The position numbers and the translations under genes were made by a program. From Bacteroidota bacterium (GTDB taxonomy: Bacteria; Bacteroidota; Bacteroidia; Chitinophagales; Chitinophagaceae): a DNA stretch of 33,780 bases. Numbering within the stretch: position 1 is the first letter of the stretch; every line of letters begins with the position of its first letter. The stretch lies in NCBI GenBank assembly GCA_005789565.1, contig SXXL01000037.1:1-33780 (forward strand). The letters are read 5' to 3'. Of this stretch, positions 1 through 33,780 are shown one piece after another. A model generated the notes under the pieces. It saw nothing but the letters and a program-made list of their open reading frames with translations, was not told the origin of the DNA and searched no databases.

Positions 1-5
1 AACCC

Positions 6-60
6 AACTCCGAACTGACTCCGAACTGACTCCGAACGCTGAACTCCGAACTCCAAACTG
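6..60. repeat. Short degenerate tandem repeat, units starting AAC
   Basis: Seven consecutive units all begin with AAC: AACTCCG (6-12), AACTGACTCCG (13-23), AACTGACTCCG (24-34), AACGCTG (35-41), AACTCCG (42-48), AACTCCA (49-55) and a partial AACTG (56-60). Unit length alternates between 7 and 11 bases, the 11-mer being the 7-mer with an inserted ACTG-like tetramer. The array lies just beyond the stop codon of the DUF3467 gene and may continue left of the window. No function can be assigned. Confidence 0.75.
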
Positions 61-80
61 GCGCAGGCTACGCCTGCGCC
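60..80 (-). terminator. Perfect 9-bp hairpin over the DUF3467 stop codon
   Basis: GGCGCAGGC (60-68) pairs perfectly with GCCTGCGCC (72-80) around a three-base loop. The stop codon of the minus-strand DUF3467 gene (68-70) lies at the loop, so the last codons form one arm. Downstream on the minus strand there is only AGTTTGG and no real T-tract. It could therefore be an imperfect intrinsic terminator or an mRNA 3'-end stabiliser. The hairpin itself is certain, its role is not. Confidence 0.45.
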
Positions 81-385
81 GTCGGTCCTCCAAAATTCAA
101 CGGCAACTGTATCTCCTCAATATCCTGTATCGGTCCGTGCGAAGATTCAAACTTCTGAATATTCTCGGTCAGGGCTCGCATGAGCCGCTTCGCGTGCTGC
201 GGGGTGAGAATGATGCGGGATTTGACCTTGCTCTTGGGCGTACCGGGCATCACATTCACAAAATCGATCACGAACTCGGCATGCGAATGGGTGATGATGG
301 CCAGGTTGGCATATTGTCCTTCGGCGACCTCCTCGGAGATCTCGATATTCAACTGATTGGGGGCGGGGGGATTGTTCTCTTGCAT
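68..385 (-). CDS. DUF3467 domain-containing protein
   Basis: This 105-residue cytoplasmic protein has no signal peptide or membrane segment. Its centre matches the DUF3467 family known from Bacteroidota and other bacteria: an EGQYANLAIITHS strand, then FVIDFVNVMPG, KVKSRIILTPQHAKRL and a helix ALTENIQKFE. The length fits the family and the biochemical role is unknown. The ATG at 385 lies only two bases after the TAA of the upstream gene (388-1113), so the two are almost certainly co-transcribed and may be translationally coupled. The last codons are part of a strong hairpin (60-80). The family call is from recognition of the motif pattern; no function is claimed. Confidence 0.85.
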   Translation of the reverse strand: MQENNPPAPNQLNIEISEEVAEGQYANLAIITHSHAEFVIDFVNVMPGTPKSKVKSRIILTPQHAKRLMRALTENIQKFESSHGPIQDIEEIQLPLNFGGPTAQA

Positions 386-387
386 GA

Positions 388-1113
388 TTATTGATTGATA
401 AGGGAAATAGCTTGTGCCAGGGCCTGATCGGGATTCAGGTTGTACGCATCCGAAGTGAATACCGCCGATACATTTCCAAATGCGGTGAGCTCCTTCAGCA
501 GACTATTATAGTTATTCTTCACTTTTTTAAGGGTGCGGGTCGACGCGTTGTACAAGAAATAATCATACAACAGATCGAACTGGCGAAGTTCCGATTGTAC
601 ATAATTGCTGGACACATATCCTACATCGGCTTTGTAGCGCTTGTACACACCTGCCTTTGGACCGGTAGCCATCTCCTGGAAATAGGCTTTTTCGGAAGAT
701 CCCAGATGCTTTCCGAATACAAAACGCATGTTCTGGGTGAGTCCCACCGCCTGGTTGACCAAAAACACAAACGAATCAACCTCACCCGGCGCCTTGACCA
801 AGGGCTGACCCGGATTGGAAGGCGAAACGAACTCCACTTCCTGGCTATAGGTATTGTAACCCACCTGAATGTTCACCGCAGTGGCATCGGAAGAATAAAT
901 ATTCCCTTTGTTGCGCTCCCCAAACAGATAAGAAGTACCGATCACCCGATAGGTTCCGATCAGCTTATACATCCCCTCCCCTGTCTGCTCGCGCAGCAAT
1001 CGGTTGTGATTTAACACCGGATCCACCCAGCCCGCCGTGGGCGTGATCAGCCCCTGAGCATACACCCCGGAAGCCAGCAGTAGGACGAAAATCGCGAGTA
1101 CACGCTGTTTCAT
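388..1113 (-). CDS. Secreted protein of unknown function
   Basis: The product has 241 residues and begins MKQRVLAIFVLLLASGVYAQ, a classic cleavable signal peptide ending in AQ as is usual in this phylum. A longer reading (start at 1185) would add 24 residues before the signal peptide and run through the promoter, so I chose the ATG at 1113. The mature part is a mixed strand/helix protein, rich in tyrosine and asparagine, with no catalytic motif or sorting domain that I recognise; it is probably periplasmic. A perfect TACCTTTG box lies 13 bases upstream and the SusCD terminator lies just beyond it, so this gene starts its own transcription unit with the DUF3467 gene. I do not recognise the family. 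Confidence 0.75.
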   Translation of the reverse strand: MKQRVLAIFVLLLASGVYAQGLITPTAGWVDPVLNHNRLLREQTGEGMYKLIGTYRVIGTSYLFGERNKGNIYSSDATAVNIQVGYNTYSQEVEFVSPSNPGQPLVKAPGEVDSFVFLVNQAVGLTQNMRFVFGKHLGSSEKAYFQEMATGPKAGVYKRYKADVGYVSSNYVQSELRQFDLLYDYFLYNASTRTLKKVKNNYNSLLKELTAFGNVSAVFTSDAYNLNPDQALAQAISLINQ

Positions 1114-1126
1114 AGATCTGTTTTTC

Positions 1127-1134
1127 CAAAGGTA
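1127..1134 (-). promoter_or_regulatory. -7 box TACCTTTG for the 1113->68 unit
   Basis: The minus strand reads TACCTTTG, a perfect match to the Bacteroidota TAnnTTTG -7 element, 13 bases before the ATG at 1113. I see no clear TTG -33 element at the expected distance. It is preceded by the terminator of the upstream operon, which makes a promoter here sensible. Confidence 0.55.
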
Positions 1135-1163
1135 AACAAATGGATTTGGGGTTTGGGGGGAAT

Positions 1164-1193
1164 AAAAAAAGGGATTGTTAAACAATCCCTTTT
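1164..1193 (-). terminator. Intrinsic terminator of the susC-susD-DUF1735 operon
   Basis: On the minus strand AAAAGGGATTG (1193-1183) pairs with CAATCCCTTTT around a TTTAA loop and is followed directly by a run of T (rc of 1164-1170). In total 13 bases on each side are complementary. It lies 22 bases after the TAA of the DUF1735 gene, exactly where a rho-independent terminator should be. Because the T-run and A-run flank both arms it might also act on plus-strand transcripts, but no plus-strand gene ends here. Confidence 0.9.
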
Positions 1194-1214
1194 GAAATAT
1201 CAGTCAGTGTCCTC

Positions 1215-2159
1215 TTAGCGAGCGCGCAAGTATTGCAGGTCGTCGAAGAATGCACGCAAAGGGTTGTTGTTGTAGTTCCAATCTACCGTAATGTTACGAG
1301 TGGCCGGATCCCAACGACCAGTACGGCTGCCCGCACCAGTGAACATGGTAATGGGAGGACCAGCCGGATCGCTTCCGAATACGCGGGTCACCAAGTTGGT
1401 ACTTGTATTGAAAACAACTACAGGAGCAACTATAGGTCCATACCAGCTAAGGGCATTGTTAGGCCCGATACCGATCGGATGACCTACTCCACCCACCAAG
1501 GGCCAGAAGAAGTAAACCGCATCAGGGCCGGAGGTGACCATGTGCATGGTAGTCTGGTAGGGGAAAGTGTACGGAACACGGTTGTGATAACCGGTCAGGT
1601 TGTACACCCCATCGTACTTGTTTTTGATGGAGAACTGGATCAACAGATTCTTCAGGTTCTCGGCCACGATGTAGTTACCGCTGGCAGAGGTGATCTGAAT
1701 GGCCACACCGTACGCAATATTAGGATTCAGCGTCAGGGTGCTGGTCACTACCAGAGGTACAGTCACGTTGCGCGCACCGGCCGGAATGGTAACGGTGGTG
1801 GGCATGGTGTAAAGAGTGGTCGGCAGCACTTGAATGTTGGTTCCGTTAGCCGTATTGTAAGCACCGATCAATTCGGCACTCTTGATGGCCAGGTTGATGG
1901 TGATGTCGGCAGGAGCCGGATTACCGGCATTCAGGTTCAGGAAGGTCAGTTCGGCAACCGTCTGGGGGCTTCCCGACACATCCAATCCATAACCGTTCAT
2001 GGCCTTAGCCGCAAAAGGGAATCCTACACCGGGAGGTTGGGTATCCGGGTCATTGATCCCGTACTGGTAGTTTTCAAAGCCCTTGTCCTTCAAACACCCG
2101 GTCAGGGTGAGGGAAAGCAGTGCAAGTGCCAGAAACGCTTTGTTGAAGATATTTTTCAT
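1215..2159 (-). CDS. DUF1735-domain surface lipoprotein, SusCD partner
   Basis: The 314-residue product starts with a lipoprotein signal peptide ending LTLTGC, lipidated Cys at position 22. The next residues (LKDKG) are charged, like the lipoprotein export signal that sends Bacteroidota lipoproteins to the cell surface. Residues ~50-175 have the DUF1735 layout (an Ig-like beta-sandwich, with DITINLAIKSAELIGAYN, an LPTTLYTMP strand and VTIPAGARNVTVPLVV). The C-terminal part is a separate beta-rich domain (FPYQTTMHMVT onward) of unknown fold. The gene follows susD by 26 bases and is the last of three. Proteins of this class are usually accessory glycan- or substrate-binding partners of SusCD; the substrate cannot be read from sequence. 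Confidence 0.85.
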   Translation of the reverse strand: MKNIFNKAFLALALLSLTLTGCLKDKGFENYQYGINDPDTQPPGVGFPFAAKAMNGYGLDVSGSPQTVAELTFLNLNAGNPAPADITINLAIKSAELIGAYNTANGTNIQVLPTTLYTMPTTVTIPAGARNVTVPLVVTSTLTLNPNIAYGVAIQITSASGNYIVAENLKNLLIQFSIKNKYDGVYNLTGYHNRVPYTFPYQTTMHMVTSGPDAVYFFWPLVGGVGHPIGIGPNNALSWYGPIVAPVVVFNTSTNLVTRVFGSDPAGPPITMFTGAGSRTGRWDPATRNITVDWNYNNNPLRAFFDDLQYLRAR

Positions 2160-2185
2160 GATTCGCGTATTTATTGGATTGTGTA

Positions 2186-3784
2186 TTAATTGAGATCCCA
2201 GAAGATTTTGGTGTAGCGATCAACCGTTCCCTGAGCCCCTACGTTGGTGGGGTTGTAGTTGTATTCGCTCTGCGGATACATATAACGAACAGGGATCTTG
2301 GTGGTGGTGTTCTGCGGAGAAACTGAGATGGGCGGTCCGGGATCGTAACCTACACCGGCACCGTACACAAAACGGTCGTTGGCCGGAGAAGTGGTGACCA
2401 CTTCATTGTAGCCCATGCGACGATAATCCGTCCACACTTCCAAGGTATTGATACCGTTCAAGGCAAACCACTTTTGAGAGATGATGGTGTACAATCCGCC
2501 GGTGGGCTGTGTTCCAGCCGGATTAACAGGCGAGTTGGCCACTGCTGTTACATCAACATCGGAATATCCGGCATTGTTCGCCAAATAGGTGGAAGGGTCG
2601 CCCGCACCGATGTAGCGGAAGCTTTCCGCGATACCGGTGTTGGTGAGGGTGGCCACGGTCGGGCCAGCCGTCATGAATCCGCGCTGGCGAGCTTCAGCTT
2701 GCAGGAAGAAGCTTTCAGCAGCCGTCATAATGGTCTGAGGCGCGGTGTTGGTCTTATACAGACCAGGGCCGATACCAGCCAGGTTGGCCGCGGCATTGTC
2801 GGTGATCGGAGGCAATCCGTAAGCAACGCCCACCAAGCCGTTCGAACCAGCTTCGTAAAAGCGAGTGGTCCGGGGGTCGCCATTGTACTTATAATAATCG
2901 ATACCCCATTTGTTGGCACGGTAGTAGATGTTGTTGGCGGTTTGAGCACCGGCAACCGAGATCTTGTACACGTTGTAGAAAGGATTGGGCTTGTCGGCTA
3001 CGTAGCCGGGCTGCACCATAACATCCTCACCGATTCCGAGGAAACCGGATCCCTCGGTGGTGATGCGGGCCATTTCAGCAGCCTTGTCGATACCGGCTAC
3101 CGCGTAGGCATGAATCATCATGCGCAGTTTCAGGGTGTTGGCGAAACGAATCCATTTGCCTTTGTTACCCTGGAAAATGATGTCGTTAGTCGAAATACCC
3201 TTGTTGGCGTTGGTCGTACTAACCACCGCATTTTTGATCAGGTTGATTCCGGTGTCCAGTTGACGGAACAGGTCGCGGTAAACATTGATCCCTTGGTCAT
3301 AGCCCGGGGTGGGGTTTCCACCGCCTTTCAGGGCCTGGCTGTAGGGGATGTTTCCGTAAACATCGACGAGGATCATGAAGTTGTGTGACTTCATGATACG
3401 GGCAATTCCTTCATAGAAGGTAGCACCCGCTCCGCCGGCTTTGTTTTGTACGATCTGATAGTCGTAGTTATTGTCGTAGCAGGAGTTCCAGATACCATTA
3501 CCAAAGTTGGTGGTCAGGTCGTAGGTCTCCTCCGTTACGTTCGGAGCATAGGTACCGGAACGGGCCCAGTATCCCATCCAGTTCTGGATGGTACCCCAGG
3601 AAGTTCCGACGATCGAACCGGAAGCATGGAGGGCAGCAGGCAACACCACGTCGTAGGTAACCGTAGAGTCGGTTACGCTGTTGACGTTTTGGTTGATGTT
3701 GAACTGACTCTTCCGACAACCCGTAGCGGCAATGAGCAGGGTCGCTGCCATTGCGGTTCCGTATATAAGCTTATTCAGTTTCAT
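2186..3784 (-). CDS. SusD/RagB-family outer-membrane lipoprotein (SusD-like_2 type)
   Basis: The 532-residue product carries a lipoprotein signal (AATGC, Cys23) followed by RKSQFNINQNVNSVTDS, typical of the SusD-like_2 group that contains SusD/RagB nutrient-binding proteins. The helical core shows the expected YEGIARIMKSHNFMILVDVYGNIPYSQAL stretch (TPR-like helices that pack on SusC), and the long C-terminal half contains loops typical of the substrate lid and an EVWTDYRRMGYNE segment common near the end of this family. It sits 22 bases after susC. SusD forms the lid of the SusC transporter and captures nutrients at the cell surface. The cargo may be glycan or peptide; no degrading enzyme is encoded nearby to decide. 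Confidence 0.92.
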   Translation of the reverse strand: MKLNKLIYGTAMAATLLIAATGCRKSQFNINQNVNSVTDSTVTYDVVLPAALHASGSIVGTSWGTIQNWMGYWARSGTYAPNVTEETYDLTTNFGNGIWNSCYDNNYDYQIVQNKAGGAGATFYEGIARIMKSHNFMILVDVYGNIPYSQALKGGGNPTPGYDQGINVYRDLFRQLDTGINLIKNAVVSTTNANKGISTNDIIFQGNKGKWIRFANTLKLRMMIHAYAVAGIDKAAEMARITTEGSGFLGIGEDVMVQPGYVADKPNPFYNVYKISVAGAQTANNIYYRANKWGIDYYKYNGDPRTTRFYEAGSNGLVGVAYGLPPITDNAAANLAGIGPGLYKTNTAPQTIMTAAESFFLQAEARQRGFMTAGPTVATLTNTGIAESFRYIGAGDPSTYLANNAGYSDVDVTAVANSPVNPAGTQPTGGLYTIISQKWFALNGINTLEVWTDYRRMGYNEVVTTSPANDRFVYGAGVGYDPGPPISVSPQNTTTKIPVRYMYPQSEYNYNPTNVGAQGTVDRYTKIFWDLN

Positions 3785-3806
3785 ATCTAGTGGTTTTGTA
3801 GTTGGG

Positions 3807-6800
3807 TTAGAGGTTGAGGTTCAAGGTGGCACCGAAGATGCGAGTCGGCGGTGTGTTATCCAATCCACTCACCCCTTGTGCGTTACCCGTTGTATTGGAA
3901 AACTCGGGGTCGGTCCACTCGTTGGTGCTCGGCAGGAACATGAAGAGGTTACGTCCGGAAACCGTGAACTGAGCGCCTTTGATGGCGTTCTTGGCAAAGC
4001 CTAACCACTTCATCGGAATGTTGTAGCTCAAGCTCATCTCGCGGATCTTCCAGAAATCACCGCTGACCAGGTAGTTCGTGTTGGCAGACGTGTTCACCGA
4101 CTGAGACCAGAAGTTGTAACCACCGGTCATGTAGATGTTGGTGTTCGCCACATATTTCGTTCCATCCCAGTAAGAGGAGTTCGGCATGATGAAAGCCTGA
4201 CGGGCATTCTGAGCAGAACGCTTGGAGATACCGGAGAAGTCCATACCGGTTCCGAGGTTACCCGTGTAGATCTGGGCACCACCACGGTAATCGGCCACCG
4301 CGCTGAAGCTCAGGTTTTTCCAGTTGATGTTCAAGTTCAGACCCAACAGATGATTGGGCTGCGTGTGACCGAAGGGCTTGATCACCGGATCCAAGCTCGG
4401 CAAACCAGTGGTGCGGTTCACCACCACACGTCCCTGATCGTCGCGTACATAGTCAGAAAGCTGGAATGTATAAGCAGGGTAGCCAACCATTACGAAGTTA
4501 CCGTTTCCGATACCGAGCTGATTTACACCCTCTACGATACGGCTGACCTTGTTGGTCTGATAGGTATAGTTCGCCTTGAAGTCGATCGTAACGTTGCGAA
4601 TCTTCACGAGCGGTGTCAATTTCAGGTCAAACTCCAATCCTTTGTTAACGAAAGAAGCTGCGTTAAGCAACGCACTGGTAAATCCGGTCGCGCCCGAATA
4701 AGCAACCTGTACGATCTGATCGGTGTTGTCTTGCGTATAGGCAGTGGCTTCCAGGTTCACCCGATTCTTGAACAAGCCCAACTCAAATCCAACCTCAGTG
4801 TTCACGACGAACTCAGGGGTGTAGCGATTCAAGCGAAGCACGTTACCCGAGGTGTAACCCACCAGGCTTCCGTAGGGGAAACCGCCTCCCAGACCATAGG
4901 TGTTCTCCAGGGCTTGTGTACCCAGGTTAACGTTACCGGTCTTGGAGTGCGCACCGCGGAGTTTCAAGTAGGAGATCTGCTTGCTGTTCTTGATGGCAGG
5001 AATGGCCTCGCTAAGCAGGAACGAAACGCTGGCGCCGGGATAGAAGAAGCTGATGGCCTCAACATCATAATTATAATAGTAGGCCAAGCGGCTGTTCATA
5101 TCATAGCTGGCGGTAACCTCGGCGAAGGCCCAATTCTTATATCCGATCGAAGCCTTACCGAAGAAGCGCTGCAGACGAGAGCGGAAATTGCTTTCCGAGG
5201 CACCGGGCTCCCCTTTGCGTCCGATGATGTTGAACAACGTCGGGAACGCGAGGTTGTTGCTCGATACGTTTACGTTCTTGGAGTTGTCCTCGCGGAACGA
5301 CTGACCAACCAATCCCTCCAGCTTGAAATCGCCGATGGTTTTGCGGGCACTGGCGAACAACTCGGAGTTGACGCGGAAGGAAGTGGACATACCATCTCCG
5401 ACCTGAGAAACGATATCACCGGATTGAGCGTTGGATTTACCAGAGGCTTTGGCGAAATCGCTATACGTAAAGGCCTCTGCACGGCTCTTGGCTTGTCCGA
5501 GTGACATGGTCACACCCAAGCGATACGTGAAAGACAGCCAGTTGTTGGCCTTGTAGTTGAATTCGAGGTTTCCGAAGAGGTCATCGGTACGACCTACGCT
5601 CCGGAAATTATCGATCATGAAATAAGGATTCGTATAATAGTCATTGAAATATCCGCTGGGATTCGACCAGAAATCATTGCGCCAGTTCTTGAAGCGAGTG
5701 ATGGGAATTTGCTGGGGCGTGTTGATCAGGTTCCAGTACACGGTGTAGTCACGGCCGTTACCGAAGCTGGAGCCGGCGGTTACATCGTAGTTACCTCGTG
5801 TGTAGTTTACGTTGAAACCAGCGCGGAATTTGTTGAACTCCTTGTTACCGGCCATACGAACCGACATACGACGGTTCACATCTTTAGGCATGATACCCTG
5901 AATGAGGACGTTTTGCGCACTCATATAGAAATCACCCGTAGAGAAAGAAACGTCGGTTTGGTTGGTGATACCGGTGTTCCAAAAACGCAACTTCTCTTTG
6001 GGAAGAGCGCTGTACTCTACAAGGTACTGCTCCCCGTTGGGACCATCCCGTCCGATTTGACGCATGGTACCGTCGAAGGCATCTCCGTAACACTGATTCT
6101 CTACGGGATCATATACCCCGTATCCGAAAGCATCCACGGAGGAACCCGAACCGAATTGATTTTGCAGTTCAGGCATGTAGGAAACCCGCTCCACTTGAAC
6201 CGTATGGCTCACGCTGATCTGAGGTTTGTTCTTATTTCCGCGCTTGGTAGTGATGACCAAGGCGCCGTTGGCACCATCGGGACCATAAATGGCCGTCGCA
6301 GAAGCCGACTTAAGGATCGTTACATCCAAGATGTCATTGGGGTTGATGGAGTTGATGTATCCCAGGGAAATGGGCACACCATCCAAGATCAACATCGGCT
6401 GGTTGTTACCAGTCAACGAGCGAATACCGCGAAGGGTGATACGCGTATCAGCAAATACACCATTGTTTACGGTTTGAATGTTCAAGCCGGAAACTTTTCC
6501 GGTTAGACCATTTTGCAGGTTGATCGTCTTGGCCTGAGTTAATTCGGTCGCCTTCACTTTAGCCGTGGAGTAACCCAATTCCTTCGCCTGACGAGCCACA
6601 CCGAGTGACGTGATCACCACATCGGTTCCACTGATCACCAAGCGCTTGACGACGATGACAATGGTGTTACCGGCACCTATAGTAGCCGTGGTGGTTTCCA
6701 AACCAGCTCCGCTGACCACCAGCACATCGCCGGATTTAGCAGAGATACGGAACTGACCGTTGTTGTCGGCAGCAATACCCGTTTTGGTTCCTTCAATTCG

Positions 6801-6926
6801 AACGGAGGCACCGGGAAGCGCAGCCCCCGTTTCATCCGTCACGGTTCCGGAAATGACCCGGCTCTGACCGATCGCAAGTGCCGTGAAAAGCACCAGCATC
6901 GAGAACAGTGATGCAATTTTTCTCAT
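3807..6926 (-). CDS. SusC/RagA-family TonB-linked outer-membrane transporter
   Basis: The 1039-residue protein starts at the ATG at 6926 (signal peptide MRKIASLFSMLVLFTALAIGQ); a TTG-like extension 11 codons upstream is less likely. After the signal come a carboxypeptidase-D regulatory-like domain (~residues 23-95, SGTVTDETGAALPGASVRI), a short linker, a plug domain (~110-230, LRGIRSLTGNNQPMLILDGVPI then DVTILKSASATAIYG) and a large 22-strand-type barrel to the C-terminus. Length is normal for SusC. It energises import of substrate bound by SusD through TonB. The signature usually written GSRGANGVI reads GPDGANGAL here. It is first in the operon; upstream is a near-consensus -7 (TAGTTTTTG on the minus strand, 6967-6975). 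Confidence 0.95.
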   Translation of the reverse strand: MRKIASLFSMLVLFTALAIGQSRVISGTVTDETGAALPGASVRIEGTKTGIAADNNGQFRISAKSGDVLVVSGAGLETTTATIGAGNTIVIVVKRLVISGTDVVITSLGVARQAKELGYSTAKVKATELTQAKTINLQNGLTGKVSGLNIQTVNNGVFADTRITLRGIRSLTGNNQPMLILDGVPISLGYINSINPNDILDVTILKSASATAIYGPDGANGALVITTKRGNKNKPQISVSHTVQVERVSYMPELQNQFGSGSSVDAFGYGVYDPVENQCYGDAFDGTMRQIGRDGPNGEQYLVEYSALPKEKLRFWNTGITNQTDVSFSTGDFYMSAQNVLIQGIMPKDVNRRMSVRMAGNKEFNKFRAGFNVNYTRGNYDVTAGSSFGNGRDYTVYWNLINTPQQIPITRFKNWRNDFWSNPSGYFNDYYTNPYFMIDNFRSVGRTDDLFGNLEFNYKANNWLSFTYRLGVTMSLGQAKSRAEAFTYSDFAKASGKSNAQSGDIVSQVGDGMSTSFRVNSELFASARKTIGDFKLEGLVGQSFREDNSKNVNVSSNNLAFPTLFNIIGRKGEPGASESNFRSRLQRFFGKASIGYKNWAFAEVTASYDMNSRLAYYYNYDVEAISFFYPGASVSFLLSEAIPAIKNSKQISYLKLRGAHSKTGNVNLGTQALENTYGLGGGFPYGSLVGYTSGNVLRLNRYTPEFVVNTEVGFELGLFKNRVNLEATAYTQDNTDQIVQVAYSGATGFTSALLNAASFVNKGLEFDLKLTPLVKIRNVTIDFKANYTYQTNKVSRIVEGVNQLGIGNGNFVMVGYPAYTFQLSDYVRDDQGRVVVNRTTGLPSLDPVIKPFGHTQPNHLLGLNLNINWKNLSFSAVADYRGGAQIYTGNLGTGMDFSGISKRSAQNARQAFIMPNSSYWDGTKYVANTNIYMTGGYNFWSQSVNTSANTNYLVSGDFWKIREMSLSYNIPMKWLGFAKNAIKGAQFTVSGRNLFMFLPSTNEWTDPEFSNTTGNAQGVSGLDNTPPTRIFGATLNLNL

Positions 6927-7081
6927 AATAAACGTTGATTTTTTGGTATACAAGAACATTGATAATCAAAAACTACCAATGAGCAAACCATTGGCAATCC
7001 ACTGTGCAAGACAGGGGATGTCAACGGGTTGCTGCGGCAATTTAGTCTTTTTTTTAACAAACTGTTGGGCTGGCGGAAAAA

Positions 7082-9067
7082 TTAGGGTCCGTCACCACCC
7101 CACTGGCGCCTGAATTGAAGCGTAAATCCCGGTTGAACGGGCGTTCTAAGTCTCATAAAACGTTGATATTCAACATTTTTATCTATAAAAACTCGAAACC
7201 AGACGGTATGGTGCCGGCCCAGAGAGACCGAAAGGTTCAAATAGCCCCGCATTAATTGACCCTGAAAGGCCGGAAAACCGACTTTATATAATACATCCCG
7301 CTCGTAGGCATAGACCCGGCTTTCCCATCCATCCGTTGATACCCACATCCCGCGCAGGTCCAGTCCGATCCGCTCCGTAACCTCCCACCGCCACTCCAAA
7401 TAAGATAAGAACCCGTATTGCGGTGCCGCCGATCGCTGCAAAACCCTCACCCATTCCGCTCGCCAGCTCAAGGCTTCTTTCTCGCGCAGAGCGATCTGCC
7501 CATGCACCCGCACCGACCGGGTGGTGCGCTGATCGATCACCGGCATTCGATCCCCCGTATCATCCAATTCGCGGCGGACCGATTGAAAACGGATGTACAA
7601 ACTGTTTTTTTTATCCGGTTGATACTGCCACCGAAATCCACGCATCCACCCCACCGAGGGTAACCGCACCTGAGCACCGGGCTCGTCGGTCTGATAAACA
7701 TCCACAAATGCATCCACCGTGTGTTGCTCCTGCACGCGCCAGCGCAGCTGCGTATAATAGCCCAATTGCGACCGACCCGTTGCCAATTGCTGAAAGGCCT
7801 GCCCCTCTACCGATCGAAATCCCCTCTGGGTCCAGCGTGCCTGCATCGAAACATCCACGCGTCGATCCAACACCACCACCAAGCCCGCCACCGATGCCAG
7901 CCGTCCCTTGATATCAACCGCCGCCTCGCCGAAAAAATGCGCCGAGCCCCGCGTCAAAGAAAAATCCACACTTGCATTTGCCACCTGTCGAAACCAAGCC
8001 GTATCCCGATTGGTCAGATCGCTCAACTGAAAACGTGGAACTGACCAGGTCCGACCCAATGCATTCACATTGATCCGTCCCCCGGGAATCAACCGGCCGA
8101 TCCGTCCACCTGCCGTCCACTCCACCACGGCATTTTTCTTTTCCCACTCCGCAGCCGTTCGATGATGGCCCGAGATATCCAAACTCCGAAACCCACTACG
8201 ACCTTCCGAAATAGAATAAACAACGGCCGATTGCCCGCGACGCGACAGAAACCCATCCCACCGCCACCGTCCCATCGTCTTTCCCATCGCCACCCCTCGT
8301 AGGAAACGACTCTCACCCACCGATTGATAGGGCCTGACCGCCAAACCCTGTCGCTTCACCGCCGCCACCTCCGACCCCGCCCCAAAAGTCATCCCCTGCC
8401 AACCGATCAATCCCTGCCCCAGTTGAATCGTATAATCACCCAATAAACCGTATGATTTTTCCATGCGCCCGCGCCACTGCAAAAAACCACTCGCAAAATC
8501 GGGCCCCCTTTTGCCCACCCGCTCCCCCGCATCACTTTCCATCAACATTCCTCCCTGCCAACCGGCAGCTGACTGCACCCGATACCGAAGCAGTCGATGC
8601 ATCCGGCCCCCCAATACGTTTTTAGGAAGCTGATCGGCTCGCTGCCCGCTCAACCGTAACAATAAAAAATGTGCAGCCGGCTCTGAAAAGATTTTTTTAC
8701 CGGTAACCGATGCCGAACCCAATTTGCAATACACTTTGATCCTTGAAACCAACGATTCCGTCCAACCCGGCACCGATTGAAAGACATACCAGGAGTCGGC
8801 CGAACCAAACAATCCCCGAAATCGAATCCACCCATCGATCTGCAACGGTGTGAGCAAACCCAACTCGGCCAGCTCCTCCGCCGTGGCACGGTTCAAGTCC
8901 AACGGCCGCTTTCGATACTGATCCAATCGCAACTGCAACCCCTCCCATTCACCCGCGACTTCACTCGTCTGCTCATTCGATTGCCCCCACCGATCATCCC
9001 ATTCCGGCTCCTGTGCCGCCAACATCAGCCGCAACACCAAAAAAAATCCAACCCCTACCGCGCGCAT
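7082..9067 (-). CDS. Helix-hairpin-helix domain fused to an outer-membrane beta-barrel
   Basis: This 661-residue protein has a short signal peptide (to about AAQ19), then a helix-hairpin-helix module of the ComEA type at ~55-115: LDLNRATAEELAELGLLTP, then GWIRFRGLFGSADSWYVFQSVPG, which is a second hairpin. The remainder (~120-661) is made of alternating strands with W/Y/R-rich repeats and ends in an aromatic/charged strand (FTLQFRRQWGGDGP), as expected of an outer-membrane barrel. Such HhH-plus-barrel proteins are widespread in Bacteroidota but, to my knowledge, uncharacterised. The ATG at 9067 follows the stop of the preceding barrel gene by four bases, so they form one unit. In periplasmic ComEA the HhH binds DNA; whether it does so here is inference. 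Confidence 0.8.
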   Translation of the reverse strand: MRAVGVGFFLVLRLMLAAQEPEWDDRWGQSNEQTSEVAGEWEGLQLRLDQYRKRPLDLNRATAEELAELGLLTPLQIDGWIRFRGLFGSADSWYVFQSVPGWTESLVSRIKVYCKLGSASVTGKKIFSEPAAHFLLLRLSGQRADQLPKNVLGGRMHRLLRYRVQSAAGWQGGMLMESDAGERVGKRGPDFASGFLQWRGRMEKSYGLLGDYTIQLGQGLIGWQGMTFGAGSEVAAVKRQGLAVRPYQSVGESRFLRGVAMGKTMGRWRWDGFLSRRGQSAVVYSISEGRSGFRSLDISGHHRTAAEWEKKNAVVEWTAGGRIGRLIPGGRINVNALGRTWSVPRFQLSDLTNRDTAWFRQVANASVDFSLTRGSAHFFGEAAVDIKGRLASVAGLVVVLDRRVDVSMQARWTQRGFRSVEGQAFQQLATGRSQLGYYTQLRWRVQEQHTVDAFVDVYQTDEPGAQVRLPSVGWMRGFRWQYQPDKKNSLYIRFQSVRRELDDTGDRMPVIDQRTTRSVRVHGQIALREKEALSWRAEWVRVLQRSAAPQYGFLSYLEWRWEVTERIGLDLRGMWVSTDGWESRVYAYERDVLYKVGFPAFQGQLMRGYLNLSVSLGRHHTVWFRVFIDKNVEYQRFMRLRTPVQPGFTLQFRRQWGGDGP

Positions 9068-9071
9068 CGTT

Positions 9072-9908
9072 TCAATTTTTTTTATCCCGATGCCAGGTGG
9101 AAAAAAAAGAAAAAGCCGGACCCAAGACCGGATCCTGCGAAAAGCCTAGTCCCACCAAACCCCCTCGCAACCGGCGATGCACGCCCACGAGCAACTGGTC
9201 AGGCAGCCATCCCCAACCCAACTCCACACTCCACTCCCGGTTGAGTTGATAGGTTCCCCGAATCAGTGCCGCCGCCGAAGCTACCCGCTCCCAATCCACT
9301 CCCCCGTACAAACACAACTTCGATGAAAACGAATACGCGATTCCCGCCCGCACGCGCATCGGATTATTTCCATACCAACCTTTTTGCGTGAGCAACGCTT
9401 GCGGATTCTCCCAACTCATTCCCCAAACCGTTCGATCACCGACCAACCCGCCCAAAAAAAGATGACTGGTCGGCGACGCGCTCGTTCCATATCCTCGCAC
9501 CTGTGTCAGCGAAAATCCTAACCCCGTGCCCACCCAAACCGATCGACTCAACGCACGCACCAAACCCACTTGCCCATTCGTGCGACGATGAACGGCATCG
9601 CCCACCGTCACCGCATCCCACCGGATTCCATGCGCAGCTGAACGAATGTGACCGCCCGCCATCCACTCCGTCAACGCCCCTAACCCGTATCGATTTACGG
9701 CACCGCCGTACCAGCCCTGCAGGGAGCCGACCGAAAACCAGTTCGGCAACCAGATCAACCAGCGACCCGAATCACCCGCAACCGACCCTGGTCGAAAATG
9801 AAATCGACCGGCCTGACGAGAAAAACCTGGCTGCGCGCTCACCGAAAGATTCGGAAAAAGAAACACGATCCATATCAGAAACAGGAGTAGAAACAGATTT
9901 TTTGACAT
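9072..9908 (-). CDS. Small outer-membrane beta-barrel protein, unknown function
   Basis: The reading frame is open to 10145 but the real start is the ATG at 9908. It begins MSKNLFLLLFLIWIVFLFPNLSVSAQ, a signal peptide with AQ cleavage, giving 278 residues. The open extension would run through the folD promoter and start. The mature part is a run of amphipathic strands with Gly/Trp/aromatic pattern (FRPGSVAGDSGRW, WVGTGLGFSLTQVRGYG, LVGLGFSQDP) and a terminal FSFFSTWHRDKKN, fitting a 10-14-strand barrel of the kind seen in PorV/PorP-like proteins, though I cannot place it in a named family. A TATTTTG box lies five bases before the ATG. It is the first gene of the pair with the HhH-barrel protein and is divergent from folD. 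Confidence 0.7.
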   Translation of the reverse strand: MSKNLFLLLFLIWIVFLFPNLSVSAQPGFSRQAGRFHFRPGSVAGDSGRWLIWLPNWFSVGSLQGWYGGAVNRYGLGALTEWMAGGHIRSAAHGIRWDAVTVGDAVHRRTNGQVGLVRALSRSVWVGTGLGFSLTQVRGYGTSASPTSHLFLGGLVGDRTVWGMSWENPQALLTQKGWYGNNPMRVRAGIAYSFSSKLCLYGGVDWERVASAAALIRGTYQLNREWSVELGWGWLPDQLLVGVHRRLRGGLVGLGFSQDPVLGPAFSFFSTWHRDKKN

Positions 9909-9913
9909 TGGCT

Positions 9914-9920
9914 CAAAATA
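9914..9920 (-). promoter_or_regulatory. -7-like box TATTTTG for the barrel/HhH-barrel pair
   Basis: The minus strand reads TATTTTG, one T short of TAnnTTTG, five bases before the ATG at 9908. A TTG lies 21 bases further upstream on the same strand, within the -33 range. The promoter is back-to-back with that of folD. Confidence 0.4.
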
Positions 9921-9993
9921 GAATGCGACGGTAGGGGGATGCAAAAAAGGGGACGGGTATTTTGCTGTCAAGAGCGGAGAAAAACACAGCCCG

Positions 9994-10001
9994 TACCTTT
10001 G
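9994..10001 (+). promoter_or_regulatory. -7 box TACCTTTG of folD
   Basis: TACCTTTG is a perfect TAnnTTTG match and is separated from the folD ATG (10006) by only CCGC. I find no good -33 TTG at 17-23 bases. The geometry predicts an mRNA with almost no leader. Confidence 0.6.
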
Positions 10002-10005
10002 CCGC

Positions 10006-10884
10006 ATGCAACTACTGGATGGAAAAAAAGCGGGGCAGGCGATTCGCGAGGAGATCCGCTTGCAAGTGGCCCAGCGCCTCAGCGAAGGAAAAAAGCAACC
10101 GCACCTGGCCGCCATCCTGATCGGCCACAACGGAGCCAGCGCCACCTACGTCGGTGCCAAGGTCAAAGCTTGCGAAGAAGCCGGCATTCTTTCCACGCTG
10201 TTGCATTATGAAAGCGACCTGCCCGAGCACACCCTGCTCGAAAAGATCGAGTCCCTGAACAACGACCCCGACATCGATGGCATCTTGGTACAACTGCCCC
10301 TGCCCAAACACATCCGAGAATCAGCGGTGATCCATGCGATTGAACCAAGTAAGGACGTAGACGGATTTCATCCGGTCAATCAGGGATTGCTGATGCAGGG
10401 ACAACCCGGGTTCATCCCCGCCACGCCCTATGGCATACAATTATTGTTGCAGCACTATCAAATCGAAACCGCCGGCAAGGAAGCGGTCGTAATTGGTCGG
10501 AGTAATATCGTAGGTAGACCTATGAGTGTTTTACTCAGTCAGCCCGGACCCGTCGGCAATTGTACCGTCACCCTCTGCCACTCTAAAACCACCGATCTCG
10601 CGGGCCATATTCGTCGAGCCGACATCGTCGTGGCCGCACTGGGCCAACCCGACTTCGTTCAAGCCAACATGATCAAACCCGGTGCCGTGGTGATCGACGT
10701 GGGCATCACGCGTGTCGAAAATCCCACTAAAAAATCCGGATTCGAATTGAAGGGCGATGTCGATTACACCAACGTATCCCCACTGTGCAACTGGATCACG
10801 CCCGTACCGGGCGGGGTGGGACCCATGACCATCGCAGCCCTGCTGAAAAACACCCTGCAAGCCTGTCAGCAGAAAGATACCTGA
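10006..10884 (+). CDS. folD: Bifunctional methylene-THF dehydrogenase / methenyl-THF cyclohydrolase
   Basis: FolD interconverts 5,10-methylene-, 5,10-methenyl- and 10-formyl-tetrahydrofolate with NADP, feeding purine and formyl-Met synthesis in the cytoplasm. The 292 residues match the family length. Visible hallmarks are the catalytic Y48-x3-K52 (TYVGAK), Q96 in VQLPLP, DVDGFHPVNQG, the nucleotide-binding GRSNIVGRPMSVLL, CHSKT, and the terminal signature PGGVGPMTIAALL. The folate-site motif often written PCTPxG reads PATPYG, a variant I believe is common in this phylum. The next gene, queE, begins three bases after the TGA, so the two are co-transcribed. Confidence 0.97.
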   Translation: MQLLDGKKAGQAIREEIRLQVAQRLSEGKKQPHLAAILIGHNGASATYVGAKVKACEEAGILSTLLHYESDLPEHTLLEKIESLNNDPDIDGILVQLPLPKHIRESAVIHAIEPSKDVDGFHPVNQGLLMQGQPGFIPATPYGIQLLLQHYQIETAGKEAVVIGRSNIVGRPMSVLLSQPGPVGNCTVTLCHSKTTDLAGHIRRADIVVAALGQPDFVQANMIKPGAVVIDVGITRVENPTKKSGFELKGDVDYTNVSPLCNWITPVPGGVGPMTIAALLKNTLQACQQKDT

Positions 10885-10887
10885 TCC

Positions 10888-11496
10888 ATGTCAACGCCCC
10901 ACTCGCTTCCGGTGATGGAACATTTTTATACCCTGCAAGGCGAAGGCCTGCACCAGGGAAAAGCGGCGTATTTCATTCGTCTGGCCGGATGCGACGTAGG
11001 ATGCGTTTGGTGTGATGTGAAAGAGAGCTGGGACCGCTCCAAACATCCCGATATTTCGCTCGAGGGATTGATTGCCGCCATCCAACAAACCCCGGCCGAG
11101 ATCGTGGTGATCACCGGTGGCGAACCCTTGATGCACGAACTGGATCCACTCACTACCCTGCTGAAACAAGCCGGATATAAAACTCATCTGGAAACCTCCG
11201 GAGCACATCCGCTGTCGGGTACCTGGGATTGGATCTGTCTCTCTCCCAAAAAGTTTCGAGCGCCCCTACCCGAGATCTTTTCCCAGACCGATGAATTGAA
11301 AGTAGTGATCTTTCACCCAAGCGATTTTACCTGGGCCGAGCAGTATGCTGAAAAGATGCGTAGCAACACGGCGTTGTATTTACAACCGGAGTGGGACCGC
11401 GCCGCCAACATGATCCCGCTCATCGTCGACTACGTGAAGGCTCATCCCCACTGGCGCGCCACCCTGCAAGTACACAAATACTTGAACGTTCCCTAG
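10888..11496 (+). CDS. queE: 7-carboxy-7-deazaguanine synthase (radical SAM)
   Basis: QueE rearranges 6-carboxytetrahydropterin to 7-carboxy-7-deazaguanine on the route to queuosine in tRNA (or other deazapurines). The 202-residue protein shows the EHFYTLQGEG start, the radical-SAM cluster C35-x3-C39-x2-C42 (CDVGCVWC), the SAM-binding VITGGEP motif and a conserved KFRAPLPE region, and it ends with LQVHKYLNVP, typical of QueE. The CX3CX2C form is the ordinary one. It is the second gene of a folD-queE unit (three-base gap). No other queuosine gene is visible in the window. Confidence 0.93.
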   Translation: MSTPHSLPVMEHFYTLQGEGLHQGKAAYFIRLAGCDVGCVWCDVKESWDRSKHPDISLEGLIAAIQQTPAEIVVITGGEPLMHELDPLTTLLKQAGYKTHLETSGAHPLSGTWDWICLSPKKFRAPLPEIFSQTDELKVVIFHPSDFTWAEQYAEKMRSNTALYLQPEWDRAANMIPLIVDYVKAHPHWRATLQVHKYLNVP

Positions 11497-11536
11497 AATT
11501 AACATATCCTCCTTTCTCAAGGGAGAAAAAATCCGT

Positions 11537-11544
11537 TAGCTTAG
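11537..11544 (+). promoter_or_regulatory. -7-like box TAGCTTAG before the PorE-like gene
   Basis: TAGCTTAG differs from TAnnTTTG at one position and ends four bases before the ATG at 11549 (GATAC between the A and the start). The same octamer occurs before the lnt leader ORF (18939-18946) at nearly the same distance from an ATG. No clear -33 element. Confidence 0.4.
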
Positions 11545-11548
11545 ATAC

Positions 11549-13468
11549 ATGTTGCGTATTTGGATCGGCTGTTTGATCGGAGGAATGCTGTTGATACCGG
11601 CAATCGTTTTCGCACAATCCAAATCGGAGACCAAAAAAGCCAGGCAACTTTGCGAGCAGGGATTTCTGCGCCTGGAAGAAGGAGAGAACATACAGGCCTT
11701 GGGACTTTTTCGCGAAGCCCTCTCGATCGACTCTACCCTAGCCCGTGCCTGGGCCGGCATCGGAGCCGTTCAATCCGATCGAAAACTGCATCCACAAGCG
11801 GTGTACGCCTTCCAACGGGCCAGACAACTCGACCCGGCTTCCATGGAGCCATTCCTTCCTATTCTGGCAGAAGAATGGGCCGGCATCGGTGAATTCTCCT
11901 CCGCACTGTCGCTGATCGACTCCCTGATGCGAACGCCCCTGGGCAGCACGGCCGCGATGAAAAAGTACCTGGAGAAAAGAAGAACGCGCTATCTATTCGG
12001 CGTGAATTACCAAGCCAATCTCACCGATACCGGCTATCGGTTTGAACCGAAGAATTTAGGTCCCCTCGTCAACAGCCGCGATCCCGAATACCTGCCCTCG
12101 ATCACGATCGACGGAAAACAATTGGCCTTCACCCGAAACCGCGGGAGCCGAAACGAAGATTTCTTTGCCTCGGAATTGGACAGCAACGGACAATGGAGAC
12201 TCTCCCAACCGCTGCCCGGAGAGGTCAATACGCCCATGAACGAAGGGGCCATGCATATTTCGCAGGATGGCGAATGGATGGTGTTTACCGCCTGCTCCCG
12301 GCCCGATGGCTATGGCGGATGCGATCTCTATATCTCCTACCGCACCCCCTCGGGTTGGACACCGGGAAAAAATCTCGGCGGGCGGATCAACTCCGATCAA
12401 TGGGAAACACAACCCTGTCTCTCACCCGATAAACAATTTCTGTATTTCGTCAGCCGACGGCCGGGGGGACTGGGCGGCAGCGACATCTATGTTTCGCGTT
12501 TGCTCCGCAACGGGCGCTGGGACGACCCCGTGAACCTCGGCCCCAACATCAACACGGGCGGAGATGAACAATGTCCGTTTCTGCATGCCGACAATCAAAC
12601 CTTGTATTTCACCAGTCCGGGTTGGCCCGGCTACGGTAACGACGATCTGTTCCTGTCGCGCAAACAACCCGATGGCTCCTGGTCCAAACCCCAAAACCTG
12701 GGCTTTCCGATCAACACCATCGACCGGGATGGAAGTCTGATCATTGCGGCCGATGGCATCACGGCCTATTACGCCAGCAACCGAAGTGACTCGTATGGCG
12801 AAATGGACCTTTATCAATTCAGCCTTCCCCAACACGCCCGCCCCACGCCCACCTATTGGATCCGGGGAAAAGTATTCGACCGATCCGACCGCAAACCCAT
12901 CTCCGCCGTCTTGAATCTGCGAGAAGCAGCATCCGGCAAAGAGGTGACCCAAGTAAAAGCGGATTCCCTCGGAAATTATCTGGTAACCCTCCCGGCTGGT
13001 AACACCTACCTGCTCGCCATCCGTCAGCCCGGCTACTTTTTTCACAGCGAGGTCTTCGAAATGAAAAAGACAGCGGATGCCAAACCCCAGCAACTCAATG
13101 TGGGATTACAACCCCTGAGTCAGGATACCACGATGGTGCTCAATCACGTCTACTTCCAAACCAATCGCGCCGAGTTGACCGACAGCTCCCGGGCCGAACT
13201 CATGAGCCTGGTCGAATTGCTACAAGAAAACCCCAGCCTGATCGTTGAGATCGGCGGCCACACCGATAACCAAGGTAATGCCACGGATAACCTATCCCTT
13301 AGTAAACGCCGCGCCGAATCGGTGGTACATTTTCTGACCGAGCAAGGCATCGCCCCGGAACGCTTACAGGCAAAAGGGTACGGCGCGACGCGTCCCCTTG
13401 CCGATAATAACACCGTCGAAGGACGAGCAAAAAACAGACGAAGTGAGATGAAAATCCTTCGCAAATAA
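11549..13468 (+). CDS. PorE-like T9SS envelope protein (TPR / PD40 propeller / CRD / OmpA)
   Basis: The 639-residue protein has, in order: a signal peptide ending FAQ (~23), TPR helices (~27-130), WD40-like PD40 propeller repeats (~165-425; YLPSITIDGKQLAFTRNRG, AMHISQDGEWMVFTA, QPCLSPDKQFLYFVSRRPGG, FLHADNQTLYFTSPG), a carboxypeptidase-regulatory-like domain (~437-510, IRGKVFDRSDRKPISAVL), and a C-terminal OmpA domain (~528-639) with the peptidoglycan-binding pattern GHTDNQG and LSLSKRRAESV. This exact four-domain order is that of PorE, which ties the type IX secretion machine to peptidoglycan. PorE of Porphyromonas is a lipoprotein; no lipobox is seen here. Paralogues with this order exist in the phylum, so the PorE role is likely, not certain. 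Confidence 0.8.
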   Translation: MLRIWIGCLIGGMLLIPAIVFAQSKSETKKARQLCEQGFLRLEEGENIQALGLFREALSIDSTLARAWAGIGAVQSDRKLHPQAVYAFQRARQLDPASMEPFLPILAEEWAGIGEFSSALSLIDSLMRTPLGSTAAMKKYLEKRRTRYLFGVNYQANLTDTGYRFEPKNLGPLVNSRDPEYLPSITIDGKQLAFTRNRGSRNEDFFASELDSNGQWRLSQPLPGEVNTPMNEGAMHISQDGEWMVFTACSRPDGYGGCDLYISYRTPSGWTPGKNLGGRINSDQWETQPCLSPDKQFLYFVSRRPGGLGGSDIYVSRLLRNGRWDDPVNLGPNINTGGDEQCPFLHADNQTLYFTSPGWPGYGNDDLFLSRKQPDGSWSKPQNLGFPINTIDRDGSLIIAADGITAYYASNRSDSYGEMDLYQFSLPQHARPTPTYWIRGKVFDRSDRKPISAVLNLREAASGKEVTQVKADSLGNYLVTLPAGNTYLLAIRQPGYFFHSEVFEMKKTADAKPQQLNVGLQPLSQDTTMVLNHVYFQTNRAELTDSSRAELMSLVELLQENPSLIVEIGGHTDNQGNATDNLSLSKRRAESVVHFLTEQGIAPERLQAKGYGATRPLADNNTVEGRAKNRRSEMKILRK

Positions 13469-13492
13469 TTCCCACCCTTCTCCCCGCGCCGA

Positions 13493-13500
13493 TAGATTTG
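13493..13500 (+). promoter_or_regulatory. -7 box TAGATTTG of dprA
   Basis: TAGATTTG matches TAnnTTTG perfectly and is followed by CCGG and then the GTG start at 13505. The box supports GTG as the real start, since no in-frame ATG fits this position. -33 is not evident. Confidence 0.5.
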
Positions 13501-13504
13501 CCGG

Positions 13505-14602
13505 GTGTCGGACTCCCTGTTGCACCGCATCGCCCTGACCCTTGTTCCACAGATCGGTCCCGTTCAAGCCCGCCTGTTGCTGCAACATTTTCAGCCGGAA
13601 GAGATCTTTCGCGCCAAACGTCATCAGCTGTTGCAGATCGAAGGCATCGGTACCGAAAGGGCCCAATCCATTCTTCGCTATCGGGATTTTAGCCGCGCCG
13701 AAAAAGAGATCCGATTCCTGGAGAAACGAAAGATCCGGGCACTGTCGATCGAAGAGCCCGACTATCCCAAGCGCCTACTGCACTGCTATGATCCGCCGGT
13801 GTTGTTGTATTACGGAGGACCAGCCAACCTCAACACCCCTCGTATGCTGGCGATCATTGGCACCCGATTGCCCACGGAATATGGGCGTGGATGTACCGAA
13901 CGCATCCTCGAGGAATTGAAAGATGCTTCGGTGACCATCGTCAGCGGACTAGCCGCCGGCATCGACGCCATCGCACACCGAGCCGCGCTTCGTCACCACC
14001 TCACCACGGTGGGCGTGTTGGCGCATGGATTGGATCGGATCTATCCCTATCAGCACCGAAAACTGGCTGCGGAGATGGAAGGCACAGGAGGGCTGCTCAC
14101 CGAGTTTATACACGGTACCGAACCGGATCGCTATCATTTTCCCGCCCGCAACCGGTTGGTGGCGGGCATGACCGATGCCACGCTCGTCATAGAGTCGGGA
14201 GAAAAAGGCGGAAGCCTCATCACGGCCTCGCTCGCCAATCAATACAACCGGGATGTATTTTCCGTTCCCGGCCGAATCGGCGATGAAAAAAGCATGGGTT
14301 GTTTGAAATTGATCCGGCAACATCAATCGGAGATCTTCCTCTCCACAACCGACCTGCTCGAACGGTTGGGATGGGATGATTCACCCGCGGAGAAAAAAAT
14401 CAGCCCCACCTTGTTTCCCGACCTGACAGAAGAAGAAAAAAAGATCGTGGATCATTTACAAAAAGGAAATACGCTGCACCAGGATCAGATCGGATGGGAA
14501 CTGAATATGTCCTCTTCGCAACTGAACAGCTGCCTGTTGCAACTTGAGATGAAAGGGGTGGTCCTATCTTTGCCGGGCAAACAGTACCGGTTGCCGGGTT
14601 GA
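13505..14602 (+). CDS. dprA: DNA-processing protein DprA
   Basis: DprA protects incoming single-stranded DNA and loads RecA during natural transformation. The 365-residue protein starts at GTG (MSDSLLHRIAL). Domains: an N-terminal helix-hairpin-helix/SAM-like part (~5-75, LTLVPQIGPVQARLLL and LLQIEGIGTERAQSIL), then the Rossmann-like core (~100-290) with VSGLAAGIDAIAHRAAL, VGVLAHGLDRIYPYQH, GGLLTEF, HFPARNRLVAGM and SGEKGGSLITA, and a C-terminal winged helix (~300-365, LTEEEKKIVDHLQKGN then MSSSQLNSCLLQLEMKGVV). All family signatures are present. A type B T9SS cargo gene follows 20 bases after its stop. Confidence 0.95.
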   Translation: MSDSLLHRIALTLVPQIGPVQARLLLQHFQPEEIFRAKRHQLLQIEGIGTERAQSILRYRDFSRAEKEIRFLEKRKIRALSIEEPDYPKRLLHCYDPPVLLYYGGPANLNTPRMLAIIGTRLPTEYGRGCTERILEELKDASVTIVSGLAAGIDAIAHRAALRHHLTTVGVLAHGLDRIYPYQHRKLAAEMEGTGGLLTEFIHGTEPDRYHFPARNRLVAGMTDATLVIESGEKGGSLITASLANQYNRDVFSVPGRIGDEKSMGCLKLIRQHQSEIFLSTTDLLERLGWDDSPAEKKISPTLFPDLTEEEKKIVDHLQKGNTLHQDQIGWELNMSSSQLNSCLLQLEMKGVVLSLPGKQYRLPG

Positions 14603-14622
14603 GGCCGGATGTTTCAAATAGG

Positions 14623-16647
14623 ATGATCAGAAATCTATTCTTGCTTCTTTGGATCGGAGGATTCATGTCTCCGCTCACCGCCCACTCGCAGGCCTGTACC
14701 ACACTGGGGCAAACGCCCGCCACCGCTTTTCCCGTTTGCGGAAGCACCACCTTTACACAAGCCAGTGTGCCGCTTTGTGCCACCAACAGCTTATTTGTTC
14801 CCGGCTGCTCCGGTACCGGTGCGAACTATGAAAACCGTAATCCATTTTTTTATCGATTCACTTGTTATACATCGGGTTCGCTGGGATTTGTGATCAACCC
14901 GCTGGCTCCGAATGAGGATTATGACTGGCAGTTGTATGATATCACGGGAAGAAATCCCGACGACATCTTTACGGTAAACAGTTTGTTCGTCACCGGCAAC
15001 TGGGCCGGTACGTATGGTCCCACCGGCGCCTCCGCCAACGGCACCAATGGTATCCAGTGCGCCTCCGATCCCGCTTCCAACGCCCCCACATTTGCGAGAA
15101 TGCCCAACCTGATCCAAGGCCGCGAATATTTGTTGTTGGTGAGTCATTTCACTAATACCCAGAGCGGTTATACGTTATCGTTTAGCGGCGGGACGGCCGT
15201 GATCACCGACCCTACCGAACCGCATTTATTAAATGCAAAGGCCGATTGTGATGGCACCAAGCTTCGAGTCAAGCTCAATAAAAAGGTTAGTTGCCGCAGC
15301 CTCACCGCCAATGGAAATGAATTCAGCATCCTGCCGGCAGTACAAACCGTGGTGAGCGCCCAACCAGACTCTTGCAGTTTCGCCTTTGATTTTGATGAGA
15401 TCGAACTCACGCTCAGTGGCACCTTGCCCAATGGGAATTATCAATTGGTGATCCAAAACGGAATCGATGCCAATACGTTGCTCGACAATTGCGGGCGGGC
15501 CATCCCGGTGAATGAACAAGTTCCCTTCACATATCAATCCCCTCAACCCATCTATGCCGATTCGATTGGCAAACCCGCTTGCCAGACCGATTCGATCCGC
15601 GTTTATTTTCCCAAGCGGATCAATTGCGCCAGCATAGCCGCGAACGGATCGGATTTTGTGGTGACGGGTCCCACCCCCGTAACCGTCACCGCCGCCGGTG
15701 GCAATTGCGTACAGGGAAAGACCGATTATGTGACCGTTCGTTTCAGTGCGCCTATCTACACCAGTGGAACCTATACGCTCACGCTTCGTCCGGGTACGGA
15801 CGGATCGGTTTTGATCGATGAATGCGGACAGGAAACGCCCAACCAACAACTGAATTTCAATACCGCCGATACTGTCAACGCCGATTTCACATACACGGAA
15901 CGATTGGGTTGCCAGCGCGACACGCTACGGTTCTCGCACAACGGATTGAATCAAGTGAACCAGTGGAGTTGGATCATCAATGGCACGGTACAGAGCAATC
16001 AACAGGTGTACACGCATATTTTTCCGGCTACCAGTCAGAACACGGTCAGCCTGCACGTGAGCAATGGCACCTGTATCGATACCAGCACGCAACGGATCGT
16101 GCTGAACAATGAAGTGAAGGCCTCCTTCGACATGGCGTCGGTGATCTGTCCCGAAGACGCGCTGGTGGTAAAAAATACAACGATGGGGGCTGTTACCAGC
16201 TGGCGTTGGCAATACGATGTGTTGGGCAGCAGTACGCTAAAAGATCCGCCCCCTTTTCAATGGCCGAACAATGGGCGAGAAGCTTTTTATACCGTAAGGC
16301 TCACGGCATATAATTCCGTGCTCAATTGCAGCGACAGCCTGCGTAAGCCCCTGCGGGTATTGGATTTTTGTTCGATCGCGGTACCTACGGGATTTACCCC
16401 CAACAACGATGGCCGTAACGATCGCTTTGGTCCTTACAATGCTTTGAAAGCCGATAACTATCAATTTCAGGTATTCAATCGCTGGGGGCAGCGCGTCTTC
16501 CAATCCCGCAACTGGCAGGAAAAATGGGATGGAAAATGGAACGGCTTGGCGCAACCCGGCGGGGTGTATGTGTGGGCACTTTCCTATACGAACCGGGATA
16601 CCGGTCAGCCCACCACCCGGAAAGGAACGGTGGTGTTGATCCGATAG
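14623..16647 (+). CDS. Secreted protein with two Cys-rich repeats and a CHU_C (T9SS type B) domain
   Basis: I chose ATG 14623 (MIRNLFLLLWIGGFMSPLTAHSQ, signal peptide); a TTG start at 14599 overlapping dprA is open but would put eight extra residues ahead of the signal. The 674 residues hold an N-terminal beta-sandwich (~25-195, resembling pre-peptidase C-terminal folds, with FFYRFTCYTSGSLGF and DYDWQLYDITG), two tandem ~95-residue repeats with four Cys each (206-298 and 313-406), a PKD-like region (~415-575) and the C-terminal CHU_C gliding-motility domain (587-674; GFTPNNDGRNDRFG, FNRWGQRVF, YVWALSY, GTVVLIR). CHU_C targets proteins to T9SS for export as type B cargo. The ligand is unknown; adhesion is plausible. 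Confidence 0.88.
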   Translation: MIRNLFLLLWIGGFMSPLTAHSQACTTLGQTPATAFPVCGSTTFTQASVPLCATNSLFVPGCSGTGANYENRNPFFYRFTCYTSGSLGFVINPLAPNEDYDWQLYDITGRNPDDIFTVNSLFVTGNWAGTYGPTGASANGTNGIQCASDPASNAPTFARMPNLIQGREYLLLVSHFTNTQSGYTLSFSGGTAVITDPTEPHLLNAKADCDGTKLRVKLNKKVSCRSLTANGNEFSILPAVQTVVSAQPDSCSFAFDFDEIELTLSGTLPNGNYQLVIQNGIDANTLLDNCGRAIPVNEQVPFTYQSPQPIYADSIGKPACQTDSIRVYFPKRINCASIAANGSDFVVTGPTPVTVTAAGGNCVQGKTDYVTVRFSAPIYTSGTYTLTLRPGTDGSVLIDECGQETPNQQLNFNTADTVNADFTYTERLGCQRDTLRFSHNGLNQVNQWSWIINGTVQSNQQVYTHIFPATSQNTVSLHVSNGTCIDTSTQRIVLNNEVKASFDMASVICPEDALVVKNTTMGAVTSWRWQYDVLGSSTLKDPPPFQWPNNGREAFYTVRLTAYNSVLNCSDSLRKPLRVLDFCSIAVPTGFTPNNDGRNDRFGPYNALKADNYQFQVFNRWGQRVFQSRNWQEKWDGKWNGLAQPGGVYVWALSYTNRDTGQPTTRKGTVVLIR

Positions 16648-16648
16648 G

Positions 16649-16682
16649 TTTTGGTCGGAATTCGGGCGGTTCCATATCTTTG
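16649..16682 (+). promoter_or_regulatory. guaB promoter, -33 TTTTG and -7 TATCTTTG
   Basis: TTTTG (16649-16653) and a perfect TATCTTTG (16675-16682) are spaced by 21 bases, a good fit to the Bacteroidota sigma-factor consensus. The -33 lies just after the stop codon of the upstream CHU_C gene. The -7 ends three bases before the guaB ATG. Confidence 0.65.
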
Positions 16683-16685
16683 CAC

Positions 16686-18176
16686 ATGGCAACCAAAAAA
16701 TCTTCCCCGTCTTTATCGGATAAAATCGCGCTCGAAGGCCTCACCTTCGATGATGTTTTATTGATGCCCGGTTACAGTGAAGTACTGCCCCGGGAGGTTG
16801 ATATCCGCAGCCGACTGACCCCCCAGATCACCCTGAACATCCCCTTGCTGTCGGCGGCCATGGATACGGTCACCGAAGCGGCCTTGGCCATTGCGCTGGC
16901 GCGGGAAGGGGGACTGGGCATCCTGCACAAGAACATGACCATCGAAAAGCAGGCAGAGCAGGTTCGCAAAGTGAAAAGAAGTGAAAGCGGCCTGATCATC
17001 GATCCCGTCACCTTGGAAGCGAATGCCACCATTGGCGATGCCCTTCGGCTCATGCGCGAAAACCGGATCGGTGGCATTCCCATCATTGATAAGCAAGGTC
17101 GCTTAGTAGGTATTCTGACCAACCGGGACCTGCGATTCGAAGTCGACATGAAACGAAAGGTCAGCGAAGTGATGACCAAAGAAAATCTCTACACCGCACC
17201 CGAGGGAACGGACCTCAGAAAGGCCGAGCAACTATTCAAAAAGACCAAGGTCGAGAAACTGCCCATCGTCGATAAGAAGGGGAAGTTGGTCGGACTTTTT
17301 ACGTATAGCGATATCCTGAAATTGAAAAGTCACCCGCATGCCGTCAAAGATTCGTTTGGTCGTCTGCTGGTGGGCGCCGGGGTGGGCATCACCAAAGACA
17401 TTTTGGATCGCGTGGCTGCCTTGCAACACGTGGGGGTGGATGTGATCGCACTGGACAGTGCACACGGACACAGCCGGGGTGTGATCGATGCGTTGAAATT
17501 GGTCAAGAAAAATTTCCGGGGCGTAGAGGTGATCGCCGGTAATGTGGGAACGGCCGCCGGAGCGAAGGCCTTATCCGATGCCGGAGCGGATGCCGTGAAA
17601 GTGGGGATTGGTCCGGGTTCGATCTGCACCACCCGCATCGTAGCCGGTGCCGGGATGCCGCAGATGACGGCAGTGATGGAAGCGGCCGCCGCGCTGAAAA
17701 AATCACGCACCACCTTAATTGCGGATGGTGGCATTCGATACACGGGCGATATGGTGAAAGCCATCGCGGCCGGGGCCAATGCAGTGATGATGGGCAGCAT
17801 TTTTGCGGGGACGGAGGAGAGTCCGGGTGAGACCATCATTTACGAAGGAAGAAAATTCAAGGAATACCGGGGCATGGGCTCGTTGGGGGCGATGGCCACC
17901 GGCAGCAGCGACCGATATTTTCAGGACGGTGAGGCCGATGTAAAAAAATTCGTGCCGGAAGGCATTGAGGGACGTGTCGCGTACAAAGGCCTGCTTCGCG
18001 AAGTGGTCTATCAATTTGTAGGCGGACTCCGAGCCGGGATGGGATACTGTGGCGCGAAAAATATTCCCGCCCTTCAAGCCGCTAAGTTCGTGCGGATTAC
18101 CAATGCGGGCATGCGCGAGAGCCATGCGCACGACATCGACATCACGAAAGAGGCCCCGAATTACAGCCGGAGTTAA
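16686..18176 (+). CDS. guaB: IMP dehydrogenase
   Basis: GuaB oxidises IMP to XMP with NAD, the first committed step of GMP synthesis. The start is ATG 16686 ([21 protein letters not shown]); an open extension to 16524 lies inside the upstream gene. 496 residues, the normal length. After the N-terminal [13 protein letters not shown] come two CBS domains (~100-215, [20 protein letters not shown] and [18 protein letters not shown]), then the barrel with [14 protein letters not shown], the catalytic loop GPGSICTTR (Cys314), [22 protein letters not shown], and the flap [11 protein letters not shown]. Its TAA overlaps the end of the convergent SIMPL gene by four bases. It has its own promoter. Confidence 0.97.
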
Positions 18177-18904
18177 TCGACTGCAAAGTCGACCCGGATC
18201 GTGATCGAAGCGGTCTTATTCCGGGAGATGGTATTGAATACACCACCGTAGGAATAATCCTCGTTGCTGTTCTGTCCCGTGATCTGAAATACCCCCATCG
18301 TTGCTTTTTTGATCTTCCCCAGATCACTCCCGGAATTCGTAGCAATGGTTTGAGCGCGCTCCTTCGCATCGGCACTGGCCTTGGCCAGCAGATCGATCTT
18401 CAGCTCGGAGAGTTTCGAGTAATAGTAAGAAGGCTGGGTCGAATTGAATTCAATGCCCCGTTGGATCAGCTCGGTGATCTCGCGAGAGATCTTTTCCACC
18501 TTATCGATGTTGCGGGAATCGACCGTGACGCTTTGCATCAACTTATATCCGGTGAAATCGGTACCCAGGGTACGACCCTCTGAATCATAGCGTGTATTGT
18601 ATTCCTTTTCGATGCCCACGGCTGAGAAGATCAACTCGGATTCCTGCACGCCTTTTTCCAACAAGTAGGTACGAATGGATTGTTCATCGGCTTTCAATTG
18701 AACATAGGCCATTTTGAGGTCCATCATCTTTCGGCTGTAATTGCCGCTCCAAACGATCTGATCGCTGGTGAAATCGGTAGCGGCCAGTCCCGTTACACTG
18801 ATCGTTTCCTGTGCGCGGAATTTGTATTTGTAAGCGCCGGCCAGCATCGACACACCCAACAAGGCCGTGAAACAGATCAAGATCGTTTTGACATAAGGTT
18901 TCAT
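18173..18904 (-). CDS. SIMPL (DUF541) domain-containing protein
   Basis: The 243-residue protein begins MKPYVKTILICFTALLGVSMLAGAYKYKFRAQ, a signal or single-anchor segment, then the SIMPL pattern: ISVTGLAATDFTSDQIVWSG, KGVQESELIFSAVGIEKEYN, a TGYKLMQSVTVDSRNIDKVEKIS stretch and KASADAKERAQTIATNSGSDLGKIKKATMGVFQIT. SIMPL proteins are periplasmic or exported, often oligomeric, with no settled biochemical role (some work points to oxidative stress). Convergent with guaB: the stop codons share bases 18173-18176. Divergent from lnt; its upstream minus strand has TAGCTTTA (18922-18929) as a possible -7. Confidence 0.9.
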   Translation of the reverse strand: MKPYVKTILICFTALLGVSMLAGAYKYKFRAQETISVTGLAATDFTSDQIVWSGNYSRKMMDLKMAYVQLKADEQSIRTYLLEKGVQESELIFSAVGIEKEYNTRYDSEGRTLGTDFTGYKLMQSVTVDSRNIDKVEKISREITELIQRGIEFNSTQPSYYYSKLSELKIDLLAKASADAKERAQTIATNSGSDLGKIKKATMGVFQITGQNSNEDYSYGGVFNTISRNKTASITIRVDFAVD

Positions 18905-18938
18905 CTGACTAGATTTTAAGATAAAGCTAACCCCTCGC

Positions 18939-18946
18939 TAGCTTAG
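18939..18946 (+). promoter_or_regulatory. -7-like box TAGCTTAG upstream of lnt
   Basis: The same octamer as upstream of the PorE-like gene, with one mismatch to TAnnTTTG. It ends three bases before an ATG at 18950 that opens a 15-codon ORF, and 47 bases before the lnt start. No clear -33. Confidence 0.4.
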
Positions 18947-18949
18947 AGA

Positions 18950-18997
18950 ATGTTAATTTCGTTCAAACGTCATTCCCGGCCAAACCCACTGATTTGA
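18950..18997 (+). CDS. Putative 15-codon leader ORF overlapping the lnt start
   Basis: ATG at 18950 opens MLISFKRHSRPNPLI and ends with TGA at 18995-18997. The lnt start TTG is at 18994-18996, so the two frames overlap in TTGA, a geometry typical of translational coupling by termination-reinitiation. The ATG follows the -7-like box by three bases, like other genes of this window. The peptide is basic and has no recognisable domain. It is not a displaced lnt N-terminus: lnt frame has no ATG between the upstream stop at 18928 and 18994. Whether it is translated is inference. Confidence 0.4.
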   Translation: MLISFKRHSRPNPLI

Positions 18998-20610
18998 ATC
19001 GTCTTCCGCCCATCTTACTTCCCCTGCTTGGAGGGATCCTGTTGTCGATCGCCTGGCCCACCCTTTCCTTCAGCCCGCTGCTCTTCGTGGCCTGGATTCC
19101 CCTGCTATGGATGGAGACCCGGGTTGCCAACCGGTGGCAATATGGCGGAGGGGTGTATCTGCACATGCTGGTCTGGAATGGCCTAACAACCTGGTGGATC
19201 TGGCACGCATCGGTACCGGGAGCGGTTTCGGCCATCCTGGCCAATAGTTTCCTGATGTGCCTGCCCTGGTGGGGGTATCGGTTTATCAAGAATAAGATGG
19301 GACAGCCGATGGGACTAACAGCCCTCCTCACCGGCTGGATGAGCTTTGAATATATTCATCTGCAGGATTGGGGACTGAGTTGGCCCTGGCTAACGCTGGG
19401 CAATGGTCTGGCTGCACAACCCGGTTGGATCCAATGGTATGAGTACACCGGCACCAGCGGCGGAACCCTTTGGATCCTTTTGGTAAACATATTGCTCTTT
19501 CTTCATTGGCATACCTTTAAAAAGGACTCGACAACCAATCGTTTTCCTTACCGATGGATCGCCCTGGTTATTGTTTTCTTGCCAATCGGTATTTCCAACT
19601 GGATCGATTATCGATCGAGTAAGGAAACGGATGCTGTACCCCGAGCGGAGGTGGCGGTGCTTCAACCCAATGTAGATCCGTATGAAAAAGTAAGCAGTTA
19701 CGCTTCTTTTGAAGTACAGCTGCAAAATCTCATCCGACAAAGCGAGGCAGGCATCACCGATCAAACCAGGTTATTGATCTGGCCGGAAACGGCCTTGTAT
19801 CGGTTGGGCGGCATCGGAGAAAGGGAACTGCGGGAGAAAGGCCGGTCCTTTGATTCACTATGGGCTTTTCTGCGACGTCATCCGAACCTAAGCCTGTTCA
19901 CCGGCGTGGAGAGCTATGGGGTCACGACGCAAAAAACGCCCAATAGTATCGAAGCACCCGAGTGGCTTTACCCGGCTGGAGAGAAGAAGCCGCTGTATGT
20001 AGAGTCTTACAACGGTGCGGCCCTGCTCGATACGACCGGGGCAAACCATTTTTATCACAAATCCAAACTGGTACCGGGGGTTGAAACCCTTCCCGGTTTC
20101 TTGCAATTCCTCGCAGGCTGGTTTGAGGAATTCGGGGGTACGTCGGGCGGGTATACACCGCAGTCGGATCGAACGGTGCTGCCCGCCCAGGTTGGCTTTC
20201 GGCTGGCCCCGGCCATTTGTTACGAAAGTATTTACGGGGAACACCTTAGTCGATATGTACGACAGGATGCCAACTTGCTGGCCATCATTACCAACGACGG
20301 TTGGTGGCAAAACACCCCCGGCCATAAACAACACGCTCTCTATGCCGGACTGCGGGCCATCGAAACCCGTTGCTGGGTGGTGCGCAGTGCGAACACGGGA
20401 ATCAGTGGGTTTATAGATCCCCATGGAAAATGGATCGATGCGCAGCCGTATAACACGGCTGCCTGTGTAACGCAGAAAATTCCCGTCGGCGGCGGACGGG
20501 CCACATTTTTTGTCCGCTACGGCGACATACTATCCAAAGCGGCGTTAATGTTTTGTATCGGGATTTGGATCGGGGCCTGGACGTTTCGACGGAGGAAGGA
20601 AAATTCCTAA
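18994..20610 (+). CDS. lnt: Apolipoprotein N-acyltransferase
   Basis: Lnt adds the third acyl chain to lipoproteins at the periplasmic face of the inner membrane, the last step of lipoprotein maturation. The 538-residue protein starts at TTG 18994 (MNRLPPILLPLLGGILLSIAWP, a usual Lnt opening). Several hydrophobic spans occupy ~1-215, then the nitrilase-type domain holds the catalytic triad: Glu265 in LLIWPETALYR, Lys356 in YHKSKLVPG, and Cys409 in APAICYESIYG, with a final membrane span at ~515-530. The first in-frame codon available is this TTG, coupled to a possible leader ORF. It is followed 43 bases later by a T9SS type B cargo gene. Confidence 0.93.
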   Translation: MNRLPPILLPLLGGILLSIAWPTLSFSPLLFVAWIPLLWMETRVANRWQYGGGVYLHMLVWNGLTTWWIWHASVPGAVSAILANSFLMCLPWWGYRFIKNKMGQPMGLTALLTGWMSFEYIHLQDWGLSWPWLTLGNGLAAQPGWIQWYEYTGTSGGTLWILLVNILLFLHWHTFKKDSTTNRFPYRWIALVIVFLPIGISNWIDYRSSKETDAVPRAEVAVLQPNVDPYEKVSSYASFEVQLQNLIRQSEAGITDQTRLLIWPETALYRLGGIGERELREKGRSFDSLWAFLRRHPNLSLFTGVESYGVTTQKTPNSIEAPEWLYPAGEKKPLYVESYNGAALLDTTGANHFYHKSKLVPGVETLPGFLQFLAGWFEEFGGTSGGYTPQSDRTVLPAQVGFRLAPAICYESIYGEHLSRYVRQDANLLAIITNDGWWQNTPGHKQHALYAGLRAIETRCWVVRSANTGISGFIDPHGKWIDAQPYNTAACVTQKIPVGGGRATFFVRYGDILSKAALMFCIGIWIGAWTFRRRKENS

Positions 20611-20653
20611 TTTCACTGATCCATCCCGCAACAAGTTTGTTGTTAAGGCATCC

Positions 20654-23275
20654 ATGAAGAAACTCCTGCTCACCGCTTTGCTGTCGCTATCGCTGGTGTT
20701 CGCCGAGGCGGCGCACATCAAAGGGGGTTTTTTTTCCTACCAATATCTCGGACCCGGACAGGGCACCAACCTCCGTTATCGGATTACGCTGACGGTGTAT
20801 ATGATCTGTAGTCCTTCCACCGGACAACTATCCAACCCCATCAACTTCAGCATCTTCAACGCCGGCAACAATCAGTTCATCCAGAACGTCAGCGTACCCA
20901 TCACCAACCAGTACAATTTGGGAAAAGCAGGCGATGAACCCTGTATCTCGGGTGATCAAAGCGGATGCTATTATACGATCGTCATTTACGACTTGCCGGT
21001 GATCGAACTGGCCCCTTCCACCTCCGGCTATATCATCGCCTATCAGCGTTGCTGTCGGATCGCCGGGATCAACAATATTCAGAACTCCGGAGCGGTCGGT
21101 AACACATTCTCCATACAGATCCCCGGAACGAATGTGTTTGCGGGTGCGGAGACCAACAGCAGTCCGCAGTTTCTGGTGAACGATACCGCAGTCGTTTGCG
21201 CCAACAACTATTTTCAATACTCCTTCCAGGCCACCGATCCGAATGGCGATTCGCTGGCCTACGAACTATGTGATGCGATTCAGGGTGGTGATCAAACCAA
21301 TAACTCACCCCCGACGGCTGCCAATCCTCCCTATGGTGCCGTTCCCTATTCCTTCGCCTACTCCGGCGCGTTTCCGTTGGGGCCGGCGGTCACCATCAAT
21401 TCCCAGACCGGACTCATCAGTGGCACAGCCCCGAGTATGTCTGGTGAATACGTGGTATGCGTCTGTGTGCGGGAATACCGAAACGGGATCTTGATCAGTA
21501 CCACCCGAAAAGAACTGCACATCCGAGTGGGCGATTGTACACCCCTCAATGCTCAACTTTCCCCCCGCACTACTACCTGTGAGGGTTTCACGGTGAATTT
21601 TAGCAACGAAGCAACCAATCCCTCGAATGCGGAATTTGTTTGGTCCTTCGGCCAGCCCCAACTGGGAAGTGGCGATACCTCCTATTTACCCGCCCCCACC
21701 CATACCTACACCGATACCGGCACGTACATCGCCAAACTGAGAATCTCGCTGCCAGGCGGACTCTGTGCCGATACCGCCAACGTAGTGATCCGCGTGTATC
21801 CGGGCTTCTTCCCCGGTTTTCTGGTAAACGGAAGTTGTTACACCACCCCCTATCAATTCACCGACACCACTCGAACCAATTATGGCGTGGTCGATAGCTG
21901 GTCCTGGAATTTTGGAGACGTCAGCACCCTGGCCGATACGTCCAGGAATCAGAATGCGCAGTGGACCTTCAATGCACCCGGACCCAAAACCGCCACCCTC
22001 ATCGTTACCAATTCAAAAGGCTGTAAGGACACGGCCCAGGTGAATTTTGTGGTATTGGACAAACCCATCCTAAACTTGCCGTTCCGAGACACCCTGATCT
22101 GTGTGCCGGATACCATCCAATTGCAAGCCAATGGGTCGGGCACATTCGACTGGCAACCCAACACCAATATCATAAATCCAACTTCGCCCAATCCCCGGGT
22201 ATATCCATCCGCCACCACCTGGTATTATGTCAATCTGACGGAGAACGGATGTGCGAACCGCGACTCGGTCCGCATTCGCGTTACGCAAGGCGTACAACTT
22301 TCGATCAGTTCCGATACCACCATCTGTCGGGGTGACCCCGTCCAACTCCAAGCCAGTGGAAATGCCACGGCATATAATTGGTCGCCCCCGATCGGCCTCA
22401 GTAACCCGGGCATTGCCAATCCGATCGCCACGCCCCTGGCACCCAGCGTCACGTATCAAGTAACGGGTAGTATCGGTACCTGTCGGGATGTACGCACGCT
22501 GACCATTCGAACGGTCCCCTACCCGCAAGCCAACGCCGGAAACGATCTGACGCTTTGTTTCAACACGTCGGGACAATTGCAAGCACAGATCACGGGCAAC
22601 CGTTTCCAATGGAGCCCCACCGCCTACTTGAATAATCCGAATATCCTGAATCCCTTGGCCACCCCGCCCCGCACGACGATGTATCGATTGTTTGCATACG
22701 ATAATCAAGGCTGTCCCAAACCCGGTATCGATTCGGTGCTGGTGACTGTTCAACCCCGCATTCGCGCCAATGCCGGAAGGGATACGATCGTGATCGTCGG
22801 CCAACCGCTTCAACTGAACGGTAGTGGTGGCGTGAACTATACCTGGTCGCCGGCGATCGGACTCAACAGCACCACCATATCCAACCCCATCGGCATTTAT
22901 GGGTCCAACATCGACAGCGTACGATACAAACTGGTGGTGCGCGATGCCGCCGGCTGTGCCGATTCGGCCTACATGACCGTTCGCGTATACCGAACCCCCG
23001 TCAGCATTTTTGTGCCCACCGCCTTCACGCCCAATGGCGACGGACTCAATGACCTGGCCCGACCCATCTGTGTGGGCATCCGAAAGATCCACTACTTCAC
23101 CATCTACAACCGCTGGGGCGAGTTGGTGTTTACGACCAACCAAGACCGTCAAGGCTGGAATGGGATCTATCGAGGACAGCCGCAAGGATCGGCCGTATTC
23201 GTTTGGGTCGTAAGTGCCGAGGACTACGACGGAAAACCCTATTTTGGCAAAGGAACCGTAACCTTGATCCGATAA
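20654..23275 (+). CDS. Large secreted protein with four Ig/PKD-like repeats and a CHU_C (T9SS type B) domain
   Basis: An 873-residue exported protein with a signal peptide (MKKLLLTALLSLSLVFAEAA). The N-terminal ~20-290 region (HIKGGFFSYQYLG, YIIAYQRCCR, SFQATDPNGDSLAYEL) is the domain commonly found at the start of large Bacteroidota adhesin-like proteins. Next come PKD-like modules (~295-470; EFVWSFGQPQ, DSWSWNFGDVS), then four tandem ~77-residue Ig/PKD-like repeats (475-546, 547-623, 624-700, 701-782) and the CHU_C sorting domain (~783-873; VPTAFTPNGDGLND, IYNRWGELVF, GTVTLIR). The C-terminus marks it as type B cargo of T9SS, expected on the surface or in the medium. An adhesin or matrix role is inference. 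Confidence 0.9.
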   Translation: MKKLLLTALLSLSLVFAEAAHIKGGFFSYQYLGPGQGTNLRYRITLTVYMICSPSTGQLSNPINFSIFNAGNNQFIQNVSVPITNQYNLGKAGDEPCISGDQSGCYYTIVIYDLPVIELAPSTSGYIIAYQRCCRIAGINNIQNSGAVGNTFSIQIPGTNVFAGAETNSSPQFLVNDTAVVCANNYFQYSFQATDPNGDSLAYELCDAIQGGDQTNNSPPTAANPPYGAVPYSFAYSGAFPLGPAVTINSQTGLISGTAPSMSGEYVVCVCVREYRNGILISTTRKELHIRVGDCTPLNAQLSPRTTTCEGFTVNFSNEATNPSNAEFVWSFGQPQLGSGDTSYLPAPTHTYTDTGTYIAKLRISLPGGLCADTANVVIRVYPGFFPGFLVNGSCYTTPYQFTDTTRTNYGVVDSWSWNFGDVSTLADTSRNQNAQWTFNAPGPKTATLIVTNSKGCKDTAQVNFVVLDKPILNLPFRDTLICVPDTIQLQANGSGTFDWQPNTNIINPTSPNPRVYPSATTWYYVNLTENGCANRDSVRIRVTQGVQLSISSDTTICRGDPVQLQASGNATAYNWSPPIGLSNPGIANPIATPLAPSVTYQVTGSIGTCRDVRTLTIRTVPYPQANAGNDLTLCFNTSGQLQAQITGNRFQWSPTAYLNNPNILNPLATPPRTTMYRLFAYDNQGCPKPGIDSVLVTVQPRIRANAGRDTIVIVGQPLQLNGSGGVNYTWSPAIGLNSTTISNPIGIYGSNIDSVRYKLVVRDAAGCADSAYMTVRVYRTPVSIFVPTAFTPNGDGLNDLARPICVGIRKIHYFTIYNRWGELVFTTNQDRQGWNGIYRGQPQGSAVFVWVVSAEDYDGKPYFGKGTVTLIR

Positions 23276-23283
23276 TCTACCCC

Positions 23284-24042
23284 ATGGCCAGAACCATCTT
23301 CATCACCGGTGCCAGCTCCGGATTCGGAAAAGCCTGCGCCGAAAAGTTTGCCGCTGCCGGCGACCGCCTGATCCTGCTCGCCCGCCGAAAAGATCGATTG
23401 CAACGCCTGGCCGAGGAGCTGAAAAATGATCATCAAACCGAAAGCCTGATCCTCGCGGCCGATGTGCGCGATCAAACTGCCGTGACCGAACAGATCGAGC
23501 AGCTGCCCGCTGCGTGGAGCCGAATCGATGTGTTGATCAATAATGCGGGCCTGGCCTTGGGTCGCGACTTCTTCGAGGAGGCCAATCTGAGCGATTGGAA
23601 TACGATGATCGATACCAACGTGAAAGGGCTGCTCTATGTGGCACAAGCGGTGGCTAAAAAAATGTCGGCACAAAAACACGGACACATCCTCAACATCGGC
23701 TCCATCGCCGGGAAAGAAGTGTATGAGAAAGGAAATGTGTACTGCGCCACCAAATTTGCCGTAGATGCCATCAGCAAAGCGATGCGGATCGACCTGCTGC
23801 GCCACGGCATCAAAGTCACGGCCATCCATCCCGGTGCCGCCGAAACAGAATTCTCGCTCGTGCGCTTTAAGGGGGATGCCGACACGGCCAACCAAGTTTA
23901 TAATGGTTTCAAACCCCTTACGGGAGAGGATATTGCGGCGGTGGCATTCTATTGCGCCGGGTTACCCGCCCATGTCTGCATCAACGATCTAACACTTACC
24001 TGCACCCAACAGGGCTCCTCGATACACATTCAAAGGGATTGA
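23284..24042 (+). CDS. SDR-family NAD(P)-dependent oxidoreductase (YdfG-like)
   Basis: The 252-residue protein begins at ATG 23284 (MARTIFITGASSGFGKACAEKF); the longer open frame into the upstream gene is rejected. It shows the classical short-chain dehydrogenase features: TGASSGFG (cofactor binding), NNAG, a catalytic Ser in the NIGSIAG segment, and the YxxxK pair in YCATKFAVDA. The Arg pair in LARRKDRL suggests NADP preference. The closest group is YdfG-like serine/3-hydroxy acid dehydrogenases, but the substrate cannot be assigned. It lies eight bases after the cargo gene, so it is probably in the same transcription unit as lnt. Confidence 0.88.
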   Translation: MARTIFITGASSGFGKACAEKFAAAGDRLILLARRKDRLQRLAEELKNDHQTESLILAADVRDQTAVTEQIEQLPAAWSRIDVLINNAGLALGRDFFEEANLSDWNTMIDTNVKGLLYVAQAVAKKMSAQKHGHILNIGSIAGKEVYEKGNVYCATKFAVDAISKAMRIDLLRHGIKVTAIHPGAAETEFSLVRFKGDADTANQVYNGFKPLTGEDIAAVAFYCAGLPAHVCINDLTLTCTQQGSSIHIQRD

Positions 24043-24114
24043 TTTTCGAAACTTCCCCTCGTAGTTTTTCGATTGAGGCATCTTTTTTTGCTGATTGACG
24101 CCCCCTTCTTTGGA

Positions 24115-24140
24115 ATAGGCATAGGCAGACGCCTATTTTT
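24115..24140 (+). terminator. Hairpin with T-tract after the lnt-SDR unit
   Basis: ATAGGC (24121-24126) pairs perfectly with GCCTAT (24131-24136) across AGAC and is followed by TTTT up to 24140. A second, directly adjacent copy of ATAGGC (24115-24120) could pair with the same 3' arm, giving two registers. It lies about 75 bases after the SDR stop and just before the next gene, a suitable place for a plus-strand intrinsic terminator. Stem is only six base pairs. Confidence 0.6.
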
Positions 24141-24161
24141 ATGTCAATCCTACCCTATCCT

Positions 24162-24641
24162 ATGAAATTGACACACCTGACCATCCCGCTGATCTTGTCG
24201 CTGGCCCTGCCGGCCATGGCACAAGTCCGCGCCACTCCCCACATTCGTTCGCAAGTAGACAGCCTGAAAAACCTCTACGCCAATGATGGTTTTCAGCTGT
24301 TGAAAGAAACACCCCTGCAAATGGAAAGTGAATACGAGATCCCCATCGTACTACCGCTGACCCAGGGAACTTTTTATCAATTTGTGTTCATCGGCGAACG
24401 ATCCTCCCGCCTCTACGAAGTACGCATGTACGACTGGCAGGAAAAACAGGTTGCTTTTCTTCAGAAACGATGGGGAGACGTGGATGGAAACGTGATCGCC
24501 TTTTCCTTTATCCCCAAATCATCCGAATACCACCTGGTGCGACCGGTACAGGTCAACAAACAGCAAAAACGAGATCTGAATGGGTATGTGATGCTGTTCA
24601 AGAAGTTGGCCGATGCTACGGCTACTGTCCGCACCAAATGA
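24162..24641 (+). CDS. Small secreted protein, unknown function
   Basis: I prefer ATG 24162 (MKLTHLTIPLILSLALPAMAQ, signal peptide) over ATG 24141, which sits in the T-tract of the preceding hairpin. The 159-residue product has a mature part of ~138 residues with alternating strands: EYEIPIVLPLTQGTFYQFVFIG, SRLYEVRMYDWQEKQ and SEYHLVRPVQVN, suggesting a single beta-sandwich domain, periplasmic or surface exposed. No catalytic motif or sorting domain is visible and I do not recognise the family. It ends three bases before the sprA stop codon on the other strand, in a tail-to-tail arrangement without room for a terminator. Confidence 0.75.
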   Translation: MKLTHLTIPLILSLALPAMAQVRATPHIRSQVDSLKNLYANDGFQLLKETPLQMESEYEIPIVLPLTQGTFYQFVFIGERSSRLYEVRMYDWQEKQVAFLQKRWGDVDGNVIAFSFIPKSSEYHLVRPVQVNKQQKRDLNGYVMLFKKLADATATVRTK

Positions 24642-24644
24642 TCT

Positions 24645-27600
24645 TTATTGTGCCAACGAGATACGCACCTGAACGCCGCCTCGGGTGTTGGTGATCGGGA
24701 AGGCGCTGCTGATCTTGGGTATGTTCCGATTCTGCTCGAAGTAGAGTTTGAGGTTGATCCGGTTATTCAATACATAATCGATCGAAGGTGCCAGGCGGAT
24801 CACCCGCTGGCCACCGGTACCAAAAGAGGTTCCCTGATCCAATTTGCTGTTGGAGGTGGCATCGTCGCGTAAACTGAAATCCATCCGGATCGTTACGTCG
24901 TTGTCGAGCTTCATACCGTTCTTGCCGATCTTGAGATTCTGGAAGAAGGGCAATCCCTTTTTGCGCCAGTTGAAGGCGAACGTATACTCCGTACTCTGAT
25001 TCTCGGCCAATTGATAGTCGATCAAACTCAAACTGAGTTGCCGGCTCTTGCGCCATTCGAACCGAGTCGTGATCTGGTTGGTGAAGGTCATATCCAATTC
25101 GATCAAGGGTTCAAACGCTTCCTGAATCGTGATGTTCGGTACCAGGAAATACGGCACGAAGTTTCCGGTGAGCGTGTCGCGGAAATACGGGAAGCCCACC
25201 CGCAACGGATCGGTGAACAGCAGCGCCGTATTGAAGCTGTTCATGCTCAAGGAACTTCTGTATCCGTGTCGGATGGAAAAATTCGTGAAGATCTTATCCA
25301 ATCCGGGTAGTCGCGACAACCCGTTATAGGTCAACTTCCAGTTGGGCAATGGCAACAGGCCGGCGAAGGGATTGGATCGAAGGGAAGGATTATTATTCTG
25401 AACTGATTTCACGCGCAACGGATCTCGATCGGTGTATGCTGCCAGGAAGGCCGGGATCACGACATCTTGTGCGTACCGACCATAGCCCTTGAAATAGCCA
25501 TCCGCATCGGTTCCGGATTGATAGGGATTGATGGAAGCGAGCTTGCCGGAGATGAGGCGACGGTTGGATTCAAACTGTTTAAAGGTTTGGGAGACCTGAT
25601 TCGGATCAAACGGCTCGAACAGGGTTTGGAAGGAGATATAACTGATGTTGAAGGATCCCATCGCATAAGGGTTCAGCCGAGCCAGTCCCGCAAAACCTGT
25701 TGTGTCTTTGTACAACTCCGAATACTGTTTATCAAAGGTCTTGTCCAGGTTCAGGTCGATGTTGAAATCCCGCAGCGGCGTAATCTGAGCGGTCAGGTTC
25801 AATCGCTGGTTGTAGCGTTGCTGGATCATGGCACTGACCAGCGAGTCGCGCGAGAGCAATCCCTTCGCCCCGAACCGATTGATCCAACTCGTATCGGGCT
25901 GATACCCGAACAGATAGGCAAGCCCCGGCTGTCCGCTTCGAAGGTTCGTGCCGAACAATACCGTGCTGTCCATATAGCCCGGAAGGGAGGTACCAAAATC
26001 TTCGGTGTATTGAATACCCACCCGCTTGAGGGATGTGGCCAGTTTGGCCACGAATTTGGGAACGGCACCGACCTCCGGCAACGGCTTCATGGCCGGGGGT
26101 ATGCGGGGCTTTTTGATCTTACGTTTTTTGATGCGAACGATCTTTCCTTTTTTATTGCGGATGGTATCGTAGCGGAATTTCGGTCCATCGTCTGATGACC
26201 CCATCTCTGAATTAGTCTGTGGCCGTCCACCCGATTTATCGGCCTTGTCGCGATTGGATCTTTCGCCGCCCGACTTATCGCCTTTCTTATCCTGACTGCC
26301 GGTGGGATCAAAATCGGGCTCGTTCGATGATTCGCTCGACCCGGCATAGACCGCCCGCAGGAAACGTGACTTGTTGTACAGGTCCTCAAATTTCAACTCT
26401 CCGTTCAGCGTTCGAGTCTGTGTGTTACTAAGCGTATTGCCAAGGGGTTTGGCCAACAGCGAGGCGGTTATCCAATTATACTTGGTGTTGTAGCTGGCGC
26501 GCAACGAGGTCCAACTGAGCAGCGGGATCTTATTGGTCGGCACATTGTAATTCAGCGTCACGTCCTGAGCGTAATTGGTATTGCGCCCGCCTTTGAAGAA
26601 ATTCGAACGAACCGAATCTTTTTTGGCATCTGTATCAATGCGCCCGGCCGGTTCGTCGATGCGCGCATTGTTGGTGGCATTGAAATCGATGGAAATGGAC
26701 CGGGTCAGGTTCCACTGAAGAATATAGTAGCGATCGAACGTGAAAAATTTATTGTAGGTCTCCGGTACCCGGTACGGGCCGCCTCCGATGTTACGGGGAC
26801 GCGTCGCGCCGAACTGACGAAACACATCCGCCCGGATGCTGATCTGAGACGGAGCGTAGTTGAAATTGAAATCCTTCAGCCAGGCCAACCAGGGAGAATT
26901 CGATTTGATCCATTTTTTGAATGGCTCCACGGGTTGCACCTGCGGTGCAAAGCTGTATCCGAGGGCACCGCGGGTTCGACGCATCTCATCGCGCTCGATC
27001 AACGGATTGTGGCTGATGGTTTGGATATACGAATAATTGAGATCGAAATTGGTGAGTGACCAAAGCTTGGGTTTCTTATCGCCCACCCGCAACTTCTTGA
27101 CATTGGTAAAATTCAAGGTCTTGATGGTGGTGATGTCCTGTGCATCGTTGCGAATGGAATCGCGCTTGTCCGCCTCTGCCAGACGCAACTTTTCCTTCAG
27201 GATCAGATCGAGGTCGTACGGATCATATTCGGGCGTGCTGCTGCGGTGGCTGATGGCCGCATACATGGGCAGTTGAAGTCCCACCTGCTTGGGCAACAAC
27301 TTGCCCAACTCCAGATTCAGGGAAGCGTCTACGGTGTACACGTCCTCCCGGCTGCGCTCATTCACCCGTTGCTCCAAGGTTCCAAACCCGCGCGAACGAG
27401 CCGTTCCCGACAACGATAGTGTTCCAAGATCGGCCAGCTTGATGTCGGTTCGGGCCAACGCCGACCACCCCCCTTTCTCATCCAATTGTTGCAAGCGAAG
27501 TTCATTGAACCAGACCTCCGTACACATTGCTTCCTGCGTGGTGTTCTCCACCCCCAAAAGCATCCCCCGCACCTCGCCCAGGTTCGGATTGCCGACGATG

Positions 27601-30600
27601 GCATACGATCGACCATTGGGCATTGTTTCCCGGTAGTAACGGGAAGGCGAAATGCCCAGTTTATTTCGCCGCGTCTTGAGATCGGTCAGCTCCGCCAAGT
27701 CAAAATCCAAGTTGTTGTCGGCCGGCCAGATCTTCAAACTGTCCCGCTCCCCAAAAGGCGTGATCTGGAGTGGGATCTTGACTTCATAATAGTTACCGGA
27801 GAAATCATTTCCGATCCGCACCACGGCGTTCAGTTCCCCGAACTGAATGGGCTGGGCTCCTTGCACACTTTCGGCATGCATGAACATCGAAAGCCGGGCA
27901 TATTGCCGCATGTCGATGTTCATATTCTTGAAAATAGCGCGCGACTCATTCATGGGCAATCCGCATACCTGCATACTCACCGCCTGCTCATTCAAAAACA
28001 GGGCTACGTTATTGTTGCTGAGCTGCTGCTGCCGTTCGATGCCCGGCGGGATCCGGTATACGATCGGTTGACGCTGATCATTCTCTTCCACATTCACAGC
28101 CAGCACGTTCACATTCACCGGATCCGGCAAGGGGATGGGCAGAAAATTACCGGAGGTATCGATGTTGTTCCGATACTTTCTCCATTGGTTGCGGACCAAC
28201 TCCAATTTTCCGAAGCGTAACACCACCGAATCCTGAAAACCGGTCATGAACATTCGGATAAACCGGATCGACTTGAAATCCGGGATATTGCCCACTTTTC
28301 GGGAATACTGCTCTACCGGGATCCGGAACAGATACCACCGCTCGGTGCGGCTCTGTCCGTTGGCCAGTGTCACCGTTGGCGTTCGAACATCCGTGATGAA
28401 ATTGGATCCCACGGCCATGTTCGGGAGAATGTCTACCCGATACTGGAAATATTCCTCCACCTCGTTCATGGTGTTGTCGCGGTTCAACTCCTCGGCATCC
28501 GGGTATTGGGTGAAGGCATTGACGAATTGACTGTTATTATTCGCCACCGGAGAGTTTCCGTGTGGGTTATTGATATTCTTATAGCGTTGCAAGATGCCGG
28601 CCACGGGCGACTGATCGAACTGCTCATCCCGATAGGCTTTGAAATTGTCGCCGGACGGATCGTTCAGGGCTTGCTGATAGATCCGGGAGCCGGCACCGAA
28701 AGTTGTTTGTAGGGTGTTCAAGTAGGACTGAAACTTGGTCTTCTCATTGGCATCCGTCATCCCATCAAAACCCACATCCTGATACTGACGATCGTCGGGA
28801 ATGGTACTGAAGGCATTGGTCACCTGCAGTGGAATGGATGGCACTTTGCCCCAATTGGTGGAGCTGTCGACCCGGGCATTGTTGGTGGGAGTAGGCAATC
28901 CGTTCTCGTACTGACGTTTTCCATCCCGCAGAATATCCTCGGATATATTACCGAGGTTGAAGTACAATTGTCCGCCCAGCGGATTACCATTATTGGCCAG
29001 GTACGGATCCTGTAACCAGAATTCGATATACTCAATGTTGCCCGTCTCAAAGTCGATCTGATCGATGTTGCGCATCAGTCCGCCCCAAGCCTGACGCGGA
29101 TTCAGCAACCGGCCATTCGCATCCACCCGAGCGTTGCGTGTCTCAAAATTATACGGCCCCCGATCTTTCGGATAAAAGGCCAGGTCGAATGTAGTCAGCA
29201 GCCCTTCGCCAAATTGCGTACTTCTTCGAGGGAAGATCTCTTTTTGGAGAACCTGTCGGGTTTCGGGTCGAGACAATTCATCCAAACTGTTTTGCAGGGG
29301 ATTGTTCGGGTTGCGTCGCTCCTGCAATACGGGCTCGATGTTGTACCAGGCCAGTTTGGCTCGGTTGTATCCCGAACCCAGGTCATTGCTCAGGGCCGAC
29401 TCCTGGAACAAACCATTGTTTTGCGGGATGGAGGCCAATGTCCAACTGATCAGTGGAAAGCGCAGGTCGATGCCGGCACGCGATCCTTCAAAATCATCGA
29501 GGTAAACCTGTCCCGACCGATCCCTGGATCCATCCGTATTCGTTCCGTTGATCTGACGGGCATGCCCGGGTTGCAAGACTGCCGCCTCCGCATACGAAGT
29601 GATCGAGGAGGGGGCCTTGGTCGAGTAGAAAGGAAGTTTATCGAGCAATTTGGTCAGTCGCGGCACTTCGCTGTTGTAATCCAGGTCGAATCCGTACATG
29701 GTATTTCGGATCGGATCTTCGCCATACAATTGTTTGATGAAGAAGGGACGTTCACCCAGTCGCACCACCGTTCCACCCAGCGTGAGTTTCTTGCTGGCCA
29801 GATAATCCAACCGCAGACCGAGGAAATTGCGTTGCTGAAAACCGAAGGCCTGGTTATTCTCGTAATTGATGTTGACGGGCACGCCGGAGCTGATGATAGC
29901 CTGGTTGATCACGCGCAGCGTACCCAAGTCGTAGTTGATCTCATAGTCTACGTTCTCGACGAGTACTTGTCCCCCGGCCGTCACCGTCACCGACCCGCGG
30001 GGAATATTGAAGCCCAATTGATATTCGGCTGTACCGCCGTTGCCACCCATGCCCCCGGCACCGCCCATGCCACCGGCACCACCCATACCCGAAGATTTGG
30101 AACGTCCTACGATCTTGAATCGATTGAGGTTCGCATAGGTCTGTGCGATGGCCTTGATGGTATCGTAAAGCGGATAGTAGAGGTATTTATCGCGGACCGT
30201 AGCGTTGGGGTACACGTACTCGAGATCTCGTCCGAAGGGTTCCAATACCGGAAAGATCACCCGGCTTTGCTGAGAGATCACGGTGAATCCTTCAATGAAG
30301 TCAAAGACCCCGTCGGGTTGCGGATCGTTTTGATTGTTGAGTCGGTCGAGGTTTACCAACGAAATAATGGGCTGTCCCTTGAACGGATCCACCACATCGG
30401 TCGGCGGCAGATAACGTTTCTCCCCTAAGCTGGGTTCCTCGTAGAGCAGATCGAGGGTGAAGTCCTGGCGTTCCAGTTGACCAAATCCCACTGAGTACAC
30501 ATTCTTCATCATCAGTTTCCAGATGGGCAGGTTGGTGCGTTGGGAGGTTGCCTTCAATAATTTCAAAAACAGGATCCGCTGCGAATTACCGGTGGTATCC

Positions 30601-32030
30601 GGTGGCACATCCTGTGAAAACTCACCGACCTGAAAGACGCGTCCGTTGTACGTATACTGAAACGCCACTCCCAACACTTCATCGGGCTGTAGCGGCTGAT
30701 TCAGGGAAATGAATCCGATCTGCTTGTTGAAATAATAATCGGTGGGCTGGAGTTTGCGGGCGAAGGTTTTTTCGAAATCCTGCACCGGGGCCAATCCCAG
30801 GTTATTCAATTCATTTTGTGTGAGCGAGGAGTTCCGGTAATTGGGGTTCGTGGTCAGGATCCGATACAAGTTGTTGGCATCGTTGCGGGGAAGCACATCG
30901 CCCGAGCCGGTCAGCAGCGGACTGTACGGATTGCGCTCACCCAAATCCATGAACCCCACCACATCCCGTGTATCGGTGGTGCTGCCGTTTCGGTTGGTCA
31001 CCCAGACCTCCACGCGAAGGATCTGTACCCGGGAGTTCACGATGGGCAATTGCTTCATCGCAGCGTTGTAATTCTTGTAGAAATATTCTCCCAGCAGGAA
31101 GTGTCGGTTCTCATCGTATTCGTCTGCTTTGAGCGAGAACCGCTGGGCCGTGGTACCGCCCTGCAAACCCAGGCTTTGCCGTTGCGATTGCTGGTTGGCG
31201 AGCACCGTGGTCACAAATAATTTTCCGAATTGCAACTGGGTTTTGATCCCGAACAGCGATTGGGCCCCGGGAATCAGCGTTCCCTTCGACGCAAAGGAGG
31301 TATTTCCGGCCTGGAATTGTCGAATGATGTCATCGTCCTTTCCCTTGAAATCCAATTTCAGTTGATTCTCAAAATTGAAATTGGCCAAGGTGTTGTAATT
31401 GATCGGAAGTTTGAGTTTTTCTCCGATCTGGGCATCCATCTGCAATTGGGAGTTCATGTTGAAATCGAACCCGCCGTTGCGGCGCGCCCGTTCGGGCAGG
31501 GTGGGATTGGCGATGTTCTGTCCCTGATACCCTGCGAGAAAATCGACATAACCCGACGGCTTGATCTCGATCTTCACTTTTCCGTCGGCGCCGGTTCCCA
31601 TGATGCGGTTGAACCAATCGTTCGACATGCGGTATTGGGGCTTGTCGAGCCGCCGGTTCATGCTAAAAAGCAAGTCGGCCCGCTGGCGGAAATAATCGAT
31701 CTCATCCTTTCGACTCTGCCAACGACGATATTCCTCGGCGCTGAGGGAGGTGGTGGGACGATACGCCCGGCTCCCCACTTTTTCGCTCAGGAGGTATTGT
31801 CCGCTGATCGGATCAAACTCGATCCGCCGACGCAAGTACCCGGTATCTCGAAAATCAAAGGCATGGGCACGACGACTCAAACTGAGCGGATCGCCATAGC
31901 GATCGTATAAGGGAAATCGAAGCGAGTCGCGGCGCGTGGAATCGGACCGGATCTGTCCGGCTGCCTCCCCGAGGAAGAAGGCCCATAAAAAAGGCCCGAT
32001 GAAAAAAATATGTGCGGTCCGAAGCTTCAA
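24645..32030 (-). CDS. sprA: T9SS outer-membrane translocon SprA/Sov
   Basis: SprA is the giant (2461 residues here; family ~2300-2500) outer-membrane barrel through which type IX cargo leaves the cell. The start is TTG 32030 (MKLRTAHIFFIGPFLWAFFLGEAAGQ, signal peptide); no ATG exists between the ruvA stop and here. Recognisable features include GTGADGKVKIEIKPSGYVDFLAGY near 140-180, SFASKGTLIPGAQSLFGIK, DQIDFETGNIEYIEFWLQDPY and long stretches of barrel strands towards the C-terminus, as in SprA of Flavobacterium. Two local oddities are a Gly/Met repeat at ~645-665 and a very basic low-complexity segment at ~1907-1983. It follows ruvA by 25 bases on the same strand, a conserved neighbour in this phylum as I recall. 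Confidence 0.96.
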   Translation of the reverse strand: MKLRTAHIFFIGPFLWAFFLGEAAGQIRSDSTRRDSLRFPLYDRYGDPLSLSRRAHAFDFRDTGYLRRRIEFDPISGQYLLSEKVGSRAYRPTTSLSAEEYRRWQSRKDEIDYFRQRADLLFSMNRRLDKPQYRMSNDWFNRIMGTGADGKVKIEIKPSGYVDFLAGYQGQNIANPTLPERARRNGGFDFNMNSQLQMDAQIGEKLKLPINYNTLANFNFENQLKLDFKGKDDDIIRQFQAGNTSFASKGTLIPGAQSLFGIKTQLQFGKLFVTTVLANQQSQRQSLGLQGGTTAQRFSLKADEYDENRHFLLGEYFYKNYNAAMKQLPIVNSRVQILRVEVWVTNRNGSTTDTRDVVGFMDLGERNPYSPLLTGSGDVLPRNDANNLYRILTTNPNYRNSSLTQNELNNLGLAPVQDFEKTFARKLQPTDYYFNKQIGFISLNQPLQPDEVLGVAFQYTYNGRVFQVGEFSQDVPPDTTGNSQRILFLKLLKATSQRTNLPIWKLMMKNVYSVGFGQLERQDFTLDLLYEEPSLGEKRYLPPTDVVDPFKGQPIISLVNLDRLNNQNDPQPDGVFDFIEGFTVISQQSRVIFPVLEPFGRDLEYVYPNATVRDKYLYYPLYDTIKAIAQTYANLNRFKIVGRSKSSGMGGAGGMGGAGGMGGNGGTAEYQLGFNIPRGSVTVTAGGQVLVENVDYEINYDLGTLRVINQAIISSGVPVNINYENNQAFGFQQRNFLGLRLDYLASKKLTLGGTVVRLGERPFFIKQLYGEDPIRNTMYGFDLDYNSEVPRLTKLLDKLPFYSTKAPSSITSYAEAAVLQPGHARQINGTNTDGSRDRSGQVYLDDFEGSRAGIDLRFPLISWTLASIPQNNGLFQESALSNDLGSGYNRAKLAWYNIEPVLQERRNPNNPLQNSLDELSRPETRQVLQKEIFPRRSTQFGEGLLTTFDLAFYPKDRGPYNFETRNARVDANGRLLNPRQAWGGLMRNIDQIDFETGNIEYIEFWLQDPYLANNGNPLGGQLYFNLGNISEDILRDGKRQYENGLPTPTNNARVDSSTNWGKVPSIPLQVTNAFSTIPDDRQYQDVGFDGMTDANEKTKFQSYLNTLQTTFGAGSRIYQQALNDPSGDNFKAYRDEQFDQSPVAGILQRYKNINNPHGNSPVANNNSQFVNAFTQYPDAEELNRDNTMNEVEEYFQYRVDILPNMAVGSNFITDVRTPTVTLANGQSRTERWYLFRIPVEQYSRKVGNIPDFKSIRFIRMFMTGFQDSVVLRFGKLELVRNQWRKYRNNIDTSGNFLPIPLPDPVNVNVLAVNVEENDQRQPIVYRIPPGIERQQQLSNNNVALFLNEQAVSMQVCGLPMNESRAIFKNMNIDMRQYARLSMFMHAESVQGAQPIQFGELNAVVRIGNDFSGNYYEVKIPLQITPFGERDSLKIWPADNNLDFDLAELTDLKTRRNKLGISPSRYYRETMPNGRSYAIVGNPNLGEVRGMLLGVENTTQEAMCTEVWFNELRLQQLDEKGGWSALARTDIKLADLGTLSLSGTARSRGFGTLEQRVNERSREDVYTVDASLNLELGKLLPKQVGLQLPMYAAISHRSSTPEYDPYDLDLILKEKLRLAEADKRDSIRNDAQDITTIKTLNFTNVKKLRVGDKKPKLWSLTNFDLNYSYIQTISHNPLIERDEMRRTRGALGYSFAPQVQPVEPFKKWIKSNSPWLAWLKDFNFNYAPSQISIRADVFRQFGATRPRNIGGGPYRVPETYNKFFTFDRYYILQWNLTRSISIDFNATNNARIDEPAGRIDTDAKKDSVRSNFFKGGRNTNYAQDVTLNYNVPTNKIPLLSWTSLRASYNTKYNWITASLLAKPLGNTLSNTQTRTLNGELKFEDLYNKSRFLRAVYAGSSESSNEPDFDPTGSQDKKGDKSGGERSNRDKADKSGGRPQTNSEMGSSDDGPKFRYDTIRNKKGKIVRIKKRKIKKPRIPPAMKPLPEVGAVPKFVAKLATSLKRVGIQYTEDFGTSLPGYMDSTVLFGTNLRSGQPGLAYLFGYQPDTSWINRFGAKGLLSRDSLVSAMIQQRYNQRLNLTAQITPLRDFNIDLNLDKTFDKQYSELYKDTTGFAGLARLNPYAMGSFNISYISFQTLFEPFDPNQVSQTFKQFESNRRLISGKLASINPYQSGTDADGYFKGYGRYAQDVVIPAFLAAYTDRDPLRVKSVQNNNPSLRSNPFAGLLPLPNWKLTYNGLSRLPGLDKIFTNFSIRHGYRSSLSMNSFNTALLFTDPLRVGFPYFRDTLTGNFVPYFLVPNITIQEAFEPLIELDMTFTNQITTRFEWRKSRQLSLSLIDYQLAENQSTEYTFAFNWRKKGLPFFQNLKIGKNGMKLDNDVTIRMDFSLRDDATSNSKLDQGTSFGTGGQRVIRLAPSIDYVLNNRINLKLYFEQNRNIPKISSAFPITNTRGGVQVRISLAQ
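30036..30089 (-). repeat. 18-bp tandem repeat inside sprA encoding GMGGAG units
   Basis: Three copies of an 18-base unit, with Met codons at 30050, 30068 and 30086 (minus strand), encode GMGGAG GMGGAG GMGGNG at residues ~648-665. It is a slippage-prone in-frame repeat in a surface-loop-like position, next to the PRGSVTVTAGGQV strand. Confidence 0.85.
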
Positions 32031-32055
32031 AACACAGTCAGTTAGTTCAACCGCC

Positions 32056-32637
32056 TCACACCCCGCGGAGCGCTTTTTTGATCAGTGCCTCCACCGAGAT
32101 GTCGGGTTCTGCCTGACGTACCTTTTCAATGGCCTGAGAGGCCGTATTTCTAGGAATGCCGAGGGCGGTCAACGCCTCTAACGCATCTTGATGCAAAGTA
32201 TTGTGAATCAAGGGAGAAATATTTATTTCCGGAGCCCCCTTGCCGAGCTTGTCGCGCAGCTCCAAAACCAGGCGCTCGGCCGTCTTTTTTCCGATGCCCT
32301 TGACCTTCTCCAAACTCCGGACATCCCCCTGCACCAGGCAGCGCACCAGCTCGTTGGGAGGCATGTACGAAAGCATCATCCGGGCCGTGGCCGCCCCAAT
32401 GCCCGAGACCCCAATTAGATTTATAAACATCTCTTTTTCAGCAACTTCAGAAAATCCGTATAAGATATGGGCATCCTCCCGAACCACTAAGTGGGTGTAT
32501 ACCAATCCTTCCGCTTTGCCCTGAATGCCAGTATAGGTATGCAAGCTGATGTTCACTTCATAGCCCACACCACCCACGTCGAGGATGAGTTTGGTGGGAC
32601 TAACCTCCACGAAACGACCGCGTAAAAAAGCGAACAT
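32056..32637 (-). CDS. ruvA: Holliday junction branch-migration protein RuvA
   Basis: RuvA binds Holliday junctions and loads the RuvB motor. The 193-residue protein starts with ATG 32637 (MFAFLRGRFVEVSPTKLILDVGGVGYEV, the OB-fold opening). Two helix-hairpin-helix motifs follow: LIGVSGIGAATARMML (~72-88) and VKGIGKKTAERLVLEL (~108-123), and the C-terminal RuvB-contact domain III ends ISVEALIKKALRGV. Length and order are normal. A TATATTG box and a TTG at 19-base spacing lie directly upstream, four bases before the ATG. The partner ruvB is not in the window; sprA follows 25 bases after the stop. Confidence 0.96.
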   Translation of the reverse strand: MFAFLRGRFVEVSPTKLILDVGGVGYEVNISLHTYTGIQGKAEGLVYTHLVVREDAHILYGFSEVAEKEMFINLIGVSGIGAATARMMLSYMPPNELVRCLVQGDVRSLEKVKGIGKKTAERLVLELRDKLGKGAPEINISPLIHNTLHQDALEALTALGIPRNTASQAIEKVRQAEPDISVEALIKKALRGV

Positions 32638-32641
32638 AACG

Positions 32642-32670
32642 CAATATACCTACTGGGCTCGATTTAGCAA
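32642..32670 (-). promoter_or_regulatory. ruvA-sprA promoter, TTG / N19 / TATATTG
   Basis: On the minus strand TTG (32670-32668) is followed after 19 bases by TATATTG (32648-32642), a near match to the -33/-7 consensus, and ATG comes four bases later. This promoter would drive both ruvA and sprA. Confidence 0.55.
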
Positions 32671-32741
32671 TGATTGAACGTCAGCCATTTGTATGAACCC
32701 ACCCCCACTGAAAATAAATTGTTTAACTTTCATTGAAACGA

Positions 32742-33572
32742 ATGCATTATTACTCAGTGAAAAGATTTTTGCTATTAATTACGATTATTCTATCCAGCCT
32801 GTTGCTCCGGAGCCAGGCAATGGAAAAGCAGCTGAGGGAGGTCATTCAGCTTATTGTGCCCCGCGAAGGGGGAGGCAATGGGGCTGGGGTTGCCTGGCAC
32901 CCCATCCAAAAAAAATACTATGCAGCGATTGCGGGAAATACATCATACTCCTTGGGCGTGTACGATGTCAACGGCAAACTGACATCCCCCGATAAGCAAG
33001 AAACACTTTTCGATGTTCGAGGGATATGGTACAACCCAACCACCGAAAAGCTGCAGATGAATGGATACAAAGATTTTGGCTGGGCCGAATATCTTTTAAA
33101 TGCACAGGGACTACCCAGTTCTGTGCACAAATTGCAGGCTGGTATGAATCAACCAGATCTTCAATCGGCAGGAGCCTACGACTATAAAGAAAACTTGGTT
33201 TATTTTCTTAACGAGGTGGGTATGGTGGAGGTCTTTGAAGCCAATACAGCCAAATATCAAAGACAGTTTAGCCTCAAGTATTTGATTGAAGAAGGGAAGG
33301 GATCCTATGAGAACGACGTATTGAACGAATACACGTTCTACGACCAATACAACACAACCTTGGTATATACAGGATTGATGGGTGCAGAGCTGGGTGTTTT
33401 AAATATTTACACCGATCGAATCGAACTCTATAGTTTAAAAACAGGTTACCTAAAAGAAAAACTATTACTCCCTAAGGGCACAGCCACTCGCAATACGCTT
33501 AATTTTTCGTTTGCCAATGGAACCTATTTTCTTTTCGATCAAGATAAGCGTATTTGGCGTGGGTATAAATGA
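32742..33572 (+). CDS. Secreted protein of unknown function, possible beta-propeller
   Basis: The start is uncertain: TTG 32733, ATG 32742 (chosen) or GTG 32757, which would give MKRFLLLITIILSSLLLRSQA, the neatest signal peptide. From the ATG the protein has 276 residues. Four loosely repeated units, AGVAWHPIQKKYYAAIAG, RGIWYNPTTEKLQMNG, SAGAYDYKENLVYFLNE and LNFSFANGTYFLFDQD, suggest a small beta-propeller. No enzymatic motif is evident. Its DNA is clearly AT-richer than that of its neighbours, and codon use is correspondingly different, hinting at transfer or a recent insertion between ruvA and the gene at the edge. TAACTTTC at 32724-32731 might be a -7. Confidence 0.75.
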   Translation: MHYYSVKRFLLLITIILSSLLLRSQAMEKQLREVIQLIVPREGGGNGAGVAWHPIQKKYYAAIAGNTSYSLGVYDVNGKLTSPDKQETLFDVRGIWYNPTTEKLQMNGYKDFGWAEYLLNAQGLPSSVHKLQAGMNQPDLQSAGAYDYKENLVYFLNEVGMVEVFEANTAKYQRQFSLKYLIEEGKGSYENDVLNEYTFYDQYNTTLVYTGLMGAELGVLNIYTDRIELYSLKTGYLKEKLLLPKGTATRNTLNFSFANGTYFLFDQDKRIWRGYK

Positions 33573-33630
33573 GGAATAAGTAAGCAATTACTAGCCAATA
33601 GTAAAAGGTATTTCTCCCCCCTCATTTTCC

Positions 33631-33638
33631 TATTTTTG
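33631..33638 (+). promoter_or_regulatory. -7 box TATTTTTG before the edge gene
   Basis: TATTTTTG fits TAnnTTTG perfectly and lies 18 bases before the ATG at 33657. A TTT about 18 bases upstream may stand in for the -33. Confidence 0.5.
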
Positions 33639-33656
33639 CCCGGCTTAATTTACAGT

Positions 33657-33780
33657 ATGTCGACACGCCTAACCGCTGCCATCACCGCCGTCGGGGCCTT
33701 TCTTCCGGAGGATAAGCTAAACATGTCGGCCATGATGCAGACCAATGTGTGCCAATCCCACGCAGGAGTCCCGATGAACC
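33657..33780 (+). CDS. Partial gene, start resembles FabH (ketoacyl-ACP synthase III)
   Basis: Only the first 41 codons are in the window; the frame is open at the edge. The opening MSTRLTAAITAVGAFLPEDKL is very like the start of FabH (TAAITAVGGYVPEDVLTN in many Bacteroidota), the condensing enzyme that starts fatty-acid synthesis. After this the sequence reads NMSAMMQTNVCQSHAGVP, where FabH usually has a TNDEWI motif. The segment keeps QTN but lacks DEWI. It may be a divergent FabH-like paralogue or just a variant. The rest of the gene is needed to decide. Confidence 0.45.
   Translation, partial: MSTRLTAAITAVGAFLPEDKLNMSAMMQTNVCQSHAGVPMN

Follow-up and report, generated by a model that had tools for sequence, protein, structure and literature searches.

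A two-gene operon encoding a small outer-membrane barrel and a fusion of a helix-hairpin-helix (HhH) module to a larger barrel probably, on balance, serves natural transformation in Bacteroidota and Chlorobiota, as the outer-membrane part of a DNA-uptake system that works without a secretin. This candidate assignment draws on features read from sequence, namely the operon itself, the predicted folds of both proteins, the location of comEC directly downstream of the HhH-barrel gene in seven loci, a joint disruption in one related genome (G023), and the lack of a detectable secretin; from these, we infer a pore, contacts between its subunits, and DNA as the substrate. An earlier note on this DNA had guessed at an outer-membrane DNA-handling pair, arguing from the HhH module and the nearness of dprA. 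The guess itself gained support from comEC adjacency, the joint disruption in G023, the lack of a detectable secretin in 15 genomes of the same class, and the basic charge of the large barrel, whereas both original arguments proved weak; the first two of these results support DNA uptake better than either of those arguments.

The window, i.e., the whole stretch of 33,780 nucleotides that was analysed, contains the following features:

9072 to 9908, minus strand: small outer-membrane barrel gene (first in the operon), 278 aa with an ATG start at 9908
7082 to 9067, minus strand: HhH-barrel fusion gene, 661 aa, second gene of the operon
8720 to 8905, minus strand: two HhH motifs, residues 55-116, with hairpins L69-I77 and V99-T103 lacking the canonical GxG
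7100 to 8677, minus strand: predicted barrel, residues 131-656, about 24-26 strands in the AlphaFold2 model
13505 to 14602, plus strand: dprA, 365 aa, TIGR00732 match, context only
24645 to 32030, minus strand: sprA-like gene, control gene for the G023 comparison

The last of these was named by eye and presumably encodes the translocon of the type IX secretion system (T9SS). As the earlier note had described, the two reading frames of the pair are separated by 4 bases, and dprA lies 3.6 kb away; it starts at 13505, on the strand opposite to the pair.

A contig search with a single protein as query recovered no relative. The large gene or a remnant of it is present in 48 of the 58 genomes searched, including the window's own, and the HhH-barrel protein is found as far as Chlorobiaceae; one genome with a partial barrel match (G049) was left out of the counts. 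In two Chlorobiaceae loci, no small barrel was recognised next to the HhH-barrel gene. Chlorobaculum tepidum is known to be transformable. In 113 of 128 loci (a few of which represent the same contig twice), the small barrel gene is located directly upstream of the HhH-barrel gene on the same strand, a pairing far beyond chance. Five of the other 15 loci stop at a contig edge; the remaining ten comprise one with the small barrel one ORF further (L151), one with both proteins in a single frame (L090), the G023 remnant (L056), and seven without a small barrel at that place. The small-barrel profile was built without the ORFs L045 (nonhomologous) and L048 (long and chimeric).

The neighbourhood survey of HhH-barrel homologues suggested by the earlier note yielded a link with comEC, which is located directly downstream of the HhH-barrel gene in 7 of 170 loci: four f22 genomes, two Pedobacter-named loci, and one Sphingobacteriales MAG. 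In f22, the barrel occurs in four of five sampled genomes and is linked to comEC in all four. Among the six loci with all three genes, five (L152, Pedobacter psychrophilus; L156, a MAG named Pedobacter schmidteae; L147, a Sphingobacteriales MAG; L270; and L271) carry the small barrel, HhH-barrel, and comEC genes in head-to-tail order, spaced by -14 to +3 bases, and in the sixth (L272) the called small ORF stops 123 bases upstream. In G059, the barrel and comEC genes overlap by 10 bases, and the small gene is missing at that place. The linkage apparently belongs to one lineage. ComEC itself is present in 79 of 80 genomes, leaving its presence or absence without power as a profile; since many of these genomes are barrel-negative, ComEC does not require the barrel everywhere. 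The same survey did not sustain dprA proximity as evidence. dprA was found in 61 of 170 loci, 21 from genomes of the window's own family and 40 from named contigs, and it lies on the strand opposite to the pair in all 58 loci with gene calls; its nearness was therefore attributed to inherited gene order.

In G023, which belongs to the same genus as the window, the pair is reduced to a deletion remnant, with residues 1-35 of the small barrel joined to residues 428-577 of the large one, followed by a frame change. The comEA-like gene of this genome (333 residues) shifts frame near residue 140, its dprA has one stop and one frame change, and its comEC has a stop at 415 of 482. In contrast, sprA has no stop and is intact, at 2461 aa and 93% identity, and stops were found in none of 17 neighbouring genes checked. 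When a broken gene was defined by a frame change or by a stop at 20%-95% of its length, with antisense ORFs excluded from the baseline, 6 of 108 coding orthologues were flagged: comEC, the comEA-like gene, dprA, one subtilase, and two likely N-terminal start artefacts. Thus, 1 to 3 of the 105 other sampled genes are disrupted (Fisher p 2e-5 to 1e-4), in a comparison that covers one genome and for which comEC, comEA, and dprA were picked on purpose. A count of five lesions in the comEA-like gene was rejected: its five stops fall in a wrong reading frame, and the lesion is the frame change already given. Likewise, comM was not counted as a fifth broken gene, because it seems to be split in G059, G180, and G057 too.

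Sequencing error could imitate the lesions other than the pair deletion, each of which consists of one or two small changes.

In principle, the small lesions could reflect faulty sequencing or assembly, or a general decay, with comEC adjacency arising by chance and the pair being unrelated to DNA. This explanation is very unlikely. It is favoured by the restriction to a single genome, by the presence of just one or two changes in each of comEC, dprA, and the comEA-like gene, and by the splitting of comM in other genomes too. However, the lesion in the pair is a large deletion, and with so few other genes flagged, random error would have to strike exactly these genes. Moreover, barrel and comEC adjoin in three genera (g33, g43, and g48) as well as in named Pedobacter loci, with differing outer neighbours.

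Joint loss of the pair with comEC, comEA, and dprA was found in G023 and, in the form of absence, in G221, where ComEC, HHH_3, and the barrel had no match and DprA and ComM had only sub-cut-off matches. The pattern is mixed, however: comEC, HhH proteins, and dprA persist in many genomes that lack the barrel. Two candidates for joint loss of the barrel and dprA were rejected: in G025 a contig is probably missing, because no folD match was found either, and G014 retains part of the barrel in an open frame of 53 aa.

Structure prediction, also suggested by the earlier note, produced barrel models of moderate confidence for both proteins (mean pLDDT 71.7 for the large and 63.5 for the small one). 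The small barrel is predicted to adopt a FadL/PorV-like fold: its model matches FadL (Z 18.6, rmsd 2.6 over 206), the T9SS entry chains 6h3i_F (Z 16.9, rmsd 3.0 over 218) and 8gl6_F (Z about 17), and chain 9n2d_B, presumably BamG (Z 15.8). Seven of ten aligned homologues match the NCBIfam PorV/PorQ family (NF033709) at E ≤ 1, the best at 4.1e-18; the window protein has no match to this family at E ≤ 1, and a Pedobacter small barrel scores 52.3 bits, below the curated cut-off of 90.

These PorV-like matches, together with a porD-type gene that adjoins the pair in 12 families, at 18 of 40 phylum-level loci, could indicate that the pair is a T9SS component (porD-type here denotes a BLAST cluster from which a single member was tested and scored as PorD, with 201.6 bits against a cut-off of 170). 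A large barrel accompanied by a FadL/PorV-fold partner is indeed the arrangement of SprA-PorV. However, porD is opposite in strand to the pair in 18 of 18 cases, the Pedobacter protein falls short of the PorV-family cut-off, comEC directly follows the barrel in seven loci, and G023, albeit one genome, has kept an intact sprA with the pair deleted. The barrel of the HhH fusion is far smaller than SprA, which is encoded separately. A role in type IX secretion is thus considered improbable. For the preferred DNA-uptake module, another parallel is the Bacteroidota BAM complex, in which the FadL-like barrel BamG is a partner of the larger outer-membrane machine, according to the accessible part of its description (PMC12611786), much as the small barrel would stand beside the HhH-barrel; unlike BamA, the large protein has no Omp85-type family among its matches.

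The strands of the large barrel, about 24-26, were counted from the strand list of its AlphaFold2 model, and its nearest folds are tied: ushers (Z 16.1), MtrB (15.4), and TonB receptors (15.0). A specifically usher- or MtrB-like barrel was dropped, and the likeness is not taken to favour a wide pore, because TonB receptors score within about 1 Z unit. MtrB and chaperone-usher pores, although among the closest solved folds, share 8-9% sequence identity with the large barrel. The barrel fold of TonB-dependent receptors also matches, but their N-terminal plug was not found: the Pfam matches of 11 HhH-barrel members include no plug family, and the model consists of helices followed by a barrel. 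Residues 121-661 of the window protein carry a net charge of +31. In 77 of 77 loci, the neighbouring SusC-like protein is less basic than the barrel part, and net acidic barrels occur in 5 of 40 phylum-level loci.

The earlier note had described a ComEA-like double HhH module, a type of domain that binds DNA. The module itself is real: at E ≤ 1, HHH_3 (PF12836) is matched by 9 of the 11 homologues aligned, with 3.6e-8 as the best value, even though the window protein alone matches no Pfam family at E ≤ 1, and the family profile matches PDB chains of "ComE operon protein 1" (8dss, E 5.6e-5, profile positions 61-120). Two HhH motifs are common to this protein and ComEA, the periplasmic or membrane-anchored DNA receptor of transformation. 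The HhH-barrel protein differs from ComEA in its fusion to a large barrel and in the loss of GxG hairpins. Canonical GxG hairpins of HhH motifs form the DNA contact; by alignment column, they are found in 0 of 165 proteins for hairpin 1 and in 4 of 165 for hairpin 2, and the net charge of the module has a median of -1. DNA binding by the fused module itself is therefore doubtful, and the corresponding argument of the earlier note is weak. The window's genome encodes a separate, canonical triple-HhH ComEA-like protein with LPGIG; in triple-HhH ORFs the middle repeat carries GxG in all 12 inspected by eye.

The near-neutral HhH module without GxG would also suit an outer-membrane transporter or exporter of another polymer or a nutrient, in which the HhH serves only as a protein-protein docking element. 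The level scores of TonB-receptor and usher barrels, the FadL-type partner, and the wide taxonomic spread are all consistent with such a transporter. Nevertheless, it is rather unlikely in view of the comEC linkage and the joint disruption with three DNA-uptake genes. In addition, no substrate-utilisation gene was recognised by eye among the clusters recurring in at least 3 of 40 diverse loci, and the SusC/SusD genes downstream of the pair in the window reflect a Chitinophagaceae-type gene order.

Among 15 same-class genomes that carry the barrel or a remnant of it, none had a match to the secretin family (PF00263); this family was found in five of six barrel-positive genomes outside the class. 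Transformation in Bacteroidota by outer-envelope genes unlike the known pilus machinery is documented in Riemerella anatipestifer, where, according to the accessible part of a transposon-screen report, other outer-membrane genes are essential (PMC8459023): RA0C_RS04915, a carboxypeptidase-regulatory-domain protein regarded by the authors as a beta-barrel, and RA0C_RS04920, a DUF5689/DUF5017 protein. As far as they are described there, these two are not the HhH-barrel pair, which counts against the preferred reading. The multi-HhH periplasmic protein RA0C_RS02645, a transformation gene in the same report (PMC8459023), resembles by description, rather than by alignment, the triple-HhH protein of the window's genome. 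Strong DUF5689 matches (E<1e-40) occur in 17 of 19 barrel-negative and 4 of 11 barrel-positive same-class genomes (p 0.004, kinship uncorrected), in a table compiled by hand that excludes G014, G025, G049, G023, and 14 genomes outside the class. Given the uncorrected kinship, DUF5689 as a marker of an R. anatipestifer-type route is only a lead. A literature search of open-licence papers, mostly abstracts, found no description of the HhH-barrel pair.

In the proposed DNA-uptake module, the large basic barrel would form a pore for DNA passage across the outer membrane, and the FadL/PorV-like small barrel would be its partner subunit, placed like PorV by SprA and BamG by BamA. The degenerate HhH module, presumably at the periplasmic mouth, would hand DNA on in the direction of the inner membrane and ComEC. 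Rather than holding the DNA itself, it would more likely act as a docking site for the separate triple-HhH ComEA-like protein, which is anchored in the membrane. DprA and ComM would carry out the cytoplasmic steps.

For genes that carry transforming DNA over the outer membrane where type IV pili and secretins are lacking, the R. anatipestifer screen is the sole genome-wide search in the phylum in the literature examined, mostly at the level of abstracts. Tentatively, a secretin-independent basic pore with a FadL/PorV-type partner may even have been the gate by which ancestral Bacteroidota and Chlorobiota took up DNA, and the third outer-membrane machine of the phylum with a FadL-superfamily partner after SprA-PorV and BamA-BamG, for which the R. 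anatipestifer group and others would have swapped in a SusCD-like receptor. If the pair is indeed such a gate, a phylum abundant in guts, soils, and waters would have its own DNA-uptake pore, and gene transfer within it would be partly predictable from a two-gene marker.

The earlier note's description of a small barrel gene followed four bases later by a helix-hairpin-helix (HhH)-barrel gene was borne out in the window:

9072-9908, minus strand: small barrel gene, 278 aa
7082-9067, minus strand: HhH-barrel gene, 661 aa, 4 bases after the small barrel gene

The 661-aa product carries two HhH motifs (residues 55-116) and a long beta region, and its N-terminus looks signal-like by eye; its gene is single-copy in the window genome, G000 (1.88 Mb, 94% complete). 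Within the window, dprA was named by TIGR00732 and every other gene by eye.

The large protein or a remnant of it was found in 48 of 58 genomes, G000 included, using a single-protein search. A 25-sequence profile picked it up in 178 of 198 genomes of the phylum, some of these matches being weak (E 1e-4 to 1e-9) and probably reflecting the HhH alone. In 113 of 128 loci the gene immediately upstream of the HhH-barrel, in the same orientation, is the small barrel; a few entries in this set duplicate a contig, and 5 further loci stop at a contig edge. In the phylum-level set this arrangement holds for 21 of 40 loci. A 4-base overlap is the most frequent spacing, and at L090:9464-11938 a single open frame appears to hold both barrels. 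Family f35 was taken as Chlorobiaceae because the FMO protein is present in all four of its genomes tested; at two Chlorobiaceae loci (L173, L174), no small barrel was recognised beside the HhH-barrel. An HhH-barrel was also seen on a contig labelled as a Gammaproteobacteria MAG (L080:4-1692), which is probably misbinned or mislabelled. Judged from protein identities, the pair evolves fast: between G000 and G013 (same genus), the large barrel is 49% and the small barrel 39% identical, far below the adjoining folD (88%) and susC (91%).

When two ComEC proteins were used as tblastn queries against 170 loci, comEC was found in seven, each time immediately downstream of the HhH-barrel; in the other 163 none was found within the stretch covered.

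Loci with comEC immediately downstream of the HhH-barrel gene
L162: genome G059
L270: genome G135
L271: genome G176
L272: genome G192
L152: Pedobacter psychrophilus
L156: MAG named Pedobacter schmidteae
L147: Sphingobacteriales MAG

In family f22, four of the five genomes sampled carry the barrel (G059, G135, G176 and G192) and all four are comEC-linked; from the Pedobacter loci, we infer that f22 is Sphingobacteriaceae. In L152, L156, L147, L270 and L271 the three genes (small barrel, HhH-barrel, comEC) overlap or are at most 3 bases apart; in L272 a gap of 123 bases follows the called small ORF, and in L162 the small gene was not found at the barrel-comEC locus. The Pedobacter comEC gene scores 88.8 bits against NCBIfam ComEC_N-term (cut-off 36.5) and 123.4 against the ComEC_Rec2 equivalog, under its cut-off of 190, and the main domain profile reported for Bacteroidetes ComEC is DUF4131 plus Competence (PMC6299819). 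At L201:1707-4945 (G051), a multi-HhH ComEA-like gene adjoins comEC on the same strand with a 4-base overlap.

The pair and the DNA-uptake genes are disrupted together in G023, a genome of the same genus rated 100% complete. Here, the pair is a deletion remnant (small-barrel residues 1-35 joined to barrel residues 428-577, with a frame change after), the triple-HhH gene shifts frame near residue 140 of 333, dprA is interrupted by a stop at 122 and shifts frame near 205, and comEC, a 482-aa ORF in G000, has a stop at 415 of 482. No stop was found in 17 neighbouring genes (ten plus seven), including folD, queE, susC, susD, ruvA, lnt (which spans two fetched stretches) and, as a control, the T9SS translocon gene sprA. 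As a baseline, proteins encoded in stretches of G000 and G013 were compared to ~360 kb of G023, giving 108 coding orthologues after a codon-position filter; six were flagged, namely three DNA-uptake genes (sought on purpose), one subtilase and two others, L225|4004 and an RsfS-containing L233 ORF, which look like N-terminal start artefacts. Fisher's p for the uptake genes versus the rest ranges from 2e-5 (1/105) to 1e-4 (3/105). In G013, the pair and dprA are free of stops and the comEA-like ORF is open (299 aa). For G221, from another family, the ComEC, HHH_3 and barrel searches were all without a match, and DprA and ComM matched under cut-off only. Separately, comM/YifB is apparently cut near residue 350 in G180:C1 and G057:C18; the remainder lies tens of kilobases off within that contig, which may mark a site of island insertion.

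The earlier note suggested a possible role in DNA handling, in part from a ComEA-type HhH, a suggestion that is probably right for reasons that were partly wrong. HHH_3 matched 9 of 11 homologues, the window's large protein itself giving no match, and a PDB search with the family profile retrieved chains of ComE operon protein 1 (ComEA). However, GxG is lacking from nearly all of 165 proteins (present at hairpin 1 in none, at hairpin 2 in four), and the HhH net charge has a median of -1 (range -6 to 6), so the module is ComEA-like in sequence pattern, and unlike ComEA at the DNA-contacting hairpins. G000 also encodes a separate triple-HhH ComEA-like protein (333-aa ORF, LPGIG in the middle repeat, TIGR00426 71.6 bits against a cut-off of 53.1), and the HhH-barrel therefore exists alongside ComEA and is distinct from it. 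By description rather than alignment, this protein is of the kind of Riemerella anatipestifer RA0C_RS02645, reported as essential for transformation (PMC8459023).

The barrel part is positively charged: net +31 in the window protein, with a median of 3.9 per 100 residues over 126 loci, exceeding the adjoining SusC-like protein (median 1.1) in all 77 paired loci; other neighbours have medians of -1.1 to 2.4. Phylum-level barrels (n=40) have a median of 2.25 per 100, five being negative. The closest matches of the large barrel model (pLDDT 71.7) are tied: usher pores (Z 16.1), MtrB (Z 15.4, ranked first by Foldseek) and TonB-receptor barrels (Z 15.0). PorV sits beside SprA. For the small barrel model (pLDDT 63.5), fold matches include FadL (Z 18.6), T9SS translocon entry 6h3i chain F (Z 16.9), which we take to be PorV, and a BAM entry's chain B (Z 15.8), presumably BamG. 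The PorV/PorQ family was matched by 7 of 10 small barrel homologues at E<=1, a single member scored alone falling under the family cut-off. BamA is likewise reported to be accompanied by a FadL-like BamG (PMC12611786).

The secretin search gave no hit in any of 15 same-class genomes carrying the barrel or a remnant; it did find one in five of six barrel-positive genomes outside the class and in one of two barrel-negative same-class genomes. Running counter to a role in DNA uptake, many same-class genomes without the barrel keep ComEC and multi-HhH proteins. Among 48 genomes searched, strong DUF5689 proteins occur in 17 of 19 barrel-negative versus 4 of 11 barrel-positive same-class genomes, possibly marking an alternative SusCD-like uptake route. 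DNA uptake also leaves unexplained a PorD-type (T9SS) BLAST cluster, one member of which was identified by NCBIfam, that adjoins the pair on the opposite strand in 18 of 40 phylum-level loci from 12 families (e.g., L183:11165-12076). In its distribution PorD reportedly tracks the T9SS, and porD deletion in Flavobacterium johnsoniae is reported to have no detectable effect on T9SS activity (PMC10994853).

On balance, we lean modestly towards the pair acting in DNA uptake. Gene neighbourhoods, lesions and predicted folds are what the analysis shows; in the inferred path, the basic barrel would be the entry for DNA, assisted by its FadL/PorV-like partner, and on the periplasmic side the HhH module would dock the triple-HhH protein. 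The latter would bind DNA, ComEC in the inner membrane would pass one strand inward, and DprA and ComM would work inside.
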